A stretch of DNA of 64,000 bases, taken from assembly GCA_002855745.1 (NCBI GenBank), contig NDWX01000001.1:248001-312000 (forward strand), read 5' to 3'. Of the stretch, positions 1-64,000 are shown piece by piece. The notes under the pieces were generated by a model, which was not told where the DNA came from, made no database searches, and saw only the letters and a list, made by a program, of their open reading frames with translations. Positions within the stretch are counted from its first letter, which is position 1. Each line of letters begins with the position of its first letter. Position numbers and translations under genes: made by a program. The stretch comes from Thermofilum sp. NZ13 (GTDB lineage: Archaea; Thermoproteota; Thermoprotei; Thermofilales; Thermofilaceae).

Positions 1-429
1 GTGCTGTACGGCGGCCGCAGGCTGGGCCCCACGCTGGTTGAGCCGACCTTGGTTGAGGTGCGGGACAAGCAGGCGCTCAGGGGGATGCGGCTGTACAGGG
101 AGGAGGTCTTCGCCCCCGTGGCCGTGGTGACCGACTTCCAGAGCGAGGAGGAGGCCATCGAGATCGCCAACGGGAGGAGGTACGGGCTCGACGCCGCGGT
201 CTTCGGCCGTGACCTGGAGCGAATAAGGAGGCTGGTCAGGTTCCTGGAGTTCGGGGCGATCTACGTCAACGACATGCCGAGGCACGGGATCGGCTACTAC
301 CCGTTCGGCGGCCGTAAGGACTCGGGCATCGGGAGGGAGGGGGTGGCGTACGCGGTCGAGCACGTGAGCGCGTACAAGACGATCGTGTTCAACTTCAAGG
401 GGAGGGGCGTCTGGAGCTACGCGGAGTGA
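1..429 (+). CDS. Aldehyde dehydrogenase, C-terminal part (GAPN-like), cut by left edge
   Basis: Only the last 142 residues are present. They match the C-terminal part of the NAD(P)-dependent aldehyde dehydrogenase fold: [10 protein letters not shown] at about residue 34, YGLDAAVFG at about 60, and [13 protein letters not shown] at about 102-114, a stretch typical of archaeal non-phosphorylating glyceraldehyde-3-phosphate dehydrogenase. That enzyme oxidises glyceraldehyde-3-phosphate straight to 3-phosphoglycerate in the cytoplasm. The catalytic Cys/Glu region lies outside the window, so substrate is an inference. The GTG at position 1 is probably internal. Confidence 0.85.
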
Positions 430-481
430 GCATGCTGGTGCAGCCCGACGGCAATCTTTTGCGTCGCCTGATGCGCACCGC

Positions 482-601
482 CTAGGCTAGGGTGCGCGCC
501 AGCCTGCTGTACTTGGGCTCGGTGAGGAGGACCCGCCTCTCGAGCCTCCTCGAGAGCTCCTCGCGTGCGAGGAATCCGCACAGAACTTCTGCTCCACACG
601 C
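482..601 (-). pseudogene. Possible C-terminal gene remnant
   Basis: A 39-codon stretch on the minus strand, closed by TAG at 482-484 and opened by a TGA at 602-604, reads like ordinary protein (…EELSRRLERRVLLTEPKYSR…) rather than noise, but has no start codon. I read it as the tail of a decayed gene. The family is not recognisable. The rest of 430-1100 shows no gene I can support: only short frames with odd composition on both strands. Confidence 0.22.
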
Positions 602-1106
602 TCACACCTAGCCGTGCTGCACGGCGTGCCTGCGATATGTTTTCTGCGCGTCGAGGGGGTTAGCAGGCGGTATGCGGTTATCCGCGGTAAGCGTAGGGGT
701 TTCCTGGGATGTTCCTGCGGCTTAGCGTGCTGGCCGAGCCGGGGGTTATGGGGGAGGTTCTAGCGCATAGTGTGTGAGGGGTGTGCTTGCATCGAGGCAC
801 TGCCGCGGGGTCGCACCGTCCTAGGGGCAAGTCGCTGGGCTTAGCCTCTAAAAGGTGGAGCTGGGTAAGCGGGGGGTTGTGCTTCAGTACTGCTTTGGGG
901 AGTTGCGCTCGCCTGATGCCGGTAGCTAACTCCGTGCCCCTCATGGGGCTGACCGGCACTGTGCAGGCTAGCAGGCCCTGCTGATGCTCGACGTTGGCGC
1001 TACGGCACTGAGCTCGATGAAGCCGCGCTGTGGCTCGCAATCTTGCTTTGAGCTCAGGGTGGCGGGGGCCCGGCTAGAGCGCACAGAGTCCCCCTTTGTT
1101 AACTTA

Positions 1107-1130
1107 GCTTGTTAACAGCAAGCTTATTAA
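1107..1130 (+). promoter_or_regulatory. vapBC promoter with inverted repeat
   Basis: An inverted repeat GCTTG-7 nt-CAAGC (1107-1123) overlaps a TATA-like CTTATTAA (1123-1130) about 30 bases before the GTG of the vapB-like gene. The placement fits antitoxin autorepression, as is usual for vapBC operons. That role is inferred from position only. Confidence 0.4.
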
Positions 1131-1154
1131 GGCTGTTAGCGTTAATGTGTTACG

Positions 1155-1394
1155 GTGGGCGGAGTGGGGTCGACGGTCGTGCTGGGGATCAGGGTGCCCA
1201 GGCAACTCAAGGAGGAGCTGGAGAGGCTGGGAATAGACTACGCTAAGGAGGTGAGGGAGTTCCTGGCCAGGCGGGTCAGGGAGGAGAGGGCGAGGAGGCT
1301 CAGGGAGGAGGCTGAGGCCCTTGCGAGGGAGATCGGGAGGCTGAGCGGCAACTACGCGGCGGAGTTCGTCCGGGAGGTGCGGGATGAGCGGTAG
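1155..1394 (+). CDS. vapB: VapB-type antitoxin
   Basis: A 79-residue protein directly upstream of and overlapping a PIN-domain toxin by 11 bases. The N-terminus (VVLGIRVPRQLKEELERLG) looks like a short beta strand followed by a helix, as in ribbon-helix-helix antitoxins. The rest is highly charged, predicted helix with EAEALAREIGRLSG near the end, as expected of the toxin-wrapping tail. GTG 1155 fits a leaderless start behind the TATA at 1123-1130; GTG 1164 is the alternative. The pair should act as a type II toxin-antitoxin module. Family assignment rests mainly on the partner. Confidence 0.75.
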   Translation: MGGVGSTVVLGIRVPRQLKEELERLGIDYAKEVREFLARRVREERARRLREEAEALAREIGRLSGNYAAEFVREVRDER

Positions 1395-1854
1395 CGTTGT
1401 CGCCGACGCTAGCGTCCTCGTCAAGTGGTTTGTCCCCGAGGACTTCTACGAGCAGGCGTCGGCGCTGAGGGACGACCACCTCTTCGGGCGCGTCAGGGTC
1501 GTCGCGCCGTGCACCGCGCCGGTGGAGGTGGCGAGCGCGCTTAGGAAGTACGTCGCGAGGGGGTTCCTCGACGCGGGTCGCGCGCTGCGGGCCTTGGAGC
1601 TGCTCTGGAGGATGGAGGTCGGGCTGGTGGGCGTTGACGAGGGGCTGCTTCGGGCGGCGCTGGAGTTCAGCCTGGCGAGGGGTGTGAGCGTGTACGATGC
1701 GCTCTACGTGGCACTGGCGCGCTCGCTCGGGACCGTCGTGTACACGGCGGACGAGAGGCTCTTGAAGAGCATGGGCGGCGAGGAGCCGGTTAGGCACATC
1801 AGGGACTACACCGGGTCTGGCTCGGCGCCTGGTGGCGAGCCGCAGACTCGCTGA
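1384..1854 (+). CDS. vapC: VapC-family PIN-domain ribonuclease toxin
   Basis: A 156-residue PIN domain with the acidic set in place: D8 (VVADASVLVKWF), E48 (APVEVASAL), D105 (SVYDALYVALA) and D123 (YTADERLL). These bind Mg2+/Mn2+ and make VapC toxins cleave structured RNA such as tRNA or rRNA. The start overlaps the upstream antitoxin by 11 bases, so the two are translationally coupled. The last 15 residues are rich in G and P and lie outside the PIN fold. All catalytic residues are intact, in contrast to the second vapC at 3260-3673. Confidence 0.9.
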   Translation: MSGSVVADASVLVKWFVPEDFYEQASALRDDHLFGRVRVVAPCTAPVEVASALRKYVARGFLDAGRALRALELLWRMEVGLVGVDEGLLRAALEFSLARGVSVYDALYVALARSLGTVVYTADERLLKSMGGEEPVRHIRDYTGSGSAPGGEPQTR

Positions 1855-1878
1855 GGGTCTAGGCTCTTGGGGTCGGCG

Positions 1879-1994
1879 GTGGCGCCGGAGGAGGCTCAGC
1901 TGATCCTAGACAGGCTCGTGCTGGGGGCTTTCGGATCTCAGCGGGTCTCTACGCGAGGATTAGGGAGGAGCTCGCGAAGACCGGCAGGGGCTAG
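1879..1994 (+). pseudogene. Frameshifted small-gene remnant
   Basis: From GTG 1879 one frame reads as plausible protein (MAPEEAQLILDRLVLGAFG). After one frame change near 1935 a second frame continues as ISAGLYARIREELAKTGRG and stops at TAG 1992-1994. Joined, this is a 38-residue amphipathic helical peptide. It lies just behind vapC and may be what is left of another small toxin-antitoxin component. No family is recognisable. Confidence 0.22.
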
Positions 1995-2047
1995 AGCCTG
2001 CACGCCAATTAAAGGGTGTCGGGCCCGCGGGTAAGGGGCTTGCGGCT

Positions 2048-2797
2048 TCACCTCTCGTAGCTGGCTACGGTGTGCAGCCCGAGGCTGCGCGCCCTCTCCT
2101 TGGCGGATGGGTAGATGAGGTAGCCGAAGAGCACGCCTATGGTCCTGCACGTGAGGGCCTCTGAGGCCGGCTTGTAGACGCGCCTGTAGAAGCGCTCGAC
2201 GTCGGAGTCGCTGATCTTGGACTTGACCTCTCCGAGGACGACGACCCTCTCCCCGTTGAGGGAGCCCTCCCCGTAGAGGTTCACCTCCACCTCCTCCCCC
2301 CTCACCTTGAGGAACTCCCTCCTCAGCTCCCCAACCTCGACCCCTAGGTGCCTGTGCAGCCAGCCGGGGAGGTCCACCCTCGCGATGTCCTCGAGGCCGA
2401 AGCCCACGGTCTCCGAGAGCCTCCCCACCTCGACTCGGAGAGCGTCGAGCCCCTCAGCCAGCTTCGCCACAGCGATCTCAAGCCTGGCAACCGCGTCCTC
2501 CAGCTTGCCAGTACGTGCCTCGAGGGCTGCGAGCCTCTCCTCCGACTTTGCTTGGGCTTCAGCCAGCTTGGCGATTGCCTCCTCCAGTCGACCTACACGG
2601 GCCTCGACTTCCGAGAGCCTCTTCTCGGACTTGGCCTGCCCTCTGGCTAGCTTGGCGAGGGCTTCCTCGAGCCTCTTGGCCGACGCTCTGAGGTCCTCTA
2701 GGCCCAAGAGGCCCGCCACGGCGTAGCGTAGCTCCTCGTCCTCCTTGAGCAGGTCGAGCAGCCTTTTCCGGAGCTCCAGCTGACTCATCAGTTCCAC
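2048..2797 (-). CDS. Coiled-coil protein with PD-(D/E)XK nuclease-like C-terminus (DUF3782-like)
   Basis: A 249-residue protein. Residues 35-140 are heptad-rich coiled coil, including two near-identical 28-residue units (44-71 and 72-99). The C-terminal 110 residues contain E171-V-N and GEVK (189-192), matching the metal-binding pattern of PD-(D/E)XK nucleases. This architecture is common and often multi-copy in crenarchaea and is annotated DUF3782; its function is unknown. GTG 2797 or ATG 2788 can start it, behind a TATA-like TTTATAAG at about 2815-2822. It sits between two vapBC loci. Confidence 0.7.
   Translation of the reverse strand: MELMSQLELRKRLLDLLKEDEELRYAVAGLLGLEDLRASAKRLEEALAKLARGQAKSEKRLSEVEARVGRLEEAIAKLAEAQAKSEERLAALEARTGKLEDAVARLEIAVAKLAEGLDALRVEVGRLSETVGFGLEDIARVDLPGWLHRHLGVEVGELRREFLKVRGEEVEVNLYGEGSLNGERVVVLGEVKSKISDSDVERFYRRVYKPASEALTCRTIGVLFGYLIYPSAKERARSLGLHTVASYER
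2501..2668 (-). repeat. Tandem 84-bp coding repeat (2 units) in the coiled coil
   Basis: Two consecutive 84-bp units encode 28-residue (four-heptad) segments sharing the core AKLA-(R/E)-(G/A)-QAKSE-(K/E)-RL and ending R-(V/T)-G-(R/K)-LE. A third, degenerate unit follows. Such in-frame repeats can expand or contract and so change stalk length. Confidence 0.6.
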
Positions 2798-2948
2798 TTA
2801 ATGTGGGTTAAAAAGCTTATAAAAGCGTTAAGACGAGGGGTGAAGCTGGGGCTACTGTTTCTACTGCGAGGCAAGCGCTTCGATGTTGTCTGCTCGCCTA
2901 AGCACCCAAGCTGAGTAACATATAAAGCAAGGTTTGGAAGAAGCATGA

Positions 2949-3302
2949 GTGACGGCTGGAATCCGCATGAGGGTTGGCCCCAAAGGACGGGAAGAGCTCG
3001 TCTCCGAGGAGGAATACCACAGAAAGCTCCTAGTGAGGGTCGGTCCCAAGGGAGAGGTAATTATCCCGAGGGCGCTTGGAGAGGCTTACCGGATCGTGGA
3101 GGGGGGTTACGTGTTCATCGAGCCGACGGAGCGGGGGATCCTGCTCAGAGGAGTCGAGGACCCGGAGGAGGTTGTGAGGTGGATCAGGGAGAGGAGGGCT
3201 AGGGTGGGGGGAGGGGAGGCTAGGCTGGGCGAGCTGGAGGGAGTGGATCTGGAGGAGTACCTGCGAGAGTCTTCGTCGACGCCAGCCTGGTCGTCTACCT
3301 GA
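2949..3302 (+). CDS. vapB: AbrB/SpoVT-like VapB antitoxin
   Basis: A 117-residue frame whose N-terminal half has the swapped-hairpin signature of AbrB-family antitoxins: LLVRVGPKGEVIIPRALGEA at about residues 27-46. This is followed by a linker rich in E and R that would wrap the toxin. A VGPKG motif occurs twice (residues 9-13 and 31-35). GTG 2949 or ATG 2967 can serve as start. The last 15 residues read over the start of the broken vapC behind it. Confidence 0.72.
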   Translation: MTAGIRMRVGPKGREELVSEEEYHRKLLVRVGPKGEVIIPRALGEAYRIVEGGYVFIEPTERGILLRGVEDPEEVVRWIRERRARVGGGEARLGELEGVDLEEYLRESSSTPAWSST

Positions 3303-3673
3303 ACGTGAAGATGCCTGTTGAGGAGGCGGAGCTGGTGGAGCGATTCTGGCTGGAGCTGCTCAGGGACACGAGCTGTACACGAACGTCTTGGCGCTGGACG
3401 AGGCGATCTACGTTTCGCAGAGGAAATACGGGGTGCCCTTCGCTGACACTCTTGAACTGGTGGGCAGAGCTGTTCTGCCCTACGTCGAGGTTCTCGCCGT
3501 GGGGGGTTAGAGAGTACCTGAAGGCTAGGGAGTTCATGCTGAGGCATGGGTTGAAGCCGTCTGACGCCCTCCACGCCGCCACAGTGGTGACGCATGGCCT
3601 GCAAGCCGTGGCCTCTGAGGATAGCGATTTCGACCGCGTGGGTGTTAAGAGGATATGGGTTCAGCGCCCCTAA
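3260..3673 (+). pseudogene. vapC: Frameshifted VapC PIN-domain toxin
   Basis: The PIN domain is split over two frames. Frame 2 gives VFVDASLVVYLNVKMP up to about 3365. Frame 1 then gives HELYTNVLALDEAIYVSQRK and on to PYVEVLAVG at about 3505. Frame 2 resumes as VREYLKAREFMLRHGL to the stop at 3673, with ALHAATVV and the last acidic patch (SEDSDFD). The second switch lies in a run of six G. No ATG/GTG/TTG sits in the right frame before VFVDAS. The two shifts compensate, so either the gene is decayed or two sequencing indels are present. An AbrB-type antitoxin precedes it. Confidence 0.7.
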
Positions 3674-3770
3674 GAGCAATGCTCGCCAGTTGCAACTGCT
3701 CTCAAGGGAGCCTCCTCGCTCGTGCTGGTAAGGTAAGGGGAGAGATCAGGCAACCAGTTTCCGCGGAACC

Positions 3771-3983
3771 CTAGCGGCTTGCGCCGAGGTGCTTGGAGAG
3801 GTACCTGTTCCATGTCGCTGAGGCCAGGTAGCCCGCCGCGGCTCCCTCGAGCGTCCGGGCGGCCAGGATGAGTGCGTAGAGAGCTGGGTTCATCCCGAGG
3901 AAGCCGAGGGCCACCGCCGCCGTCATCAGGGCGCTGTGAGCGCGGAGCTCGCCGCCGGCGTGCTCGACCCTCTTAACCATCAT
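3771..3983 (-). CDS. Small membrane protein of unknown function
   Basis: I place the start at ATG 3983, where a TATA-like CATAAAAG lies about 25 bases upstream; a TTG at 4025 would add 14 residues. The 70-residue product has two hydrophobic stretches (ALMTAAVALGFLG and ALYALILAARTLEGAAAGYL), so it is probably an integral membrane protein with a basic C-terminus. I recognise no family. It is divergent from the permease gene at 4193. Confidence 0.5.
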   Translation of the reverse strand: MMVKRVEHAGGELRAHSALMTAAVALGFLGMNPALYALILAARTLEGAAAGYLASATWNRYLSKHLGASR

Positions 3984-4025
3984 GAACCATACGTGGCTCA
4001 GGCTTTTATGGTGCTCCTTTTCCAA

Positions 4026-4039
4026 GGTTTTAAAAAACC
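4026..4039. promoter_or_regulatory. 14-bp palindrome GGTTTTAAAAAACC in divergent intergenic region
   Basis: GGTTTT-AA-AAAACC is a perfect inverted repeat lying between the divergent small membrane gene and the permease. It is A/T-rich and TATA-like and could be a promoter element for the minus-strand gene, or an operator over it. Function is inferred from position. Confidence 0.35.
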
Positions 4040-4192
4040 ATGGCGGGGCTTTCCGTTCTGACCCTCAACCTGCGGTGGGATGCTCGGGGCTCATCCCGCT
4101 TGAGAGGGTCCCGCCACGGGTGCTCTCCGGGGTCGATTACCGACGCGTATAGATTGGAAAGGCTCAAAAAGCCTCGGACAAGTTGGAGGGCT

Positions 4193-5734
4193 ATGCGTCG
4201 GGAGCTCAGGCGCGTCCTCGGCTTGGCGGCTTTGACCGGAGTGAGCGTTGGGAGCATGGTGGGCTCGGGCGTGTTCTCGACTCCCGGGCTGCTAGCCTCC
4301 GTCGCCGGCCCCTCCGCGGTGCTGGCTGTGCTCCTCATGGGCGGCGCGACGCTCGTGCTCGGGCTGGTGTACGCTGAGCTGGGGACGCTTTTCCCGAGGG
4401 CCGGCGGGGTGTACTACTTCCCGCGCGAGATCCTCGGCGACTTCCTGGGCTTCGTAACGGGGTGGAGCTACTACCTGTCCTGCGTCGTGGGGACGGCCGC
4501 GATCATATACTCCTTCGTCCTCTACCTCTCCTTCTACGCGCCCTGGCTCGCGGAGGGCCTCACGCTGACGGGCTACGGGGTGGGCCTCTCGCTGGCTATC
4601 CTGGCCGTCGTCACGTACGTGAACGTCAGGGGGGTTAGGCTCGGCGCAGGCCTGAGCCTGGCTCTGACGGTGGCGAAAGTCGCCGCGATCGCCGCGGTCT
4701 CGGCGGCGCTGCTGCTCCGCTTCAAGCCCTCGAACTTCTCCAGCCTCGCCCCCTACGGGGCGCAGGGCCTGGCGCTCGCCGTGGCGTTCGGGTTCTGGAT
4801 GCACGCCGGCGTCGAGTCTGTGAGCCTGGTGGGCGAGGAGGCGCTGGATCCCCACAGGAACATCGCGAAGAGCCTCCTCCTGACCATCTCGCTGGTGACG
4901 CTCGTCTACGCCCTCGCGTTCGCCGCGTTCGTCGGCTCCGTTGACTGGGGGCTCCTCGGCCTGCGGGAGGGGGACTGGGCCTCCCTTGCTAACCTCTCCT
5001 CCCCCTTCGCGGACGTCGCCCAGTCACTCGGCATGCCCGCCGTGGCCCACCTGGCGTTCATCGGAGCCGCGCTGAGCACGCTGGGCTGCTTCTCCGCCTG
5101 GGTGCTCCTGCAGGGCAGGGTCGCCTTCGCCCTGGCTCGGGAGTCGAGGCTCTGGGCGAGGCTCGGGGAGGTCCACCCGAGGTTCGGCACGCCGGCCAAC
5201 GCCCTGGCCTTCTCGTCCCTTCTGACCGGCCTGGTGATGCTCGCTGTCCCCTCGTTCCCCAGCGTGGTGCTCCTGTCGATGATCGCCGCGTTCCTCGCGT
5301 ACGCGACGAGCTCCCTGTCGCTCCCCGTATCCCGGAGGATGCTCCGGGATGCAGCGAGGCCGTTCAGGGCCCCCGCGCCGCTGCTGCTGGGCTGGCTGGG
5401 CTTCGCCCTCTCGACCCTCTACATGTACTGGGCCTGCTGGCCCTGGACCCTCACCGGCTCGTTGCTGATGCTCCTCGCCGTCCCGGTCTACAGGGTCTTC
5501 TCGAGGCTCAGCGCCGCGGAGCTCAGGAGGTCCTTGTGGTTGCTCGCCTACGTGGCTTCCGTGCCGATTCTCTCGCTGCTGGGCGACAAGACCTTCACGT
5601 ACAGCAACTTCCTCCCGGTTGAGCCCCTCGGCCTCATCCCCACTCCCTGGGACGCGGCCGCCCTGCTTGCGGTCGCCACGGCGTTCTATGTCTGGGGCTA
5701 TTATTCCGCGGTCGGGCCGGCCAAAGTCGAGTGA
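4193..5734 (+). CDS. APC-superfamily amino acid permease
   Basis: A 513-residue integral membrane transporter with about 12-13 hydrophobic segments. The first helix carries the APC signature GVSVGSMVGSGVFSTPG (residues 16-32), whose unwound glycine-rich segment binds the amino group of substrates in this family. A second characteristic stretch is AELGTLFPRAGGVYYF. ATG 4193 is chosen because GGAGGG lies just upstream and a TATA-like GTATAGATT lies at about 4147; the longer frame from 4040 adds non-conserved sequence. Substrate cannot be read from the sequence. Confidence 0.88.
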   Translation: MRRELRRVLGLAALTGVSVGSMVGSGVFSTPGLLASVAGPSAVLAVLLMGGATLVLGLVYAELGTLFPRAGGVYYFPREILGDFLGFVTGWSYYLSCVVGTAAIIYSFVLYLSFYAPWLAEGLTLTGYGVGLSLAILAVVTYVNVRGVRLGAGLSLALTVAKVAAIAAVSAALLLRFKPSNFSSLAPYGAQGLALAVAFGFWMHAGVESVSLVGEEALDPHRNIAKSLLLTISLVTLVYALAFAAFVGSVDWGLLGLREGDWASLANLSSPFADVAQSLGMPAVAHLAFIGAALSTLGCFSAWVLLQGRVAFALARESRLWARLGEVHPRFGTPANALAFSSLLTGLVMLAVPSFPSVVLLSMIAAFLAYATSSLSLPVSRRMLRDAARPFRAPAPLLLGWLGFALSTLYMYWACWPWTLTGSLLMLLAVPVYRVFSRLSAAELRRSLWLLAYVASVPILSLLGDKTFTYSNFLPVEPLGLIPTPWDAAALLAVATAFYVWGYYSAVGPAKVE

Positions 5735-5790
5735 GGCGCGCCGTGCCCCCCCCCCTTCCCCCTCAACGCGGGTGCAGGGTTCGCGAGCTA

Positions 5791-5800
5791 GGCTTATAAG
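5791..5800 (+). promoter_or_regulatory. TATA box of mntA-hepT
   Basis: GGCTTATAAG lies 22-31 bases before GTG 5822, the spacing expected for a leaderless archaeal transcript. It supports GTG 5822 as the start of the antitoxin gene. Confidence 0.5.
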
Positions 5801-5821
5801 GGAGGCGGTCGAGGCGTTGGT

Positions 5822-6271
5822 GTGGGCGTCGAGGCGTTCAGGGAGCTTGTGTCGAGCAGGCTGGCCGGCAGGGTTGTCTTCGTGTCGCTGTTCGGCTCCG
5901 TGGCTGAGGGGAGGGCTGGCGGGCTGAGCGACGTGGACGTGGCCGTGCTACCAGAGAAAGTGGACGCTGAGGGCAGGCTTCTGCTGGCTACCGAAATAGC
6001 GGAGCTGGCATCCGGGGCGTTCGGCGTCCCGGAGGACCGCGTCGACGTCGTGTTCCTCGACTCGGATGACCTGCCGATCGGGCTCGCCTACAAGGCGGCG
6101 GTTAGGGGAGTGACGGTCTACTGCGCGGAGAAAGCAGCCTGCAGCGAGCTGAAGCTGAGGATCCTGTCGGAGTTCCTCGACTTCCAGGTCTTCCGCGAGA
6201 AGATGGACCTAGAGCGAAGGTACATTGAGGCGCTGAAGCGCAGGGTGGGCTTGGGCCTTGAAGCTCGGTAG
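5822..6271 (+). CDS. mntA: MntA-type minimal nucleotidyltransferase antitoxin
   Basis: 149 residues with the nucleotidyltransferase signature GS-x10-DxD: G25-S26, D37 and D39 (SDVDVAVL). Members of this family AMPylate a tyrosine of the paired HEPN toxin and so silence it. It overlaps the downstream HEPN gene by 14 bases, the usual operon order. The last 40 residues are helical and probably contact the toxin. Assignment to the MntA/HepT system follows from both motifs together. Confidence 0.85.
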   Translation: MGVEAFRELVSSRLAGRVVFVSLFGSVAEGRAGGLSDVDVAVLPEKVDAEGRLLLATEIAELASGAFGVPEDRVDVVFLDSDDLPIGLAYKAAVRGVTVYCAEKAACSELKLRILSEFLDFQVFREKMDLERRYIEALKRRVGLGLEAR

Positions 6272-6686
6272 CCTCCTCAAGATCATCGAGAGGAATGTCT
6301 CGCTCCTGGACGGCAAAGTGGTGGAGCTCGGCGTCTCCGGCCTCCTTGGGGACGAGTTCCACCTCAACTCAGTCCTGCACATCCTCCAGACGTCCTCCCA
6401 GGCTCTGATAGACCTCGCTTCCCACGTGATCGCCGAGGCTGGGCTAGGCTACGTTGAACGCTACAGGGACATCCCGAAGGTGCTCTACGAGGCGGGGGTG
6501 CTCTCGGAGAGCGAGGCGGCGCTCCTGAGGAAGATCATCGGCTTCAGGAACGTCGTGGTTCACGGCTACACCGGCGTTTCCGTGGAAATTATCAGGACGA
6601 TCCTCGAGGAGAAAAGGTACCGTGACATAGTGCTACTGGCTGTTAAGCTTGCGGAGTGGGGTTACCGCGCGGGTATCGACCCGTAA
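6258..6686 (+). CDS. hepT: HepT-type HEPN ribonuclease toxin (DUF86)
   Basis: 142 residues, all-helical, with the HEPN catalytic motif Rx4HxY intact: R97, H102, Y104 (FRNVVVHGY). HepT toxins cut RNA; the tyrosine is the residue modified by MntA. TTG 6258 is the likely start, overlapping mntA and giving coupled translation. Because all motif residues are present, the pair is probably functional, in contrast to other accessory genes in this window. Confidence 0.85.
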   Translation: MKLGSLLKIIERNVSLLDGKVVELGVSGLLGDEFHLNSVLHILQTSSQALIDLASHVIAEAGLGYVERYRDIPKVLYEAGVLSESEAALLRKIIGFRNVVVHGYTGVSVEIIRTILEEKRYRDIVLLAVKLAEWGYRAGIDP

Positions 6687-6773
6687 CCTCCCTTGAGGCG
6701 CGGCGCGCAGTACGGAAAGGAGGTCTCCGAATAAGCAACTCCTGCAGCGCAAAGTTTTATCGCGAGCTCCGTT

Positions 6774-7709
6774 TTGGATCGTGTGCCTCGCTCTAGGCTC
6801 CGTGTTGCGCTGATCGCCCTTTCGGTTATCACTGTTGCCTCTATCCTCGCCGCACTCTTCGTCCACCAGCACCGCTTTGCCGCGAGCGAGGTGAAGGGGC
6901 TTGAGGAAAGGTTCCTCGAAGCCTACGCTCACGACCCTGAGTTCCGCGAGGCTGTCGAGTCGCTCAGGAGGATGGTCCTGGATCCCGAGGCAGAGTTCGA
7001 CAGGGGGAGAGCCTTCGAGCTCTTCAACCTCATCTTGTCCAAGCTCGGCCTGCCCAGCATGCCTCCCGAGTACTTCAACTGGGGGAAGTCGGTGAGCTCC
7101 AAGGCCGGGGCTCCACCCCCGCCGGTGGCCTGCGGCCCACCGCCCCAGCTCGTGCTGAGGATCGTGCAGCCCGCTGTGGACGTCGAGGCCGGGAACGGGG
7201 TCGAGGGGGTCTACGCCTGCTCTTTCAGCACGGATGGGGCTACCGCCGTTGAGGTCACTGTGGTGTTCGGGGACGAGGACAGGGGGTCTCCTGGGTCAAC
7301 GGAGGACCTCTGGTACGACGCCTGGAGGCTGGTCTCCTGGGGCAGGATAAAGGACGTGGAGACGTTCTACGTGGTCCTCTCGGAGCAGGGCGACTATGTG
7401 AAGTTCCAGGGCTTGGCGCTCGTCCTTAACAGGACGCTCGGCCTCAGGAGCGTGGCGCCCATAGGGAGCGGAGGCGCCGGCTTCTCCACCTCAGCCCACC
7501 GTGAGGGTCTGGAGGCCTTCAGCGGCCCCGCGCTCACGCTCTACGTGAACACCTGGAACCACGCGCTGAGCACAGTCGACGCCAACCCGGAGCTCGAGAA
7601 GCGCGTCTACACCTACAACCTCAGCGGGGTGAGCGTGGCGTCTAGGGTGGACGTTGAGAACACCCTCTCAACGCTGAGGTACGCCAGCGAGGTCAGGCTG
7701 AGGCCCTAG
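6774..7709 (+). CDS. Membrane-anchored extracytoplasmic protein, unknown
   Basis: 311 residues. Residues 9-30 form one hydrophobic helix after a basic N-terminus, so the protein is probably anchored with the bulk outside the cell. A proline-rich linker (APPPPVACGPPP) lies at about 114. The rest looks beta-rich (AVEVTVVFGDED, DVETFYVVLSEQG, GPALTLYVNTWN), and only two Cys are seen in the whole protein. TTG 6774 or GTG 6780 is the start. I recognise no family. It is convergent with the aminotransferase gene, the two overlapping by 4 bases. Confidence 0.6.
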   Translation: MDRVPRSRLRVALIALSVITVASILAALFVHQHRFAASEVKGLEERFLEAYAHDPEFREAVESLRRMVLDPEAEFDRGRAFELFNLILSKLGLPSMPPEYFNWGKSVSSKAGAPPPPVACGPPPQLVLRIVQPAVDVEAGNGVEGVYACSFSTDGATAVEVTVVFGDEDRGSPGSTEDLWYDAWRLVSWGRIKDVETFYVVLSEQGDYVKFQGLALVLNRTLGLRSVAPIGSGGAGFSTSAHREGLEAFSGPALTLYVNTWNHALSTVDANPELEKRVYTYNLSGVSVASRVDVENTLSTLRYASEVRLRP

Positions 7710-8734
7710 CCCGCGTACTTGTTGAGAACCGCCGCGACGGCCTCCAGGTCTCCTGGCTCGATTTCGCCCATGAGCCCCACCCTGACCACCTTCCCCTTCA
7801 GCTCGCCCATACCGCCTGCCACTACGTAGCCCTTGATGGCCAGCTCCCTAATCGCGTCGCTCGCTCTCGGCAGGAGGAAGGCCGCGACCGTGTTGCTCCT
7901 TACGCTCTCGTCCTTCACTAGCGGCTCGGCCTTGACGGCGCTGTAGATCAGCCTGGCCCTCTCGGCGTGGAGCCGCTGGTAGCGCGGCAGCCCAGTCTCC
8001 AGTATGAGGTCGGTGGAGGCCTTGAGCGCGTACACCGCGCTTATCGGGGGAGTGTAGGGGGTCTCATGCTCGCGGAGGGCTTCGAGGAACTTGTCCAGCC
8101 TCATGGAGGGCGGCACGCCCAGGGTTGCGCGGGGCCTGGAGGAGAGGTAGAGCACCGCGGCCCCCGGCACGGCGAGCAGGGCCTTGTGGGAGGCGGTTGC
8201 GACAACGTCGACCCCCTCGGGTAGAGGCTCAGCAGGGAAGCCGGAGACGCTGTCCACTAGCAGCAGAGCGCCGAGGCTGTGCGCAAGGTCCCTCAGCCCG
8301 TCGAGGTACCTCGCGGCCACCGCTGTGCTGGTCTCGTTGTGGACAACGGCTATTGCCTTCAGGCCGGGGAGCTTGAGGGCCTCGTCCGACACGCTCTCGA
8401 GCGGCACGGCCCGCCCTGGAGGCGACCTGAGCGCGTGTACTTCGCACCCCCTGCTCCTGAGCGAGTCCACCAGCCTCTCCCCGAAGACGCCGTGCACCAC
8501 GGCCAGGACCCTGTCGCCCGGCCAGAGGTAGTTGTACACCATCGCGTCGACGGCGAGCGTCCCCGTCCCGGGGAGGATCACGGGCTCTGCTCCGGGGTAG
8601 AGGCTGGAGAGGTTCTCGAGGACGCCCCGCAGGATCTCCCTGAACTCCTCCCCCCTGTGGTAGAGCGGCTGCCTCGCGAGCGCTTCAAGCACCCTGCGCG
8701 GCACCTGCACCGGTCCAGGCGTCAGGAGCTTCAC
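7706..8734 (-). CDS. Class V aminotransferase (serine-pyruvate / phosphoserine type)
   Basis: 342 residues of the fold-type I PLP family, COG0075 group. The N-terminus LLTPGPVQVPRRVL is the group hallmark; ILPGTGTLAVDAM (53-65) binds PLP phosphate; D161 (LLLVDSVSG) and K184 (TASHKALLAVPG) are the cofactor-binding Asp and Schiff-base Lys. It overlaps by 4 bases the end of a phosphoglycerate-dehydrogenase-like gene, so the two probably work together in serine metabolism, as phosphoserine aminotransferase or as serine:pyruvate/glyoxylate aminotransferase. The sequence alone does not separate these. Confidence 0.85.
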   Translation of the reverse strand: MKLLTPGPVQVPRRVLEALARQPLYHRGEEFREILRGVLENLSSLYPGAEPVILPGTGTLAVDAMVYNYLWPGDRVLAVVHGVFGERLVDSLRSRGCEVHALRSPPGRAVPLESVSDEALKLPGLKAIAVVHNETSTAVAARYLDGLRDLAHSLGALLLVDSVSGFPAEPLPEGVDVVATASHKALLAVPGAAVLYLSSRPRATLGVPPSMRLDKFLEALREHETPYTPPISAVYALKASTDLILETGLPRYQRLHAERARLIYSAVKAEPLVKDESVRSNTVAAFLLPRASDAIRELAIKGYVVAGGMGELKGKVVRVGLMGEIEPGDLEAVAAVLNKYAG

Positions 8735-9642
8735 AGCCTCTCCACCGCCTCCGCTATCGCGTGGGCCAGCTCCTCACCTATCCTCTCCTGCGCCTCCACA
8801 GTCTCGGCCCCGATGTGGGGCGTCACGATCACCTTGGGGTGCGCCACGAGCCTCCTGAGGGTCTCGCTCCTCGGCGGCTCCTCCTCCAGGACGTCTAGCG
8901 CCGCGCCGCCGAGGCAGTCGAGGCTGGCGAGGAGGGCTTCCGCGTCCACGACCTCGCCGCGGCTGGTGTTCACCAGGAAGGCTCCATCTTTCATGGCCGC
9001 TAGCTCGCGCCAGCTGATCATCCTCCTAGTCTGGGGAGTAAGGGGGACGTGGAGCGTCACCGCGTCCGACGACTCGAGCAGCTCCCAGAAGCCAACCTGC
9101 TCGGCCCCCGCCTCGCGTGCTTCCCTTGAGGCGTCCACGACGTCGTGGACGAGGACCCTCATGCCGAGGCAGGAGGCGTACCTGGCAACCAGCCTGCCCA
9201 CCCTGCCGAAGCCGACCACCCCAAGCGTCTTCCCGCGGAGCTCTCGCCCCAGGAAGGCGGACTTGCTCCACACCCCCCTCTTCACGGAGTCTATGTGCTG
9301 GTAGAGGCTCCTGTGAAGCGCTATGAGCAGGCCTAGGGTCAGCTCCGCCACGCTGGCCGCCGAGGCTCCGGGTGCGTTCACCACGGCCAAGCCCCTGCTC
9401 ACCGCGTACTCCACGTCGACGTTGTCGAGGCCGACGCCGTACCTGGCGAGCACCCTGAGGCTGGGGGACGAGTCCATAACAGCGCGGTCTATCCGTAGCC
9501 TGCCCCGGAAGACGAGGACGTGGTAGCCGTTAAGGCCCTGGAGGAGCTCCTCCCTCGTCACCCCTGGCCTGTAGTCGATGGTGAAGCCGAGACCGCTCAG
9601 CCTAGTGAGGAAGCTCTCAGGAACCCTGTCGACCACGAGCAC
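8731..9642 (-). CDS. serA: D-3-phosphoglycerate dehydrogenase-like 2-hydroxyacid dehydrogenase
   Basis: 303 residues, D-isomer-specific 2-hydroxyacid dehydrogenase family. The Rossmann motif GFGRVG is at 144-149, the catalytic Arg in NTSRGE at 225-230 (R228), the Glu in LDVLEEEPP and the His in VTPHIGAE (H276). The short form lacks the ACT domain, as in many archaeal SerA proteins. Oxidation of 3-phosphoglycerate to phosphohydroxypyruvate is the likely reaction, supported by the coupled aminotransferase gene. Other 2-hydroxyacids are possible. A TATA-like AAGCTTAAATCC lies upstream at about 9690. Confidence 0.82.
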   Translation of the reverse strand: MLVVDRVPESFLTRLSGLGFTIDYRPGVTREELLQGLNGYHVLVFRGRLRIDRAVMDSSPSLRVLARYGVGLDNVDVEYAVSRGLAVVNAPGASAASVAELTLGLLIALHRSLYQHIDSVKRGVWSKSAFLGRELRGKTLGVVGFGRVGRLVARYASCLGMRVLVHDVVDASREAREAGAEQVGFWELLESSDAVTLHVPLTPQTRRMISWRELAAMKDGAFLVNTSRGEVVDAEALLASLDCLGGAALDVLEEEPPRSETLRRLVAHPKVIVTPHIGAETVEAQERIGEELAHAIAEAVERL

Positions 9643-9722
9643 TCTGCTGACAAAAGCGACGCACCACGCAACCAGGCTTTTGGGACGGGATTTAAGCTTT
9701 ACCCAGAGTGGGCTGGAAAACT

Positions 9723-9739
9723 TTCAGCCGATGGCTGAA
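9723..9739. promoter_or_regulatory. Inverted repeat TTCAGCC-GAT-GGCTGAA
   Basis: A perfect 7-bp inverted repeat with a 3-base centre, located about 80 bases upstream of serA and upstream of its TATA element. A further 10-bp palindrome, CCTGTACAGG, lies at 9769-9778. Either could bind a dimeric regulator of the serine pair or of the divergent gene at 9838. No direct evidence for a regulator. Confidence 0.35.
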
Positions 9740-9837
9740 GCCGCGAGTCCTTTCCGGTAGGCTCTACACCTGTACAGGCCACTCTAGGGAACCTTGGGGG
9801 TGAAGCTTTAATAGACAAGGGGCGCTTAGAGCACGCG

Positions 9838-10262
9838 ATGCTTGAGCCCGAGAGGCGCTTGAGGGCGCTGCTCGCCAGGGAGATCGTGCGGGAGAGGCTG
9901 GGCCTCAGGAGGGTTAGGCGGAGGCCGGGGGGCCCTGAAGTTGAGAAGGCGGCAGCGCTTGCGCTCCTCTACTGGGAGCTCTTCAGAGGGGTGGACTGGG
10001 TTGGGGGAGAACTTAGAGCGAGAGCTAGCCGGGGAGATAGGGAGGGCGCTGGCTAACGGCTCCGTCCTCGAGGTGCTGGCCGCGGTCAACACGTTCCTCG
10101 CGGAGAGGGGGCTTGGCAGGCTGGTCATCGTGGGCGGCTTCGCGGTCGAGATCTACAGCGGCGGAGCCTACAGGACGGGCGACGTGGACGTGGTTGTTGA
10201 GGGGGCGGCGGACCTCCTGCGGGGGGCCCTCGGTCTGTTGGAGGAGTGGAGGAGCAGGGTGT
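9838..10262 (+). pseudogene. Broken nucleotidyltransferase (AbiEii/DUF6036-like)
   Basis: ATG 9838 sits about 25 bases behind a TATA-like CTTTAATAG and opens a frame reading into LLYWELFRGVDWVG. The match then jumps one frame at a GGGGG run near 10003 and continues as ENLERELAGEIG…LVIVGGFAVEIYSGGAY and TGDVDVVVEG, the GG…DxD core of a nucleotidyltransferase domain. Homology stops at about 10260 (LLEEWRSRV), exactly where the minus-strand RNA element copy A begins. So the gene carries one frameshift and lacks its 3' part. It was probably an antitoxin-type or tRNA-modifying nucleotidyltransferase. Confidence 0.6.
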
Positions 10263-10456
10263 GGCCGCGCCTGGCTCATCTGCCCCCTTCACCGATCCGA
10301 GGGCCCCCTCTTCGGGGTCATGGGTCGCCCCTTTCGGGGCGGGCCGCATGCTAGCGGCCTTCAGCCCGGGTCGCCGCGGGCACATCCCCTCCTCGCGCCG
10401 CGCGCAGCACCCACCCACAGCCCCCTTGACCGGGGTGGGAACTGGTGACTCCCACT
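10262..10456 (-). ncRNA. Structured RNA element, copy A
   Basis: Read on the minus strand, this about 195-nt block matches the block at 44112-44316 at both ends, including the promoter. Shared parts: ACCAGTTCCCACCCCGGTC near the 5' end, a hairpin CCCACC…GGTGGG with inner CGGUC/GGCUG pairing, a hairpin CCCC-GAAGAG-GGGG, and a 3' GCCAGGCGCGGCC whose GCGCGG can pair with CTGCGC at 10402-10407. The middle is unique to this copy and holds a perfect GNRA hairpin, CGCCCC-GAAA-GGGGCG (10326-10341). A conserved GATAAACCCC element lies upstream. Family unknown to me; it is not recognisably RNase P, SRP or 5S RNA. Confidence 0.6.
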
Positions 10457-10470
10457 ACCTCCAGCCGGTT

Positions 10471-10483
10471 TAGGGGTTTATCT
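10471..10483 (-). promoter_or_regulatory. Promoter element of RNA copy A
   Basis: On the minus strand AGATAAACCCCTAA precedes the RNA by about 25 bases. The same element, GATAAACCCCTTAA, stands at the same distance before copy B (44089-44102), although the DNA further upstream differs. This marks it as the likely TATA region. Confidence 0.5.
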
Positions 10484-10504
10484 CCCTTTTGCTTTGAAGG
10501 CTGA

Positions 10505-10518
10505 AAGTGAAATCACTT
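10505..10518. promoter_or_regulatory. 14-bp inverted repeat AAGTGA-AA-TCACTT
   Basis: A perfect palindrome between the end of the 45-residue peptide gene and the promoter of RNA copy A. It could be an operator for the RNA or lie in the 3' region of the small gene. It is absent from the promoter of copy B. Confidence 0.3.
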
Positions 10519-10528
10519 ATTATACCTC

Positions 10529-10666
10529 CTAAGGGGTGGGGCTTAGAGCAGGCACTGACTGGCGAGGGGCTGTCGAAGCTAGGGCCAAGAGGCCGGCAGA
10601 GAGGGGGACAACTGCTAGCGACGCAAGAACGCCGATTAGTATGGCATGCAACTTGCCTACCTTCAT
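10529..10666 (-). CDS. 45-residue single-span membrane peptide
   Basis: ATG 10666 to TAG 10529, 46 codons on the minus strand. Three of the first five residues after Met are Lys or Gly (KVGK), then a hydrophobic helix ILIGVLASLAVVPLSAGLL (residues 9-27), then a Pro/Ser-rich tail ending LSPTP. The layout (basic N-terminus, one membrane span, short polar tail) is that of a real small membrane protein or an exported peptide. No family is recognised. It lies between the hydrogenase-maturation protease and RNA copy A, all on the same strand. Confidence 0.42.
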   Translation of the reverse strand: MKVGKLHAILIGVLASLAVVPLSAGLLALASTAPRQSVPALSPTP

Positions 10667-10773
10667 TCCATATGAAAAGGTAAGCGGGTGGTTGATTAAC
10701 TTTGCGCTCAGGGCTGCGTGTATGCAAGCCGCCCTGCACCCTGATTCCCAGACTGGTGCGGGCTTTACGGCCG

Positions 10774-11274
10774 CTAGTCCCTCAGCGCGGCCAGCAGAAC
10801 CTCAACAAGGGTTTCTCCTGCTTCGCGGACTCTGGGGGACATCCTAGAGCAGAAATCCGTTTTCTCGACCTGGATCCCGATGAGGTAGGACTTCGACCCT
10901 ATAAGCGCGGCGAGCATGGGTAGGGGGATGGCGTGGGTGCTCAGGGGCGGGAAGGCAACTCCGGTTCCCGTTAGGGGCGAGACGACTATACTCCCGGGCT
11001 CGAGGCCCGCGTCGACGGCGTCCACGAAGACGGTGAGGTCCGGCTTAGCTGAGGCGATGTCTCTGATGAAGAGCTCGGGGTTTGGGCCGGCCACGATGAC
11101 TTTCCCCTTAAAGCCCTTCTCCGCCAGCTTCCGGGCCACGAGGACCCCGACCCCGTCGTCCCCCCTCAGCGTGTTGCCTACTCCTACGACGACTACCTTG
11201 CGGGCCTTCCTAATCTCCTCCACAAGCTCCTCAAGCGTAACGCGAGAGCCCTCCACGACTCTTCGACCCCTCAC
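10774..11274 (-). CDS. Hydrogenase maturation protease (peptidase M52, HycI/HyaD-like)
   Basis: The hallmark GVGNTLRGDDGVG is intact; its first Asp and a later Asp (FVDAVDAG) and His (STHAIPLPML) bind the nickel of the hydrogenase precursor. This endopeptidase removes the C-terminal tail of the NiFe large subunit after metal insertion. I take GTG 11274, behind AT-rich TATA-like sequence at 11300-11317; GTG 11256 is equally possible and the frame extends to ATG 11346. HypD (32448) and a HypE-like protein (19842) are elsewhere in the window; no hydrogenase structural gene is present. Confidence 0.85.
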   Translation of the reverse strand: MRGRRVVEGSRVTLEELVEEIRKARKVVVVGVGNTLRGDDGVGVLVARKLAEKGFKGKVIVAGPNPELFIRDIASAKPDLTVFVDAVDAGLEPGSIVVSPLTGTGVAFPPLSTHAIPLPMLAALIGSKSYLIGIQVEKTDFCSRMSPRVREAGETLVEVLLAALRD

Positions 11275-11389
11275 CCAGCCAGTTCCAGCTAATATGTTAT
11301 TTTTTATGATTTTTATAGATGAGCGCCTCAGATCGGAGCCCCGCAACTACCCCCTCGTTAGGGTTTTTACGCAGTTCGTCGCTCGTCGT

Positions 11390-11403
11390 AGTTAAATTTA
11401 ACT
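11390..11403. promoter_or_regulatory. Perfect 14-bp palindrome AGTTAAATTTAACT containing the TATA box
   Basis: The palindrome spans a TATA-like TTAAATTTAA placed about 29 bases before GTG 11426, the start I prefer for the prenyltransferase. Promoter function is likely from spacing; the symmetry could also serve a repressor. Confidence 0.45.
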
Positions 11404-11425
11404 CTTGGCAGAGAGTGTTTACTGC

Positions 11426-12253
11426 GTGGCTCTCCTTGACTGGCTAAAGCTAGCCCGGGTCGGTAACTGTCTAGCGATTGCCCTGGGCGTTTTAACGGGT
11501 TATGTGTCTGGGGGTGGGCACGCTCTGGAGCCACCCTGGCTACTGATGGCTTCAGCCGCCCTCGTCGCGGCCGGTGGGAACGCGCTGAACGACCTCATGG
11601 ATGTGGAGGCCGACAGGGTTAGTAAGCCTTGGCGTCCACTAGTCCGGGGTAGCGTGAGCAAGAGGGGGGCGCTCGCGTTCTCGGTCGTGAGCTTCGCGTC
11701 CGGGGTCGCTCTCGGCTTCTCCCACAGCCCGCTGACGGGCTTCATCGCGCTCCTCGCATCCCTCCTTGTAGCGCTCTACGATGTAGCGCTCAAGGCCCTC
11801 GGCGTCCCGGGCAACGTCGCCATCGCGCTTCTCTCCGCGCTGAACGTGGTTTACGGTGGAGTCGCGGCACCCAGCTCCGCGAGGTCCCTCCTCCCAGCCC
11901 TCTTCGCCTTCCTCCTCATCCTTGGGAGGGAGTTCATGAAGGGCCTCGAGGACGTTCACGGTGACCTGAGGGCCGGCTACAGGACGCTAGCCTCCACGCG
12001 GGGACCCCGCGCGGCACTCACAGCCTCCGCGCTAACGCTAATGCTCGTCGTAGCCCTCAGCCCGCTCCCCGTGCTGTTCGGATACGGCCTCCCGTACATC
12101 GCGCTGGCGGTCGTGGGGGTAGACGTGCCCGTTCTCCTTATACTGCTGTACGTTTCGGAGGAGCCCCTCAGAAGGGCGTGGAGGGCTACTAGGGTGCTGA
12201 AGCTCCCGATAATCGCCGGGCTTCTCGCCTTCCTAGTCGGGGGTTGGGGATGA
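11426..12253 (+). CDS. UbiA prenyltransferase, probable digeranylgeranylglyceryl phosphate synthase
   Basis: 275 residues with 7-9 membrane segments and the prenyl diphosphate/Mg2+ site GGNALNDLMDVEADRVSKP (N-x3-D-x3-D type). In archaea this clade adds the second geranylgeranyl chain to make 2,3-di-O-geranylgeranylglyceryl phosphate in membrane lipid synthesis. Glycerol-1-phosphate dehydrogenase is nearby (14325) and a CTP-type lipid kinase homologue overlaps the 3' end by 4 bases. GTG 11426 fits a leaderless transcript from the palindromic TATA; TTG 11405 would add seven residues. Substrate is inferred from family and context. Confidence 0.8.
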   Translation: MALLDWLKLARVGNCLAIALGVLTGYVSGGGHALEPPWLLMASAALVAAGGNALNDLMDVEADRVSKPWRPLVRGSVSKRGALAFSVVSFASGVALGFSHSPLTGFIALLASLLVALYDVALKALGVPGNVAIALLSALNVVYGGVAAPSSARSLLPALFAFLLILGREFMKGLEDVHGDLRAGYRTLASTRGPRAALTASALTLMLVVALSPLPVLFGYGLPYIALAVVGVDVPVLLILLYVSEEPLRRAWRATRVLKLPIIAGLLAFLVGGWG

Positions 12254-12858
12254 GGGTGGAGGTCGCGGCCGAGATCAGGAGGAAGTCTATTCACATGATC
12301 CCAGGGTTCCTGGCTATACCGGTTGTGGTGTGGCTGGGGAACCCCTACGCCACGCTGATCGCGGCCTTCTTCCTGGCGTTGTACACCCTCAACGAGGTCT
12401 CGCTACGCCTAGGGCTTAACTGGAGGATTCCCATAGCGTGGCACACGTACAGGTTTATGGCGAGGAGGGAGGAGCTCGAGAAGAGGTACTTCACCGGCAC
12501 GGTATACTTCTGGGCTGTGACCACAGCGGTGGTCCTTCTCCTCGAGCCTCGCCTCGCCGCAGCGGCAGTCATGATCTCCAGCTTCGGCGACGCGAGCGCG
12601 GCGATCGTGGGCAAAGCGCTTGGGGGACCCAGGGTCCCCCCGAGGAACAAGACCTTAACGGGCTTCGCGGCCATGTTCCTCGCCTCCCTGGCCTCGGCTC
12701 TGCTCTGCGGTGTCCGCTTCGAGGCCTCCCTGCTCGCCTCGCTACTCGCAGCGCTAGCAGAGCTCTTCACACCGGTTTCAACACTAGACGAGCTTACCGT
12801 CCCAGCCGTCGCGGCAACTGTGCTACAGCTTACTGCTGGTCAGCTACTGCGACCATAA
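12250..12858 (+). CDS. Dolichol/phytol kinase-like CTP-transferase
   Basis: 202 residues, about six membrane spans. The N-terminal EIRRKSIHMIPGF, the central SSFGDASAAIVGKALGG and PPRNKTLTGFAAMF match the SEC59/VTE5 polyprenol kinase family, which phosphorylates isoprenoid alcohols with CTP. ATG 12250 overlaps the UbiA stop (ATGA), so the two are coupled. A role in recycling or activating isoprenoid alcohols for lipids or glycosylation is inferred. CDP-archaeol synthase (CarS) has different motifs and is less likely. Confidence 0.75.
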   Translation: MRVEVAAEIRRKSIHMIPGFLAIPVVVWLGNPYATLIAAFFLALYTLNEVSLRLGLNWRIPIAWHTYRFMARREELEKRYFTGTVYFWAVTTAVVLLLEPRLAAAAVMISSFGDASAAIVGKALGGPRVPPRNKTLTGFAAMFLASLASALLCGVRFEASLLASLLAALAELFTPVSTLDELTVPAVAATVLQLTAGQLLRP

Positions 12859-12913
12859 GTGTCGCTCAGGCATTGAGGTGAATGCTGTCCGGCAACTCGC
12901 CAGACGGTGCCCA

Positions 12914-14221
12914 TCACGTATTGCTTTGCAAGGTCCTACTCTCTAAGAAACGCCTGAAGAACGGCTTCGTGTTCAGGTACTCTAGTCGCTTGTCCTCGAG
13001 CATGATTCTGAGCTCCCAGCTCCTCAGGGCGGGGCACACGTAGCAGCCGATGCGGAAGAAGCCGTAGTCGTACAGGGGGTTCACGGGCACCCTGTTCAGG
13101 GCGAGGTACAGCTGGACGTGGAGCGCGCTCCAGAGCTTTATGGGGGCTGCCTCGAGGTTGTCTCCGTGGCGCAGGAGGGCTGGCCGCTCGAGCCTCGAGG
13201 GCGACTCCGCCTCCCTGTCGCCCACCACGACTAGGACGGTGCCGCTCTTCGCGTACTCCTCGATAAGCCTCTGCGTCGCGGCGACCTTCAGCTTCGTGCA
13301 CCAACTGTCCTCCACGCTGGGGAGGGGGGCGCCTGCCTCCAGGGCCTCCCTGACCTCGGCGCGGACGCGCACGGGGTCAACCCCGAGCTCGCGGGATGCC
13401 TCCTTGACGTGGCTCAGCGTCTCCTCGAACTCCATGCCCGTGTCTATGAAGACTGGCGTCGCCTTCGGGCCGAAAGCCCTCCTGGCTACGAGCAGCGCGG
13501 CCGTGCTGTCCTTGCCGCCGCTCCACGGGACGAGGACGTGGTCGGCCTCGAGGGACTTGAGGAAATCCGCGCTCCCCCGCTCCAGCGCCTCAAGCGCCGC
13601 CCTGTTGAGCTCCGCCTGCTCCTCCACGCTCGCCGCCTCGACTCCGCCCTCCGCGAGCCTCTCCGCGTGCAGGTCGAGGCCCCGGTAGCTCACCCTGAGC
13701 TTTGCCGCTAGCCTTGCCCCGGAGTAGAGGTAGTGCTCCCCCTCGAGCCTCTTGAGGATGAGGGTGGTCTCGACGTTGAAGAGCCTCTTAGCGAGCGAGC
13801 GCATGCCCGGTGTAGCGAGGTAGGCGTCATACCTCGGATTGTACTCCCACGCCTCGGGGGTCTCGCCGCCCCTGATGACGTAGGACCCCTTCTCCTCCAG
13901 CCATCCGAGTGAGAGCCTGAAGACGGCCTTCGCCCTCAGGTAGTGCTCCAGCAGCCTGTGGAGGCGCTCGTTCCTGGGTTTCGCCTTCGGCACGGTGTAG
14001 AAGACGTAGTTGAACGGGTACCTAGCCTCTAGGGCCTTGAGCCCCTCGTCCTCCCTGCCGAGCATGACTATGGTTAAGCCGCTGAAGCTACGATCTAGGG
14101 CCTTCGCGGCCTCCTCGGGCTCGCGGGCGCCCCCGAGGGTCTCCACGACCGCTTCGGAGCCCATGTAGTGCCTCAAAGCGTGCTCAAGGGCGTCCGCGTC
14201 GCCCCTCGCCCTGACGACCAC
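12914..14221 (-). CDS. PAPS-reductase-like PP-loop ATPase
   Basis: 435 residues. The C-terminal half has the PP-loop SGGKDSTAALLVARRAF at about 234-250, followed by VFIDTGMEFEETL, and a Cys pair in FRIGCYVCPALRSWELR (about 395-410) with a further WCTKLK. This matches archaeal proteins annotated as phosphoadenosine phosphosulfate reductase family with an extra N-terminal domain. The ATP-pyrophosphatase chemistry is clear; whether it reduces PAPS/APS or thiolates/modifies another substrate cannot be told. The N-terminal 200 residues have no motif I recognise. Confidence 0.72.
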   Translation of the reverse strand: MVVRARGDADALEHALRHYMGSEAVVETLGGAREPEEAAKALDRSFSGLTIVMLGREDEGLKALEARYPFNYVFYTVPKAKPRNERLHRLLEHYLRAKAVFRLSLGWLEEKGSYVIRGGETPEAWEYNPRYDAYLATPGMRSLAKRLFNVETTLILKRLEGEHYLYSGARLAAKLRVSYRGLDLHAERLAEGGVEAASVEEQAELNRAALEALERGSADFLKSLEADHVLVPWSGGKDSTAALLVARRAFGPKATPVFIDTGMEFEETLSHVKEASRELGVDPVRVRAEVREALEAGAPLPSVEDSWCTKLKVAATQRLIEEYAKSGTVLVVVGDREAESPSRLERPALLRHGDNLEAAPIKLWSALHVQLYLALNRVPVNPLYDYGFFRIGCYVCPALRSWELRIMLEDKRLEYLNTKPFFRRFLESRTLQSNT

Positions 14222-14324
14222 TCTGACGAGCGCGCGAGCCAGCCGAACTCACCCGCTAGACCCCAAGCCCGATTTGGCTAGCTCATAACAGTTATTTAGA
14301 GGTTTACTGAAGCTAACTAAGTGG

Positions 14325-15374
14325 TTGCGCTTGGAGTTCAGGCTCCCGTGGATCGTGGCCATAGGCTCGGGCAGCGTCGAGAGGCTGCCGGAGATCCTAC
14401 GGGGTATTGGCTGCGGCTCGGTGCTCGTCGTCACTGACGCCACCATCAGGGGGCTCCTGGGGCCCAGGGTCGAGGGGCTGCTCGCGGGCTCCTTTAAGCT
14501 GGGCTTCGTGGAGGTTTCCACAAACCACCAGCCGACGCTCGACAAGCTCCACGTTGAGATACCCTGGGCTGGGTACGACTGCGTGCTCGGGCTAGGCGGC
14601 GGTAGGCCCGTCGACGTCGCGAAGTACCTCGCCCACAAGTCCTCTAAGCCCTTCGTCAGCGTTCCCACTTCGATAAGCCACGACGGCTTCGCGAGCCCGA
14701 TCGTGGCGCTGAAGGACGATAGCGGCAACCCGCTCTCCCTCTTCACCACGCCCCCAAGAGTGGTCGTCGTGGACCTCCAGATCGTCTCAAAGGCCCCCAG
14801 GAGGCTACTGGCCAGCGGCGTAGGGGACCTGGTGGCGAAGGTGACGAGCGTGGCGGACGCGAGGCTCGCGGTGAGGGAGAGGGGCGAGGAGATCCCCGAG
14901 TCCTCTCTGAGGCTCGCCGAGGCCGCGGCCTCAATGGTTGTCGACAACATAGGGGAGGTCTCGTCCTGGACAGAGAGGGGCCTGCGGCTGCTGGTCGAGG
15001 CGGGCCTCCTCGCCGGCATGGCTATGTCGGTGGCCGGGAGCAGTAGGCCCTGCAGCGGCTCCGAGCACCTCTTCAGCCACGCCGTCGACAAGCTCTACCC
15101 TGGGAGGGGTGGCCTGCACGGCGAGCAGGTCGGTGTCGGCGCCGTGATCTCCGCCTACCTGCACGGGCTGGACTGGAGGAGGATAAAGGGCATCCTCAGG
15201 AGGGCCGGAGCCCCAACTACGGTCTCCGGGATCGGGCTGTCGGTGGAGGAGGCCGCCCGGGCGCTGGTGGAGGCGCCTAGGCTGAGGGAGAGGTACACGA
15301 TACTGCACAAGCTCGGGCTGGGCGAGCGCGAGGCCCTTGAGGTAGTCGCCGCGACAGTTGGCTCAGAGGAGTGA
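14325..15374 (+). CDS. egsA: sn-glycerol-1-phosphate dehydrogenase
   Basis: 349 residues, iron-type/DHQ-synthase-like dehydrogenase fold. GLGGGRPVDVAKYLAHK (about 88-104) binds NAD(P); FVSVPTSISHDGFASP is the archaeal G1PDH signature; the Zn ligands come from SGDLV-type Asp, SGSEHLFSHA and LHGEQVGVGA. It reduces dihydroxyacetone phosphate to sn-glycerol-1-phosphate, the stereochemical hallmark of archaeal membranes. TTG 14325 is the start used here. Its end overlaps the convergent GDT1 gene by 12 bases. Confidence 0.93.
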   Translation: MRLEFRLPWIVAIGSGSVERLPEILRGIGCGSVLVVTDATIRGLLGPRVEGLLAGSFKLGFVEVSTNHQPTLDKLHVEIPWAGYDCVLGLGGGRPVDVAKYLAHKSSKPFVSVPTSISHDGFASPIVALKDDSGNPLSLFTTPPRVVVVDLQIVSKAPRRLLASGVGDLVAKVTSVADARLAVRERGEEIPESSLRLAEAAASMVVDNIGEVSSWTERGLRLLVEAGLLAGMAMSVAGSSRPCSGSEHLFSHAVDKLYPGRGGLHGEQVGVGAVISAYLHGLDWRRIKGILRRAGAPTTVSGIGLSVEEAARALVEAPRLRERYTILHKLGLGEREALEVVAATVGSEE

Positions 15375-15926
15375 GGAGAGGACTACCGCGAGCCCGAGCA
15401 GTATGAACAGGAGGCCTGACGCCTTCCTGAGTTTGTCGAAGCTCACCCTGCGGGACAGGCTACGGGAAAGGAAAACGCCGAGGGCGTTCGCGGCCAGGTA
15501 GCCCAGCACGCCTCCAAGGAGCGTCGCGAGGGGGTTGCAGGATGCGAGGGTGACAGCTAGGGTGGTGAGCTGGGTCTTGTCCCCCATCTCGGAGAGCAGT
15601 ATCGCCGTGAAAGCCGCCCCCAGGCTCCCGCACTCGCCTCCCTCTTGCCTCGACAACAGCGTGAGGACGCCGAGGAGCACGAACAGAGCCCCGGCGGCTG
15701 TCCTAAGCGCCCAGGCGTAGCCCGACACGAGGCTGGCCGCTCCGGAGGCGAGGAAGACTGGGACCGCGTTCGCCAGGAGGTAGGCTGTGGATGACACCGC
15801 TAGCACGTGGAGGGGGTTGTGTAGCGCCGCCACGGTTGCGGTTGCCAGCATGGTTTTGTCGCCGAGCTCTGCGAGGAACACCGGCAGGCTTGACCCAGCA
15901 ACGGCCTTTAGCAGCTCCTCCGCCAC
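15363..15926 (-). CDS. GDT1/TMEM165 family (UPF0016) cation transporter
   Basis: 187 residues, six membrane segments in two similar halves, each with the signature E-x-G-D-K-T: LAELGDKTMLA and LSEMGDKTQLT. This family moves Mn2+ or Ca2+, usually in exchange for protons. GTG 15926 gives a leaderless start behind TTTAAAG at about 15950; the frame runs further to 16001 with non-hydrophobic sequence. It is convergent with egsA. Confidence 0.82.
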   Translation of the reverse strand: MAEELLKAVAGSSLPVFLAELGDKTMLATATVAALHNPLHVLAVSSTAYLLANAVPVFLASGAASLVSGYAWALRTAAGALFVLLGVLTLLSRQEGGECGSLGAAFTAILLSEMGDKTQLTTLAVTLASCNPLATLLGGVLGYLAANALGVFLSRSLSRRVSFDKLRKASGLLFILLGLAVVLSSLL

Positions 15927-16031
15927 GCTTCGCCAAAGCAACGCTCGCTTTAAAGGGTTTACGCCTTCACGTCTCGAGCTACCGCCGGAAGGGGTAGACA
16001 CGTTTTTAAACGTTAATAATCTTTGTTAAGC

Positions 16032-16763
16032 GTGTGCAGGCTTTTCGGCTACATATCTCGGAGGCCCTTGAGCCCGAGCTTCGCGTTCTACTCAGGAGAC
16101 GTCAACCTCCACACTCTATCCCGCATTCACGGGGACGGTTGGGGCATCGCGTGGACCAGTAACGCCGGCTGGGAGCTGTACAAGGAGCCCGTCGCGCTTC
16201 ACGCCTCGGCTGAGGCGAAGAGGGTTGTCCAAGGCGTCAGGTCGATGCTCGTGATAGCGCACGTGCGGAAGGCTAGCCCCGAGTACGGCGTGGTAGGGTA
16301 CGCGAACACGCACCCCTTCGTCTCGGATGGCTGGGCTTTCGCCCACAACGGGACGATCAGGCCGTACGACAGGCTGAGGGGGCTTCTTGGCGAGAGGGCT
16401 TCGCTCCTCCAGGGGGCGACGGACTCCGAGGCGTTCTTCCAGCTGCTCCTGAAGCGCATCGAGGAGGCTGGGAGCGCTGTCAGCGGGATACTCGCGGCTG
16501 TCTCTGACCTGGAGGGCTTCGACTACACGAGCCTCAACTTCCTGCTCAGCGACGGCTCTCACCTCTACGCCCTCAACAAGTTCAGGAGCGGGGACGAGGA
16601 GTACTTCACGCTCCACATGGGTAGGTTCATGATAGAGGGGGTTGAGCTGGTGGCGGTGGCTTTCCAGCCGGTGGGAGGGCTCGAGGGCTGGGTGAAGGTG
16701 GGGAACGGCAAGCTCCTGGTCGTCGACAGGACGCTGACCCCTACCGTGTACCAGGTTCCCTGA
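16032..16763 (+). CDS. Class II glutamine amidotransferase (YafJ/EgtC-like)
   Basis: The start must be GTG 16032 because the catalytic Cys is then residue 2 (MCRLFGYIS), exposed after Met removal, as in Ntn-type glutaminases. HGDGWGIAW, HVRKASPEYG and FAHNGTIRP are the other class II landmarks. 243 residues, with no second domain, so it resembles the stand-alone YafJ/DUF3700-like group whose acceptor substrate is usually unknown. A T/A-rich promoter (TTTTTAAACGTTAATAA) precedes it. The 3' end overlaps the convergent SWIM gene by 23 bases. Confidence 0.85.
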   Translation: MCRLFGYISRRPLSPSFAFYSGDVNLHTLSRIHGDGWGIAWTSNAGWELYKEPVALHASAEAKRVVQGVRSMLVIAHVRKASPEYGVVGYANTHPFVSDGWAFAHNGTIRPYDRLRGLLGERASLLQGATDSEAFFQLLLKRIEEAGSAVSGILAAVSDLEGFDYTSLNFLLSDGSHLYALNKFRSGDEEYFTLHMGRFMIEGVELVAVAFQPVGGLEGWVKVGNGKLLVVDRTLTPTVYQVP

Positions 16764-17142
16764 ACTCGCTGAGCCTCGTCTGCCTCCTCCAGAGCATCAC
16801 GGCTGCTATGTGCGTGCATATCTGCTTCTCCCTTGCCCAGCCGTGCGCCCTGTAGAAGCAGTCGCACCTGTACCTGCCCTCGTGAAGCCAGACGTTGTAG
16901 ACGGGCTTCCTGTCGCCGAGCTCCGGGAAGCCCTTCACCAGCCAGTGGCCGTCCCTGAGGCGCTCGACCCCGGCTAGAGCCCGGTAGAGGGCCCTGAAGA
17001 ACCAGCTGTCGCTCTTGTCGGGGAACTCGGACCTCAGCCCCCTGTAGGCGTGGGCTAGGGACTCAAAGCCCTTGGGCACCCTGCCCCTCATTATCTCCCT
17101 GGCCTTCTCGGCTCTCTCGTCCATCCATGAGTGACTGCTCAA
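16741..17142 (-). CDS. SWIM zinc-finger protein, intact paralog
   Basis: 133 residues with a C-terminal SWIM motif, CxC-x13-CxH: C93, C95, C109, H111 (RYRCDCFYRAH…KQICTHIAAVML). The N-terminal half is helical with FPDKSDSWFFRALYRALAG and HWLVKGFPELGD. SWIM domains bind DNA or protein partners; crenarchaeal single-SWIM proteins of this size have been linked to recombination factors, but no partner is adjacent here. A frameshifted paralog sits at 43542-43923. The next gene upstream on this strand is the PolB. Confidence 0.8.
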   Translation of the reverse strand: MSSHSWMDERAEKAREIMRGRVPKGFESLAHAYRGLRSEFPDKSDSWFFRALYRALAGVERLRDGHWLVKGFPELGDRKPVYNVWLHEGRYRCDCFYRAHGWAREKQICTHIAAVMLWRRQTRLSEFREPGTR

Positions 17143-17269
17143 ACTCCAAAATAAACGTTGAGCGCCCCTCCCCTAAGGGCCCTGCACAACCCTTGCTTAC
17201 AAGTAGGGTTTTCGTAGCTATCGAGACTGCGAGGTTTTAGGCTGGGGCTCGGGGACCTCGGAGAACGTG

Positions 17270-19210
17270 CTAGGCGTTGCCGGGGATTCGCGCGGAGGCA
17301 ACCTTGGCTGACTCCAGCAGGGGTGCTAGAGCCCTCGCGAGCATCTCCTCGTACTTCGCCATGTCCAGGCACCTGCCGTCGTACAGCCTCCAAGCCTGGA
17401 CCCTGAGGTAGGGGTTCGGGTTGCGCGAGTCGACCCAAACGTACTCGACGTAGTCACCTACCGTCACGCTGTACCCGTTAGCCCTGAGCTGCTGGGCGGC
17501 CACGAAGACCGGGGTCCTGGCGGCGTACTCCTCCCTTCTGAGCGTGGCGCCCGCCACGAGCTCCTCGGCTCTAGCGCGGCGCAGTGAGGACGCGAGCCTC
17601 CCGAGCTCCAGCTCCGCCCGGGCCTCCAGATCTCCCCCGCGCTGCGCCGCCTCGACGATGGCGCGGGCCAGCTCTAGCTGGGCCCTCTTGATGAACTCCG
17701 GCACCCCGCTCCTGACCGCTTCAACGCCCTTCGCGACAACCCTCCCGCCGGCGAAGCCTATGTACCTTTTAGCAACCCCGGCTGCGCCGCCCCTCTCGGG
17801 GAGCAGGAAGAGCCACTCGTAGTAGGCGTCGAGCCTCATCGGCAGGCCTGTCCGCTCCGAGAGCTCGAGGGCGAGCCTCTCGTAGTCCTCGGGCTCGGCG
17901 TCGGGCTTCGTGAGGAACACGCTGTCCGTGTCGCCGTAGACCACCCTGTAGCCGCGCCTCTGAACGAGGCCCAAGACCTGGAGCATCACCCTCCTCGAGG
18001 CCCTGTTTATCCACTCGAAGGTCAGGGGGTTGCCCAGCCTGTTGTAGTTGTTGCCGCTGTAGCCGTAGCTGGACACCAGGATCATCTTCAGCTCGCTCTG
18101 CCTCTCCTCGGCCCACCTCGCCAGCTCGCCCGCCGACAGCTTTGCGAGCCTCTTGAAGCAAAGCCTCCTGGAGAGCGCCTCCTCTATGAGCTCGGGGAGC
18201 AGGCCCCTCGGGCTGCGCCTCACACCCCTCCTCGTGACGGTCTCGTAGCTTATGTTGCGTTTGACTATCAGGTTCGGAAACATGGACTCGAAGTCCAGCA
18301 CCGCGACTCCCCTGTAGAGGCCCGGCCGGGGCCTTATGATGAGGCCTCCCCTGTCGTAGAGGTGTATCTCCCAGGCGGTCCTCACAGGCACGTTGAGGTT
18401 CATCCTCCTGGGGACGGCGTAGCCCCTGGTGAGGAGCACGTAGCTCTGCCTCATGTCGATCATCCTCCCGTAGCTGACGCGCGCCGCCTGGGCGGGTGGA
18501 AGTACGGTGAACCTGCTCCTCTCCTCCAGCCCCGCGAGGCCGATCCTGGCGAGCAGGCTGTACTCCACGAAGATCCTGCCCTCCAGGAGCCCGTCGCCCC
18601 TGCCTAGCTTGAGCCCCATGCGCCGCGCCTGAGCCGCCAGCCTCCTCAGCTCCGCGTAGCTCAGGCTCGAGGCCACGAGGTCGGGGTCGAACCTCCTTAC
18701 CTCCGAGGCCAGGGCCTCGACCAGCTCCTCCAGGGGGCCCTGGACGGAGAAGCCCTCCTCGGCGTGGACGCTCAGGTGAAGCTTCCCGCCTTCCAGCCGC
18801 GAAAGCGAGAACCTCATCACCCGCAGGGGGAGCGGCTCCACGCTGTCCGGTGCGCCCTGGACGGTCATCGGGGTCACTCTGCGCTCGGCGAGGACCTTGT
18901 GCGCGACCGGTATGTCCGAGGCGTAGGTCTCGACGCCGAGCCTCTCCAGCGCGCTCCTGGCGCGCCTGTATTCCTCAACGCTGTCGAAGTAGAGCTTGAA
19001 GAAGGTCGAGGAGCCCCTGGGGAAGAGCTTGAGCTCCACCTCCTCGGCGTCATAAACCGGGAGCTCGAGGCCCGCCACCTGCTCCCTCTTGACTAGGAGG
19101 TAGTTGTAGAACCTGAGCTTCTCGGCGCGCACTGCACCGTTCAGCCCCTTGAACCAGAGCCTGGCCTCCCCGTCGGAGTACGAGACGTCGTAGAGGAAGC
19201 TTTCCCCCAT
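17270..19210 (-). CDS. Family B DNA polymerase with degenerate exonuclease domain
   Basis: 646 residues, shorter than the usual 770-900. Polymerase motifs are intact: motif A LDFESMFPN (305-313), motif B KMILVSSYGYSGNNYNR (375-391) and motif C VYGDTDSVF (424-432). Where Exo I (normally FDIE-like) should lie there is RFSLSR (133-138); the Exo II place after FDPDLVASS lacks the N-x2-x-FD pattern, and Exo III is not seen. So synthesis seems possible but proofreading does not. It belongs with the crenarchaeal secondary PolB paralogs, likely serving repair or translesion synthesis rather than replication. No operon partner. Confidence 0.85.
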   Translation of the reverse strand: MGESFLYDVSYSDGEARLWFKGLNGAVRAEKLRFYNYLLVKREQVAGLELPVYDAEEVELKLFPRGSSTFFKLYFDSVEEYRRARSALERLGVETYASDIPVAHKVLAERRVTPMTVQGAPDSVEPLPLRVMRFSLSRLEGGKLHLSVHAEEGFSVQGPLEELVEALASEVRRFDPDLVASSLSYAELRRLAAQARRMGLKLGRGDGLLEGRIFVEYSLLARIGLAGLEERSRFTVLPPAQAARVSYGRMIDMRQSYVLLTRGYAVPRRMNLNVPVRTAWEIHLYDRGGLIIRPRPGLYRGVAVLDFESMFPNLIVKRNISYETVTRRGVRRSPRGLLPELIEEALSRRLCFKRLAKLSAGELARWAEERQSELKMILVSSYGYSGNNYNRLGNPLTFEWINRASRRVMLQVLGLVQRRGYRVVYGDTDSVFLTKPDAEPEDYERLALELSERTGLPMRLDAYYEWLFLLPERGGAAGVAKRYIGFAGGRVVAKGVEAVRSGVPEFIKRAQLELARAIVEAAQRGGDLEARAELELGRLASSLRRARAEELVAGATLRREEYAARTPVFVAAQQLRANGYSVTVGDYVEYVWVDSRNPNPYLRVQAWRLYDGRCLDMAKYEEMLARALAPLLESAKVASARIPGNA

Positions 19211-19312
19211 CCCAGCGCTTAAGCCCCCTTGGGCGTAGAAAACCGTTGCCGGCTGAGCCCTGGGGGGTGTTGCAAATCCTTATTTATTGTTTTCGTTCAA
19301 AACCCGGGCAGT

Positions 19313-19322
19313 GCATATAAGG
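19313..19322 (+). promoter_or_regulatory. TATA box of ECF S-component gene
   Basis: CATATAAGGG ends about 25 bases before ATG 19347 and supports that start rather than the longer frame from 19287. A second T/A-rich block, CTTATTTATTG, lies near 19278. Confidence 0.45.
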
Positions 19323-19346
19323 GACCTCACGGTACTAGTGCACCGT

Positions 19347-19835
19347 ATGAGGGCTAAGAGGGCTCTAGTCGTAGCTGAAGCGGGCGTCATGGCCGCCCTA
19401 ACCGCGGCGGTCACGATGGCCATCCAGGTCCCGGTGCCCGAGACTCACGGCTACATCAACCTTGGCGACACCATGGTCATGCTCTCCGGCGTGCTCTTCG
19501 GCCCCTTGGTCGGGGGACTGGCTGGCGGTGTGGGGTCGGCCCTGGCCGACCTGCTGTCCGGCTACGCCAGCTGGGCCCCCTTCACCCTCCTCATCAAGGG
19601 CGCTGAGGGCTTTGTCGTCGGTCTCCTCGCCAGGAGGGGTGGCCGGCTGTGGACGCTTGCCGGCTGCCTCGTCGGCGGGGCGGTGATGGTTCTCGGGTAC
19701 TTCGCCGTGGAGTACGCGCTTTACGGCGTCGGCGCCTTCGCCGAGCTACCCGGTAACGTGGTTCAGGCCGCGGTGGGCGCGGCTGTCGCGGTCACCGTGG
19801 GGCCGGCGGTCAAGAGGGTGCTGGGGAGGGTGTGA
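19347..19835 (+). CDS. ECF transporter S-component
   Basis: 162 residues, five to six membrane spans. Starting MRAKRALVVAEAGVMAALTA, it has the ECF S-component pattern: an early AALTAA helix that docks on the shared energising module, then GYINLGDTMVMLSGVLFGP and LAGGVGSALADLLSGY. S-components bind a vitamin or precursor and use a common EcfAA'T module, which is not in this window. The ligand cannot be read off. It is followed after 6 bases by a HypE-like gene. Confidence 0.75.
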   Translation: MRAKRALVVAEAGVMAALTAAVTMAIQVPVPETHGYINLGDTMVMLSGVLFGPLVGGLAGGVGSALADLLSGYASWAPFTLLIKGAEGFVVGLLARRGGRLWTLAGCLVGGAVMVLGYFAVEYALYGVGAFAELPGNVVQAAVGAAVAVTVGPAVKRVLGRV

Positions 19836-19841
19836 GGCGCC

Positions 19842-20846
19842 TTGCGGTTGCCCGTGGGTAAGCTCCCCTACAGCGAGCTGAGGAAGCTTCTATCGGTCGT
19901 TGCGAGGCCGGACCCGTCGGTCTTGCTGGGGCCCGGCGTGGGCGAGGACGCGGCCCTGGTCGACCTCGGGGACCAGGTGCTCGTGGTGCACACCGACCCT
20001 ATCACAGGCGCCGTTGAGAACATCGGCTGGTTCTCGGTGCACGTCTCCGCGAACGACGTCGCGACACGCGGGGCTAGGCCCAGGTGGCTGACCACGCTCA
20101 TCCTGCTCCCCGAGGGGGCTACCTCTGAGGCGGCTCTGGGTATTGCGAGGCAGATCAGGGAGGCGGCGGACGAGATAGGGGCTGTCGTGGTCGGCGGCCA
20201 CACCGAGGTTACGCCGAGGCTGGACAGGCCTATAGTGGCCACCACGGCTTTCGGGGTGGCTAGGAGGGACAGGGTCGTGTACACGGCGAACGCCAAGCCG
20301 GGGGACGTTCTCGTGCTCACGAAGGGGGCGGGCGTCGAGGGGACGGCTATACTCGCGAGCGACTTCAGGGACAGGCTTGCGGGGAGGGTGAGCGAGGAGG
20401 TCGTCGAGCGCGCTAGGGGCTTCGTGCGGGAGCTGAGCGTCGTGCGCGAGGCTATGATAGCGGTCGAAACCGGGGGCGTGCACGCGATGCACGACGCGAC
20501 GGAGGGCGGCGTTCTCGGGGCCGTCCAGGAGGTGGCGATCGCCTCGGGGCTCTCGGCTACAGTCTTCGAGGAGAGGATCCCCGTGAGGAGGGAGACCGCG
20601 GAGATCTGCCTTGCGCTGGGCGTGGACCCCCTTAAGCTGATAAGCTCGGGCTCGCTCCTCATAGCGGTCGAGGAGGCGAGCCTGGGCAGACTGATTGGAC
20701 GGCTCGCTGAGGCCGGGATAACCGCGGCGCCTATAGGGCGCCTCGAGAGAGGCGAAGGGGTTACCCTCTACAGGCGGGACGGGTCCGTGGAGAGGATCCT
20801 GGAGCCAGTAGTCGACGAGCTCTGGAGGCTCTACGGGGAAACCTAA
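19842..20846 (+). CDS. AIR-synthase family, HypE-like protein
   Basis: 334 residues with the PurM/HypE fold: GVGEDAALVDLGDQVLVVH at about 30-48 (ATP/Mg2+), VVVGGHTEVTPRLDRP, LTKGAGVEGTAIL and HDATEGGVLGAVQEVA. HypE dehydrates a carbamoyl group on its C-terminal Cys to make the cyanide ligand of NiFe hydrogenases. This protein ends LWRLYGET and lacks that terminal Cys, so it cannot act as classic HypE and belongs to the COG0309/COG1973 relatives of unknown role. Start is TTG 19842 or GTG 19854. Confidence 0.75.
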   Translation: MRLPVGKLPYSELRKLLSVVARPDPSVLLGPGVGEDAALVDLGDQVLVVHTDPITGAVENIGWFSVHVSANDVATRGARPRWLTTLILLPEGATSEAALGIARQIREAADEIGAVVVGGHTEVTPRLDRPIVATTAFGVARRDRVVYTANAKPGDVLVLTKGAGVEGTAILASDFRDRLAGRVSEEVVERARGFVRELSVVREAMIAVETGGVHAMHDATEGGVLGAVQEVAIASGLSATVFEERIPVRRETAEICLALGVDPLKLISSGSLLIAVEEASLGRLIGRLAEAGITAAPIGRLERGEGVTLYRRDGSVERILEPVVDELWRLYGET

Positions 20847-22147
20847 ACCACTTTCTTAGCCAGCCTCCTCGGCCCCAGCAGCTTCCAGGCGAGCAGCGCT
20901 AGCAGCGCGCGCCCGTACATGTCCGTGTTCTGCGTCGCCCACGCCCCCACCGCGCCGAACCTGGATGCGAGTATCTGGGCTGGTATGGCCCTGAGGAACA
21001 CCACCGTGAAGCTGCTTATGGCTAGGGGAAGCCACACGCTGCCCATGCCCCTGACAGCCCCGTATATGGCGCTGCTCGCGCCGAGGCCTACCTCGCTGGC
21101 CGCAGCCAGGATGAGGTAGATCTGGACCATCCTAGCGACCTCCGGGTCGTCGGTGAACAGGTGGCCGACGAGCGGCGAGATCAGAGCCAGCACGAGTGCG
21201 GCGGCGCCCATCCACAGGACCCCTATCTTCACGCCTTCTTTGAGGCTCCTCTCCGCTTCCTCGATGCTAGCGGCGCCCACGTTCTGCCCCGCTCTAACAA
21301 GCGCCGCGAGGCTGACGGCGAAGCTGGGCTGTATTACGAGCGACTCGACGGTGATCCCTATGTTATGGGCTGCGAGGGCCACCTCCCCTCCCCTGGCCAC
21401 CGCGTTGATGTAGATGTTCTGGGCGACGCTCGCGACGAACCTTTCGAGGGCGGTCGGCGCGCCGAGCACGAGCACCTTGAGGCTCAGGGCGCTGGGGAAA
21501 GCGAGGCTTATCCTGAACGGGGGCCTCCAGACGGCGTACGCCGAGAGGCCAGCGTAGCTCGCCAGGGACGTGGCGAGGCCAGCCCCCCTCAGGCCCATGG
21601 CTTGGAGCCCCGGCGCGCCCAGAGTGAGAGCCGGGATCAGCAGGGAGCCCGTAGAGACGCTTATGATCGAGGAGTAGGCGCTGGGCCAGGGGTTGTCGGC
21701 GCTCCTGTAGGCGGCGCTTAGGCTCACGTTGACCATTAGGGCTGGTAGCGAGAGCAGCCGGGCCTGCGCGTACTCAAGGGCGAGCCGCACGACCTCCTGG
21801 TTCCCCGCCGACACCGCGGCCAGGTAGCCGGGCAGCCAAGCCACGGCTGTAGCTAAGGTGACCAAGGCCGATAGGATGGAGAGGAGAATGGTTTCCCCAG
21901 TGGCTCTGCCAGCCGTCTCGGGGTCACCCGCCCCGATAGCCTGGGAGGCGACGACCATGAGCCCGCCCGTGAACACCGTGGACAGCGCGTTCACCAAGAA
22001 GAAGAGGTAGGAGGCGAGGCCGGTGGCGGCCACGGCGGCTGTGGAGAGGCGTGAGACCACGCTTAGGGCGACTAGGCTTAGAAGCGAGTCCGCGAGCACG
22101 CTGATCATTATGGGTAGCGCTAGACCGCTCACAGTCTTGCCGCTCAT
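20843..22147 (-). CDS. MATE-family efflux transporter
   Basis: 434 residues, about 12 membrane spans in two pseudo-repeats, with MATE features MSVLADSLLSLVALSVVSRL-like N-terminus, GLMVVASQAIGAGD (about 61-74) and LVRAGQNVGAASIEEAER in the second half. Such proteins export cationic drugs, metabolites or lipid-linked glycans using H+ or Na+ gradients. The stop overlaps the convergent HypE-like gene by 4 bases. A TATA-like ATGTATTTATTG lies upstream near 22175-22190. Confidence 0.85.
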   Translation of the reverse strand: MSGKTVSGLALPIMISVLADSLLSLVALSVVSRLSTAAVAATGLASYLFFLVNALSTVFTGGLMVVASQAIGAGDPETAGRATGETILLSILSALVTLATAVAWLPGYLAAVSAGNQEVVRLALEYAQARLLSLPALMVNVSLSAAYRSADNPWPSAYSSIISVSTGSLLIPALTLGAPGLQAMGLRGAGLATSLASYAGLSAYAVWRPPFRISLAFPSALSLKVLVLGAPTALERFVASVAQNIYINAVARGGEVALAAHNIGITVESLVIQPSFAVSLAALVRAGQNVGAASIEEAERSLKEGVKIGVLWMGAAALVLALISPLVGHLFTDDPEVARMVQIYLILAAASEVGLGASSAIYGAVRGMGSVWLPLAISSFTVVFLRAIPAQILASRFGAVGAWATQNTDMYGRALLALLAWKLLGPRRLAKKVV

Positions 22148-22397
22148 CGGATCCCTACAATGGCCCCTGACAATAAATACATTTTAACCCAAGTGTGCCA
22201 TACGCCGTCCCGCAGGCTCAGCACGGAGCTACCTGCTACGCGTTGCCGCAACTCTTATGCGGTTTCACTTTCACCGTACACTCACACCCCGTGGAGCGAA
22301 GTGGAGACACACCCCCGCTGGCTGCTTGAGCGGTCAGGCCCGTCTGCTACGTGGCAAAACGGTATAAGGCGGTGCCCCGAGATTAAAGCTGGTAGAA

Positions 22398-23975
22398 ATG
22401 AAGGTGGCCACCGTCGAGGAGATTAGGCGCATCGACGAGCAGGCTAGCGATAGGTACGGGATCTCCCACGAGATCCTGATGGAGAACGCCGGCGCTGCGG
22501 TGGCGAGGCTGGTGCTGCAGGTGTTCGGGACCAGGAGCATCAGCGCGGCCGTGGTGGCGGGCGTCGGGAACAACGGGGGAGACGGGCTCGTGGCGGTCAG
22601 GCACCTGGCATCGGAGGGGGCGGACGTCGAGGCTTTCGTCGTCGGGGAGGAGTCGAGGATGAGCAGCCTTACACGGGTTAACCTGGAGCGGGCTAGGAGG
22701 TGCGGGGTTAGGGTTCAAGGGGTCTCGGGTCCCGAGGAAATGCAGCGGATGCGGGAGGCGCTGGAGTACGCTGACGTCGCCGTCGACGCCCTGTTCGGTG
22801 TAGGGCTTAACAGGCCTGTTGAGGGGGTGTACAGGGAGGCTATCGAGGCCGTGAACTCCTCCGGCGCGCTCATCGTGAGCGTGGACATACCTTCTGGGGT
22901 TAACGGCGACACGGGTCAGGTGATGGGCGCGGCCGTCAGAGCCGACTACACCGTGACCTTCGGCCTCCCGAAGCCCGGGCTCCTCCTCTACCCCGGGGCC
23001 GAGCTGGCCGGGGAGATCTACGTCGCGAGGATATCCTACCCGAGGGAGCTCCTCGAGGACCAGTCGCTGAGCATTGAGACGAACGAGCCTTTACCCGTGC
23101 CCCCGAGGAGGCCCGACACGCACAAGGGCGACTACGGGAAGGCCTTGTTCGTGGCCGGCTCGAGGCGCTACCTCGGGGCCCCACTCTTCGCCTCCATGTC
23201 CTTCCTGATGGCGGGGGGAGGGTATTCGAGGCTGGCCACGGTCTCCTCGATCGTCCCCCACCTTGCCTCGCGGGCGAGCGAGGTCGTGTACGAGGGGCTC
23301 CCCGAGACGCCTAGCGGCTCCCTGTCACGCGGCGGCCTAGATAGGATCCTCGAGCTGGCTGAGTGGGCTGACATCGTGGTCGTGGGGCCGGGGCTCTCCA
23401 CGGACGAGGAGACCGCACAGCTCGTCCGGGACCTTGTTGCGAGGGTTGAGAAGCCCGTGATCGTCGACGGCGACGGGCTGACCGCGGTCTCGAGGAGCTT
23501 GGACGTGGTCAGGGGCAGGCGGGAGGCTACTGTGCTCACACCCCACCTCGGGGAGATGTCGAGGCTGACGGGGCTCAGCGTGGACGATATACGGCGCGAC
23601 AGGATCGGGGTGCTCAGGAGGACCTGCAGGGAGCTGGGCGCCTACATCGTGCTTAAGGGAGCGCACACGCTCATCGGCACCCCGGACGGGAGGGTCTTCG
23701 TGAACATGACCGGCAACCCTGGGATGGCTAAGGCCGGCTCGGGGGACGTGCTCGTGGGAGCGATCGCCGCTATGTACGGTTTAGGCTTCAGCGTCGAGGA
23801 CAGCGTCAGGATGGGCGTCTTCGTGCACGGGATGGCGGGCGACCTAGTTGCGGTGGAGAAGGGGGTTGACGGCGTCACCGCCTCCCGCATAATGGCCGCG
23901 CTCCCGCGAGCCCTGAAGCTCCTCAGGGAGAGCTTAGAGGAGGTTCAGTCGCTCTACGCCCTAGCCGAGATCTGA
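22398..23975 (+). CDS. nnr: Bifunctional NAD(P)H-hydrate repair enzyme
   Basis: 525 residues, fusion of two repair activities. Residues 1-215 are the NAD(P)HX epimerase (YjeF_N) with GVGNNGGDGLVAVRHL at about 57-72 and VDIPSGVNGDTG. Residues 230-520 are the ADP/ATP-dependent dehydratase of ribokinase-like fold with VVGPGLSTDEETAQ, VLKGAHTLIG and GNPGMAKAGSGDVLVGAIAA. Together they restore NAD(P)H damaged by heat or GAPDH side reaction. A TATA-like GGTATAAGG lies near 22360. Full length and intact. Confidence 0.95.
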   Translation: MKVATVEEIRRIDEQASDRYGISHEILMENAGAAVARLVLQVFGTRSISAAVVAGVGNNGGDGLVAVRHLASEGADVEAFVVGEESRMSSLTRVNLERARRCGVRVQGVSGPEEMQRMREALEYADVAVDALFGVGLNRPVEGVYREAIEAVNSSGALIVSVDIPSGVNGDTGQVMGAAVRADYTVTFGLPKPGLLLYPGAELAGEIYVARISYPRELLEDQSLSIETNEPLPVPPRRPDTHKGDYGKALFVAGSRRYLGAPLFASMSFLMAGGGYSRLATVSSIVPHLASRASEVVYEGLPETPSGSLSRGGLDRILELAEWADIVVVGPGLSTDEETAQLVRDLVARVEKPVIVDGDGLTAVSRSLDVVRGRREATVLTPHLGEMSRLTGLSVDDIRRDRIGVLRRTCRELGAYIVLKGAHTLIGTPDGRVFVNMTGNPGMAKAGSGDVLVGAIAAMYGLGFSVEDSVRMGVFVHGMAGDLVAVEKGVDGVTASRIMAALPRALKLLRESLEEVQSLYALAEI

Positions 23976-24000
23976 GCGCCGTGCCGGGCTGGACAGGTTA

Positions 24001-24013
24001 TCGTTTTTCTTTG
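24001..24013 (+). terminator. T-rich terminator after nnr
   Basis: CGTTTTTCTTTGG follows the nnr stop by about 25 bases, with no preceding hairpin, as in intrinsic archaeal termination at T-runs. Confidence 0.35.
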
Positions 24014-24123
24014 GTCCGGGTTAGCGGTAAAGCTTTTTCCGTCCTGCCCAGACCTTGTTCGAAGCTGTGTCCAAGCGCGCGACGCTGGGGTCTTGAACGG
24101 TATTACTCTCCGTAATTAAGTAT

Positions 24124-24146
24124 CCTAAAAATAGGAGTATTTAGCC
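24124..24146. promoter_or_regulatory. Imperfect inverted repeat in promoter of aldolase operon
   Basis: CTAAAAATAG, flanked by TATC on one side and GAGTAT on the other, forms an imperfect palindrome about 25-45 bases before ATG 24169. It covers the expected TATA position, so it may be promoter, operator or both. Confidence 0.3.
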
Positions 24147-24168
24147 CTATAGAGAAGAGGTGCGCTTA

Positions 24169-24981
24169 ATGAGCTACGCGTCCGTAGGCAAGCGGTTGAG
24201 GCTCGGAAGGATACTTCCCGACGGGAAGAGCCTGATCTTCGCGTTCGACCACGGCGTCGAGCACGGCCCAGCGGACTTCCCAGGCGAGACGATCAACCCG
24301 AGGAAGATACTCGAGAAGGTCGTCGGCGAGGTGGACGCGGTCATGCTCCTCCCGGGGATGGCGTACCTGACGAGCGAGGTGTGGGCCGGCAAGGTGCCCC
24401 TCATCGTCAAGGTAACAAGCAAGACGAACCTGAGGCCGGAGCAGGAGAGGCTGCTGCAGAGCCAGTTCGGTTGGGTTGAGGACGCCGTGAGGCTCGGGGC
24501 CGACGCGGTGGCGGCTACGGTCTACTGGGGCAGCCAGTTCGAGGACAAGATGCTGGAGCAGTGGTTCGCGGTTAAGAGCGCGGCCGAGGAGTACGGGCTT
24601 CCCTGCCTGCAGCTCTCCTACCCCAGGGGGCCCGCTATCAAGAACATGTACGACGTCGAGGTTGTGCGCTACGGCGTCAGGGCTGCTATCGAGAGCGGGG
24701 CGGACCTGATCAAGACCTACTACACGGGCAGCACGGAGAGCTTCAGGAGGGTCGTCGAAGTCGCGGCAGGCGTCCCGGTGCTCATGAGCGGCGGGGCTAA
24801 GGCGAAGACCCTCCTGGACTTCCTCCAGGTGGTCAAGAGCGTCATGGACGCCGGCGCCCAGGGGGTCGTGGTGGGCAGGAACATCTTCCAGCACGAGAAC
24901 CCGAGGGGCGCGGCCCGGGCCATCGCGGCGGTGGTTCACGAGGGCCTAGAGCCCGAGGAGGCTTTGAGGAGGGCTGAGTAG
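24169..24981 (+). CDS. fba: Archaeal class I fructose-bisphosphate aldolase
   Basis: 270 residues of the DhnA/archaeal class IA aldolase family. [11 protein letters not shown] (N-terminal), the Schiff-base Lys in [11 protein letters not shown], and [15 protein letters not shown] plus [17 protein letters not shown] near the end (phosphate binding) are all present. It cleaves or condenses fructose-1,6-bisphosphate. ATG 24169 is chosen over GTG 24160. A PfkB-family kinase starts 2 bases after the stop, so the two form a sugar-phosphate operon. Confidence 0.92.
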
Positions 24982-24983
24982 GG

Positions 24984-25922
24984 ATGTCCCAGAGCAGCTA
25001 CGACGTCGTCACCGTGGGCCACATCCTCCTCGACTTGAGGTTCTGCGTCGACCACTTCGCGACGCCCGACAGGGAGAGCAGGATCAGCAGCCAGAGCCAC
25101 GGCGTCGGGGGGTCTGCGGCCAACGTGGCTATCGGCGTCAGGAGGCTGGGCGGGAGGTCAACGGTGATAGGGAAGGTAGGCTTCGACGACTTCGGCAAGA
25201 ACGCGCTCGAGGACCTCGTGAGGGAGGGCGTAGACGTCTCCAACGTGAAGATCCAGGCCATGAACGGCAAGACCGGCTTCACGATAGTGGTCATCGACTC
25301 CACGGGCCAGATCATCATGTACGGGTACAAGGGTGTCGCCGAGGAGCTTCTCCCAGAGGAGGTGAACACGAGCGTGTTCGAGAGGACGAAGTTCGTCCAC
25401 ATCGCCAGCCTGAGGATCGACACCGCCACCCACGCCGCCAGGGTCGCTCGGGAAAAGGGGGCCTTCGTATCCTGGGATCCCGGGAGGGTTCAGGCGAAGC
25501 TTGGGCTCGAGAAGCTCAGGCCCATCATCTCCCTGGCCGACCTTGTTCTCCCGAACGAGATAGAGGTCCGCGAGATCACGGGGGAGGAGGACCTCAGGAG
25601 GGCTGCGGACGCTCTGCTCGAGGCCGGTGCCAGGATAGTCGTCGTGAAGCGCGGCGGCAAGGGCGTCTTCGTCGCCACACGGGACGAGGAGTTCGAGGTC
25701 CCCGCGTACCTGCCTGGAAGGGTCGTCGACACAACGGGAGCCGGCGACGCGCTCGCCGCCGGGATCCTGATGGGCCTGAAGAAGTACCCCCTGAGGGACG
25801 CGGTGAGGTTCGCCACCGTCGTGGCAGGCATTAAGGTGACCCGGCTCGGCTCGCACGAGATACCCACGATGCAGGAGGTTGAGGCCGAGCTAAGGAAGAT
25901 AGGCTTCAAGCCCCAGGGCTAA
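24984..25922 (+). CDS. PfkB-family sugar kinase, possible ATP-dependent 6-phosphofructokinase
   Basis: 312 residues. GVGGSAANVAIGVRRLGG (about 40-56) is PfkB signature 1 and VVDTTGAGDALAAG (about 249-262) is signature 2 with the catalytic Asp and anion hole. Family members phosphorylate sugars, nucleosides or fructose-6-phosphate with ATP. The tight linkage to fructose-bisphosphate aldolase makes a PfkB-type phosphofructokinase likely, as known from Aeropyrum, but ribokinase or nucleoside kinase activity is not excluded. Confidence 0.82.
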   Translation: MSQSSYDVVTVGHILLDLRFCVDHFATPDRESRISSQSHGVGGSAANVAIGVRRLGGRSTVIGKVGFDDFGKNALEDLVREGVDVSNVKIQAMNGKTGFTIVVIDSTGQIIMYGYKGVAEELLPEEVNTSVFERTKFVHIASLRIDTATHAARVAREKGAFVSWDPGRVQAKLGLEKLRPIISLADLVLPNEIEVREITGEEDLRRAADALLEAGARIVVVKRGGKGVFVATRDEEFEVPAYLPGRVVDTTGAGDALAAGILMGLKKYPLRDAVRFATVVAGIKVTRLGSHEIPTMQEVEAELRKIGFKPQG

Positions 25923-25955
25923 AAGATAAATCACCCCGACGACCCGTGTAACTCG

Positions 25956-26861
25956 GTGCTTCTCGTGGCTGGAGGAGCCAGGCTAGCCGAGAGGGCCAGG
26001 AAGTTCGCTCTGGACGAGCTCTTCGACTCCCTGCTCTACCAGGCGATGGCTGAGCGCGAGCGGGACCCGACCAACAAGAGCATCCTGCTGGAGATGGCTA
26101 AGCAGGAGAGAATGCACTACGAGTTCTGGAAGAGGCTGTCCGGCGAGGTTAAGCTGGGCCCGAGGGAAGCCCTCAGGCTGAGGCTGTTCAACCTCACCTT
26201 CAGGCTCCTCGGGAAGGTCTTCACGATAAAGCTCCTCGAGAGGCACGAGGGGGACGTGGTGGCCGAGTACGAGGAGGTCCTGAAGTCCGGAGCCCTCTCC
26301 GAGGATGACTCGAGGATCCTTGAGAGGATCATAGAGGATGAAAGGAGCCACGAAAACGCCCTCGCGAACCAGATCGAGGAGTTCGCCGTGCGCCACCTCG
26401 GCGCAATCGCGCTCGGGATGAGCGACGCGATCATCGAGCTCTCCGGAGTCCACGCCGGCTTCCTAGGCTACACTTCCTCCTCGATCTACACCGGGATCGC
26501 TGGGCTCATCGTCGGGGTGAGCGCCAGCATGTCGATGGCCGCGGCGGCGTACCTGCAGTCGAAGCAGGAGAGGGGGAAGTCCCCGGGCTCCACCGCGGCG
26601 GTCACGGGGGTGATGTACATGCTGACGGTCGTCTTCCTCACGGCGCCTTTCCTCCTGGGCCTCCCGATAGTATCCGCCCTCGCGGCGTCCCTGCTCCTGG
26701 CCTTCTTGATCCTGGCTTTCTTCTCCTTCTACAGCTCCGTGATCATGGATAGGGCCTTCGCCAGGGACTACCTCGAGAACGTGGGCGTCATATTCCTGGT
26801 TGTGACCATAGGGTACTTCTTCGGGGAGCTGGTGAAGAGCGTCACGGGGCTCTCCCTGTAA
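25956..26861 (+). CDS. Ferritin-like domain fused to VIT1/CCC1 membrane transporter
   Basis: 301 residues. Residues 10-145 form a rubrerythrin-like di-iron domain with ExxH pairs E51-H54 (QERMHYEFW) and E129-H132 (EDERSHENAL). Residues 150-301 hold five membrane spans of the VIT1/CCC1 family (GMSDAIIELSGVHAGFLG, IVGVSASMSMAAAAYLQSK). The fusion resembles erythrin-vacuolar iron transporter proteins such as MbfA, which export iron or manganese and protect from peroxide. GTG 25956 follows a TATA-like AAAAGATAAA by about 25 bases. Confidence 0.82.
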   Translation: MLLVAGGARLAERARKFALDELFDSLLYQAMAERERDPTNKSILLEMAKQERMHYEFWKRLSGEVKLGPREALRLRLFNLTFRLLGKVFTIKLLERHEGDVVAEYEEVLKSGALSEDDSRILERIIEDERSHENALANQIEEFAVRHLGAIALGMSDAIIELSGVHAGFLGYTSSSIYTGIAGLIVGVSASMSMAAAAYLQSKQERGKSPGSTAAVTGVMYMLTVVFLTAPFLLGLPIVSALAASLLLAFLILAFFSFYSSVIMDRAFARDYLENVGVIFLVVTIGYFFGELVKSVTGLSL

Positions 26862-26864
26862 AGT

Positions 26865-27362
26865 ATGCCCGGCCTCGACTGCGAGGTCAGGGTTGACTGC
26901 AGAGCGGGCGAGGCGTTCTGCGCCAAGTGCTGCCGGAACGCGGTGGTGCCCCTCCTGAGGGGGGACTACGAGAGGCTAAAGGCGAGGCTGGGCGACGTCG
27001 AGGGCTACGTGGAGTGGGTCGAGGGGGTGCCGGTCCTCAAGAGGGTTAACGGCGCCTGCGTGTTCCTCGAGGAGGCGACCGGTAGGTGCAGGGTGTACGA
27101 GGACAGGCCCCTTGCCTGCAGGCTCTACCCCCTGGTCTACACGCCGGGCAAGTGGGTGCACGCGGACCCCCGTTGCCCGAGGGCCGCCTCCGTGACCATG
27201 GACGTCGTCGCGAGGTGCGGCTCGCTCGTGGAGAAGTTCCCGCTGCTCCTGAAGGAGAGCTGGGGCCCGGAGCCGGGGGCTACACGTTCACAACCAGCTC
27301 CTCTAGCGGCTTCCTGGGCCTCGGCGGGGGCGACTCAGCGGGGAAGCCGACGGGGAATATAG
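26865..27362 (+). CDS. YkgJ-family cysteine cluster protein
   Basis: 165 residues. CxxC-C and further Cys (FCAKCCRNAVVPL; GACVFLEEATGRCRVYEDRP; LACRLYPL; DPRCPRA) match the YkgJ/Zn-or-Fe-S binding cluster family, function unknown. It follows the ferritin-VIT1 gene by three bases and may share its iron context. The last 25 residues are low-complexity (A, S, G) and run over the end of the opposite nitroreductase gene by 83 bases, so the real C-terminus may be shorter than seen. Confidence 0.75.
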   Translation: MPGLDCEVRVDCRAGEAFCAKCCRNAVVPLLRGDYERLKARLGDVEGYVEWVEGVPVLKRVNGACVFLEEATGRCRVYEDRPLACRLYPLVYTPGKWVHADPRCPRAASVTMDVVARCGSLVEKFPLLLKESWGPEPGATRSQPAPLAASWASAGATQRGSRRGI

Positions 27363-27774
27363 CTATCGGGTAGAGGTTGCTGGGGGCGCCCAGGGTCCTG
27401 CGTATCTCCTCGACCGCGTTGAGGGTGTATATCCACACGGTCGCCAGCCCGACGCAGTGGAGGGCCAGCCAGAGGTACGTTGCCGCGATGGAGCCGTCGA
27501 CGAGGTGGGAGTCGGGGGAGGCTGATGAGTCCGAGAAAACCACGATGGCCAGCTGGGCCCCCTCGATGGGCTTCGACCACCTGTGTATCCTCGCGAGCCG
27601 CTCCAGCTTGGACTTGTCGCGGACGACGTAGAACCTCCAGGGCTGCCTGTGGTGGGCGCTGGGCGCGAAGCGCGCGAGCTCGAGAGCCCTGCGGACGAGC
27701 TCTTCGGGGACAGGCTCGCCCGTGTATTTCCGAACGCTCCTCCTCGAGAGGAGGAACTCCGAGCACTCCGGCAT
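27280..27774 (-). CDS. Nitroreductase-family FMN oxidoreductase
   Basis: 164 residues from ATG 27774. FLLSRRSVRKYTGEPVP binds FMN phosphate; FAPSAHHRQPWRFYVV is the second FMN contact; AATYLWLALHCVGLATVW and PIAIFPVGFPAE complete the fold. Family members reduce nitro compounds, flavins or quinones with NAD(P)H. It is divergent from the gene at 27872 over a short A/T-rich region with TTTATAAG. Substrate unknown. Confidence 0.85.
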   Translation of the reverse strand: MPECSEFLLSRRSVRKYTGEPVPEELVRRALELARFAPSAHHRQPWRFYVVRDKSKLERLARIHRWSKPIEGAQLAIVVFSDSSASPDSHLVDGSIAATYLWLALHCVGLATVWIYTLNAVEEIRRTLGAPSNLYPIAIFPVGFPAESPPPRPRKPLEELVVNV

Positions 27775-27779
27775 ACGGA

Positions 27780-27871
27780 GTAGAGTGTAAACATACTTAC
27801 ATATTCTTTTCTGAAGTTCTAAGCTTTTAAACGAAAACATTTATAAGAGTCTAAGTTTACATTATCTCATA
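27780..27871. promoter_or_regulatory. Divergent A/T-rich promoter region
   Basis: Between the nitroreductase and the gene at 27872, TTTATAAGAGTC (27840-27851) gives a TATA box about 25 bases before ATG 27872. On the other strand AT-rich sequence precedes the nitroreductase. GTAA-6 nt-TTAC (27786-27799) and related TTTACA words could be operator half-sites. Confidence 0.4.
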
Positions 27872-28207
27872 ATGCTTGACGAGAGGCAGATCATGCTGAA
27901 GCAAGTGGAGCTCGTAGCCTCCCAGCTCCTGGCGGGCGCGAAGTCCAGGACGCTGACCCTGAAGCTCAGGACCCTGGTCAGGTACGCCTACACCTCGTAC
28001 GTGAAAGGCACCCTGGACTTCCCGACCATACGGGGCTCAGCGCACAGGTGCAAGCCGCCTAACTGGATGGTGTCCCAGCTATTCTACAGGCAGGCTGAGC
28101 GCGCGCTGGCTAAGAGGCTCAACGCCAAGGTGGTGAGGAGGAAGGGCCAAGTCTACGTCGTTCTGGAGAAAAGAGAGGAGAAAAAGGCACTTATTGCTGA
28201 AGCTTAA
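27872..28207 (+). CDS. Conserved-looking basic protein, unknown
   Basis: 111 residues, mostly helical and very basic in the second half (RQAERALAKRLNAKVVRRKGQ). Ends with a beta strand (VYVVLEKREEKKA). The order helix-helix-helix-strand with an RGSAHRCKPPNWMVSQLFY middle suggests a compact nucleic-acid-binding domain, possibly winged-helix-like, but I recognise no family. It has its own TATA box. Its 3' end overlaps by 17 bases the extended reading frame of the regulator on the other strand. Confidence 0.6.
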   Translation: MLDERQIMLKQVELVASQLLAGAKSRTLTLKLRTLVRYAYTSYVKGTLDFPTIRGSAHRCKPPNWMVSQLFYRQAERALAKRLNAKVVRRKGQVYVVLEKREEKKALIAEA

Positions 28208-28364
28208 GCTCGATCTTCTGCTCTACCCAGCGCCAGCGCTTGGTTTCTGGGTCTAGCAGCCTCCAGAGCTCGGGCACGCGAGTGTACAGGTCTAGTTTCA
28301 TGTACATTGTTGTTGGCTCTACGACGTAGGTCTGGGGTATTTCTACGAGGAGTGGGTGGTATGC
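28191..28364 (-). other. In-frame continuation of the regulator beyond the TGA
   Basis: After TGA 28365-28367 the frame reads AYHPLLVEIPQTYVVEPTTM, then KLDLYTRVPELWRLLDPETK and RWRWVEQKIELKLQQ, and ends at TAA 28191. Composition and codon use match the upstream part, and the end abuts the convergent gene at 27872-28207. A single-base change (TGA from TGG or CGA) would restore a regulator of about 330 residues. Confidence 0.6.
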
Positions 28365-29210
28365 TCAGAGCGGCTGGCCTAGGTAGAGTGCCTTGCCTTG
28401 GCCGATTATCGCGAGGCCGTGTGTTGGTAGTAGTGCTAGCGCCCTTGCCACCTTCTCTGCTTCTTTGCCTTTCATGTAGTACGCGGTGAATGGGAGCTCC
28501 TCCTGGCTTGTGTACTTGAAGTATGTGTTGTACCTCCAGCCCGGCTGGATGTGGACGCGGTAGTGGTAGCTGAGCACCTGCTTCGACGGAGCCTCGATTT
28601 TCTCGCCCTCAGCGAGTAGGCGGTTGAATATCTCCGTCGGCCTCGCGAACGGTCCCAGCAGGTGCTTCCCCCAGAGCAGAACCAGGTCGATCTGGTCCAT
28701 CGTCGCTAGGGGCCTGAGGTTCGTCCTTGGGGGTATGAGCTCGTGGGCCCTGTCCACCAGGGAGTCGAAGTCCCTCGGCGTGATTGCCTCTAGCTCCGGG
28801 TGCGGCAGCCAGGCCACGTAGTCTGTCGAGGCGAACCAGTCGAGCACGTGCACCTCCTCTGAGAGGCTCTTGATGTAGTCCTCCACCAGCGGCTTGGGCA
28901 CGTAGGCGAAGACGCCGACTTTCCTGCCTTCGAGGGAGTTGAAGAGCCTGACTCCCGTCGTCCCGAAGGGAAGCCTCTCCGGGACCTTGTCGACGAAGGC
29001 CACGAGCTTCGTCAGGTTGTAGAAGGTGTCGTCGGTTATCACCCTGAAGGAGCCCTCCTTCGACAGCTCTTTTACAACGCGCCTCACAGCCGTGTGAGAT
29101 ACCTTAGCGTTCCTGGCTAGCTCGCGCAGAGTCCTCGAATAGGGGAGCGCGTAAAGTAGCCTCTTAACGTCAACCCTAACAACCATTCCCCTCAGCCAAA
29201 AAACAAGCAA
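28365..29210 (-). CDS. Winged-helix regulator, stopped by an in-frame TGA
   Basis: Up to 281 residues; ATG 29186 (MVVRVDVKRLL) is a good alternative to ATG 29210. Residues 15-65 form an HTH with TLRELARNAKVSHTAVRRVV, then a larger effector-type domain (FAYVPKPLVEDYIKSLSEEV, HIQPGWRYNTYFKYTS). The frame ends at TGA 28365-28367, but the same frame goes on for 57 sense codons to TAA 28191-28193 with normal protein character. The regulator is therefore probably truncated by a nonsense change. A 45-residue membrane peptide gene lies just upstream on the same strand. Confidence 0.75.
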   Translation of the reverse strand: MLVFWLRGMVVRVDVKRLLYALPYSRTLRELARNAKVSHTAVRRVVKELSKEGSFRVITDDTFYNLTKLVAFVDKVPERLPFGTTGVRLFNSLEGRKVGVFAYVPKPLVEDYIKSLSEEVHVLDWFASTDYVAWLPHPELEAITPRDFDSLVDRAHELIPPRTNLRPLATMDQIDLVLLWGKHLLGPFARPTEIFNRLLAEGEKIEAPSKQVLSYHYRVHIQPGWRYNTYFKYTSQEELPFTAYYMKGKEAEKVARALALLPTHGLAIIGQGKALYLGQPL

Positions 29211-29229
29211 AAAACCAGTATTTAAACCT

Positions 29230-29367
29230 TCACTTCGGAATCGGGTACGGGTCGTTCTTTGCCGAATCGGCGATGCCAGTAGCAGCCGCCAAGGCCAGTG
29301 AGAACAGGATCGCGAGTACGGCTGGGGTTTTGAGCTGCTCGAGGAATATTCTGAGCCATGGTTTCAT
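29230..29367 (-). CDS. 45-residue single-span membrane peptide upstream of the regulator
   Basis: ATG 29367 to TGA 29230. The sequence runs from KPWLRIFLEQLK through a hydrophobic helix TPAVLAILFSLALAAATGIA (14-33) to a polar tail ending PYPIPK. It ends only 19 bases before the ATG 29210 of the winged-helix gene, same strand, so it is probably the first gene of that transcript. No family is recognised. The organisation suggests a membrane peptide made together with a regulator. Confidence 0.48.
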   Translation of the reverse strand: MKPWLRIFLEQLKTPAVLAILFSLALAAATGIADSAKNDPYPIPK

Positions 29368-29651
29368 GGTTATCGAGCTGCATATGTGTGATTCACGGGA
29401 AAAATCTTTTTACTTTGTATCATTAAATGCTTGATTTGAGTTCCATTTTACAGCCAGATTCTCTTCGCGTTTTTATTTTTCTCGGAAACTTGTCTTCAGA
29501 ATAATGTTCTTAAAATGAAACATTTTGATCTAGTTTAACCGGAGTCGAGAATGTTGGCTTTGGTTTGCCAGGCGGAGGGAAGGAGGTTTGGCCCTTTTTC
29601 GGTTCGTTAAAGCGCTTGTTTTTTATTTTAGTTTTTTGCTGGGGTTTTTCG
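29368..29651. other. Intergenic region without a supported gene
   Basis: About 280 bases, markedly A/T-rich compared with the surroundings, between the divergent membrane peptide gene and the NUDIX gene. It should hold both promoters (T-runs such as ATCTTTTTACTTTG near 29405 and TTTTTATTTTAG near 29620). No RNA gene or conserved frame is seen. Confidence 0.5.
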
Positions 29652-30110
29652 ATGTCTAGGCGTGAGTTTCCTGCTTACGCTATCGCCGGCGTGAGCGCGC
29701 TCGTAGTCCGCGACGGGAGGGTTTTGCTTGTAAAGAGGGGTGGTCAGCCGGGTGCCGGGCTCTGGGCTCTGCCGGGCGGGGCTGTGGAGGCTGGCGAGGG
29801 TGTAGCTGAGGCCGCGTCAAGGGAGCTCTTCGAGGAGACGGGGTTGTCTGCGCCGGTGCTGGGTGTGGCTGGGGTGGCTGATATCATCGTTAGGGAGGAC
29901 GGGGGTGTTAGGTTCCACTACGTTCTCGTGGCTGTTGCGTTCGACTCTTCGCGGCTCTCGGGGGAGCTGAGGCCCGGTGGCGACGCCGTCGACGTGGGGT
30001 GGTTTGACGCGGCTGAGGTTGCTGGGAGGGGTGACGTGGCTAGGTCCACGAGGATGATAGTGGGGGAGGTTCTGCGCAGCGGTGTTAGGTATGTGCCGAT
30101 CTTCGGGTGA
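29652..30110 (+). CDS. NUDIX hydrolase
   Basis: 152 residues from ATG 29652. The Nudix box is complete: [20 protein letters not shown] followed by ETGL fits G-x5-E-x7-REUxEExGU. Members hydrolyse nucleoside diphosphate derivatives such as damaged dNTPs, ADP-ribose or NADH; ADP-ribose or nucleotide sanitising is the default guess. The frame extends upstream to 29565 with hydrophobic, unconserved sequence. Confidence 0.88.
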
Positions 30111-32370
30111 AAGTGATAAATAGGCGTTGCGCGCTAGGTTGCACGTGATGTCGAAGAACCCGCTTGAAGTCCCCCCTGGGAGGCGTTTCTCCCGGGAGGA
30201 GATCGCGCAGGCCTTGAGGCTCGCCATTATAGCGGAGCTGGACGCGATCAACCTGTACGTTCAGCTTGCCAGCGTGTCGGACGACCCTCTCGTCAGGAAG
30301 GTTTTCATGGACGTGGCGAAGGAGGAGAAGACGCATGTGGGCGAGTTCCTCTCCCTCCTCAAGAGAATTGACCCCGAGCAGGTTAAGGAGCTGGAGGTGG
30401 GCGAGGAGGAGGTTAGGGAGCTCTCCGAGGAGAAGTAGGTACCTCTTTTTCCTAATCATCACCATCGTCGAGTTGAAGATGGGGCCTCCCCCGATTGGCT
30501 GAGTCTCCGTGGTAACGAGGACGTTCTGGGGGTTCCCGTTCAGGGCTACGAGCTCGCGGGGGGACCAGAGGACGCCCCTCGGCACGTCGCTCGTGACGTG
30601 CACCCTCAGCTCGACGACCCCGTTCTCGTTGAATACCTCGACGACCTCGCCCTCGGCCAGCCCCAGGCTCCGAGCGTCCTCAGGGTTTACGTGCACGACC
30701 GGGGGGATTTCCCCGTAGACGTCCCGGAACTGCGTGTGGGTGTAGAGGGGAAGAGCGGTGTTCAGGAGCACGAAGCCCTTGCCTCCCGCCTCAGCCTGCA
30801 CCGGGAGGGGGCTCAGCCCCCGCTGTGCAGCGGTCGTTGAGTAGAGCTCTATTCTCCCGCTGGGGGTCTGGTACTCGTCTAGGGGGCGGTACCTGAGCCT
30901 CAACACCCTCCCGCTCAGGAGGTCCTCGAAGCTCCCATCCAGGGCCCCCTCTAAGGCCGACCTTAGCGCCTGGGTGGGGTCGGCGCAGACCTCGGGGAGG
31001 CCGAGCCTCTCGGCGAGGGCGCAGGTGAGCCAGACCTCGTCACGCGATTCCCCTAGGGGCTCCAGCGCCCTCCTGGAGAAGACGACGTAGGGGTGGCTGT
31101 AGGGTATGACGACGTCGTCCTTCTCGTAGAATGTGGGGGCCGGTAGCACCACGTCCGCCATCCTAGCCGTCTCGGTCCAGTGGGTGTCGTGCACCACCAG
31201 GAAGACGTCCTCCCTCGAGAAGCCCCTGGCCAGCTTGTCAGACCTGGGGAGCGTTAGGGCGGGGTTGGAGTTGTAGATGAAGATGAACTTGAACTCGCCT
31301 CTCTCAACGAGGTCCGCGAGGGCCACCTGGCTGACGACCCTCGAGGGCCTGTAGGTGTCCTCCAGCGTAAGAGCGCTGTAGTTGACGTAGAAGCCCCTGC
31401 TGTTCGAGTAGTAGAACCCCCTGTGGACGCCCACTAGGGCGGGGAGTAGCGAGATAGCCCTCACGGCCTCCGCGCCCTGCCTGCTCTTCTGCATGCCGAA
31501 GCCGATGAGCGTTACGCTCGGCTTGAGCGCGCCGTAGGCCTCCGCCAGCCTTCTCACCGTGCTCGGGGGAACGCCCGTGACGCTCTCGACGCGCTCCGGG
31601 GTCCACTTCAGGGCCTCCTCCTTGAACTCCTCGAAGCCAGAGGTGTACCTCGCCACGAACTCCTCGTCGACGAGCCCCATCTCCATGATCTCCCGTGCTA
31701 CGCCGTACGCGAGGGCGACGTCGGTCCCGGGCTTCACCTGGACGAACAGGTCGCTCCTCTTGGCAGTCTCGCTCCTGCGTGGGTCGACGGTTGCGATGAG
31801 CGCCCCCGAGGACCTCGCCTTGAGCGCCAGCTGCCACAGGTGGACCGCGCTCACCGCGGCGTTGAAGCCCCAGAACACGAGGAGCCTTGAGCCCTGCATG
31901 TCCTCTGGGAGCCTGCCGTAGCTCAGCCCGTAGTGGAGCGACAGCGCCTCGTGTCCGCTTTTGCTGCAGATGCTGTAGTCCGTTCGAGCGGCGCCGATCC
32001 TGTTCCAGAGCCTCTGCGAGTAGTACCACGTCAGGAGACCCATGTTCCCCGCGTACTCGACGTGCAGAACGCTCTCGGGCCCGTGCTCCTCCAGCACCCG
32101 CCTCAGCCTCGAGGCGACGAGGTCGAGGGCCTCGTCCCACGAGGCGCGCACGAACCCCGAACCCTTGCCGCCGGCCCTGACGTGCGGGTACAGCACCCTC
32201 TCCTCCGAGAGGACTCTAGCCTTGTCCGCCCTCCCGCGCGGGCACAGGAAGCCCTGGGTGACTGGGTTGAGGGGGCTGGCCCTAGCCTCCAGGGTTCGGG
32301 TATCGACCTCTATGAAGCAGGTGTCGTAGCAGTCCCTCGGGCAGGCGGTTACAACTGCTCTAGGGTTCAT
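30085..32370 (-). CDS. Molybdopterin oxidoreductase (formate dehydrogenase / DMSO reductase family)
   Basis: Catalytic subunit with a 4Fe-4S site C10, C14, C18, C43 ([17 protein letters not shown]), a likely Mo/W ligand C135 in DYSICSKSG, and the C-terminal cofactor-binding domain ([30 protein letters not shown]). Homology ends at about residue 642 ([13 protein letters not shown]); the last 119 residues are antisense to the ferritin-like gene. One extra base in the A5 run at 30446-30450 would end the gene at 30413. It is divergent from hypD by 77 bases, which suggests a formate dehydrogenase linked to hydrogenase, but the substrate is not proven. Confidence 0.82.
30148..30438 (+). CDS. Small ferritin-like di-iron protein (encapsulin-cargo type)
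   Basis: 96 residues from ATG 30148. The layout [20 protein letters not shown], then [16 protein letters not shown] with E30, then [16 protein letters not shown] with E60 and H63, is that of the short ferritin-like proteins that dimerise into a ferroxidase and are often packed in, or fused to, archaeal encapsulins. No encapsulin gene is in the window. It is convergent with the molybdopterin oxidoreductase, whose open frame runs antisense across this whole gene. Confidence 0.75.
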   Translation: MSKNPLEVPPGRRFSREEIAQALRLAIIAELDAINLYVQLASVSDDPLVRKVFMDVAKEEKTHVGEFLSLLKRIDPEQVKELEVGEEEVRELSEEK

Positions 32371-32447
32371 CTCGCTGTGAGCGCGGGGCGCCTATTAAAA
32401 GCTTGACCGGCGGAAGCGATAAATCGCGATAAGCGAGCTACGACATC

Positions 32448-33674
32448 GTGAACTCTGCAACGAGCACCGCGGAGCTCATAGCCAGGACCCAGCTGATCGA
32501 GGAGTCTTTTAGGAGGAACGAGCAGCTGGCCAGGAAGCTTGTGGGCGTCATCCACTCGCGCTTCCGCGAGGCCACGAGGGTCCTCGGGGTCGACAGGCTG
32601 AAGATCATGGACTTCTGCGGCACCCACGAGTGGACCATCGTGCACTTCGGGCTGCGGAGCCTGATGCCCGATGGGCTTGAGCTGGTCGCGGGGCCCGGGT
32701 GCCCCGTCTGCGTCACGCCGTCGAGGTACATCGAGGAGGCTATCAGGCTCGCGCTGGACGGCGTGAGGGTGTACACGTACGGGGACACGTTCAAGCTGAG
32801 GACGATCATTGAGGTGCGGGGCGTCTACTCCCTGGAGGAGGCGAGGAGCAGGGGGGCGGACGTCAAGATGGTGACCGGCCTGCCAGACGCCGTCAGGGAC
32901 GCAAGGAGGCACGGCAAGGACTCCCTGTTCCTCGGGATAGGCTTCGAGACCGTGGCCCCGGGCTACGCTCAGGCGGTGCTCAGCGGGCACGTACCCGAGA
33001 ACCTCAAGCTGCTGAGCCTCGTCAAGCTCACGCCACCGGCGATGTTCTACTCGCTCGACATCCTGCGCGAGAAGCCGCCAGAGCCGCCTGTCATGGGCGT
33101 CATCGCTCCAGGGCACGTCTCCACCATAACCGGTGCAAAGGCCTGGGAGCCCGTCGCCGAGAACTACTCGATCCCCGTCGTCGTCTCGGGATTCGAGCCC
33201 ATCGACGTCCTCGCGTCGATAGCGGAGATCCTCAGCCAGCTCGCCAGGCGGGAGGCCAGGGTGAGGATCGAGTACACCCGCGCTGTGACGTGGGCCGGGG
33301 ACCTCAAGGCCCAGGCCATGATTCACAAGGCCTTCTACGCCGTCGACGACGCGTGGCGCGGGATAGGCTTCCTGCCGCTCAGCGGCCTGAGGCTCAGGGA
33401 AGCCTTCTCGAGCCTCGACGCCTTCAAGCAGTTCGGCATCCCGGAGCTGAAGCCGGAGGACTGGAGGAAGGACACCCCACCGGGCTGCCGGTGCGCCGAG
33501 GTCACCTTGGGCAAGGCGAAGCCGACGGACTGCCCCATGTTCCTGAAGAAGTGCACTCCCGAGAAGCCCTACGGGCCCTGCATGGTTTCGCTGGAGGGGA
33601 CGTGCGCGGTTTGGGCCCGGTTCGGGGGCGGCGGCGTCGCAGATGACATTGCACGCGAGCTCGGATTGAAGTAG
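32448..33674 (+). CDS. hypD: Hydrogenase maturation factor HypD
   Basis: 408 residues, full length. Conserved cysteines: C57 in MDFCGTHEW, C85 and C88 in GPGCPVCVTP, plus a C-terminal 4Fe-4S set in PGCRCAEVTLG, DCPMFLKKCTP and GPCMVSLEGTCAVW. HypD with HypC builds the Fe(CN)2CO unit of NiFe hydrogenases. GTG 32448 follows a TATA-like CGATAAATCGC. It is divergent from the molybdopterin oxidoreductase. HypC, E and F are not adjacent. Confidence 0.95.
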   Translation: MNSATSTAELIARTQLIEESFRRNEQLARKLVGVIHSRFREATRVLGVDRLKIMDFCGTHEWTIVHFGLRSLMPDGLELVAGPGCPVCVTPSRYIEEAIRLALDGVRVYTYGDTFKLRTIIEVRGVYSLEEARSRGADVKMVTGLPDAVRDARRHGKDSLFLGIGFETVAPGYAQAVLSGHVPENLKLLSLVKLTPPAMFYSLDILREKPPEPPVMGVIAPGHVSTITGAKAWEPVAENYSIPVVVSGFEPIDVLASIAEILSQLARREARVRIEYTRAVTWAGDLKAQAMIHKAFYAVDDAWRGIGFLPLSGLRLREAFSSLDAFKQFGIPELKPEDWRKDTPPGCRCAEVTLGKAKPTDCPMFLKKCTPEKPYGPCMVSLEGTCAVWARFGGGGVADDIARELGLK

Positions 33675-33761
33675 GGGGCTCAGGCATCGTGGAAACCCCG
33701 ATTCCGCTACACCATGACGTGCACTTCGTTTGAAGAGACAGAGACGAGATGGTAGACGTCC

Positions 33762-34148
33762 TTGCGCTGCTTTCGGCTATGGAGGTATTGGGTGCTTAGC
33801 GACAATTGTGGGCTTGGCGTACTAGCTGGGGGGTTCGAGAGCATTAAATATAGGTTTCGGGAAATAGATCACAGATTCGAAAGAATCGAGGACGCAGTCG
33901 AGGGCGTGAAAGCGAAGATAGGCAGGCTGGGTGTAGCGTTCACGATCCACCAGGAGTTCTTCGTCGAGTACTTAGCTTCAGAGGGTGTTCTGAGGTCTCA
34001 GTCCGCCCGCCTACTTATACGGGAAGCCAATAGGGTCATCGATCTAGTCATGTCAAACTCGCTGAGTCCCAAGGAGAAAGAGAGGCTTAAGGGGCTCGCC
34101 TTCCAGGGGGATTTAAATCGTGCAAAAACCCGTAAATTAAGAGCGTGA
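33762..34148 (+). CDS. Helical protein of unknown function, possibly 5'-frameshifted
   Basis: 128 residues, best part from about residue 25 on: FESIKYRFREIDHRFERIED looks like a short coiled coil, followed by helical sequence ending SPKEKERLKGLAFQG. GTG 33792 would start it cleanly. In another frame ATG 33750 gives MVDVLALLSAMEVLGA and a stop, which reads like a real N-terminus, so one indel may have split the gene. The N-terminal 20 residues as given are rich in W, R and C and not credible. No family recognised. Confidence 0.42.
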   Translation: MRCFRLWRYWVLSDNCGLGVLAGGFESIKYRFREIDHRFERIEDAVEGVKAKIGRLGVAFTIHQEFFVEYLASEGVLRSQSARLLIREANRVIDLVMSNSLSPKEKERLKGLAFQGDLNRAKTRKLRA

Positions 34149-34235
34149 AACCGGGGATTGCCGCGGTTTAAGGCTTGATCCGGGTTGCGCGCGGTTCTCC
34201 CTCAAGCTTTCTTTAACCGAGCTGCTGGAGGTTTA

Positions 34236-34257
34236 CGTGAAAAATACTTATTTCACG
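34236..34257. promoter_or_regulatory. Inverted repeat flanking a TATA-like core
   Basis: CGTGAAA-8 nt-TTTCACG (34236-34257) is a 7-bp perfect inverted repeat whose centre AATACTTA is TATA-like. It ends about 22 bases before GTG 34280. A dimeric regulator bound here would block the promoter of the downstream gene. Confidence 0.45.
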
Positions 34258-34279
34258 AGCGCGGTTTAGCTAAAATGGA

Positions 34280-34621
34280 GTGTTGGGTTTGCCGCTGGAG
34301 ACTCCACCCGAGCCCGTTGAGGTCAAAACCCGTATCAACGAGCTGTTCAGGGCGCTTTCCCGGGATCTCGGTCCCCACGCCGCGGGCGTCGCCGTGTGGA
34401 GCGGCAACCTCTTCGCCAGGCACCTTTGGGGTAGTTGGGGTAGCGAGCTGCGGAGGCTGGGCTTCACATGGCCCAGGTTCCTCGCTTTCCTTAAGCCGTA
34501 CACCCCCCTCATAGCCCGGTGGGCCATCGAGGGGAGCATGAGGTGGGAGGACCTCGTGGAGAAGATAAGAGCCGACCTCGAGTCCAGCAGGGGCTGGGGG
34601 CTTGAGAGGTTTCTAGCCTAG
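34280..34621 (+). CDS. Hypothetical protein, 113 residues
   Basis: Start GTG 34280, about 22 bases behind the palindromic promoter. The protein is helical with several Trp (VAVWSGNLFARHLWGSWGSE, FTWPRFLAFLKPYTP). No membrane span or catalytic motif is evident and I recognise no family. The stop overlaps by 4 bases the end of the convergent ABC ATPase gene. Confidence 0.5.
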   Translation: MLGLPLETPPEPVEVKTRINELFRALSRDLGPHAAGVAVWSGNLFARHLWGSWGSELRRLGFTWPRFLAFLKPYTPLIARWAIEGSMRWEDLVEKIRADLESSRGWGLERFLA

Positions 34622-35349
34622 CCCTTCTTCACGAAGCTCGCGATGAGCTCATCGTACCTGTCAGGAGTATAGATGTCTATCAGCGAGCCGCTGTGCATCC
34701 TCGCCACCCTGTTGCAGTTCCAGATGAGCTCGAGGTTGTGGGTCACCATGACGATGGTTATGCTCTGCTCCTTGTTCAGCTTCTTAAAGAGGTTCATCAC
34801 CATCTGGGAGTTCGTGGCGTCGAGGTTGCCCGTGGGCTCGTCCGCCAGCAGGATCTTGGGCTTGGAGACTATGGCCCTGGCTATCGCCACCCTCTGTTGC
34901 TCACCCCCACTCAGCTGGTTCGGGAACTTGTACTCGACGCCCTCAAGGCCCACCATCCTCAAGGCCTCTAAGGCCATCCTCCTCCTCACTTCTCTCGGTA
35001 TGCCCTTCTTTACGAGCGGCAGCTCGACGTTCTCCACGACCCTGAGCCTCGGGATTAGGTAGAAGAGCTGGAACACGAAGCCGACGGTCTCGTTCCTGTA
35101 CCTGCTCAGCTCCTCGTCGCTCCTCAGCGACGTGATGTCGACCCCGGCAACGGTGATCCTGCCTCGCGTCGGTCGGTCGAGGCCCCCGATCAGGTGAAGG
35201 GTGGTCGTCTTGCCGCTACCGCTGGGCCCGACTATCGCGAAGAACTCGCCCTGCTTCACGCTCATCGTGACATCCCTGACGGCGACGACCTGGCCTGTTG
35301 AGCCGTCGTAGATCTTCCAGACGCTCTCGAGCCTTATGATGTCACTCAT
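34618..35349 (-). CDS. ABC transporter ATP-binding protein, MacB/LolD type
   Basis: 243 residues with Walker A GPSGSGKTTTLHLIGG (about 39-54), Q-loop FQLFYLIP, signature NQLSGGEQQRVAIARAI, Walker B ILLADEPTGNLD and H-loop VTHN. The LolD/MacB subclass works with FtsX-type permeases in mechanotransmission or export rather than uptake. It is the last gene of a three-gene operon: secreted protein, permease, ATPase, with 4-8 base overlaps. Confidence 0.9.
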   Translation of the reverse strand: MSDIIRLESVWKIYDGSTGQVVAVRDVTMSVKQGEFFAIVGPSGSGKTTTLHLIGGLDRPTRGRITVAGVDITSLRSDEELSRYRNETVGFVFQLFYLIPRLRVVENVELPLVKKGIPREVRRRMALEALRMVGLEGVEYKFPNQLSGGEQQRVAIARAIVSKPKILLADEPTGNLDATNSQMVMNLFKKLNKEQSITIVMVTHNLELIWNCNRVARMHSGSLIDIYTPDRYDELIASFVKKG

Positions 35350-36520
35350 ACCTGAGCGCCTCCACCGGCCGAAGCGAGGCCCCTCTCCTCGAAGGTATGT
35401 ACGCGGCTAGGGCGTTCATCGCAAGCGGCAGTAGGGACGATGTCGCCAAGACATTGGGTGAGAGGGTCAGCTTCAGCTCGAAGGTGAACATCGGTATCTT
35501 AACTAGGAGCGAGGCTATGGCGGCGAGTGCGAGGCCGCCGGCTATGCCTATAGCCGACACGATGACGGCCTCGAGGAGGAATATCAGCAGGACGTCGTTG
35601 CTGGTGTACCCGAGGGCTTTTAGTATGCCTATCTCCTTGGTCCTCTGCACGACGCTTATCGTGGTGCTGTCGAATATCCAGAGGGCCGTGACCCCCATGC
35701 CGACCGCGGATATCAGGGCTATGAACGTCTGGAGCGCCCCGACCAGCGCTGTGAACTGGCTGACCATCGCGGCCGCGGATATTATGTTCGACCCCGGCGG
35801 CGCAACCGCTTTGACCTCGCTGGTTATTTCGTTGAGCCTGTTCAGGTCTGAGACGAGTATTATGACGCCACCGTAGTTCCTAGTGTTCGAGACGTAGGCG
35901 AAGTACGCGCTGGGATCCATGTAAACGTAATAAGATCCTGTCGGGCCGCCCATTATCGTCGAGGCCTGCTTCATGAGGCCCACCACTACCAGCTGGACGT
36001 CCTTGGAGCGGAGCCGTACCACGAGGGAAGAGCCGACGTCGAGTAACTTCTGGCCCGTGTTGGGGTCTCTCCAGAGGTTGTTTGAGACGAGTACGCCGAG
36101 CCCGTTGGGCTCCAGAGAGCCCTCTTTCACCACCTGGGACATATCCGACACACCTAGGTAGATGGGGAGGTGCTGCGGGTCTATCGCCACTATTGTGACG
36201 GACTGCTCTCCACCGGAAGTGTATACTGTTCCCGTCGTCATGACTATACCGAATGCGTCCTTCACGCCCGCTATTCTCTTGAAGTAGGCTATGTCCGCGT
36301 CCGTGAAGCCGCCTGCGTAGCCTCCCGTCACGATGATGCTGTTGGCCGCTATAGTCCTCTGCAGTTGCTCTACGAAGCTCTTCTGAAAGCTCTCGCCTAT
36401 GCCGAGCGCAGCGCTGAGGGCCACGACGGCGATCATGACTCCTATGATTGCTCCTAAAGCCCTGCCCCGCTTTTCCTTAATGCTGGTGAAGGCCAGGTAG
36501 AAGTAGTCTGATACTTTCAA
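35342..36520 (-). CDS. FtsX/MacB-like ABC transporter permease
   Basis: 392 residues: one N-terminal span (about 22-42), a large extracytoplasmic MacB periplasmic core-like domain (45-270), then three C-terminal spans with the FtsX motif (VQRTKEIGILKALGYTSNDV) and the family-typical C-terminus ASLRPVEALRYE. Overlaps the ATPase gene by 8 bases and the secreted-protein gene by 4. The complex likely exports or acts mechanically on the cell-surface partner. Confidence 0.87.
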   Translation of the reverse strand: MKVSDYFYLAFTSIKEKRGRALGAIIGVMIAVVALSAALGIGESFQKSFVEQLQRTIAANSIIVTGGYAGGFTDADIAYFKRIAGVKDAFGIVMTTGTVYTSGGEQSVTIVAIDPQHLPIYLGVSDMSQVVKEGSLEPNGLGVLVSNNLWRDPNTGQKLLDVGSSLVVRLRSKDVQLVVVGLMKQASTIMGGPTGSYYVYMDPSAYFAYVSNTRNYGGVIILVSDLNRLNEITSEVKAVAPPGSNIISAAAMVSQFTALVGALQTFIALISAVGMGVTALWIFDSTTISVVQRTKEIGILKALGYTSNDVLLIFLLEAVIVSAIGIAGGLALAAIASLLVKIPMFTFELKLTLSPNVLATSSLLPLAMNALAAYIPSRRGASLRPVEALRYE

Positions 36521-38091
36521 CCAACCGCACCCCTACGCTGCCTCCTCCGGTAAAGGTAGAGCCCCGCAACCGCAACGACCGCTACGGCCAGGAGCGCCAA
36601 GTAGCTGTTGAAAGACGAGCGCTGCGAGTTGCTGCTTGACGAGGCTGAGGAGGCTGGGACGACCTCGACGACAGCCGTCCTCTCCACGTAGGCTGTTTTG
36701 CCGTAAGCGTCGCGGTACGTGACCCTGAACTTCACCTCATAGCTGCCCTCCTTCACCGCCCTGAAGGTGAATGGCACGCTCGTCAGGACCTGGGGGTTCA
36801 GCTGGCCGAGGAAGGTGTACAGGGACCTGGCTGAGGCTAGGCCCTCTGGCGGGTAAGCGGTGACGTTGACCGCGTAGACGGGGTAAGTGCCGTCGTTGAT
36901 TATGCTGAGCGCGAACACCACGTTGGCGCCAACCTCAGCCCTCTGGGGCACGACCTCGATCGAGGTGATCGAGAGGCTTGAGCGCTGGAGGATGAATAGT
37001 GTGAAGGAGCCCTGGGTGAAGGTCAGCCCTCCGCCGGGCGTGTAGTAGACCGCCTGGTAGGTTACGGGGACGCTCGCCGAAGCGGTGCTTGGGACGTCCA
37101 CGCGGACGGTGAACGACTTCGTCTCCCCTGGCTTCAGGCTACCCAGGTTAGCCATCACCGGGTCGATCGCGAGCGGGCTGCCCTGGAGGCTTAGGATCAC
37201 CTGGAGGTTGCTCGCCTCGACGCTCCCGAGGTTGATGACGTTGAGCGTGACGTTGCTTCTCGAGCCGGCGAGGACGCTTGACGGAGAGGGCACCACGAGG
37301 ATGCTTTGGCCCTGGCTCGCGTACAGCGGTATGCTATAAGCGGTTGTCTTAGCGTTGCCGGTGCAGTCGACGTAGGATAGCGTGACCGCCACCGTTGGGA
37401 AGCTGGACTGGGGTACGACGCTCAGCGGGGCGGTGAAGTGCGCGCCTGCTGGGAGCTCCTGAAGCTGGTAGGTTAGGGGGACCGAAGCGTTCAGGATCGT
37501 GACCCCTTGACCTGTGACGGTGATTGACATCTTCCTCAGGGTTGAGGAGCCGTTATTCACCACGTCGAGGAGCACCCCGTTGATCGAGTTCATGTAAACC
37601 ATCTGGGGCTTCAGGCTCACGCGCAGATCCTCGGACCAGCAGGCCGTGATCGACGCGTCGATGCTCGTGGACCCGCCTGCCTGAGTGTTCATGCCGTTAG
37701 CGTCGTCCCAGCTGTCCTCCCATGTGATCAGCAGCTTCACGGGGCAGACGGCGGGGGCGCGGGCCCCGTCAAGATTAAAGGTGGCGACTTTTGCTGTGCC
37801 GGGCCTCCAGGAGCCTAGCTGGACTGGTTGCTCCGAGAGGACACTCGCGTTGCACTGAGGCTGCAGCGCAATAGAGGAGCCTAGTAGAGTGTATTTCCCG
37901 AAGTACGAGAGCGCTACAGTCACAGTCCGCGTGGTGCCGGAGCCGCCAGCCACGCTGATGGACTCCACGTTGAATACGTAAACGGCGCCTCCCCTCGTGC
38001 TCGCGGTCGAGGGCTGGATGGGGGGAGCTGATGTGGCGATGGCTACGAGCATCAGAATAGCGGACAGCACAGCTAGGGTTTTCTCCCTCAT
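36517..38091 (-). CDS. Secreted, membrane-anchored repeat protein of COG1361 type
   Basis: 524 residues from ATG 38091. Signal peptide (LAVLSAILMLVAIATSAPP), four or more Ig-like/CARDB-type beta domains (VTLSYVDCTGNAKTT; RSNVTLNVINLGSVEASNL; GANVVFALSIINDGTYPV), a Ser-rich linker (SSASSSSNSQRSS) and a C-terminal span (ALLAVAVVAVAGLYL) followed by RRRQRR. In archaea such proteins often lie beside MacB-like ABC genes and may be the surface or adaptor part of the exporter. A 15-bp palindrome overlaps its start region. Confidence 0.8.
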   Translation of the reverse strand: MREKTLAVLSAILMLVAIATSAPPIQPSTASTRGGAVYVFNVESISVAGGSGTTRTVTVALSYFGKYTLLGSSIALQPQCNASVLSEQPVQLGSWRPGTAKVATFNLDGARAPAVCPVKLLITWEDSWDDANGMNTQAGGSTSIDASITACWSEDLRVSLKPQMVYMNSINGVLLDVVNNGSSTLRKMSITVTGQGVTILNASVPLTYQLQELPAGAHFTAPLSVVPQSSFPTVAVTLSYVDCTGNAKTTAYSIPLYASQGQSILVVPSPSSVLAGSRSNVTLNVINLGSVEASNLQVILSLQGSPLAIDPVMANLGSLKPGETKSFTVRVDVPSTASASVPVTYQAVYYTPGGGLTFTQGSFTLFILQRSSLSITSIEVVPQRAEVGANVVFALSIINDGTYPVYAVNVTAYPPEGLASARSLYTFLGQLNPQVLTSVPFTFRAVKEGSYEVKFRVTYRDAYGKTAYVERTAVVEVVPASSASSSSNSQRSSFNSYLALLAVAVVAVAGLYLYRRRQRRGAVG

Positions 38092-38105
38092 ATCGGTCAC
38101 CGATA
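38091..38105. promoter_or_regulatory. PadR operator candidate 1: TATCGGT-C-ACCGATA
   Basis: A perfect 7-bp inverted repeat around one base at the start of the MacB-like operon, between its TATA-like AAGCTTATTAG (about 38120) and ATG 38091. A near copy (one mismatch) is upstream of the padR gene at 38577. Same sequence at both promoters is good evidence for a common repressor, most simply the adjacent PadR protein. Confidence 0.65.
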
Positions 38106-38128
38106 CAAGCCCTCGCAGCTAATAAGCT

Positions 38129-38572
38129 TTATGTATTTCCGGTGTACGCGTCGCGGCCTGCTATTTCTTCGAGCTCCTTAGCTATCCTCGAGATCCTGGA
38201 TCTGAGCTCGCTGCTGAGGGCTGTGCGTGCGGAGAAGTCTCTCAGGAAGTCCACGTACCCCTCCATCACCTGTAGCACGTCTTCGATAGAGGCCGGCTTC
38301 AAGCCTAAGCCGCACTCCTCCACCTCGACGAGCCCCTTTTCCGTGAGGCTGTAAACTTTCTGCCCCCCTACCTCCGTGTGCTTCACCAGCCCCTCGCGCT
38401 CGAGCTCGTGGAGCAGAGGGTAGACCGCGCCGGGAGACGGCCTCCAAAGCCCCCCTGTTATGGCCTCTACCTGGCTTATGATCTCGATGCCGCTCATCGG
38501 CTTGTTTCTCAGCAGCGTCAGTACCAGCACTCGGAGCGGGTTTCTCGCGAAGCGCGCCATGAACACGTGCAT
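38129..38572 (-). CDS. PadR-family transcriptional regulator
   Basis: 147 residues. N-terminal PadR winged helix (LRVLVLTLLRNKPMSGIEII, then LWRPSPGAVYPLLHELEREG and VYSLTEKG) and a C-terminal dimerisation helix region (VMEGYVDFLRDFS, RISRIAKELEEI). PadR proteins repress transporter genes and release on ligand binding. The gene lies between two ABC export operons, divergent from the second, and has a copy of the palindromic operator at its own start. Confidence 0.88.
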   Translation of the reverse strand: MHVFMARFARNPLRVLVLTLLRNKPMSGIEIISQVEAITGGLWRPSPGAVYPLLHELEREGLVKHTEVGGQKVYSLTEKGLVEVEECGLGLKPASIEDVLQVMEGYVDFLRDFSARTALSSELRSRISRIAKELEEIAGRDAYTGNT

Positions 38573-38576
38573 TATA

Positions 38577-38591
38577 TATCAGTAACCGATA
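38577..38591. promoter_or_regulatory. PadR operator candidate 2: TATCAGT-A-ACCGATA
   Basis: Same 15-bp palindrome as 38091-38105 with one mismatch in one arm, four bases upstream of the padR ATG. The position implies autoregulation. Confidence 0.6.
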
Positions 38592-38647
38592 ACCTGCAGG
38601 GGTGTTAAATGGGTTTGGCAGGGCTACAACATGTAATAGCCAAAAGA

Positions 38648-38655
38648 TATATAAG
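38648..38655 (+). promoter_or_regulatory. TATA box of the ABC-2 exporter operon
   Basis: ATATATAA, in AAAAGATATATAAGG, stands 30-37 bases before ATG 38685 and is a strong archaeal TATA match. Confidence 0.55.
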
Positions 38656-38684
38656 GTGGGAGTTACATATACGGGTGGTCCTCG

Positions 38685-39692
38685 ATGCACGCTGTGGAAG
38701 CCAGGGGGTTAGTTAAGAGGTTCACCACGCGCGAGGGCTCAGCGCTCTTCCGCGGGAGGAAGAGGACGGTCGAGGCGCTCAGCGGGGTCTCATTCGAGAT
38801 TAGAGGAGGTGAGATCTTCGGGCTTCTCGGACCGAACGGGGCTGGCAAGACGACCACCATAAAGATCCTGAGCACGCTGCTTTTACCCGACGCTGGCGAG
38901 GCTTGGGTGAACGGGTACCACGTCGTCAGGGAGGCGAGAAGAGTTAGGGAAAGCGTAGGCGTGAGCCTCTACAGCGACCGTGGATTCTACTGGAAGCTCA
39001 GCGGGAGGGAGAACCTCCTGTACTTCGCGAGCCTCTACCACCTGGACCCGGGCTGGGCGAAGGACAGGGTCGACGAGCTTTTGTCCCTGCTTGGACTGGA
39101 GGAGGATGCCGACAGGCTGGTGGAGGAGTACAGCACCGGCATGAAGTCTAAGCTGAACATAGCTCGGGCTCTGCTGCACGACCCCCCGATACTCTTCCTC
39201 GACGAGCCGACGATAGGCCTCGACCCTAACTCGGCTAGGAAGGTCCGGGAGGTCGTCACGGAGCTGAAGAAGCGAGGGAAGACCATTCTCCTCACTACGC
39301 ACAACATGTTCGAGGCCGACGTGCTGTCGGACAGAGTGGCGATCATAAACAAGGGGAGGATAATAGCCGTAGGCAACCCCTCGGAGCTCAAGAGAAGCAT
39401 AGCAGACCACAACGTCGTCGAGGTTGAGGTTCTCGGGCTGCACGGCGACGGACAGGTGCCTGCCCTCAAGAGCGTGGACGGCGTACTGAACTACGCGTCT
39501 CAAGTTGTCGACCCGTCATCGGGAAGGGCAAGCATCAGGGTGATCTTCGACGGTGGGCACGTCCTGAAGGAGGTTCTAAGCACCCTGCTTAGGACAGACT
39601 TGAAGATCCTGAGCGTTAGGACCGTGGAGCCAACGCTTGAGGACGTTTTCGTCTACTACACGGGTGAGAGGCTTGGCGGCGAAGAACAGTAG
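38685..39692 (+). CDS. ABC-2 type transporter ATP-binding protein
   Basis: 335 residues. Walker A GPNGAGKTTTIKILSTLL (about 47-64), signature EYSTGMKSKLNIARALLHDP, Walker B ILFLDEPTIGLDPNS, and H-loop LTTHNMFEAD. The C-terminal 100 residues match the DrrA/CcmA-like extension. ABC-2 systems export drugs, lipids or polysaccharides. The gene is divergent from padR and followed by two permeases, the first overlapping by 29 bases if GTG 39664 is used. Confidence 0.9.
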   Translation: MHAVEARGLVKRFTTREGSALFRGRKRTVEALSGVSFEIRGGEIFGLLGPNGAGKTTTIKILSTLLLPDAGEAWVNGYHVVREARRVRESVGVSLYSDRGFYWKLSGRENLLYFASLYHLDPGWAKDRVDELLSLLGLEEDADRLVEEYSTGMKSKLNIARALLHDPPILFLDEPTIGLDPNSARKVREVVTELKKRGKTILLTTHNMFEADVLSDRVAIINKGRIIAVGNPSELKRSIADHNVVEVEVLGLHGDGQVPALKSVDGVLNYASQVVDPSSGRASIRVIFDGGHVLKEVLSTLLRTDLKILSVRTVEPTLEDVFVYYTGERLGGEEQ

Positions 39693-40470
39693 TGGTATTC
39701 TGCGGGTTTTCAGGGGCATATTAACCAAGGAGGCCAAGCTCTTGACAAGGTACGTTGGTAGCCTGTTCATGGTCCTGGCATTGCCCTTCATGATGTCAGG
39801 CCTCTTCGTGGGGATCGGCTACGCGGTCGCCGGCCCATCGGCTACGGCGAACTTTGCTTCGAACACCGGGGTTCAGAACCCCATCCTGTACATGACTCTC
39901 GGAGGGGTGTTGATGATCGCGAGCATGGTGATGGTTGAGAACACGTCCAGCGTGATACGAGAAGAGCAGCTCATCGGAACCTTCGAGCTCCACTACCTGA
40001 CCCCCAATAGCACCGTGGTGGTGTGGTTGCTGCACGCAGTCGCCCAGTCTATTCTCATGCTCCTGGTGTTCACGATCGATTTGACCGTCGTCGTTGCGCT
40101 GCAAGGATCCCTTCTCAGCCCCGTGGAGTGGGTCGAGTCGGCGCTCGTCCTTCTCCTGGGCCTCCTTCCCCTAGCGGGGCTGGGGCTCGTGGTTGCAGCT
40201 CTCACGGTCAGGTTCAAGGAAGTGTGGGCTGTGGCCAGCACAGTTAACGCCTTCATCGCCATGCTTTCGGGCTACTACTACCCCCTGGAGGTGTTCCCGC
40301 AGGTGGTTCAAGCGGTCTCCGCTCTGCTTCCCACGACGCACGCCACGCAGGTTCTGAGAGGCATAGTCGCCGGCGGCTCCTCGAGCCTGAATCTGGCCGA
40401 AAGAGTAGGGATCATGGTCTCGCTAGGCTTAGCTTACCTTTACCTTGGCCGGCTCACCTACACGAGGTGA
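39664..40470 (+). CDS. ABC-2 type permease 1
   Basis: 268 residues from GTG 39664, six membrane spans, with the ABC-2 pattern EEQLIGTFELHYLTPNSTVV (coupling region) and a late YYYPLEVFPQVVQAVSALLPTTH stretch (broken here: GYYYPLEVFPQVV) typical of the family. It overlaps the ATPase gene and is followed after 4 bases by a second permease, so the exporter is a heterodimer in the membrane. Substrate unknown. Confidence 0.82.
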   Translation: MRGLAAKNSSGILRVFRGILTKEAKLLTRYVGSLFMVLALPFMMSGLFVGIGYAVAGPSATANFASNTGVQNPILYMTLGGVLMIASMVMVENTSSVIREEQLIGTFELHYLTPNSTVVVWLLHAVAQSILMLLVFTIDLTVVVALQGSLLSPVEWVESALVLLLGLLPLAGLGLVVAALTVRFKEVWAVASTVNAFIAMLSGYYYPLEVFPQVVQAVSALLPTTHATQVLRGIVAGGSSSLNLAERVGIMVSLGLAYLYLGRLTYTR

Positions 40471-40474
40471 GAGG

Positions 40475-41329
40475 ATGAGGCGAGGAGGAGAGGCGAGCTC
40501 TCGAAGTACTAGGTTCGTGGGAGGCCTGAGAGCGCTGGCGCTCGAGGTCTCCTGGACCGCCACGGTTGCTATGAAAACTTACTTCAGGTACCCTGCGTGG
40601 CTAGTCTCCGACATCATAACGACGCCCGCGTGGCTCGTCCTCCTACTCTTCCCAATACTCATGTTCCTCCCCAGAGAGGAGTGGAGCGACCCTAAGGTCC
40701 TTAACATGTTCTTCTGGGCAATGATCCTATGGGACGTTGTCTCGGCCGGCTTATGGAGCTTCGGGATGGCTATAAGGCGGGAGCAACAGACCGGAACGCT
40801 CGAGTTCATCCTCCTCACCAACGCCAACCGCGCCGTCCTCTTCTCGAGGAACCTGTTCTCGAGGATCGTGGGCCTAGGGCTAACGCTAGCCTACACCTAC
40901 TTCTTCTTCGTGCTTCTCTTCGGCACAAGCGTGATACTGCACGATGTCCTCCCGGTCGCTGCGGTCCTGCTGGTCGGGCTCTTCACCTCTATGGGCTTCG
41001 GCCTCATCTACGGGGCGCTCGTGCTTAAGTACAAGAACGTCGGCCCTTTAAACAACATCCTGCAGTTCGTGATACTGGGGCTCAGCGGGGTCTTCTTCCC
41101 GGTCTCGAGCCTGCCTAGAGAGCTCCGGGTGGTTTCGCTGGCAATACCCTTCACGTACCTGTCAGAGCTCTTGAGGTACCACGCCCTCCGCACGCCGACC
41201 GTGCTGCCCGTCGAGCTCGAGTGGGCGCTACTCCTTGCGCTTACGGCGGCGCTAGTTGCCGCAGGGCTGGCTTCGATCTACGCCATCGAGCAGAGGCTCA
41301 AAAGGACTGGGGAGCTCGGGCAGTACTAG
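40475..41329 (+). CDS. ABC-2 type permease 2
   Basis: 284 residues from ATG 40475, with GAGG just upstream. Six membrane spans, with REQQTGTLEFILLTNANRAV in the first coupling region and a second-half GVFFPVSSLPRELRVVSLAI segment that mirrors the first permease. It completes an ABC-2 exporter with 38685 and 39664. PadR control is likely given the divergent regulator. Confidence 0.82.
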   Translation: MRRGGEASSRSTRFVGGLRALALEVSWTATVAMKTYFRYPAWLVSDIITTPAWLVLLLFPILMFLPREEWSDPKVLNMFFWAMILWDVVSAGLWSFGMAIRREQQTGTLEFILLTNANRAVLFSRNLFSRIVGLGLTLAYTYFFFVLLFGTSVILHDVLPVAAVLLVGLFTSMGFGLIYGALVLKYKNVGPLNNILQFVILGLSGVFFPVSSLPRELRVVSLAIPFTYLSELLRYHALRTPTVLPVELEWALLLALTAALVAAGLASIYAIEQRLKRTGELGQY

Positions 41330-41425
41330 GCCACGCGGCATCTAAGCTCAAGCCCTGATCCGCCAACGCAAAGCCCAGGAATGGGCTTTTAACCAACCTT
41401 TACACGAATTTACGAGCTGTTCGGG

Positions 41426-43336
41426 ATGGAGGCGAGGTTTCCGTACAGGCCGAGGCCGCACCAGCTGGAGGTAGCTAAGATTATTTCGGAGCAGGTGAAG
41501 AGGCGCAACGTCATCCTCGAGGCCCCCACGGGTTTCGGGAAGACGCCCGTAGTGATCTACGCCCTACTCCCCTTCCTCGAGCGGGGAGGCAGGGTGGTGT
41601 GGGCTGTCAGAACCGGGAGCGAAACTGACAGGCCCGTGGAGGAGTTCAGGGTCTTCAGGGAGAAGAGCGGCGTCAGGCTCGTCGCCCTGAGCCTCCGAGG
41701 GAAGAGGGACATGTGCCTCCTCGCCCGGAGGTTCGGCGAGAACCTTGACTACAGCGACGTGTCCTACATCTGCAGCAGGGAGAGAAGCAGGTGCCCCTAC
41801 TACAGGCGGCTCCGCGAGGGCGTTGACCTGCAGAGGTTCGTCGACGTGGGGGCGCTGACGTACACGTACATATTCGAGGAGGCGAGCAGAATGGGCGTTT
41901 GCCCCTACTTCCTCCAGCGCGAGCTGCTGAAGCTGGCCGACGTCGTGGCCCTCAGCTACAACTACGTCGTGGACGAGGGGCTAAGCTGGAGCATCAGGAC
42001 GGAGTTCCCCTTCAAGGAGTCGATACTCGTAGTGGACGAGGCACACAACCTCCAGAACCTCAACCTGGGAGGAGACACGATAACCGAGGGGACTATGGAC
42101 AGAGCCTACAGCGAGGCGCTCGAGGCGGGTGACGAGGACACCGCCGCGCTCGTCGACTACACTCGAAGCAGGGTCAAGGAGAAGTACTCGAGCCTGCAGG
42201 AGGAGGAGAGCGAGGTTTTTGACCCTGAAGATCTCCTCCCTGCCGACTTCGAGAAGAGGCTGGAAGACGCCTTGAAGACGGGCGAGGCTATTCGCGAGAG
42301 GAGGTTCAAAGAGGGGAAGAGGCCCCAGTCAAGCCTCTACCACTTCGCGAGCTTCTTTAAGGCCGCGGTTGAGGCGAGGGGGGTTGACGGCATAGCCTTG
42401 ATCGTCGAGAGGAACAACGGCAGGCTTTACCTCAACATATGGGACATGCGCGCAGGCGAAGTTCTCACGAGGGTGTGGAAGTCCTTCAAGCGGGTCATAT
42501 TCATGTCCGGGACCCTTGCACCCATCGAGGCGTTCGCCGAGACAGTGGGCGTGAGAGACTACTACCCGGTAACTGTTCCGAGCCCCTACGACGAGACCAA
42601 CGCATCCGTGTACCTCGTCAAAGACCTCACGACGCGGGGAGAGGAACTCAGCGACGAGATGGCTGGAAAGTACGTGGACGCGATCGCTCGGACGCTCCGC
42701 AGGGTCAGGCGCAACACCGCTGTTTTCACCGCCAGCTACCGCATCCAGGCCAAGCTGATGGCCAGCGGGCTCCTTGAGGCCGCTCGGAGCCTTGGGTACA
42801 CCGTCTTCGTCGAGCGGCGCGACATGAGCGGGCTAGAGGCTGGGGAAACTCTCCAGAAGTTCAAGTCCCTCGCCCAGAGCGGGAGCGGGTTGCTGGTCGC
42901 GCCCATGGGGGGTAGGTTCGCGGAGGGCGCCGACTACCCGGGTGAGGAGCTGATGTGCGTGTTCCTCGTCGGCATACCCTTCGAGAAGCCGACGACCAAG
43001 ACGAAACTCTACATAGAGTACTACCAGAGGCTATACGGCGAGGAGAAGGGCCGCTTGTACGCCTACGTTTACCCCGCCCTGAGGAGGGCGGCTCAAGCCC
43101 TCGGGAGGGCGCTCAGGAGCCCAAGAGACCAGGCGGTGATCGTGCTGGGGGACTACCGCTACCAGCAGTACATGCCGCTCATGCCCGACTACGTCCGCGA
43201 GCTGGTAAAGCCTATAACTCACGACCGTCTTGACGCTGTTGAACCCCCCTGGGAGACGAAATTCCTTGATGAGCCTCGATACGCCGGTCGGTCCCGCTCT
43301 CATGAAAGCTGGGAGGCCGATCTTAACCACGGCTAG
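41426..43336 (+). CDS. XPD/Rad3-family DNA helicase
   Basis: 636 residues, superfamily 2, 5'-3' helicase. Walker A EAPTGFGKTP (32-41), four Fe-S cysteines C97, C116, C123, C159, DEAH box 204-207 (VVDEAHNLQ), motif III FMSGTLAP, and motif V/VI APMGGRFAEGADYPG and QALGRALRSPRDQA. The 4Fe-4S cluster is needed to split duplex DNA. Archaeal XPD takes part in DNA repair. Monocistronic by position; ATG 41426. Confidence 0.93.
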   Translation: MEARFPYRPRPHQLEVAKIISEQVKRRNVILEAPTGFGKTPVVIYALLPFLERGGRVVWAVRTGSETDRPVEEFRVFREKSGVRLVALSLRGKRDMCLLARRFGENLDYSDVSYICSRERSRCPYYRRLREGVDLQRFVDVGALTYTYIFEEASRMGVCPYFLQRELLKLADVVALSYNYVVDEGLSWSIRTEFPFKESILVVDEAHNLQNLNLGGDTITEGTMDRAYSEALEAGDEDTAALVDYTRSRVKEKYSSLQEEESEVFDPEDLLPADFEKRLEDALKTGEAIRERRFKEGKRPQSSLYHFASFFKAAVEARGVDGIALIVERNNGRLYLNIWDMRAGEVLTRVWKSFKRVIFMSGTLAPIEAFAETVGVRDYYPVTVPSPYDETNASVYLVKDLTTRGEELSDEMAGKYVDAIARTLRRVRRNTAVFTASYRIQAKLMASGLLEAARSLGYTVFVERRDMSGLEAGETLQKFKSLAQSGSGLLVAPMGGRFAEGADYPGEELMCVFLVGIPFEKPTTKTKLYIEYYQRLYGEEKGRLYAYVYPALRRAAQALGRALRSPRDQAVIVLGDYRYQQYMPLMPDYVRELVKPITHDRLDAVEPPWETKFLDEPRYAGRSRSHESWEADLNHG

Positions 43337-43374
43337 CATGTGCACGGTTCTGCCGAGAAGGTGAGTCCAGTACG

Positions 43375-43524
43375 CTAGCGGGTCTTCCCCCTCTTGAAGT
43401 AGTCGAGCGCCAGTACAACCCGAGACCCCTTCCGCTCACCAACGTGCTCCAGCCTCCAGGGCAAACCGTTGCTCGGCTGCAGCCTCGAGGAAGTGGTTTG
43501 CGGCGATGCCGCCTTGAGGCTCAC
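43375..43524 (-). CDS. Possible 49-residue protein downstream of SWIM2
   Basis: GTG 43524 to TAG 43375, 17 bases after the SWIM2 stop and on the same strand. The C-terminal half reads LPWRLEHVGERKGSRVVLAL followed by DYFKRGKTR, which looks like real basic protein; the first 18 residues are rich in Ser/Thr/Gln. It may be the last gene of the SWIM2 operon. No family recognised and no independent evidence of translation. Confidence 0.3.
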   Translation of the reverse strand: MSLKAASPQTTSSRLQPSNGLPWRLEHVGERKGSRVVLALDYFKRGKTR

Positions 43525-43541
43525 TCAGCGCGGAGCCGGAG

Positions 43542-43923
43542 CTACCTCCGGTGCAACATAACCGTAGTTATGTGCGTGCATATTTTCGCCTTCCTCACGT
43601 ACCCGTATGCTCGGAAGAAGCAGTCGCAACGATACTTTCCCTCGTGGATCCACACTTTGTACCAGGGGGTAGGTGTCGCCCAGCTCAGCGAGGCCTTTCA
43701 CCAGCCAGTGCTCGCTCCCAACCCTCTCCACCTTCCCGGCGAGGAGCCTGTACACGGCGCGGTAGAACCACTCCTCAGGCTTATCCGGGAAAGAGGCCTG
43801 CAGCTCCCCTAAGGCGTCGAGCAGGTCCCCGCGCTCCTCGACTATCTTATCGCCGCAGTGGCCGAAGGGGGCGCACCTCACCAGCGCCCAGGCTAGCCTG
43901 CCCCCCTCACTCCTAGCCCTCAA
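43542..43923 (-). pseudogene. SWIM zinc-finger paralog, frameshifted at a C run
   Basis: Residues 1-88 from TTG 43923 parallel the intact protein at 16741 (FPDKPEEWFYRAVYRLLAG; HWLVKGLAELGDTYP). After GDTYP the match moves to another frame: YKVWIHEGKYRCDCFFRAYG and KAKICTHITTVMLHRR, ending at TAG 43542, with all four SWIM ligands preserved. Removing one C from the CCCCC run at about 43660 joins them. Either a recent pseudogene or a sequencing indel; the ligand set is still intact, so the loss is young if real. Confidence 0.72.
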
Positions 43924-44077
43924 ACGAGAGCACCCACAGCGCCTTCCCTGTAATCGAGACCATAACCCCAGCTGGGTGCGGGCTTCTCCCCAGGAAACCG
44001 TACTCCAGTAGCCTCAGGTGGTCTGGGGCAGTGGGCTCGGCCGCCGGCTTCGCGTCGCCCCCACTTTCAGCCTTCAC
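43913..44077 (-). CDS. 54-residue protein upstream of SWIM2
   Basis: GTG 44077 to TAG 43913 on the minus strand, overlapping the TTG start of SWIM2 by 11 bases. After a polar lead (AESGGDAKPAAEPTAP) it reads DHLRLLEYGFLGRSPHPAGV and MVSITGKALWVLSFEG, which looks like a compact beta-helix domain and not like chance. Its promoter faces the promoter of RNA copy B over about 35 bases. No family recognised. Confidence 0.45.
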   Translation of the reverse strand: MKAESGGDAKPAAEPTAPDHLRLLEYGFLGRSPHPAGVMVSITGKALWVLSFEG

Positions 44078-44088
44078 AGCAAAAAGAT

Positions 44089-44102
44089 GATAAACCCCTT
44101 AA
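44089..44102 (+). promoter_or_regulatory. Promoter element of RNA copy B
   Basis: GATAAACCCCTTAA, the counterpart of the element upstream of copy A, about 20-25 bases before the conserved RNA block. Confidence 0.5.
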
Positions 44103-44111
44103 CAAGCTGGA

Positions 44112-44316
44112 GTAGTGAGCGTTACCAGTTCCCACCCCGGTCAAAGGGGCCGTAGGTGGGTGCCCCGCGCGGCGCGAAGAGGCTGAGAGGCGCCGAGGCA
44201 AAGCCCCGCCGCACAGACCTCAGCGAGCTGGCGGGGTGGTCCGAAGGCGCGGAGCCCATGAGAGCCCCGAAGAGGGGGCCCGGAGCAGTGAAGGGGTGAA
44301 TGTGCCAGGCGCGGCC
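44112..44316 (+). ncRNA. Structured RNA element, copy B
   Basis: About 205 nt, homologous to copy A. CCCACC (44131-44136) pairs with GGTGGG (44155-44160); inside it CGGTC (44138-44142) pairs with GGCCG (44148-44152), where copy A has GGCUG, a pairing-preserving change. CCGCGC (44165-44170) can pair with GCGCGG (44309-44314), closing the molecule. CCCC-GAAGAG-GGGG is at 44265-44278. The variable middle here has CCCCGCC…GGCGGGG instead of copy A's GNRA hairpin. It is followed 33 bases later by the gene at 44350. No known RNA family recognised. Confidence 0.6.
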
Positions 44317-44349
44317 CTGGGAGAGGATAAGGCTGTAGTTGGTGGTATC

Positions 44350-44976
44350 ATGACGACTCAGTACGAGAGAGTCTTCACCGAGGAGGCTGAGAGGATTGCC
44401 GGCAGGGCTTTGGGCGAGATAGCCTTCGAGGCCTTGATGCGGGCTGCGCTCCTGGGCCTCCCTATCGAGCCGGCGAAGACCGGACCTAGAAGCGTCGTGG
44501 TCCACTACGCCGGCAGGAGGGCGTTCTTCAGGGTTATAGGCGTCCTCAACCCCTCGGGGGGCTTCTCGGTCTGCTTGAGGCGATACACCAACGACTGCGG
44601 GGAAGTCGCCTCAGTCTCGCCGAGCGGCGAGGTTAAAATCGTCGTAACTGGTCTACCATCCTACTTGAGCTCTCCCGGGGAGCTGTACGGCGGCCACGTG
44701 GCCGACGTGTGGACGCAGAGGCTTCGAGCGGCTGAGGCCGGCATGCTCCAAGAGGTCCAGAAGGAGTCCTTGAGCCGGGATGTCCTCTCTAGCCTTTCGA
44801 GCACTCTCCCCAATTCTTTTCCGCGGGTCAAGGTGTACTACTCTCCGGTGACGCTGGACTACGCGGCGGGGCTGCTTGAGGCTGGTGTCCTGCCTGTCTG
44901 GGTCAGCGGCTTCGGCTACTCCGTCTCCGTGTCGAGGCTCGCGCTTGAGAAGCTGGCTGAGCTGACCGGTAAGTAA
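44350..44976 (+). CDS. Hypothetical protein downstream of RNA copy B
   Basis: 208 residues from ATG 44350. N-terminal helices (YERVFTEEAERIAGRALGEI) followed by mixed alpha/beta sequence (RSVVVHYAGRRAFFRVIGVL; VKIVVTGLPSYLSS). No signal peptide, membrane span or catalytic motif is seen, and no family is recognised. Because RNA copy B ends 33 bases upstream in the same direction, the RNA could also be the leader of this mRNA; copy A has no such gene behind it. Confidence 0.55.
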   Translation: MTTQYERVFTEEAERIAGRALGEIAFEALMRAALLGLPIEPAKTGPRSVVVHYAGRRAFFRVIGVLNPSGGFSVCLRRYTNDCGEVASVSPSGEVKIVVTGLPSYLSSPGELYGGHVADVWTQRLRAAEAGMLQEVQKESLSRDVLSSLSSTLPNSFPRVKVYYSPVTLDYAAGLLEAGVLPVWVSGFGYSVSVSRLALEKLAELTGK

Positions 44977-45004
44977 TTATACTTTCAGGTGCTGTACTAA
45001 CCTG

Positions 45005-46987
45005 ATGAGGAAAGAGCCTATTGCCGCACTTACTATCGCCTTTACACTGCTCTTCTCCCTCCTGGCATCGGCTCAACCCGCGTTGCCCGGTTTCTCCCCG
45101 CTAGTCGTGGCCGCGTACTCCAGCGACATCAGCCTCGGGAAGCCTGCCACCGTGACGCCGGGCGGCAGCTTCACGTTCACGCTGACGGGAGACGCCGCCC
45201 AGCCCAGCGCGGCTTACATGTTCACCGTCACGGTAGCCGATGGTAAGCTGAGCCTCCTGAACTACTCGCTCAGCGTCACTTACTCAAACGGCAAAGTCAC
45301 GGTTTCCGTGCCTAGCAGTGCGAAGCCAGGCGTCTACGACCTCGTTCTAGTGGGGCAGAGGAAGCTCGAGCTACCGAGGAGCGTGTGGGTGATAAACGTC
45401 TCGAAAACCACGCTCAGAGTTGTCCAGGTCAGCGACCAGCACTACGGCGCGGGGCAGCCGGACGTGATAACGGGCGACATGAACAGGATCGCAGGCTACC
45501 TTGTCGCCTCCCTGCTGAAACCCGACCTGATCATCGACACCGGCGACGTAGGCGACACAGCCAGCGAGCTCCAGTACCGCTGGGCTTACAGCTACGAGAG
45601 AGCGTTCCTCTACGGTTTCCCCATCTTCGCCGTGCCGGGGAACCACGACACCCCGCCCGACGCGTGGTCCAAGTACTACGGGAGCACAACCTGGTACAGG
45701 CTGATAGCAGATAGGCTACTCATCGTCGGGCTTTACTCGCTTGAGCAGGGATACCCGCCGCTGAGCCAGCTCCAGTGGGCAGAAGGCGTCCTCAAGCAGT
45801 ACTCCAGCGTCCCCTACAAAGTGGTCCTGGTCCACCACCCCGTCTTCTACTACCAGGGTGAGCTCAAGACGACGTACGACGACCAGAGCGTGATCGCTCC
45901 ATACGATCCGCAGAGCAACCCGAACTCCCCTGTTTCCTCCTACTGGAGCGGGAACATGGAGGCGACGCGCTTCTTCCTCAGGCTCGTCGAAACCTACGGC
46001 GTGAACCTCGTGTTATCGGGGCACGTCCACCGCGACCTCTACGTCAAGTACACGAGCGCGAGAACCGGTAAGACCACGTACTTCGTCACCACGACTACCC
46101 TCGGCATGGGTAGCGCTATCTACGATGGGCTCGCGCTCTTCGAGATAGACCTCAAGAGCGGCAACATAACATTCCCCGTCAAGCCGCCCACGTTCATCGG
46201 CTTCAGCTACGACTCCAGGAAGCTGGCGCAGAACTCCATCCCCATCGGCGTATACCCGCCCCAGAACAACCTAGGAGTCTCCAACCAAGTGTTCACCCCT
46301 TCAGCGCTCTACCTCTGGCCTCGCGCCTACGTTCTGACCCTCGAGAACAGGCTCGGGTACCTTGACTTGGATAACGTGGTGGTCTGGTGCCTGCCGTGGT
46401 CCGGGGACTTCACGCCGAAGGTTCTCGACGCTAGCGGCGGAGCCAGCTTCCAAGTGCTGGACACGCTGCGCGTGGGAGACCTGCTCTACGTTGCGGTCAG
46501 GGTCAAGCTACCGCCAGGCGGCAAGCTCGCGGTTGCCCTGGCCAACGCCCTCGATACCGAGCCGCCGAAAATCAGCGTGAAGATGCTATTCCCCGAGAAG
46601 CCCGCTCCTGGGGGCCAGTTCCAGGCATTCATCGACGCCAGCGATGATGGGTGGGGTTTAGCCAACTTCCTAGCGTCGCTCGTGGTGGACGGAGTAGAGC
46701 AACCGGTGAGCGTGAGCCTCTACTCTCCAGGCACTCTCGTCGACCCCGTAGGGAGCATGACATTCAAGGTAGCAGGCTCAATCCCTGCTGGAGCGGGGAG
46801 CGCTAAGCTAGTGCTACGCGCAGTAGACTACGCTGGCCATCATGCCACAGCCGAGTACACTTTAGTGGAGAAGAAAATTGAGAAACCCCTAGAGGCACAA
46901 CCGGCTACGGTGGTGCTCGCAGTACTTGCCGTCGCGACTGTACTTGTGATTGTCCTAGTAGTTAGAAGGTTGAGGCAGAAACGCTAA
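45005..46987 (+). CDS. Secreted, membrane-anchored metallophosphoesterase
   Basis: 660 residues. Signal peptide (IAALTIAFTLLFSLLASAQP), an Ig-like domain (30-135), then a calcineurin-type phosphoesterase core: VSDQHYG (DxH), DLIIDTGDVGD, VPGNHDTPP, VLVHHPVFY and LSGHVHRD, all metal ligands present. A beta-rich C-terminal domain is followed by one span (TVVLAVLAVATVLVIVLVV) and RRLRQKR. It should hydrolyse phosphate esters outside the cell. It stands at the head of an ABC-importer cluster. Confidence 0.88.
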   Translation: MRKEPIAALTIAFTLLFSLLASAQPALPGFSPLVVAAYSSDISLGKPATVTPGGSFTFTLTGDAAQPSAAYMFTVTVADGKLSLLNYSLSVTYSNGKVTVSVPSSAKPGVYDLVLVGQRKLELPRSVWVINVSKTTLRVVQVSDQHYGAGQPDVITGDMNRIAGYLVASLLKPDLIIDTGDVGDTASELQYRWAYSYERAFLYGFPIFAVPGNHDTPPDAWSKYYGSTTWYRLIADRLLIVGLYSLEQGYPPLSQLQWAEGVLKQYSSVPYKVVLVHHPVFYYQGELKTTYDDQSVIAPYDPQSNPNSPVSSYWSGNMEATRFFLRLVETYGVNLVLSGHVHRDLYVKYTSARTGKTTYFVTTTTLGMGSAIYDGLALFEIDLKSGNITFPVKPPTFIGFSYDSRKLAQNSIPIGVYPPQNNLGVSNQVFTPSALYLWPRAYVLTLENRLGYLDLDNVVVWCLPWSGDFTPKVLDASGGASFQVLDTLRVGDLLYVAVRVKLPPGGKLAVALANALDTEPPKISVKMLFPEKPAPGGQFQAFIDASDDGWGLANFLASLVVDGVEQPVSVSLYSPGTLVDPVGSMTFKVAGSIPAGAGSAKLVLRAVDYAGHHATAEYTLVEKKIEKPLEAQPATVVLAVLAVATVLVIVLVVRRLRQKR

Positions 46988-47037
46988 GGCTATTAGCAAA
47001 CATAAATTATTTATTTCTTCCCATGTCATAACTCTTG

Positions 47038-48063
47038 ATGAAGCAAAAACTCGTAACACTAGCATTACTGATTACAGTCCTCCTCGCCCTCTCTCTCCCA
47101 AAGGCTAAGGCTCAGCCTGTTGTTGTGGCAGTCGACCTAGGTCACGGTGAGAGCAACAAATACCTAAACTACATCATGGGCAACATAACGTTCGTCACAT
47201 GGAAAAAAATCACCGGCGCCATAAATGCCTCAACATTAGAAGGCGTGGACATCCTCCTGCTAGGGCAACCGACTGTGGCGTTCAGCCCCGATGAGATGAC
47301 TGCGATAAAGAACTGGCTCGCGTCCGGCAACAAGGTCCTATACGTGGCGGGCGACAGCGACTACGGCCCAGGCCAGAAGACAATACAGCAGATCAATGAC
47401 CTCCTAGCAGCGATCGGAACTAAACTCAGGCTCGAGCACGGCGCAGTGTACAGTGACAACCCCAATGTCACAGCGAAGGCGTACTACAGGATGCTCACAT
47501 TTGTTGAGCCTGATGCTGATTCACTGCTCCGGACAGACATTCTCAGAGAAAAAATAGCAAAGCCTATCCTTATGCATGGTCCTGGGTGTGTCATATGGAT
47601 CGATGAGCAAGGAAAGTACCATGACCCAGTTAAGGAGACGTTCCCCGGCCTCCTCAGGCTCGTGTGGGCGCACAAGAGCTACATGGGAGACAACACGCCT
47701 CCGACCCCCTACGTGTACGACCTTATGGCCTACGGTAAGGGCACAGGTGACCACGACTTCGTGATGTACGCGGCCGAGTACTGGGCCGACAAGAACGTCC
47801 TGATAGTCGTGGCTGGGGAGTCGCTGTACGGTGACTACGAGCCAGCCTGGGCTTCGGAATACTACGGTGTGCCTCTCGACGGCCCAACTTTTGTGACAAA
47901 TCTTTTCCATTGGTGGGTCTATGTAATAACAGAAGTTCCGAAACAAAAAGCCACTCAGCAGCTCATCACTACTCTGATTATCGTCCTAGTTGCTATCGTC
48001 TTGGTTGCAGTCGCAGTGTTCTTCATAATTAAGAGAAGGCGGGTCCCAATAAAACAGAAATAA
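47038..48063 (+). CDS. Secreted GATase-like protein with C-terminal membrane anchor
   Basis: 341 residues from ATG 47038 (ATG 47035 is possible). Signal peptide (LALLITVLLALSLPKAKAQP), then a Rossmann-like domain with VVVAVDLGHGESNKYL, GVDILLLGQPTVAFSPDEM and GNKVLYVAGDSDYGPG, resembling the DUF4350/GATase1-like fold found in exported proteins beside ABC importers. C-terminal span (ITTLIIVLVAIVLVAVAVFF) and basic tail. No catalytic Cys triad is evident, so a binding or scaffold role is more likely than catalysis. Confidence 0.72.
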   Translation: MKQKLVTLALLITVLLALSLPKAKAQPVVVAVDLGHGESNKYLNYIMGNITFVTWKKITGAINASTLEGVDILLLGQPTVAFSPDEMTAIKNWLASGNKVLYVAGDSDYGPGQKTIQQINDLLAAIGTKLRLEHGAVYSDNPNVTAKAYYRMLTFVEPDADSLLRTDILREKIAKPILMHGPGCVIWIDEQGKYHDPVKETFPGLLRLVWAHKSYMGDNTPPTPYVYDLMAYGKGTGDHDFVMYAAEYWADKNVLIVVAGESLYGDYEPAWASEYYGVPLDGPTFVTNLFHWWVYVITEVPKQKATQQLITTLIIVLVAIVLVAVAVFFIIKRRRVPIKQK

Positions 48064-48082
48064 TCTTAATTTTTTTGTTTTG
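48064..48082 (+). terminator. T-rich terminator
   Basis: TTAATTTTTTTGTTTTG follows the stop at 48063 directly, and a separate promoter (AAGTATATAATCG, about 48104-48116) precedes the next gene. Confidence 0.45.
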
Positions 48083-48103
48083 ACCTGTTGTCTTAGGGAA
48101 AGA

Positions 48104-48116
48104 TTAAGTATATAAT
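48104..48116 (+). promoter_or_regulatory. TATA box of the ABC importer binding-protein gene
   Basis: AAGTATATAATCG lies 20-32 bases before ATG 48136, giving a nearly leaderless transcript. Confidence 0.55.
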
Positions 48117-48135
48117 CGCTGCTCACGTAACCATA

Positions 48136-49596
48136 ATGATTACGATGAGAAGAAAGACCTCCTTTATCGTAGCTGGTGTTATTTTGGTAGTGGTTCTTGC
48201 CGCTGTCATCTTTACTCTATTTGTGCGCCAGCCCTTACAGACTCCTCAAGGGATTACTCTATACGTGATCACAAGACATGAACAAACTATTCAAGACACT
48301 ACACGAAGGATGTTCCTCAACAGTGAGATCGCTAAAAAGTATAACATTACGAATATTATTTTCCTGCCTGTTAACGCGGAGCAGTGGCCAGAGTACATAA
48401 AGAACGCGGCAGCCAAGGGTCAGGGCATCGACGTGGCCTGGGGTGGCGGGCCAACGCTCTTCAACCTCATCGACGAGCAAGGACTTATAGAGCCTCTAAA
48501 CACGTCTAAGGTTCCCGAGTTCGCCCTCGTGCTCCAGGAGATGAAGAAGATCCCGCCGACCATAGCGGGAGCGCCTACATACAAGGTTGGCGGCGACGGG
48601 CTTGTGCACTGGATAGGCGCGAGCGTGAGTAGCTTCGGCTTCACGGTGAACAAAGACATTCTCTCCCGCTACAACCTCTCAACCCCAACGAGGTGGGCAG
48701 ACCTGGGCAACCCCCTCTACGCTCAATTCCTGCCAGCTGTGCCGCTTGTGGGCATCGCTGACCCAACCACGAGCACCAGCAACACCAGGATGTTCGAGAT
48801 AATCCTCCAGGCGTACGGCTGGGACGCTGGCTGGAGGGCCCTCACCCTAATCGCCGCCAACGCGAAGGTTTACGGCGGAAGCAGTGATGTAAGAGACGCC
48901 GTGATCCGGGGAGACATAGCGATCGGGACGACCATCGACTTCTACGGTTACACCGCTCAGCAGCAGAACCCCGCGTGCCTGTACGTAATACCCGTGAACG
49001 AGAGCATAGTCAACGCAGACCCCATAGCCATCCTTAAGGGGGCTAGGCACCCCCGGGAAGCAGCGGTGTTCGTGGCATGGGTCCTCAACGAGACCGGGGG
49101 GCAACTCGTGTGGCTGGATCCCAACATCAACAGGCTCCCGGTCAACCCGAGGGTGTTCGACACACCTGAAGGCTCCAAGAGACCGGATCTAAAAGCCGCC
49201 CTCGCCAGCGTAGAGAAAACTGGTGGCATAAGCTTCAACGAGACTCTCTCCTCGCTGTGGGTCACTGCGGTCGTGGACTACTTTAAGGCGACACTCGTTG
49301 ACGCCCACGACGACCTCCAGGCCGTTTGGGCGCAGATCGCGCAGGCTTACCTGAGCGGGAAGATCTCAAAGGACCAGTTTAACATGCTCGTGGACTCGCT
49401 GACAGCCCCGATCACATTCACAGACCCACTAACTAAAACGCAGACCACCTTCACGCTGGACTACGCGATTAAGATTAGCAAATACCTTGCCAGCGACCCT
49501 ACAATATACCAAAACCTCATGAACCAGTGGAGGGATGCGGCCCGAGCCAGATACCTGAAGACAGCGGCCTTACTGAAGCAGATTACCGGCTCTTAA
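48136..49596 (+). CDS. ABC importer substrate-binding protein (Fe3+/organophosphate type)
   Basis: 486 residues. N-terminal anchor (FIVAGVILVVVLAAVIFTLF), then a two-lobed binding protein with features of the AfuA/FbpA group: GQGIDVAWGGGPTLFNLIDE, TRWADLGNPLYAQFLPAVPL, NVIRGDIAIGTTIDFYG-like region and HPREAAVFVAWVLNETGG. That group binds ferric iron, sugar phosphates or glycerophosphodiesters. Because two secreted enzymes including a phosphoesterase precede it, a phosphorylated ligand is plausible. The permease and ATPase follow. Confidence 0.82.
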   Translation: MITMRRKTSFIVAGVILVVVLAAVIFTLFVRQPLQTPQGITLYVITRHEQTIQDTTRRMFLNSEIAKKYNITNIIFLPVNAEQWPEYIKNAAAKGQGIDVAWGGGPTLFNLIDEQGLIEPLNTSKVPEFALVLQEMKKIPPTIAGAPTYKVGGDGLVHWIGASVSSFGFTVNKDILSRYNLSTPTRWADLGNPLYAQFLPAVPLVGIADPTTSTSNTRMFEIILQAYGWDAGWRALTLIAANAKVYGGSSDVRDAVIRGDIAIGTTIDFYGYTAQQQNPACLYVIPVNESIVNADPIAILKGARHPREAAVFVAWVLNETGGQLVWLDPNINRLPVNPRVFDTPEGSKRPDLKAALASVEKTGGISFNETLSSLWVTAVVDYFKATLVDAHDDLQAVWAQIAQAYLSGKISKDQFNMLVDSLTAPITFTDPLTKTQTTFTLDYAIKISKYLASDPTIYQNLMNQWRDAARARYLKTAALLKQITGS

Positions 49597-49661
49597 CCTT
49601 CCTCCCCTTTTTCTGAAAACTAAACATTTTAAGATGGGAGCGCGGTTTCTGACAGGGCAAG

Positions 49662-51860
49662 ATGCGGGCTAAGCCGTGGTTCATCTGGGTAGCAGGTCTC
49701 TCCATCGCCTCCCCGTACGTTGCACTATATGCGTTGTCCCCGGCATTGGCCGCTTCACTTGACCCCCTCCTCTGGTTACTGGCCCTCGCCTCCGCCCTTG
49801 CGCTCTACAAGCTGGGCTTCGACTACCGGTGGATAAAGTTCAGCTTCGGCCTCAGCTTCCTGGCGATTTTCTCCATGCTCTACGACTTCTTCACAGTGGC
49901 TATAGGCGCTGGCGGAGCACCGAGGGCGCTCGCGCTCTTCCTGGCGCCGTTCGTCTCCGCGGCGGCCGTGGGCTACCTCTATGAGAGGCTGCAAGCACTC
50001 GGGGAGGCGAGGGCGGCGCGCAGGGGTGTTGTCTCACTTTCGCGGCGCGTGCGGAGCACTCTCTACGAGCTCGACCCCTTGATGTGGTTCTTCCTGGTTT
50101 TCGGCTCCGCGTTCCTTGTGGTTTTCCTCCTCGCTCCGATCACCCTCGTGCTCGTGAGCGCCTTCAGGGCGCCTGCGGGGGCAGCCTGGTACTCTAACTT
50201 CCAGAGAATCTTCTCGGCGAGGGAATACGTGAGGCTTGAGAGCCTGCCGGGCGAGACGGCGTGGTCAGTGCTGCAGCTCGGAGACTACACGCTCTACGTG
50301 ATCAAGGGGATTAACTACGGCATCCTTGTTAACAGCCTAATCCTCTCGACAGCCGTAACCTTCGCCGCAACTCTGCTCGGCGTTGCAATCGCGTTCGTGC
50401 TGGCCCGCTACTCCTTCCCGGGCAAGGAGGCGCTCCGCATCCTCTCCCTGGTCCCGCTCTTCGTCACACCCTTCGTCAACTCATACGTCGTTAAGATCCT
50501 CTTCAGCGAGTACGGGCCCGTGTCGATGCTGACGCAGGCGCTCTTCGGGTGGCGGCTCAGGCTGGACGGGCTCGTCGGGGTTGTCCTGGCGCAGATCATC
50601 TCCTTCTACCCCATCGTCTACCTGAACGCGTACAGCGCTTTCCTCAACGTGGACCCCAGCACCGAGGAGCAGGCGGAGAACCTGGGCTCCAAGGGTTTCA
50701 GGCTCTTCAGGACGGTGACGTTCCCGCTAGCTCTCCCCGGGATAGTTGCAGGCGCCATAATAGTGTTCATCTTCAGCCTCGAGGACGTCGGCGCCCCGCT
50801 GATCTTCCAGGAGTGGAACCTCATGAGCGCGCAGATCTTCAGGGGCTTCGTTACTCAGACGGGCATCGTCTCCCCGGAGTCTGCGGCCCTCGGCGTCGTC
50901 ATGCTCTTCGTGGCCGTCGTGGGCTTCTTGGCGATCAGGAACTACGTGGGGATGCGGACCTACGCCATGATCAGCCGCGGGGGTCGCTTATCGCCCAGGC
51001 TACGCCCGCTGGGCCTACCGGGTAAGATCGTCGTCTACGCCATAGTATTCCCGCTGGTGCTCCTGACAGCTTTCCCGCAGTTCGGCGTCGCGCTCCTGGC
51101 GTTCAACGTCATGCCCCCTAGGGGCTTCGAGATCAACCCGGGCGGCTTCACGCTGAGCTACTTCGAGGTCCTCTTCCTCGACCCCACTGTGTTCACCTAC
51201 ATCAGGAACACCATCACGTACGCCGCGCTGTCGGTGATCCTCGCCGTCGCTGTCGCCGTGATGGTGGGGTACGGGGTTAGCAGGATCCGAGTCGCGTGGC
51301 TCTCAAACCTGCTGGACACGCTGGCAACGGTGCCTCTAGCAATCCCCGGGCTCGTGATCGCTCTAGGCTACTACTACTTCTTCACCACGCTCTTCGCCGG
51401 GACCCCCCTGGACCCAGCCTCCATAGGGGCTTTCCAGGCCTGGGTCGTGCTGGTCATATCCTACAGCGTGCGCAAGCTACCCTACGTGGTGCGCTCGGTG
51501 TACGCCGGCTTCCAGCAGGTCCACGTGGGCCTCGAGGAGGCAGCGATGAACCTGGGGGCCACGCGCGCTAAGGTGGTTTTCGGCGTCGTGCTGCCTTACA
51601 TCATCTCCTACATCTTCAGCGGCGCCGTCCTGGGCTTCATATACATGGCCACGGAGGTTAGCACGAGCATAACAATCGGCAACTTCAACCCCTCGCAGGC
51701 CCCAATGACGTACTACATGATGAACGTCTATAAGGGCGGCTCTCCCATCGGCGTGCAGATCGCGGCAGCGATGGGTGTGCTGCTGATATTTATACAGCTG
51801 GTGGCTATACTGATCGTGGTGAGGGTCCTAAAGCAGAGGTACGCCTTCATCGGGGTGTAG
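49662..51860 (+). CDS. ABC importer permease, fused double-permease (FbpB-like)
   Basis: 732 residues with about 14 membrane spans: an extra N-terminal membrane region (1-150), then two binding-protein-dependent transport domains in one chain. The EAA loops are SAFLNVDPSTEEQAENLGSK in the first domain and SVYAGFQQVHVGLEEAAMNL with GATRAKVVFGVVLP in the second. Fusion of both halves is typical of iron(III), thiamine and 2-aminoethylphosphonate importers. ATG 49662; the ATPase gene starts 4 bases after the stop. Confidence 0.88.
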   Translation: MRAKPWFIWVAGLSIASPYVALYALSPALAASLDPLLWLLALASALALYKLGFDYRWIKFSFGLSFLAIFSMLYDFFTVAIGAGGAPRALALFLAPFVSAAAVGYLYERLQALGEARAARRGVVSLSRRVRSTLYELDPLMWFFLVFGSAFLVVFLLAPITLVLVSAFRAPAGAAWYSNFQRIFSAREYVRLESLPGETAWSVLQLGDYTLYVIKGINYGILVNSLILSTAVTFAATLLGVAIAFVLARYSFPGKEALRILSLVPLFVTPFVNSYVVKILFSEYGPVSMLTQALFGWRLRLDGLVGVVLAQIISFYPIVYLNAYSAFLNVDPSTEEQAENLGSKGFRLFRTVTFPLALPGIVAGAIIVFIFSLEDVGAPLIFQEWNLMSAQIFRGFVTQTGIVSPESAALGVVMLFVAVVGFLAIRNYVGMRTYAMISRGGRLSPRLRPLGLPGKIVVYAIVFPLVLLTAFPQFGVALLAFNVMPPRGFEINPGGFTLSYFEVLFLDPTVFTYIRNTITYAALSVILAVAVAVMVGYGVSRIRVAWLSNLLDTLATVPLAIPGLVIALGYYYFFTTLFAGTPLDPASIGAFQAWVVLVISYSVRKLPYVVRSVYAGFQQVHVGLEEAAMNLGATRAKVVFGVVLPYIISYIFSGAVLGFIYMATEVSTSITIGNFNPSQAPMTYYMMNVYKGGSPIGVQIAAAMGVLLIFIQLVAILIVVRVLKQRYAFIGV

Positions 51861-51864
51861 AGGC

Positions 51865-52959
51865 ATGGTGGGCATCCGGCTGGTTGAAGTTAGCAAGGTG
51901 TATGGCCGCGTGAGGGCCGTAGACCGCGTCACCCTCGAGGTGAGGGACGGGGAGCTCTTCACTATCCTCGGCCCGAGCGGGTGCGGGAAAACCACCCTGC
52001 TTAGGATCGTGGCCGGCTTCGAGGTCCCCGAGGAGGGCAGAGTGTTCTTCGGCAGCGAGAACGTCACCTTCGTGAAGCCCTACGCCAGGGGCACGGCCAT
52101 GGTCTTCCAGAACTACGCGCTCTGGCCTCACATGACGGTCTTCGAGAACGTTGCCTACGGCCTGAAGGTTAGGCGCAAGCAGCTCAAGCTGACCGACGAG
52201 GAGATCGAGAGGAAGGTGCGCGAGGCGCTGAGGCTCGTTCGGCTGGAGGGCATGGAGGATCGCTACCCACTACAACTGAGCGGGGGGCAGCAGCAGAGAG
52301 TCGCCCTGGCTAGGGCGCTGGTGGTGGAGCCGAGGGTTCTGCTCCTCGACGAGCCCCTGAGCAACCTCGACGCCAAGCTCAGGCTGGAGATGAGGGAGGA
52401 GATTAGGAGGATCCAGTCGGAGCTGAAGATCACGGCCCTCTACGTGACGCACGACCAGGAGGAGGCGATGAGCCTCGCCGACCGGATAGCTGTGATGAAC
52501 AAGGGGAGGGTGCTCCAGGTCGGGACCCCGCGCGAGATCTACTCGAAGCCGGCGAACCTCTTCGTGGCCACGTTCATAGGGAGGAGCACCTACTTCGCGG
52601 GGACGGTCCACGAGGTCCTAGGCGACGCCGTCAAGCTCAGGGTGGACGGCCAGGTGGTGGAGGGCCGCCTCGCACCTGGGTACAAGCTCAGGGAGGGTGA
52701 GAGAGCCGTTGCGATAGTGAAAGCTGAGGACTTCAGCGTCGGCGGCGAGGGCTCCAACTCGCTTGAGGGCGTCGTCGAGATGGTGATGTTCATCGGGATG
52801 TTCAACCAGGTGAAGGTCCGGGTCGGCGAGCAGAGGGTTACCGCCCTCCTCGACCCCGCCCTGGACCTCGCGCCAGGTCAGAGGGTAAGGCTTAGCGTGA
52901 GGCCCTCCGACGTCAGCGTGTTCCCCGCGACCGGGTGGGAGGAGGAGACCTTCTCCTAG
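51865..52959 (+). CDS. ABC importer ATPase with TOBE domain (PotA/FbpC-like)
   Basis: 364 residues. Walker A GPSGCGKTTLLRIVAGF (about 36-52), signature LQLSGGQQQRVALARAL, Walker B LLLDEPLSNLDAKLRLEMRE (split here for length) and H-loop VTHDQEEAMSL. Residues 245-364 are the TOBE regulatory domain (VHEVLGDAVKLRVDG, VRLSVRPSDVSVFP). It powers the permease at 49662. No GATase or CBS extension. Confidence 0.9.
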   Translation: MVGIRLVEVSKVYGRVRAVDRVTLEVRDGELFTILGPSGCGKTTLLRIVAGFEVPEEGRVFFGSENVTFVKPYARGTAMVFQNYALWPHMTVFENVAYGLKVRRKQLKLTDEEIERKVREALRLVRLEGMEDRYPLQLSGGQQQRVALARALVVEPRVLLLDEPLSNLDAKLRLEMREEIRRIQSELKITALYVTHDQEEAMSLADRIAVMNKGRVLQVGTPREIYSKPANLFVATFIGRSTYFAGTVHEVLGDAVKLRVDGQVVEGRLAPGYKLREGERAVAIVKAEDFSVGGEGSNSLEGVVEMVMFIGMFNQVKVRVGEQRVTALLDPALDLAPGQRVRLSVRPSDVSVFPATGWEEETFS

Positions 52960-53010
52960 ACCCATTTTGGGTGCGTAACGCAAATATCCAGCGTGCTCGT
53001 GGCTGTTTTC

Positions 53011-53757
53011 ATGCCTGCGCGCAGGCTAGCGGAGATGACGTACGTAGAGGTACGCGAACTGCTCGCCAAGGGCTTGGACACGGCAATACTCCCCGTCGGC
53101 ACTGTCGAGCCCCACGGGCCGCACCTTCCGCTCGGCACGGACTGCATTATTCCGGAGCTCATCGCGGAGAGGCTGGCTGAACGCCTGAATGCCGTCATCC
53201 TGCCCACGGTGAACTACGGTGTGACCAATAGCCTTCACGGCTACCCCGGGTCGATACGCGTGAGGCCGGATGTCCTCGAGAACCTAGTCTACGACATCCT
53301 TGCGAGCCTGTCGCTTCACGGCTTCAAGATAGCGGTTATCCTCAACGGTCACGGCGGGAACACCTCGGCCCTCGACAGCGCCGCTAGGCGCGCGTGGCTC
53401 GACCACAGGCTCGCAGTGCTCCTCGTGGACTGGTGGCGTCTAGCGCGCGAGAGGGGGCTTACTCAGCGCATCCTCGGTAAGGAGGGGGGTCACGCCGCCA
53501 CAGATGAGACGGTGCTGGTCGCTGCGGCAAGGCCGGAGCTCGTGAAAAGGGAGCTCTACAGCCCCAAGGAGGTGTTCCTGGCGTCCCAGGGGGTGCAGTC
53601 GTACCCCATCCCGGGTACCATCCTGAACTACTCGCCAACGGAGGGTGAAGTATCATTCGACACTTCAAGGGCTCAGGAGTACCTTGATGAGATCGTCAGA
53701 GAAGTAGGGAAGCTCTACGATGCGTTGAGGTCAGCCTTGGAACGCATGAAGCACTAA
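53011..53757 (+). CDS. Creatininase-family metallohydrolase
   Basis: 248 residues from ATG 53011. Metal ligands are seen in LPVGTVEPHGPHLPLGTD, VILNGHGGNTSALD and GGHAATDETVLVAAA. The family includes creatininase, the archaeal riboflavin-pathway amidohydrolase ArfB and mycofactocin MftE, so the substrate is open; a cyclic amide or formamide is likely. It follows the ABC ATPase by 51 bases, perhaps in the same operon. Confidence 0.83.
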   Translation: MPARRLAEMTYVEVRELLAKGLDTAILPVGTVEPHGPHLPLGTDCIIPELIAERLAERLNAVILPTVNYGVTNSLHGYPGSIRVRPDVLENLVYDILASLSLHGFKIAVILNGHGGNTSALDSAARRAWLDHRLAVLLVDWWRLARERGLTQRILGKEGGHAATDETVLVAAARPELVKRELYSPKEVFLASQGVQSYPIPGTILNYSPTEGEVSFDTSRAQEYLDEIVREVGKLYDALRSALERMKH

Positions 53758-53802
53758 ATATATAAATTGTTAAACACGAGGGTTTAAGTTTCTGCACATT
53801 GC

Positions 53803-54654
53803 GTGCACTATGTGAGGATCCGGGACATCGCCGACCTTTTCAAGCTACGGCAGACGCTCATGGCTGTTTTAACCGGCGTCGTCGCCTACATTAAACCCCT
53901 TGGCTTTAACATAGATCTCCGAGCATTAACCCTTGTATCGATCTCTCTGTTCGCAACCGTGGCTGGAGCCACAGGGTTCAACATGCTGTTCGACATGGAT
54001 ATTGACAGCATAATGCCCAGAACGCGCCACAGGCCTCTCCCGTCCGGTAGGATGACGCCGCGTCAGGCTCTATGGATTTCAGCTATTACGGTCGCGGCTG
54101 GTTTAGTCTTGGCTTCCCTAATCAACGTCTGGGTCCTTTTCTTCGGTGTACTCGGCTTCCTGATCTTCAGCTTCCTGTACACGAAGTTCATGAAGAGGAA
54201 AACTCCGTGGAGCGTCGTGATCTGCGGAACGGCTGGAGCCATGCCCGTCCTAGGCGGTTGGTCTGCTGCGACGGGCGAGCCTTCCCTCGAGGCTGCCCTG
54301 CTTGCCACGCTCGTTGTCCTTTGGAGCTATGTGCACATCTGGACAGCCGCTACTTACTTCTCAGAGGACTACAGGCTAGCAGGAGTTCCGATGCTTCCCG
54401 TGGCTCTGGGAGAGAAGGCAGGATTAGTAGCCTCCCTCACCGCACTGGCGCTGGTCGTCGCCGACCTCGCCTTAATGTGGCTACGAGGAGTGTACTCTAC
54501 ACCTTCTGCGGCCGCTCTCGCAGTCTTAGCTACAGCTATAGCCGCCGTTTTGCTAAAGGGTCTATTTAAGGGGGAATTCAAGAGGAGCTCCTACGTGGCC
54601 TGGAAGCTCGCCACAGCTTTTATCGCAGCGGCTTTCGTCCTACTATTCATCTAG
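53803..54654 (+). CDS. ctaB: Protoheme IX farnesyltransferase (heme O synthase)
   Basis: 283 residues, UbiA superfamily, seven to nine spans. The signature GFNMLFDMDIDSIMPRTRHR followed by PLPSG is specific for CtaB, which transfers farnesyl to protoheme to make heme O for terminal oxidases. SFLYTKFMKRKTPWSVVICG and the late SEDYRLAGVPMLPV are other conserved parts. GTG 53803 is the start. No cytochrome oxidase gene is in the window. Confidence 0.88.
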   Translation: MHYVRIRDIADLFKLRQTLMAVLTGVVAYIKPLGFNIDLRALTLVSISLFATVAGATGFNMLFDMDIDSIMPRTRHRPLPSGRMTPRQALWISAITVAAGLVLASLINVWVLFFGVLGFLIFSFLYTKFMKRKTPWSVVICGTAGAMPVLGGWSAATGEPSLEAALLATLVVLWSYVHIWTAATYFSEDYRLAGVPMLPVALGEKAGLVASLTALALVVADLALMWLRGVYSTPSAAALAVLATAIAAVLLKGLFKGEFKRSSYVAWKLATAFIAAAFVLLFI

Positions 54655-54670
54655 TCTCCCCAGAAAAAGC

Positions 54671-54680
54671 CTATAAATAA
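54671..54680 (+). promoter_or_regulatory. TATA box in the 54.66-54.85 kb gap
   Basis: CTATAAATAA is a strong TATA match with no protein gene behind it for 180 bases; a transcript would begin near 54700. Confidence 0.45.
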
Positions 54681-54697
54681 CCTCTTTCTGCCACGTG

Positions 54698-54765
54698 TTC
54701 GGAGGATGAGAAGAGGGTCTCCTAACCCAAGGAAGGGATGAGGAGAACCGGCAATACTGATATTT
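54698..54765 (+). ncRNA. Possible C/D box small RNA
   Basis: About 25 bases after a TATA box lie AGGATGAG (C-like, 54703-54710), CTAA (D'-like, 54722-54725), GGGATGAG (C'-like, 54735-54742) and CTGA (D, 54757-54760). C-like boxes have one mismatch to RUGAUGA, the D box is exact, and the spacing suits a crenarchaeal guide RNA of about 60 nt. Possible guides: AAGAGGGTCTCC and AGAACCGGCAATA. The call is tentative because the C boxes and D' are imperfect. The remaining A/T-rich sequence to 54855 probably holds the sulfur-operon promoter. Confidence 0.3.
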
Positions 54766-54855
54766 CGGCATTTACCTGATAAAAATAAAATAAGTATTAT
54801 TCTATTGACATAAAGAAATATATGTAGCAAATTATATTCATGTAACTGACCGAAG

Positions 54856-55263
54856 ATGACAAAAGGTTTAGCAATAATAATGTTCTCAGGCACAGCTGAC
54901 AAGTTCATACCCCTCGGCGTTCTCACTCAGACTGCGGCTAACCTAGGCGTCCCTGTACGCATCTTCGTGACCGGCTTCGCGACCCCCTACTTCACGAAGA
55001 ACAAGCCTCAGCCGCGCTTCCCCAAGGAGTTCGAGGACATGGTCCCTGGCCTGCTTAAAGGCTTGGAGAAGATGAAGGCTCCCAGCTGGTACGACATGCT
55101 GAAGGAGGCGAAGGAGATCGGCGACGTGAAGGTGTACGTGTGCTCGCTGATAGCGGAGGCCCTGGGGCTTAAGAAGGAGCACCTCGACCCAATAGTGGAC
55201 GACATCGTCGGAGCAACATTCTTCATGAAGGAGACCGCCGAGTACGAAGTAATATTCATCTAA
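54856..55263 (+). CDS. DsrE-family sulfur-transfer-like protein
   Basis: 135 residues, alpha/beta fold like DsrE/DsrF. Hydrophobic strand GLAIIMFSGTADKFIPLGVL, then LGVPVRIFVTGFATPYFTK, and the family's central Cys in VKVYVCSLIAEALGLKKEHL (about residue 95). DsrE-type proteins carry persulfide sulfur and work with TusA. It is the first gene of a four-gene operon (stop 1 base before TusA). ATG 54856. Confidence 0.82.
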   Translation: MTKGLAIIMFSGTADKFIPLGVLTQTAANLGVPVRIFVTGFATPYFTKNKPQPRFPKEFEDMVPGLLKGLEKMKAPSWYDMLKEAKEIGDVKVYVCSLIAEALGLKKEHLDPIVDDIVGATFFMKETAEYEVIFI

Positions 55264-55264
55264 G

Positions 55265-55507
55265 ATGGGGCGTATGCCTGAGATAACCGTAGACGCACGT
55301 GAGATGGCCTGCCCCGGGCCCATTTCGGCGCTGACGAGGGCCTACCGCAACGCCCAGAACGGTGACGTGATCATCGTACTTGCGACAGACCCCGGGTTCA
55401 AGCCCGACGTTCAGGCTTGGGTTGAGCGCACCAAGAACGAGCTCGTCTCCCTGACAGAGGAGGGCGGCGTCATAAAGGCGGTCATAAAGGTAACCGCTAA
55501 AAAGTAG
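55265..55507 (+). CDS. tusA: TusA/SirA-family sulfur carrier
   Basis: 80 residues with the TusA signature EMACPGPISALTRAYRN: the Cys of CPGP carries the persulfide, though the family CPxP motif is here CPGP as usual. Start ATG 55265 or ATG 55274. Located between DsrE-like and SQR-like genes, it likely shuttles sulfane sulfur between them in the cytoplasm. Confidence 0.9.
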   Translation: MGRMPEITVDAREMACPGPISALTRAYRNAQNGDVIIVLATDPGFKPDVQAWVERTKNELVSLTEEGGVIKAVIKVTAKK

Positions 55508-55516
55508 CTTTTTCGG

Positions 55517-56713
55517 GTGTTTCTCACGTCCGGTGAAAAGGTAGTTATTGTTGGTGGCGGCGGAGGGGGAGCTATCCTCGCGAACCTGCTTCAGCCACAC
55601 GGGTTTGAAGTCACGGTCGTAGACAAAAGCCAGCACCACCACTTCCAGCCTGGGAACCTCTGGGTGGCTTTTAAAGGCGTCTCTCCAGAAAAGTTCCTGA
55701 GACCCATCCCGTCCCTGCTCAAGAGCGGGGTTAACTTCGTTAACGATGAAGTTGTCAGCGTTGACCTCAACGAGCGTATAGTCGCGACTAAGAGCGGGAG
55801 GAAGCTCAGCTACGACGTGGTTGTTCTGGCCAGCGGGGCGGAGCTCGACTACGACGCTATCCCCGGGCACCGGGAGCTCCTCGAGCGGTTTGGCGACTTC
55901 TACGCGGGCCCCCAGGATGCGGTAAAGCTGTGGGACGCACTCAAGGGCTTAAGGGAGGGTAGCTTCGTCATCGGAATAGCTGACCCTATCTACAAGTGTC
56001 CTCCCGGTCCCCACAAGGGAGCCTTCCTCGCAAGCGAGTTGTTCAAGAGCAGGGGGTTAGCGGGTAAAGTGAAGGTAGTGCTGGCGGTTCCTGTTCCGCA
56101 CGCGTATCCCTCAAAGGTCATCGCGGACATAATTGAGCCGGAGCTCGAGCAGAGGGGCATTGAGCTCCACACGTTCTTCACGGTGAACGAGATCGACTTG
56201 CAGAATGGGAAGCTGGTGAGCCTCGAGGGGGAGGAGATTCCCTTCACGGTGGCTACAGTCATCCCGCCCCACAAGGGCCCGAGCTACGCGGTCAGCCCCG
56301 CGGAGGTGAAGGACGGGTCTGGCTACATAAAGATCGACAAGTACACGAGCAATATTCAGGGCTTCGACGACGCGTACGCGATCGGAGACTGCACGAACGC
56401 TCCAACCTCTAAGAGCGGTGTGACAGCGCACCTTCAAGCCGAGGTCGTCGCCGCGAGGCTGCTCGGGTACGACGCGAAGTACAGCGGGAGAACGAACTGC
56501 CCGATAATCCTCGACGGGAAGGGTGGCTTCGTGATAAGCGACTACGACCACCCGCCTATCCCGGTGAGGCTGAGTAAGTTCAAGAGGCTGATGGAAGACC
56601 TGTTCGTGGCGACCTACTGGAGCGCAATCAAGTACCCTGAGTTCTGGAGCCCTGTGTTCAAGGCGTACTTCGAGGCTTCTGACGAGTTCATCAAGAGGGG
56701 TGAGGGGTGGTGA
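55517..56713 (+). CDS. Sulfide:quinone oxidoreductase-like FAD protein
   Basis: 398 residues. FAD motif VVIVGGGGGGAILANLL (9-25), second FAD site DAYAIGDCTNAPTSKSG (285-301), and cysteines C161 (YKCPPGP), C292 and C328 (TNCPII). C161 sits at the position of the first redox Cys of SQR; C292 lies in the FAD motif and C328 could be the second. It probably oxidises sulfide or handles persulfides at the membrane. Operon with DsrE, TusA and DUF1641 genes; 7-base overlap with the latter. Confidence 0.85.
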   Translation: MFLTSGEKVVIVGGGGGGAILANLLQPHGFEVTVVDKSQHHHFQPGNLWVAFKGVSPEKFLRPIPSLLKSGVNFVNDEVVSVDLNERIVATKSGRKLSYDVVVLASGAELDYDAIPGHRELLERFGDFYAGPQDAVKLWDALKGLREGSFVIGIADPIYKCPPGPHKGAFLASELFKSRGLAGKVKVVLAVPVPHAYPSKVIADIIEPELEQRGIELHTFFTVNEIDLQNGKLVSLEGEEIPFTVATVIPPHKGPSYAVSPAEVKDGSGYIKIDKYTSNIQGFDDAYAIGDCTNAPTSKSGVTAHLQAEVVAARLLGYDAKYSGRTNCPIILDGKGGFVISDYDHPPIPVRLSKFKRLMEDLFVATYWSAIKYPEFWSPVFKAYFEASDEFIKRGEGW

Positions 56714-57108
56714 GCGTGAAAGCCGAGCTAACACCTGAGCAGGCTGAGGCGCTGAACAAAGCCTTGGAGGTGCTCGTAAGGGCCAACGAGCTGGGCCTGC
56801 TCGATACTGTTAAGGACTTGCTCGACCCCGAGTTCATCGGCAGACTGTCGTCGCTGCTACTGACGCCAGGCACGCTCAAGCTGCTCGACCACATCGACGA
56901 CATCCTGGAGCTCCTGGGGAGTGTCGACTACGAGGCGTTAAAGGAGAAGGCACCGGTGCTGGTGGAGGCCCTGAAGTCCCTGCCAAAGGAGCCGCAGCCC
57001 ATCGGCCTCTTGGGGCTTCTCAAAGCGCTTAGCGACCCCGAGGTGCAGCGCGGGTTGGGTGTTGTTCTCGAGCTCCTCAAGGCTCTTGGCAGGCAGGGCA
57101 GGAAGTAG
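56707..57108 (+). CDS. DUF1641 family protein
   Basis: 133 residues, all-helical and Leu-rich (ALNKALEVLVRANELGLLDT; LLGLLKALSDPEVQRGLGVV). The DUF1641 pattern near the C-terminus (GLLGLLKALSDPEVQRGL) is recognisable. In many prokaryotes DUF1641 genes are linked to SQR-like FAD proteins, as here, suggesting a structural or membrane-recruiting subunit. GTG 56707 overlaps the SQR-like gene by 7 bases. It is convergent with the BrxL-like gene. Confidence 0.78.
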   Translation: MVSVKAELTPEQAEALNKALEVLVRANELGLLDTVKDLLDPEFIGRLSSLLLTPGTLKLLDHIDDILELLGSVDYEALKEKAPVLVEALKSLPKEPQPIGLLGLLKALSDPEVQRGLGVVLELLKALGRQGRK

Positions 57109-57109
57109 C

Positions 57110-58519
57110 TTAACCCCTAATTTTTACGCTTATTTTCTTACTCGGGAACTCCTTCGGGGAGAGGGCTGTCAGTATCTGCGAGACGTTGTTCCTTAAGTCG
57201 ACGTATACTTGGGCTACGCGCTCGAGCTCTCCCCTGCTGTACTGCCTGTGGGGGAACAGGAGCTTCAGCGCGCCTGAGAGGAGCCTTCTGACGGCTTTCT
57301 CGTCGCGTATTGTGAGCCTCCCCTCCATCTCGAAGAGCCCTTCAACCTCCTGCTCCAGGCTCACCTGCCTGTAAATGTGAAGCACCTCCGCTAGGTAGTC
57401 CGCTGCGACGCCGTAGCCCTGGGCTAGGTGCTCCTCGCTCTTCATGATCTTGGGTAGCTCCCACCCGTGTATGAAGCCGTGGATCCTGTCGAGGAAGGCT
57501 GTGTCCTGCATGAACCTGGGAAGGTAGCCTGCGAGGCTGTAGTGCGAGGCGATCCTCTCGAGGTCAATGTTCCCTATAAAGACGAGCGAGCATGCGGCTG
57601 GCTTCTTCGGGTGGTAAGCTCCCCTCTCGAAGTACCCGTCCACCATGTAGTCTTTGAGCTTCGCAACTACCTCGTCTCCGTTCGAGAACTTGATCTTGCT
57701 TATCTCGTCGAACACCACCACGTCGTTGATCACAAGGTCTCCGGGTATGTTGCTCCTCACGTCGTAGAAGAGCTTAGCCGGGGTCACTATGCCGCCCGAG
57801 TAAATCCTCGAGTAGTACGTGAGCTCGCGGTACGTGTGGGTCTTACCCGTGGCTCTCGGGCCTAGCTCCAGGATGTTCACGTTCGACTCGGCCAGCGGGA
57901 TGAGCCTGGCTAGCAGGAGGAGCTTCTGCTGGAACGTGTACGCTTTAGGGTTAAGCCCAGCGCTTCTAACGATCAGGTCAACCCACTCGTCTAGGCTCAG
58001 CGCCTCCCTGGCCTCGCTGGGGAGCTTAAGGTCAATCTCGTAAGCCTGGAAGGGCTCGAAGTCCTCCATAATAACCGGGGTGACGCCCGGGTACCGGGTT
58101 TGGAGGGAAGGCTCGTAAGCGAGCACCCCCACGCCCCAAAGGCCTGAGTAGAGCCTCTCGTTGGCACGGATGATCTCCTCGCGCACCAAGGCGTCGTTGA
58201 TGCTCAGGGACGGGACTTGGAGCAGGAAGACGTTCTTCTTGAGGTTAACGAGAACACGGTACTCGTCCAGCAGCTTGAGCCGGCCCTCCCCCTTCAGCTT
58301 ACCCAGGAACCTTTCCCGCGACCTGGGGTCGGGGTAAAGCTCGCTCACCGTGCTGGCAACCTCTTTGAGGCACTCGGGTGAGGGCTCAGGGCAGTGGCGA
58401 GCCACGAGGTATTCCCTGATGAAGGCCGGGATTCGCGGGATGATCCCTAGCCTGGCGACTCGCTTGTCGACAGCGTACTCGCCGAAGAGCTTCTTTACTT
58501 TCACGTCCAGCTCGTCCAT
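57110..58519 (-). CDS. BrxL-like AAA+ ATPase lacking the Lon protease domain
   Basis: 469 residues, while BREX BrxL is near 680. Homology covers the N-terminus (VDKRVARLGIIPRIPAFIRE, 18-37) and the AAA core: Walker A GPRATGKT (220-227), Walker B VVVFDEISKIKF with D271-E272, sensor N317 (VFIGNIDL), and DTAFLDRIHGFIHGWELPK (339-357) with R345 as the likely Arg finger. After LLSGALKLLFPHRQYS the C-terminal Lon protease part is missing. No other brx gene is present. It follows a membrane-protein gene by 12 bases, so it probably works at the membrane. Confidence 0.82.
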   Translation of the reverse strand: MDELDVKVKKLFGEYAVDKRVARLGIIPRIPAFIREYLVARHCPEPSPECLKEVASTVSELYPDPRSRERFLGKLKGEGRLKLLDEYRVLVNLKKNVFLLQVPSLSINDALVREEIIRANERLYSGLWGVGVLAYEPSLQTRYPGVTPVIMEDFEPFQAYEIDLKLPSEAREALSLDEWVDLIVRSAGLNPKAYTFQQKLLLLARLIPLAESNVNILELGPRATGKTHTYRELTYYSRIYSGGIVTPAKLFYDVRSNIPGDLVINDVVVFDEISKIKFSNGDEVVAKLKDYMVDGYFERGAYHPKKPAACSLVFIGNIDLERIASHYSLAGYLPRFMQDTAFLDRIHGFIHGWELPKIMKSEEHLAQGYGVAADYLAEVLHIYRQVSLEQEVEGLFEMEGRLTIRDEKAVRRLLSGALKLLFPHRQYSRGELERVAQVYVDLRNNVSQILTALSPKEFPSKKISVKIRG

Positions 58520-58531
58520 GGGCTCTCACCT

Positions 58532-59377
58532 CTAGAGAAGCCTCTCGATGCGGTTCCTCCTGCGGCCCCTGGAGGCCTCCTCTTCTTTGGGCTTGGCTTC
58601 GCTCCCCTCGATTCCAGCGGGTTGACCGGTAGCGGAGTGCTCGAGTCTGAGGCTGGCCCTGTGCTCCCACGAGAAGAACTTGATGAAGCGGTAGAAGTCG
58701 GCTAGAGCGGAGCCGGCCAAGCTCGGGTTGAACGTGCTTTTTACCTCGAACCCTTCGCCGACGGAGGTTATGCTTAAGCTGCTCGAAGCGACAGTGGGAG
58801 GCTGCTCGTCAAGCGCCTTGACAGCCCGTGCGGGGAAGTCGGAGGCTGAGGGAATACCCTTTAGGACGACCTTCCCGTGCTGCGTTCCTACAATTAAGTC
58901 CACGTACCTCCTCCCTAGAATCCTCGAGAGGAGAGGGTAGTGGGTTTTAACGCTCGTGACGGTGTGCGCTAGTACCCTTCTCGTGTCGAGGCGCGGGAGC
59001 AACGAATCGGGCCTTACACCCCGAACCTCAACCCCCACCTCTGACACCCGGTACTCCGTGAACGCTCTCTCAACCTCGATGGTCACCAGGGTGACTGGCG
59101 CTACTAGGAGCAGTGAGAGCCTCAGGGATTCTTCAAGCGTTGCTAGGCCGGTGATGTAGAGGGCTAGCGCGTACGCGTACGTTACTAGGGTGAAGAACCT
59201 CTCGCTCCACCCGAGCTGGAGGCCGAGGAGGCTGTAAGCGCCGTAGGCTAGCAGAGGGTTGAGCCAGTCGTGCGCCTCTAGAGGCCTAAGCTGGATCAGA
59301 AGGAGTAGCAGAGGCGGGAAAGAGTACCTTGAAAGCATTGACAGCCTCGAAGGCCTGATCGTGTCGGAAAACGCCAT
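58532..59377 (-). CDS. Membrane protein partner of the BrxL-like ATPase
   Basis: 281 residues. Four hydrophobic segments within residues 18-112 (SFPPLLLLLIQL; LLAYGAYSLLGLQLG; LVTYAYALALYITGLA; LRLSLLLVAPVTLVTIEVER) and then a soluble cytoplasmic part of mixed beta/alpha character (EYRVSEVGVEVRGV; RYVDLIVGTQHGKVVLKG; LSITSVGEGFEVKSTFNP), reminiscent of bacterial PH domains, ending in a very basic tail (RGRRRNRIERLL). No family recognised. It is the first gene of a pair with the BrxL-like ATPase. Confidence 0.62.
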   Translation of the reverse strand: MAFSDTIRPSRLSMLSRYSFPPLLLLLIQLRPLEAHDWLNPLLAYGAYSLLGLQLGWSERFFTLVTYAYALALYITGLATLEESLRLSLLLVAPVTLVTIEVERAFTEYRVSEVGVEVRGVRPDSLLPRLDTRRVLAHTVTSVKTHYPLLSRILGRRYVDLIVGTQHGKVVLKGIPSASDFPARAVKALDEQPPTVASSSLSITSVGEGFEVKSTFNPSLAGSALADFYRFIKFFSWEHRASLRLEHSATGQPAGIEGSEAKPKEEEASRGRRRNRIERLL

Positions 59378-59490
59378 GAGCGTTCAGCCAATAAACTGGC
59401 CTGTTGCACTTTTATTCTTTCCCTTCCCTCAGTCAACGTCATCACGGCGCAGCAGCCTGTAATCACAGCCCATGTGACAAGATTTTTATC

Positions 59491-59500
59491 CCGGCGCCTT
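59491..59500 (+). promoter_or_regulatory. TATA box of the wHTH gene at 59513
   Basis: TTTTTATCCC ends about 13-20 bases before ATG 59513; transcription would start at or just before the start codon. Confidence 0.4.
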
Positions 59501-59512
59501 CTCTTCGGAGTG

Positions 59513-59854
59513 ATGGTGGAGGTCGACGGAGAGGTTTGGGGCAGCGTTGCTAAGTGGCTGGAGCTCACCGGCCTCGTGAAGCAGCTGCTGCGGCTGAAGC
59601 AGCCTAAGCCCGTGAGCCGGGCTTTCGGCACGAGGAACATGGCTCACATCGCAAGAACACTTGGTAGGCTCCGCTCCCTGGGACTCGTGGAGGAGGCTAC
59701 TCTCGGCAACGTGCGCTACGTTTACCTCACCGAGAGAGCTTGCAAACTTCTAGCGCTGCTGGGCTGCAAGCCTGAGGGGCTTGCGTGCGGTGACGCCGCG
59801 CTGAAGCTGCTCAAGAGCGCGGGGACGCGTGAGGAGCTCAGTAGCGTACGCTGA
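59513..59854 (+). CDS. Winged-helix DNA-binding protein
   Basis: 113 residues from ATG 59513. The HTH reads SRAFGTRNMAHIARTLGRLR followed by SLGLVEEATLGNVRYVYLTE (wing) and RACKLLALLGC, a MarR/ArsR-like winged helix. It is divergent from the membrane-protein/BrxL-like pair with about 135 bases between them and may regulate that pair. Two Cys near the end (GCKPEGLACGDAA) could bind a ligand or metal. Confidence 0.75.
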   Translation: MVEVDGEVWGSVAKWLELTGLVKQLLRLKQPKPVSRAFGTRNMAHIARTLGRLRSLGLVEEATLGNVRYVYLTERACKLLALLGCKPEGLACGDAALKLLKSAGTREELSSVR

Positions 59855-59922
59855 GCGGAGATAGGCGTGTCAGGGCACAAAAAGACGAGGGCTGAAAAGT
59901 CGCCCTAAACTCTCAGCTAGCG

Positions 59923-60459
59923 CTATGAAGCTTGGTCTGCTCTAAATGGGCTTCCCCTGATTGATCTCTCGACGGCTAAGGAAAGCGGGAAACCTAGGAC
60001 TACTATCGAGATCAACGACCCCGGTAGTACACCCGCTATGGACAAGAGGAGCGGGATATCGGTTCCGAAAGCCCACAGAAGCAGGTACTTGAGGTAGGAT
60101 CCGACACCCACCGACACCATCAGAGATTGAGTGATCAACGCCGCTAACCTTCTTCTCCTACCGCCTTTACCGGAGATCCTGTAGCCCGCGTACCCGGCTG
60201 CGAGGTTCACGAGGCTTCCCAAGACGGCGTCGAAGGCGCTTAGGGCGGGGTTTCCCCAAGGCGCGGCGAGGATGTTGCCTATAAAGCACCCCACAGCAAC
60301 GCCCAGCACCGCTGGGTATCCCAGCACGGTGGACAAGGCGATAAGGGCGTCCGCAACCCTTACCTGCCACAAAAGGAACGAGGCGAAGGGTAGCACGTAG
60401 ACTAGAACCGCGTAAAGCGCCGCCACTATCCCGGCTAAGGCCATGTCTCTCGAGCGCAC
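59923..60459 (-). CDS. QueT-family ECF S-component
   Basis: 178 residues, five to six spans (ATG 60444 would shorten it by five). The QueT pattern WQVRVADALIALSTVLGYPA and GVAVGCFIGNILAAPWGNP is clear. QueT proteins import queuosine or archaeosine precursors or related pteridine-like bases through an ECF transporter; the energising module is not in the window. Monocistronic by position. Confidence 0.78.
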   Translation of the reverse strand: MRSRDMALAGIVAALYAVLVYVLPFASFLLWQVRVADALIALSTVLGYPAVLGVAVGCFIGNILAAPWGNPALSAFDAVLGSLVNLAAGYAGYRISGKGGRRRRLAALITQSLMVSVGVGSYLKYLLLWAFGTDIPLLLSIAGVLPGSLISIVVLGFPLSLAVERSIRGSPFRADQAS

Positions 60460-60497
60460 AGGTTCCCATGGGAGCCCTAGGCTTAAAAACTTCGTGG

Positions 60498-62294
60498 TCA
60501 GAAATCCATAGCCGTCAGAATCTCCTCCGGGAGCCTCATGCCGAGTTGCTGCAGGACAAGCTTGCTGTACTCCACCTGGGCTTTGAGCAGCTCCCTGAAC
60601 TCGTCCATCGAGAGGTAGGAAGTGGGGTCCAGCTCTTTGAGCCTGTCGGCTGGTATGCCCGGGACCTCAGCTGGGACGAGGACCCGCTCACCCCATACGG
60701 GGTGGGGCTTCCACTTAACTGCTCCGCGGCTCGCCTGCAGGAGGAAGAGCTCCGTCTCCTCTATCGTGGGGCGCGTGCCCCCGACGGGCTTAGGGATGCC
60801 ATCCCGCACCTCGAGCACCGGTTCTGGCACCCTCACTGTTCTGTCTCCGACCCTGACCTCCCCCCACCTGTACTGCGCCACTATCCTCCCGGTTGTGTTC
60901 CACATGTAGACGTCCACCCTGTGACCGCTCTCCTGCCACTTCTTGAGGAAGCCGTAAAACCTTAGAACGTGGGCGTCGTCGCCCACCCCGATTGTGAACT
61001 CCGAGTACCGGGGGACGAACCTCACCTTGCCTACGAGCTCTCGCGCCTGCGCCGGGTGCCCGACGGTCCTGCCGTCGGCGAGCGCCTTGGCTATGAACTC
61101 CGGGGTGTTCAGCTTGACCCAGGCGTAGTCTGTGAAGTAGCCTGGGGACAGGAAAACGGCTGTGTTCATGGGCCCGTCGGAGTCGACCTGGCCGTCGAAG
61201 TAGCCTGTATCCTCGAGGTACACCACGGACCTCGCGTTCCTGTTCGGCATTCCGAAGTACTGGAAGAGCTTCCCCTCGAAGCTGGGGTTTCCGTCGCTGG
61301 AGAACTCCGTGTTCTCGTGCAGGGCCCGTGGGCTCATGCAGGCGTTCCACATCGCCTCCTGCTCGGGTGTCAGGTCCTCGGTCTTCACCCAGGCGCCGCG
61401 CTCCGAGCCGTAGACCCTGTCCTCGCATATCGCGACTATGTCGTCGTTGCGTATCTTCTGGTCTCTCACGTAGTCCAATGGGTTCACGCCGAACTTCTCC
61501 ACGTACACGCGGGCGTTCCTGGGGGTCCACGTGTAGAAGCCGTGCGTGGACTTGCCTGAGCCCGTCAGGCCCCAGATGACGAGCGTGATCCTCCTCCAAG
61601 AGCCGTCGACCGTGTTCACCGTGAACTCCCTGAGGGCCGCGTGCTCGCCGGTGCAACCCTTCTTGTATACGTGATAGATCCAGTGGCGCAGGGCTCCCTT
61701 CTTTATCTCCCCCTGGTAGCTAGACAGGGTGATTATCGTAAGGTTGTGGTGGGGGAAGACGAGGATGGCCATCAGCCTGTTGGTGCCGGGTATGAGGGGG
61801 TTGCCGAGGTAGTGCGGCACGACGATGAGCTCTGCCTCGGGCTTCTCGTCAGGCGGGGCTGGGAACACGAGCTGCTTCCACCTGTAGGCGAGGTCGGGGA
61901 ACTGGGGGTCGACGTACACCGTCGTGTGCATCTGCACCTTGCTGCCGGGCCTCCCGTAGTAGCCGTCCACCTTGATGAGCGGGCCCTGAGCTAGGACGTG
62001 CTCGAGCACTCTCTGCATGAGTAGCTTGTGCTCCTGCCTAAGCTCCGCGTCGCTGTTCACCACTACCGTGTTCGCCGCGGACCTGCTCCAGATGTTGCTG
62101 GCCCAGCCCAGAGCACCGTTTCTGAACTTCGTCGCGTAGAGCTTGGCTCTCTCGAGGAGGTCGGGCGGGTTGTCCAGAACCGCTTCCAGCCCAGAGCTCT
62201 CCTTGAACGCTAGTATGCGCCTGAAGGACTCCCTGAATGTTGAGGGGTTCAGGTCTTCCAAAGGAGGGATCAGCTTAGAACGAGTTTCTACCAC
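60498..62294 (-). CDS. pckA: Phosphoenolpyruvate carboxykinase, ATP-type, archaeal
   Basis: 598 residues. The kinase P-loop GLTGSGKST is at 242-250, preceded by the family-typical RRITLVIWG; Mn2+/substrate parts GYYGRPGSKVQMHTTVYVD, NLTIITLSSYQGEIKKGAL and the later FSSDGNPSFEGKLFQYFGMP are ordered as in PckA. It converts oxaloacetate and ATP to PEP, starting gluconeogenesis. It differs from the GTP-dependent PCK known in Thermococcus. Start is 62294, behind A/T-rich promoter sequence (AAAAAGTTTTTAATAC) at about 62320. Confidence 0.85.
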   Translation of the reverse strand: MVETRSKLIPPLEDLNPSTFRESFRRILAFKESSGLEAVLDNPPDLLERAKLYATKFRNGALGWASNIWSRSAANTVVVNSDAELRQEHKLLMQRVLEHVLAQGPLIKVDGYYGRPGSKVQMHTTVYVDPQFPDLAYRWKQLVFPAPPDEKPEAELIVVPHYLGNPLIPGTNRLMAILVFPHHNLTIITLSSYQGEIKKGALRHWIYHVYKKGCTGEHAALREFTVNTVDGSWRRITLVIWGLTGSGKSTHGFYTWTPRNARVYVEKFGVNPLDYVRDQKIRNDDIVAICEDRVYGSERGAWVKTEDLTPEQEAMWNACMSPRALHENTEFSSDGNPSFEGKLFQYFGMPNRNARSVVYLEDTGYFDGQVDSDGPMNTAVFLSPGYFTDYAWVKLNTPEFIAKALADGRTVGHPAQARELVGKVRFVPRYSEFTIGVGDDAHVLRFYGFLKKWQESGHRVDVYMWNTTGRIVAQYRWGEVRVGDRTVRVPEPVLEVRDGIPKPVGGTRPTIEETELFLLQASRGAVKWKPHPVWGERVLVPAEVPGIPADRLKELDPTSYLSMDEFRELLKAQVEYSKLVLQQLGMRLPEEILTAMDF

Positions 62295-62353
62295 GTGTTC
62301 TAAGCGCCAAAAGTGTATTAAAAACTTTTTAGTTTAAGAGTTTAAGTATGCGC

Positions 62354-63127
62354 TTAGAGCAGCAACTCGAATATCGTTTTAGCCTTTTGGGGGGACGCCC
62401 TAGGGCATAGGTATAGGGTCTCGCTGTCCACTGAAACCTTCACGCACGTTTCCGCGTCCAGCAACGTGGCGTTAACCCCTAGCCTTTCAAGGGATTTCAG
62501 TAGTCCCTCTCTCCTGCTTCGAAGAAGGCAGGGGAGGTGGACCTTACCTGTGAAGCTTACCTGACCGAAGAGCTCAGGCCTCTCAAGTACAAAAGGTATT
62601 CCTAGAGCGTGCGCGACTTCAGGTGACAGAGCGAGCGGTTCATGCGGGCGGAGCTTCTTTAATGTTTCCGACAACGACTTGGGCTCGAGCGGTTTCCCTA
62701 GATCGTAGCGTTCCTCGACGCCGCTTACCACCGCGAGCCCCAGCCCGTACCTTTCAGCCAGCTTAGCGCCAAGCTCGCTCTCCAGCCTCCCTGAGGCGAC
62801 CAGCAGAGGTTTTCCCTCCTTGAGGATTTGGGCACTTAGCTTTACCGGGGTGTCGCAGTAGGTTTCTAGGAGGGGGAAGTGCAGGGGACACTCGTCTACG
62901 CACCTCCAGCACTTCACGCACCTCTCCACGCCGAGCTTCCTGTCGCGGGCGTATCCGAGGGGGCTCAGGGCAAGGCTACCCGAGTAAGTGAACGTCGGGC
63001 ATGCGGTGAGGCATATTCCGGGGCAGTATAGGCAGGGGTTTTTGACCTTTCTTAACGGGAGGGTGGCGAACCGTGCAACAAGGGTGGGGGTAAGCTTGAT
63101 GGCTCGCAACGTTGTGAGGCTCACCAA
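62354..63127 (-). CDS. 4Fe-4S dicluster protein (GlcF/LldE-type partner of FAD oxidase)
   Basis: 257 residues. N-terminal Cys cluster CLYCPGICLTACPTF and a second cluster CVKCWRCVDECPL are two 4Fe-4S sites. The C-terminal 150 residues lack the CCG repeats of GlpC/LldE; cysteines here are single (HLPCLL, AETCVKV, YLCPRAS). It follows the FAD oxidase by 2 bases on the same strand, so it is the electron acceptor subunit of that enzyme. Confidence 0.8.
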   Translation of the reverse strand: MVSLTTLRAIKLTPTLVARFATLPLRKVKNPCLYCPGICLTACPTFTYSGSLALSPLGYARDRKLGVERCVKCWRCVDECPLHFPLLETYCDTPVKLSAQILKEGKPLLVASGRLESELGAKLAERYGLGLAVVSGVEERYDLGKPLEPKSLSETLKKLRPHEPLALSPEVAHALGIPFVLERPELFGQVSFTGKVHLPCLLRSRREGLLKSLERLGVNATLLDAETCVKVSVDSETLYLCPRASPQKAKTIFELLL

Positions 63128-63129
63128 GG

Positions 63130-64000
63130 CTAATCACCCATCCACTTCCCTGGGTTCGCGAGGCCTTGGGGGTCTAGGCACCGCTTTACTTTTTTGAGGT
63201 ACTGTAAGCCTGCCCCCAGCTCCTCAGCGACCCACTTGGCCCTCAGGAGGCCGACGCCGTGGTGGTGGCTTATCGTCGCACCGGTCTCGAGGAGGGTTCT
63301 CACGGCTTCCTCCCACATACGCCAGTACGTCTGCTCGTCCGCCTCGTAGGTCAGCGTGAAGTATATGCAAGCGCCTGTCGTGTAGAAGTGCGACGCGTGC
63401 GCCAGCACGGCGTAGACGCCCTTAACCCTCTTCACCCTCTCCTTGAACGCTCGGTAGACCTTGGGCAGCGCGCTCCACGTGGCAGCGGTCTCGATCGTGT
63501 CGAACCATAGGTTGAGGGGCACGACGAGCTTCTTCAGCTCGGATATCACGTCGAAGCGCGTTTCCAGCCACTTGTCCACGGGGGCTGCCCCGACCTCCTT
63601 GCCCCCGTGCTTCGCGACGATTCTCCGCGCCTCAGAAACCTTAGCATTGAGTATCTCCTCGGAGTTCTCCTCGAATATCAGGATCAGCGTGTCCCGGGCG
63701 TCGTGGAACCTGGCTGCGGAGTCGTCCTTGTCGTAGAGCCTCGCGACCGCCGGGACGGCACCAGTGAGCATCATCTCTCGAACCGCGCGAAGACCGGACT
63801 CGAAGTCTGGGAAAGCGTACGCGTTCTTCCACTGGTGCTCTGGCAGGGGGAAGACCTTCAGCACGGCCTTCGTTATGATTCCAAGCTGTCCCTCGCTCCC
63901 GATGAAAAGTCGTTTAAGCTCCGGGCCCGTCGCCGCCCTCGGGACGATGCTTCTCCTCAAGGGGATGATGCCTCCGTCGGGGGCCACAACCTCGAGGTCC
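63130..64000 (-). CDS. FAD-linked oxidase (GlcD/alkyl-DHAP-synthase family), cut by right edge
   Basis: At least 289 residues of the C-terminal part of a VAO/PCMH-type flavoprotein; the 5' end lies beyond the window. LFIGSEGQLGIITKAVLKVF ends the FAD domain, the substrate domain carries HHHGVGLLRAKWVAEELG, the catalytic His-rich loop seen in alkyldihydroxyacetonephosphate synthase and some D-lactate dehydrogenases, and it ends LDPQGLANPGKWMGD. With the adjacent Fe-S protein it likely oxidises a 2-hydroxyacid such as D-lactate, glycolate or an ether-lipid precursor. Confidence 0.82.
   Translation of the reverse strand, partial: DLEVVAPDGGIIPLRRSIVPRAATGPELKRLFIGSEGQLGIITKAVLKVFPLPEHQWKNAYAFPDFESGLRAVREMMLTGAVPAVARLYDKDDSAARFHDARDTLILIFEENSEEILNAKVSEARRIVAKHGGKEVGAAPVDKWLETRFDVISELKKLVVPLNLWFDTIETAATWSALPKVYRAFKERVKRVKGVYAVLAHASHFYTTGACIYFTLTYEADEQTYWRMWEEAVRTLLETGATISHHHGVGLLRAKWVAEELGAGLQYLKKVKRCLDPQGLANPGKWMGD

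Follow-up and report, generated by a model that had tools for sequence, protein, structure and literature searches.

What does a BrxL-type ATPase do where it is encoded with a single partner? The job of BrxL within BREX is still an open question, one reason being that at least five other factors work alongside it. With a stable two-protein version, the activity of the ring could be seen in isolation, and its recruitment by the partner could be tested directly. A candidate for such a version lies in Thermofilum sp. NZ13, in a stretch of 64,000 nucleotides (contig NDWX01000001.1, positions 248,001 to 312,000), hereafter the window, to which all positions refer unless another locus is named.

Organization of the locus

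Gene calls were made with a simple ORF picker. On the minus strand, the interval 57110-59377 holds an ORF of 281 aa, followed after a gap of 12 bp by an ORF of 469 aa; the coordinates assigned to both genes in the preliminary description are correct. The features of the two genes are collected in Table 1. The ATPase has no Lon domain, and a DUF1641 gene, convergent to the ATPase gene, ends at position 57108 and leaves no room for one. A divergent winged-helix-like ORF, which had been mentioned along with the two genes, does exist at 59474-59854(+), but it is not a member of the unit, because among the loci of the genus it was present, besides the window, only in the genome of the same species.

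Table 1. Positions and supporting evidence of the features of the gene pair in the window
Feature	Residues	Positions	Strand	Evidence or remark
Membrane partner gene	281 aa	58532..59377	(-)	without family match; same place in 7/7 genus genomes
Four predicted membrane helices	12-106	59060..59344	(-)	AF2 helices; hydropathy peaks, second helix marginal in window copy
Predicted PH-type domain	107-191	58805..59059	(-)	AF2 strands 108-176 and helix 181-190; Foldseek
Disordered linker	192-271	58565..58804	(-)	pLDDT under 50; mean pairwise identity 0.20
Conserved C-terminal peptide, RNRIERLL	274-281	58535..58558	(-)	proposed dock for ATPase; most conserved block, synonymous codon changes
Short BrxL-type AAA+ ATPase gene	469 aa	57110..58519	(-)	TIGR02688, 420.6 bits; PF20442 and PF13337; 7/7 genus genomes
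BrxL N-terminal domain	11-135	58115..58489	(-)	PF20442, 2.2e-20
BrxL AAA+ ATPase domain	149-463	57131..58075	(-)	PF13337, 7.8e-106
Walker A, GPRATGKT	220-227	57839..57862	(-)	G, P, T, G, K, T invariant (12-sequence alignment)
Walker B end, FDE	270-272	57704..57712	(-)	invariant in 12-sequence alignment; E272 aligns with BrxL E280 (8emc)

The downstream gene encodes a short BrxL-type ATPase

The profile search for the length class gave a TIGR02688 match of 420.6 bits, above the cut-off of 329.3, over positions 1-448 of the 449 in the model, and both PF20442 and PF13337 were matched essentially over their full length. The closest solved structures were those of BrxL (8emc/8emh; phmmer, E=2e-72, query 7-458), and an AF2 model of both genes as one read-through chain matched the same structures at 1.5e-41, with MCM subunits next. 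The TIGR02653 match fell short of its cut-off and stopped at position 461 of the model's 675, and the protein ends at residue 469 without the C-terminal Lon-like domain. On these points TIGR02688, PF20442, PF13337 and phmmer agree with the preliminary description. All ATPases of the genus have the same end point, so the protein is not a truncation. The lack of a Lon domain had been taken as the distinguishing feature, but TIGR02688 itself, with its 449 positions, stops at the point where the window ATPase stops, and BrxL of type-4 BREX consists of N-terminal domains and ATPase alone, without the C-terminal extension (PMC12839542). The window ATPase resembles this BrxL in length and in its combination of N-terminal domains with an MCM-family AAA+ ATPase. 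We thus ruled out a novel truncated BrxL, since TIGR02688, type-4 BrxL and nearly all the other short BrxLs examined share this length.

Type-1 BrxL forms rings on double-stranded DNA, and its C-terminal domain joins two rings (PMC10164562). The window ATPase shares the fold of this BrxL over residues 7-458, with the Walker B glutamate intact, but has neither the ring-joining C-terminal domain nor a BREX operon; single rings would be expected, because that domain is missing. Hand mapping on the phmmer alignment placed R104 of BrxL at K94, a position that is basic in all six aligned members of the genus. K287 and R265 of type-1 BrxL correspond to S279 and N257, so that two of the three DNA-contact positions tested lack a basic residue in the aligned column itself; in both cases one lies no more than two positions away. 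By analogy with BrxL, the ATPase is expected to bind double-stranded DNA. Its dN/dS of about 0.10-0.16, with dS near saturation, is that of a protein under purifying selection. As judged from its sequence, the window ATPase is a complete and intact short BrxL-type AAA+ ATPase, catalytic motifs included.

The upstream gene encodes a membrane protein with a conserved C-terminal peptide

No family match was obtained for the partner in profile searches. An AF2 model (pLDDT 65, six sequences) placed helices near residues 12-28, 36-52, 57-76 and 80-106, followed by a PH-type domain, and the best Foldseek matches were mainly PH domains (best E 7e-3, none below 0.001). Hydropathy plots gave 3-5 peaks; the membrane region showed four of them in three members and three in the window copy. 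The four-span protein with a PH-like region proposed earlier is thus borne out by AF2 and Foldseek, and the model suggests with modest confidence a PH-type fold after the membrane helices. Since the number of spans is even, the N-terminus, the PH-type domain and the tail would share one side of the membrane, most likely the cytoplasm. The tail, formerly described as basic, is present, but it is better described as a disordered linker that ends in RNRIERLL.

Proteins of the bPH_2 family (PF03703) likewise have a PH-type domain after their membrane helices. However, the window partner has no PF03703 match above the cut-off, the best in its family being E=0.11 and 13.2 bits against a cut-off of 22 (in G004), and it differs further in its long tail, which bears the end peptide. 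A partner profile searched over 398 Thermoproteota genomes gave only weak matches outside the genus. One of these, L078, from the same family, was rejected as a homologue of the partner; it is a clear, generic bPH_2 protein, encoded next to a transporter-like gene. The partner is 21-50% identical to its relatives, and its dN/dS is about 0.25-0.35 as against 0.10-0.16 for the ATPase (dS near saturation in both), values which indicate a fast-evolving protein.

Of all 8-residue blocks of the partner, the C-terminal one is the best conserved, even when only four divergent members are compared. The codons for NRI[ED]RLL differ synonymously among the genomes, showing at the level of the coding sequence that the end peptide is under constraint as protein. 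A degenerate DNA pattern for NRI[ED]RLL had one match in each of six genomes of the genus, at the end of the partner gene, and was absent elsewhere in these six genomes; a reversed control pattern had zero matches in the genus. The variant of T. pendens, KNLIDDLLP, is not matched by the pattern. In the MIM-MIT interaction of ESCRT-III and Vps4, a C-terminal peptide is bound by the N-terminal domain of an AAA+ ATPase, which offers an analogy for recruitment by a peptide. The end peptide looks as a short docking peptide would, and its features suit a membrane-binding helix or a turnover signal as well. In the prediction of the pair as a read-through chain, with TAG and TGA read as residues, the ATPase was modelled confidently, but the tail was left unplaced (pLDDT about 44).

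The pair is conserved in all seven Thermofilum genomes compared

Seven genomes of one genus were compared, two of them from one species and one (G003) from Thermofilum pendens Hrk 5. In all seven the membrane protein gene comes first and the ATPase gene directly after it, with 0-18 bp between them, and in all but G001 the pair sits downstream of a QueT gene. Most other neighbours change among these loci while the pair stays adjacent. In most genomes the two genes are in a shared reading frame, which we read as inherited spacing and not as a fusion. In other genera of the family, no match to the ATPase was found and the search with the partner gave only one generic bPH_2 protein. The partner, whose lack of conservation the preliminary description had named as evidence against its reading, is conserved in all seven genomes of the genus and, among the genomes searched, only there, hence over a limited depth.

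A different arrangement, a type IIG enzyme gene followed by a BrxL gene, occurs in one of the seven genomes (G005, where it holds a second copy), as against seven of seven for the membrane-paired ATPase. By these comparisons, the unusual feature of the locus is the pairing with a membrane protein, not the missing Lon domain.

Relatives of the ATPase and their genomic contexts

Matches to the ATPase were found in 29 of the 398 Thermoproteota genomes. The intact short BrxLs of this phylum have 467-485 aa, and there is one full-length form (L069, 682 aa). The nearest relative outside the genus, 475 aa in length and 52% identical, is encoded at L056 (G133) in an operon related to DUF499/Hma systems. 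The gene order there is an HmaB/DUF1156-type methyltransferase, an 1100-aa ATPase with a weak HmaC match, BrxL, and a 278-aa protein labelled PglZ-like from a motif plus a very weak profile match; the membrane partner is lacking. A homologue of this length class within a BREX-like locus is what the preliminary description had itself named as evidence against its reading.

Most short BrxLs of the Thermoproteota follow a protein of 1219-1279 aa, which in the three loci tested (L032, L061, L065) proved to be a type IIG restriction enzyme-methyltransferase. The unit recurs at L032-L036, L058 and L060-L065, the proteins elsewhere being similar to the tested ones, and in a search of part of the literature no paper describing this pairing was found. 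It resembles the window pair in being a two-gene unit with the short BrxL second, but its first gene is of another kind and its BrxLs lie on separate branches of the tree from the window ATPase. Other short BrxLs are in BREX-like operons or precede a 510-573-aa protein of unknown kind. The latter arrangement was seen at L057 6807-9957, L059 7304-10384 and L002 5965-8919, and the proteins of L057 and L059 are related. The survey of Lon-less homologues thus recovered the same membrane partner within the genus but not elsewhere. Within one archaeal phylum, a defence-type ATPase is thus seen to change its partners, among them a restriction enzyme, a BREX-like operon and a membrane protein. In Thermofilum, its position without the BREX cluster and next to a membrane protein with a conserved end peptide suggests that a defence part has been re-used at the cell membrane.

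In a maximum-likelihood tree of 28 rows, the six paired ATPases included form one clade (100/100), which falls in a larger group (100/100) with the BREX-linked BrxLs of L056 and G025, the G025 row being a partial protein. The tree is most simply read as descent of the stand-alone pair from a BREX-like operon. A mobile or viral origin was rejected: IMG/VR yielded three relatives, at 35-36% identity and outside the clade, and all plasmid matches were under 60% identity. Plasmids of Thermus and Allomeiothermus (L086 11986-21189 and L087 12019-20288) encode BrxLs of 495-534 aa beside a helicase and a DNA methylase.

BREX genes are missing from the locus

No BREX gene was found near the pair at the window locus, as the preliminary description had stated. 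The genome-wide search used PglZ and two of the L056 proteins as queries, and none of these BREX-type genes was found in the window's genome. PglZ (PF08665) was absent from all seven genomes of the genus, with control matches in 2 of the 14 named genomes. The 1100-aa BrxC/DUF499-like ATPase of L056 found nothing in the seven genomes and a match in G025. The methyltransferase of L056 had no match in five genomes of the genus, the window's included; distant matches were obtained in G003 and G004 only, away from the pair. A search of part of the literature found no paper describing Thermofilum with BREX. Compared with type-4 BREX, the window locus has no PglZ, BrxC-like ATPase or methyltransferase nearby and has the membrane partner instead. 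The earlier view of a two-gene unit outside BREX is supported, with the same pair and order in seven of seven genomes and PglZ found in none of them.

Possible function of the pair

We propose that the two genes form an operon in which a BREX-related BrxL ring operates outside BREX and is held at the membrane through docking to the end peptide of its partner, a proposal to which we give an even chance. The upstream gene would provide a four-span membrane protein with a PH-type domain and, facing the cytoplasm, a flexible tail that ends in NRIERLL; the downstream gene would provide a short, catalytically complete, MCM-like ring ATPase. Binding of the tail peptide to the ATPase would hold the ring at the membrane, where it would load on DNA and spend ATP. 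The docking, the loading on DNA, the tethering and the role are all put forward here as inferences. From the genomic context, we tend to favour a task at the membrane on DNA that is entering the cell or being replicated, an antiviral use being somewhat likelier than a chromosome role.

As a minimal antiviral system, the membrane-held ring might capture or block viral or plasmid DNA on entry, with location replacing DNA methylation as the mark of the foreign. This is possible, and several observations are consistent with it: relatives of the ATPase lie beside restriction enzymes, methyltransferases and BREX-like genes, BrxL is required for phage restriction in BREX (PMC10164562), and the partner evolves fast. 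There is also a precedent in SNIPE, a membrane-bound anti-phage nuclease whose membrane location serves the targeting of incoming phage DNA (PMC13190303). SNIPE is likened to the pair only for the idea of a DNA-handling protein at the membrane; SNIPE is a nuclease, whereas neither gene of the pair encodes one. Moreover, no defence genes were recognised in the neighbourhood, and the vertical, syntenic presence of the pair in all seven genomes is unlike that of patchy defence units such as the type IIG-BrxL unit.

Alternatively, the tethered ring may have a resident function, in which it anchors, segregates or remodels host DNA at the membrane or aids division. We regard this as doubtful. Its conservation in one syntenic place in seven of seven genomes, the MCM-like ring and the purifying selection on the ATPase argue for it. 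On the other hand, both genes are missing from other genera of the family, so the function would not be general, and a fast-evolving partner is unusual in a core process. A role in division or segregation may be considered because Snf7/ESCRT-III had no match in the genus; this absence is weak evidence, as even the Sulfolobus match to the profile lies under the cut-off. An extended form of the idea, in which a BREX-derived MCM-like ring is the membrane-tethered DNA machine of a whole genus without detected ESCRT-III, serves chromosome anchoring, segregation or division instead of defence, and uses the C-terminal peptide as a docking code, seems quite improbable.

Independently of the role, the end peptide might be a membrane-binding amphipathic helix or a protein-turnover signal and not the dock for the ATPase. 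RNRIERLL is short, basic and amphipathic, lies at the extreme end and is drawn as a helix by AF2. However, near-identical residues, beyond what amphipathy needs, are kept between proteins 21-50% identical, and the peptide is in no other protein of the genomes tested, so this explanation is unlikely. It is still less probable that an orphan BrxL from a lost BREX-like operon merely stayed beside an unrelated bPH-type membrane protein by inheritance: gene order can persist inside one genus, BREX-linked BrxLs have no counterpart of the partner alongside and the read-through chain model predicts no interaction, but the two genes keep their adjacency in all seven genomes amid changing neighbours, the ATPase retains its motifs and frame under purifying selection, and the partner keeps its end peptide.

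Flanking genes and sequence variation around the pair

Beyond the ATPase gene, positions 54856-57108 encode a 135-aa protein, an 80-aa TusA-like protein, a 398-aa flavoprotein-like ORF and the DUF1641 protein. By eye this cluster resembles sulfur-metabolism genes, and the DUF1641 member was confirmed with Pfam. On the other side, a 598-aa ORF at 60498-62294 looks by eye like a GTP-type PEP carboxykinase; a copy 90% identical to it is present in G005, and none was seen in the compared loci of other species of the genus.

In the same-species ATPase gene (L026 8493-10001, G061) a run of about 100 N was noticed, which is an assembly gap or masked stretch; an insertion or intron was thus ruled out. 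Between the window (57000-59450) and L026, nucleotide divergence across the ATPase and partner genes is 0.2-1.0%, while that of the right flank is 3-5% and that of most of the left flank 1-8%. The low-divergence stretch over the pair may be read as a recombination tract or a sweep.
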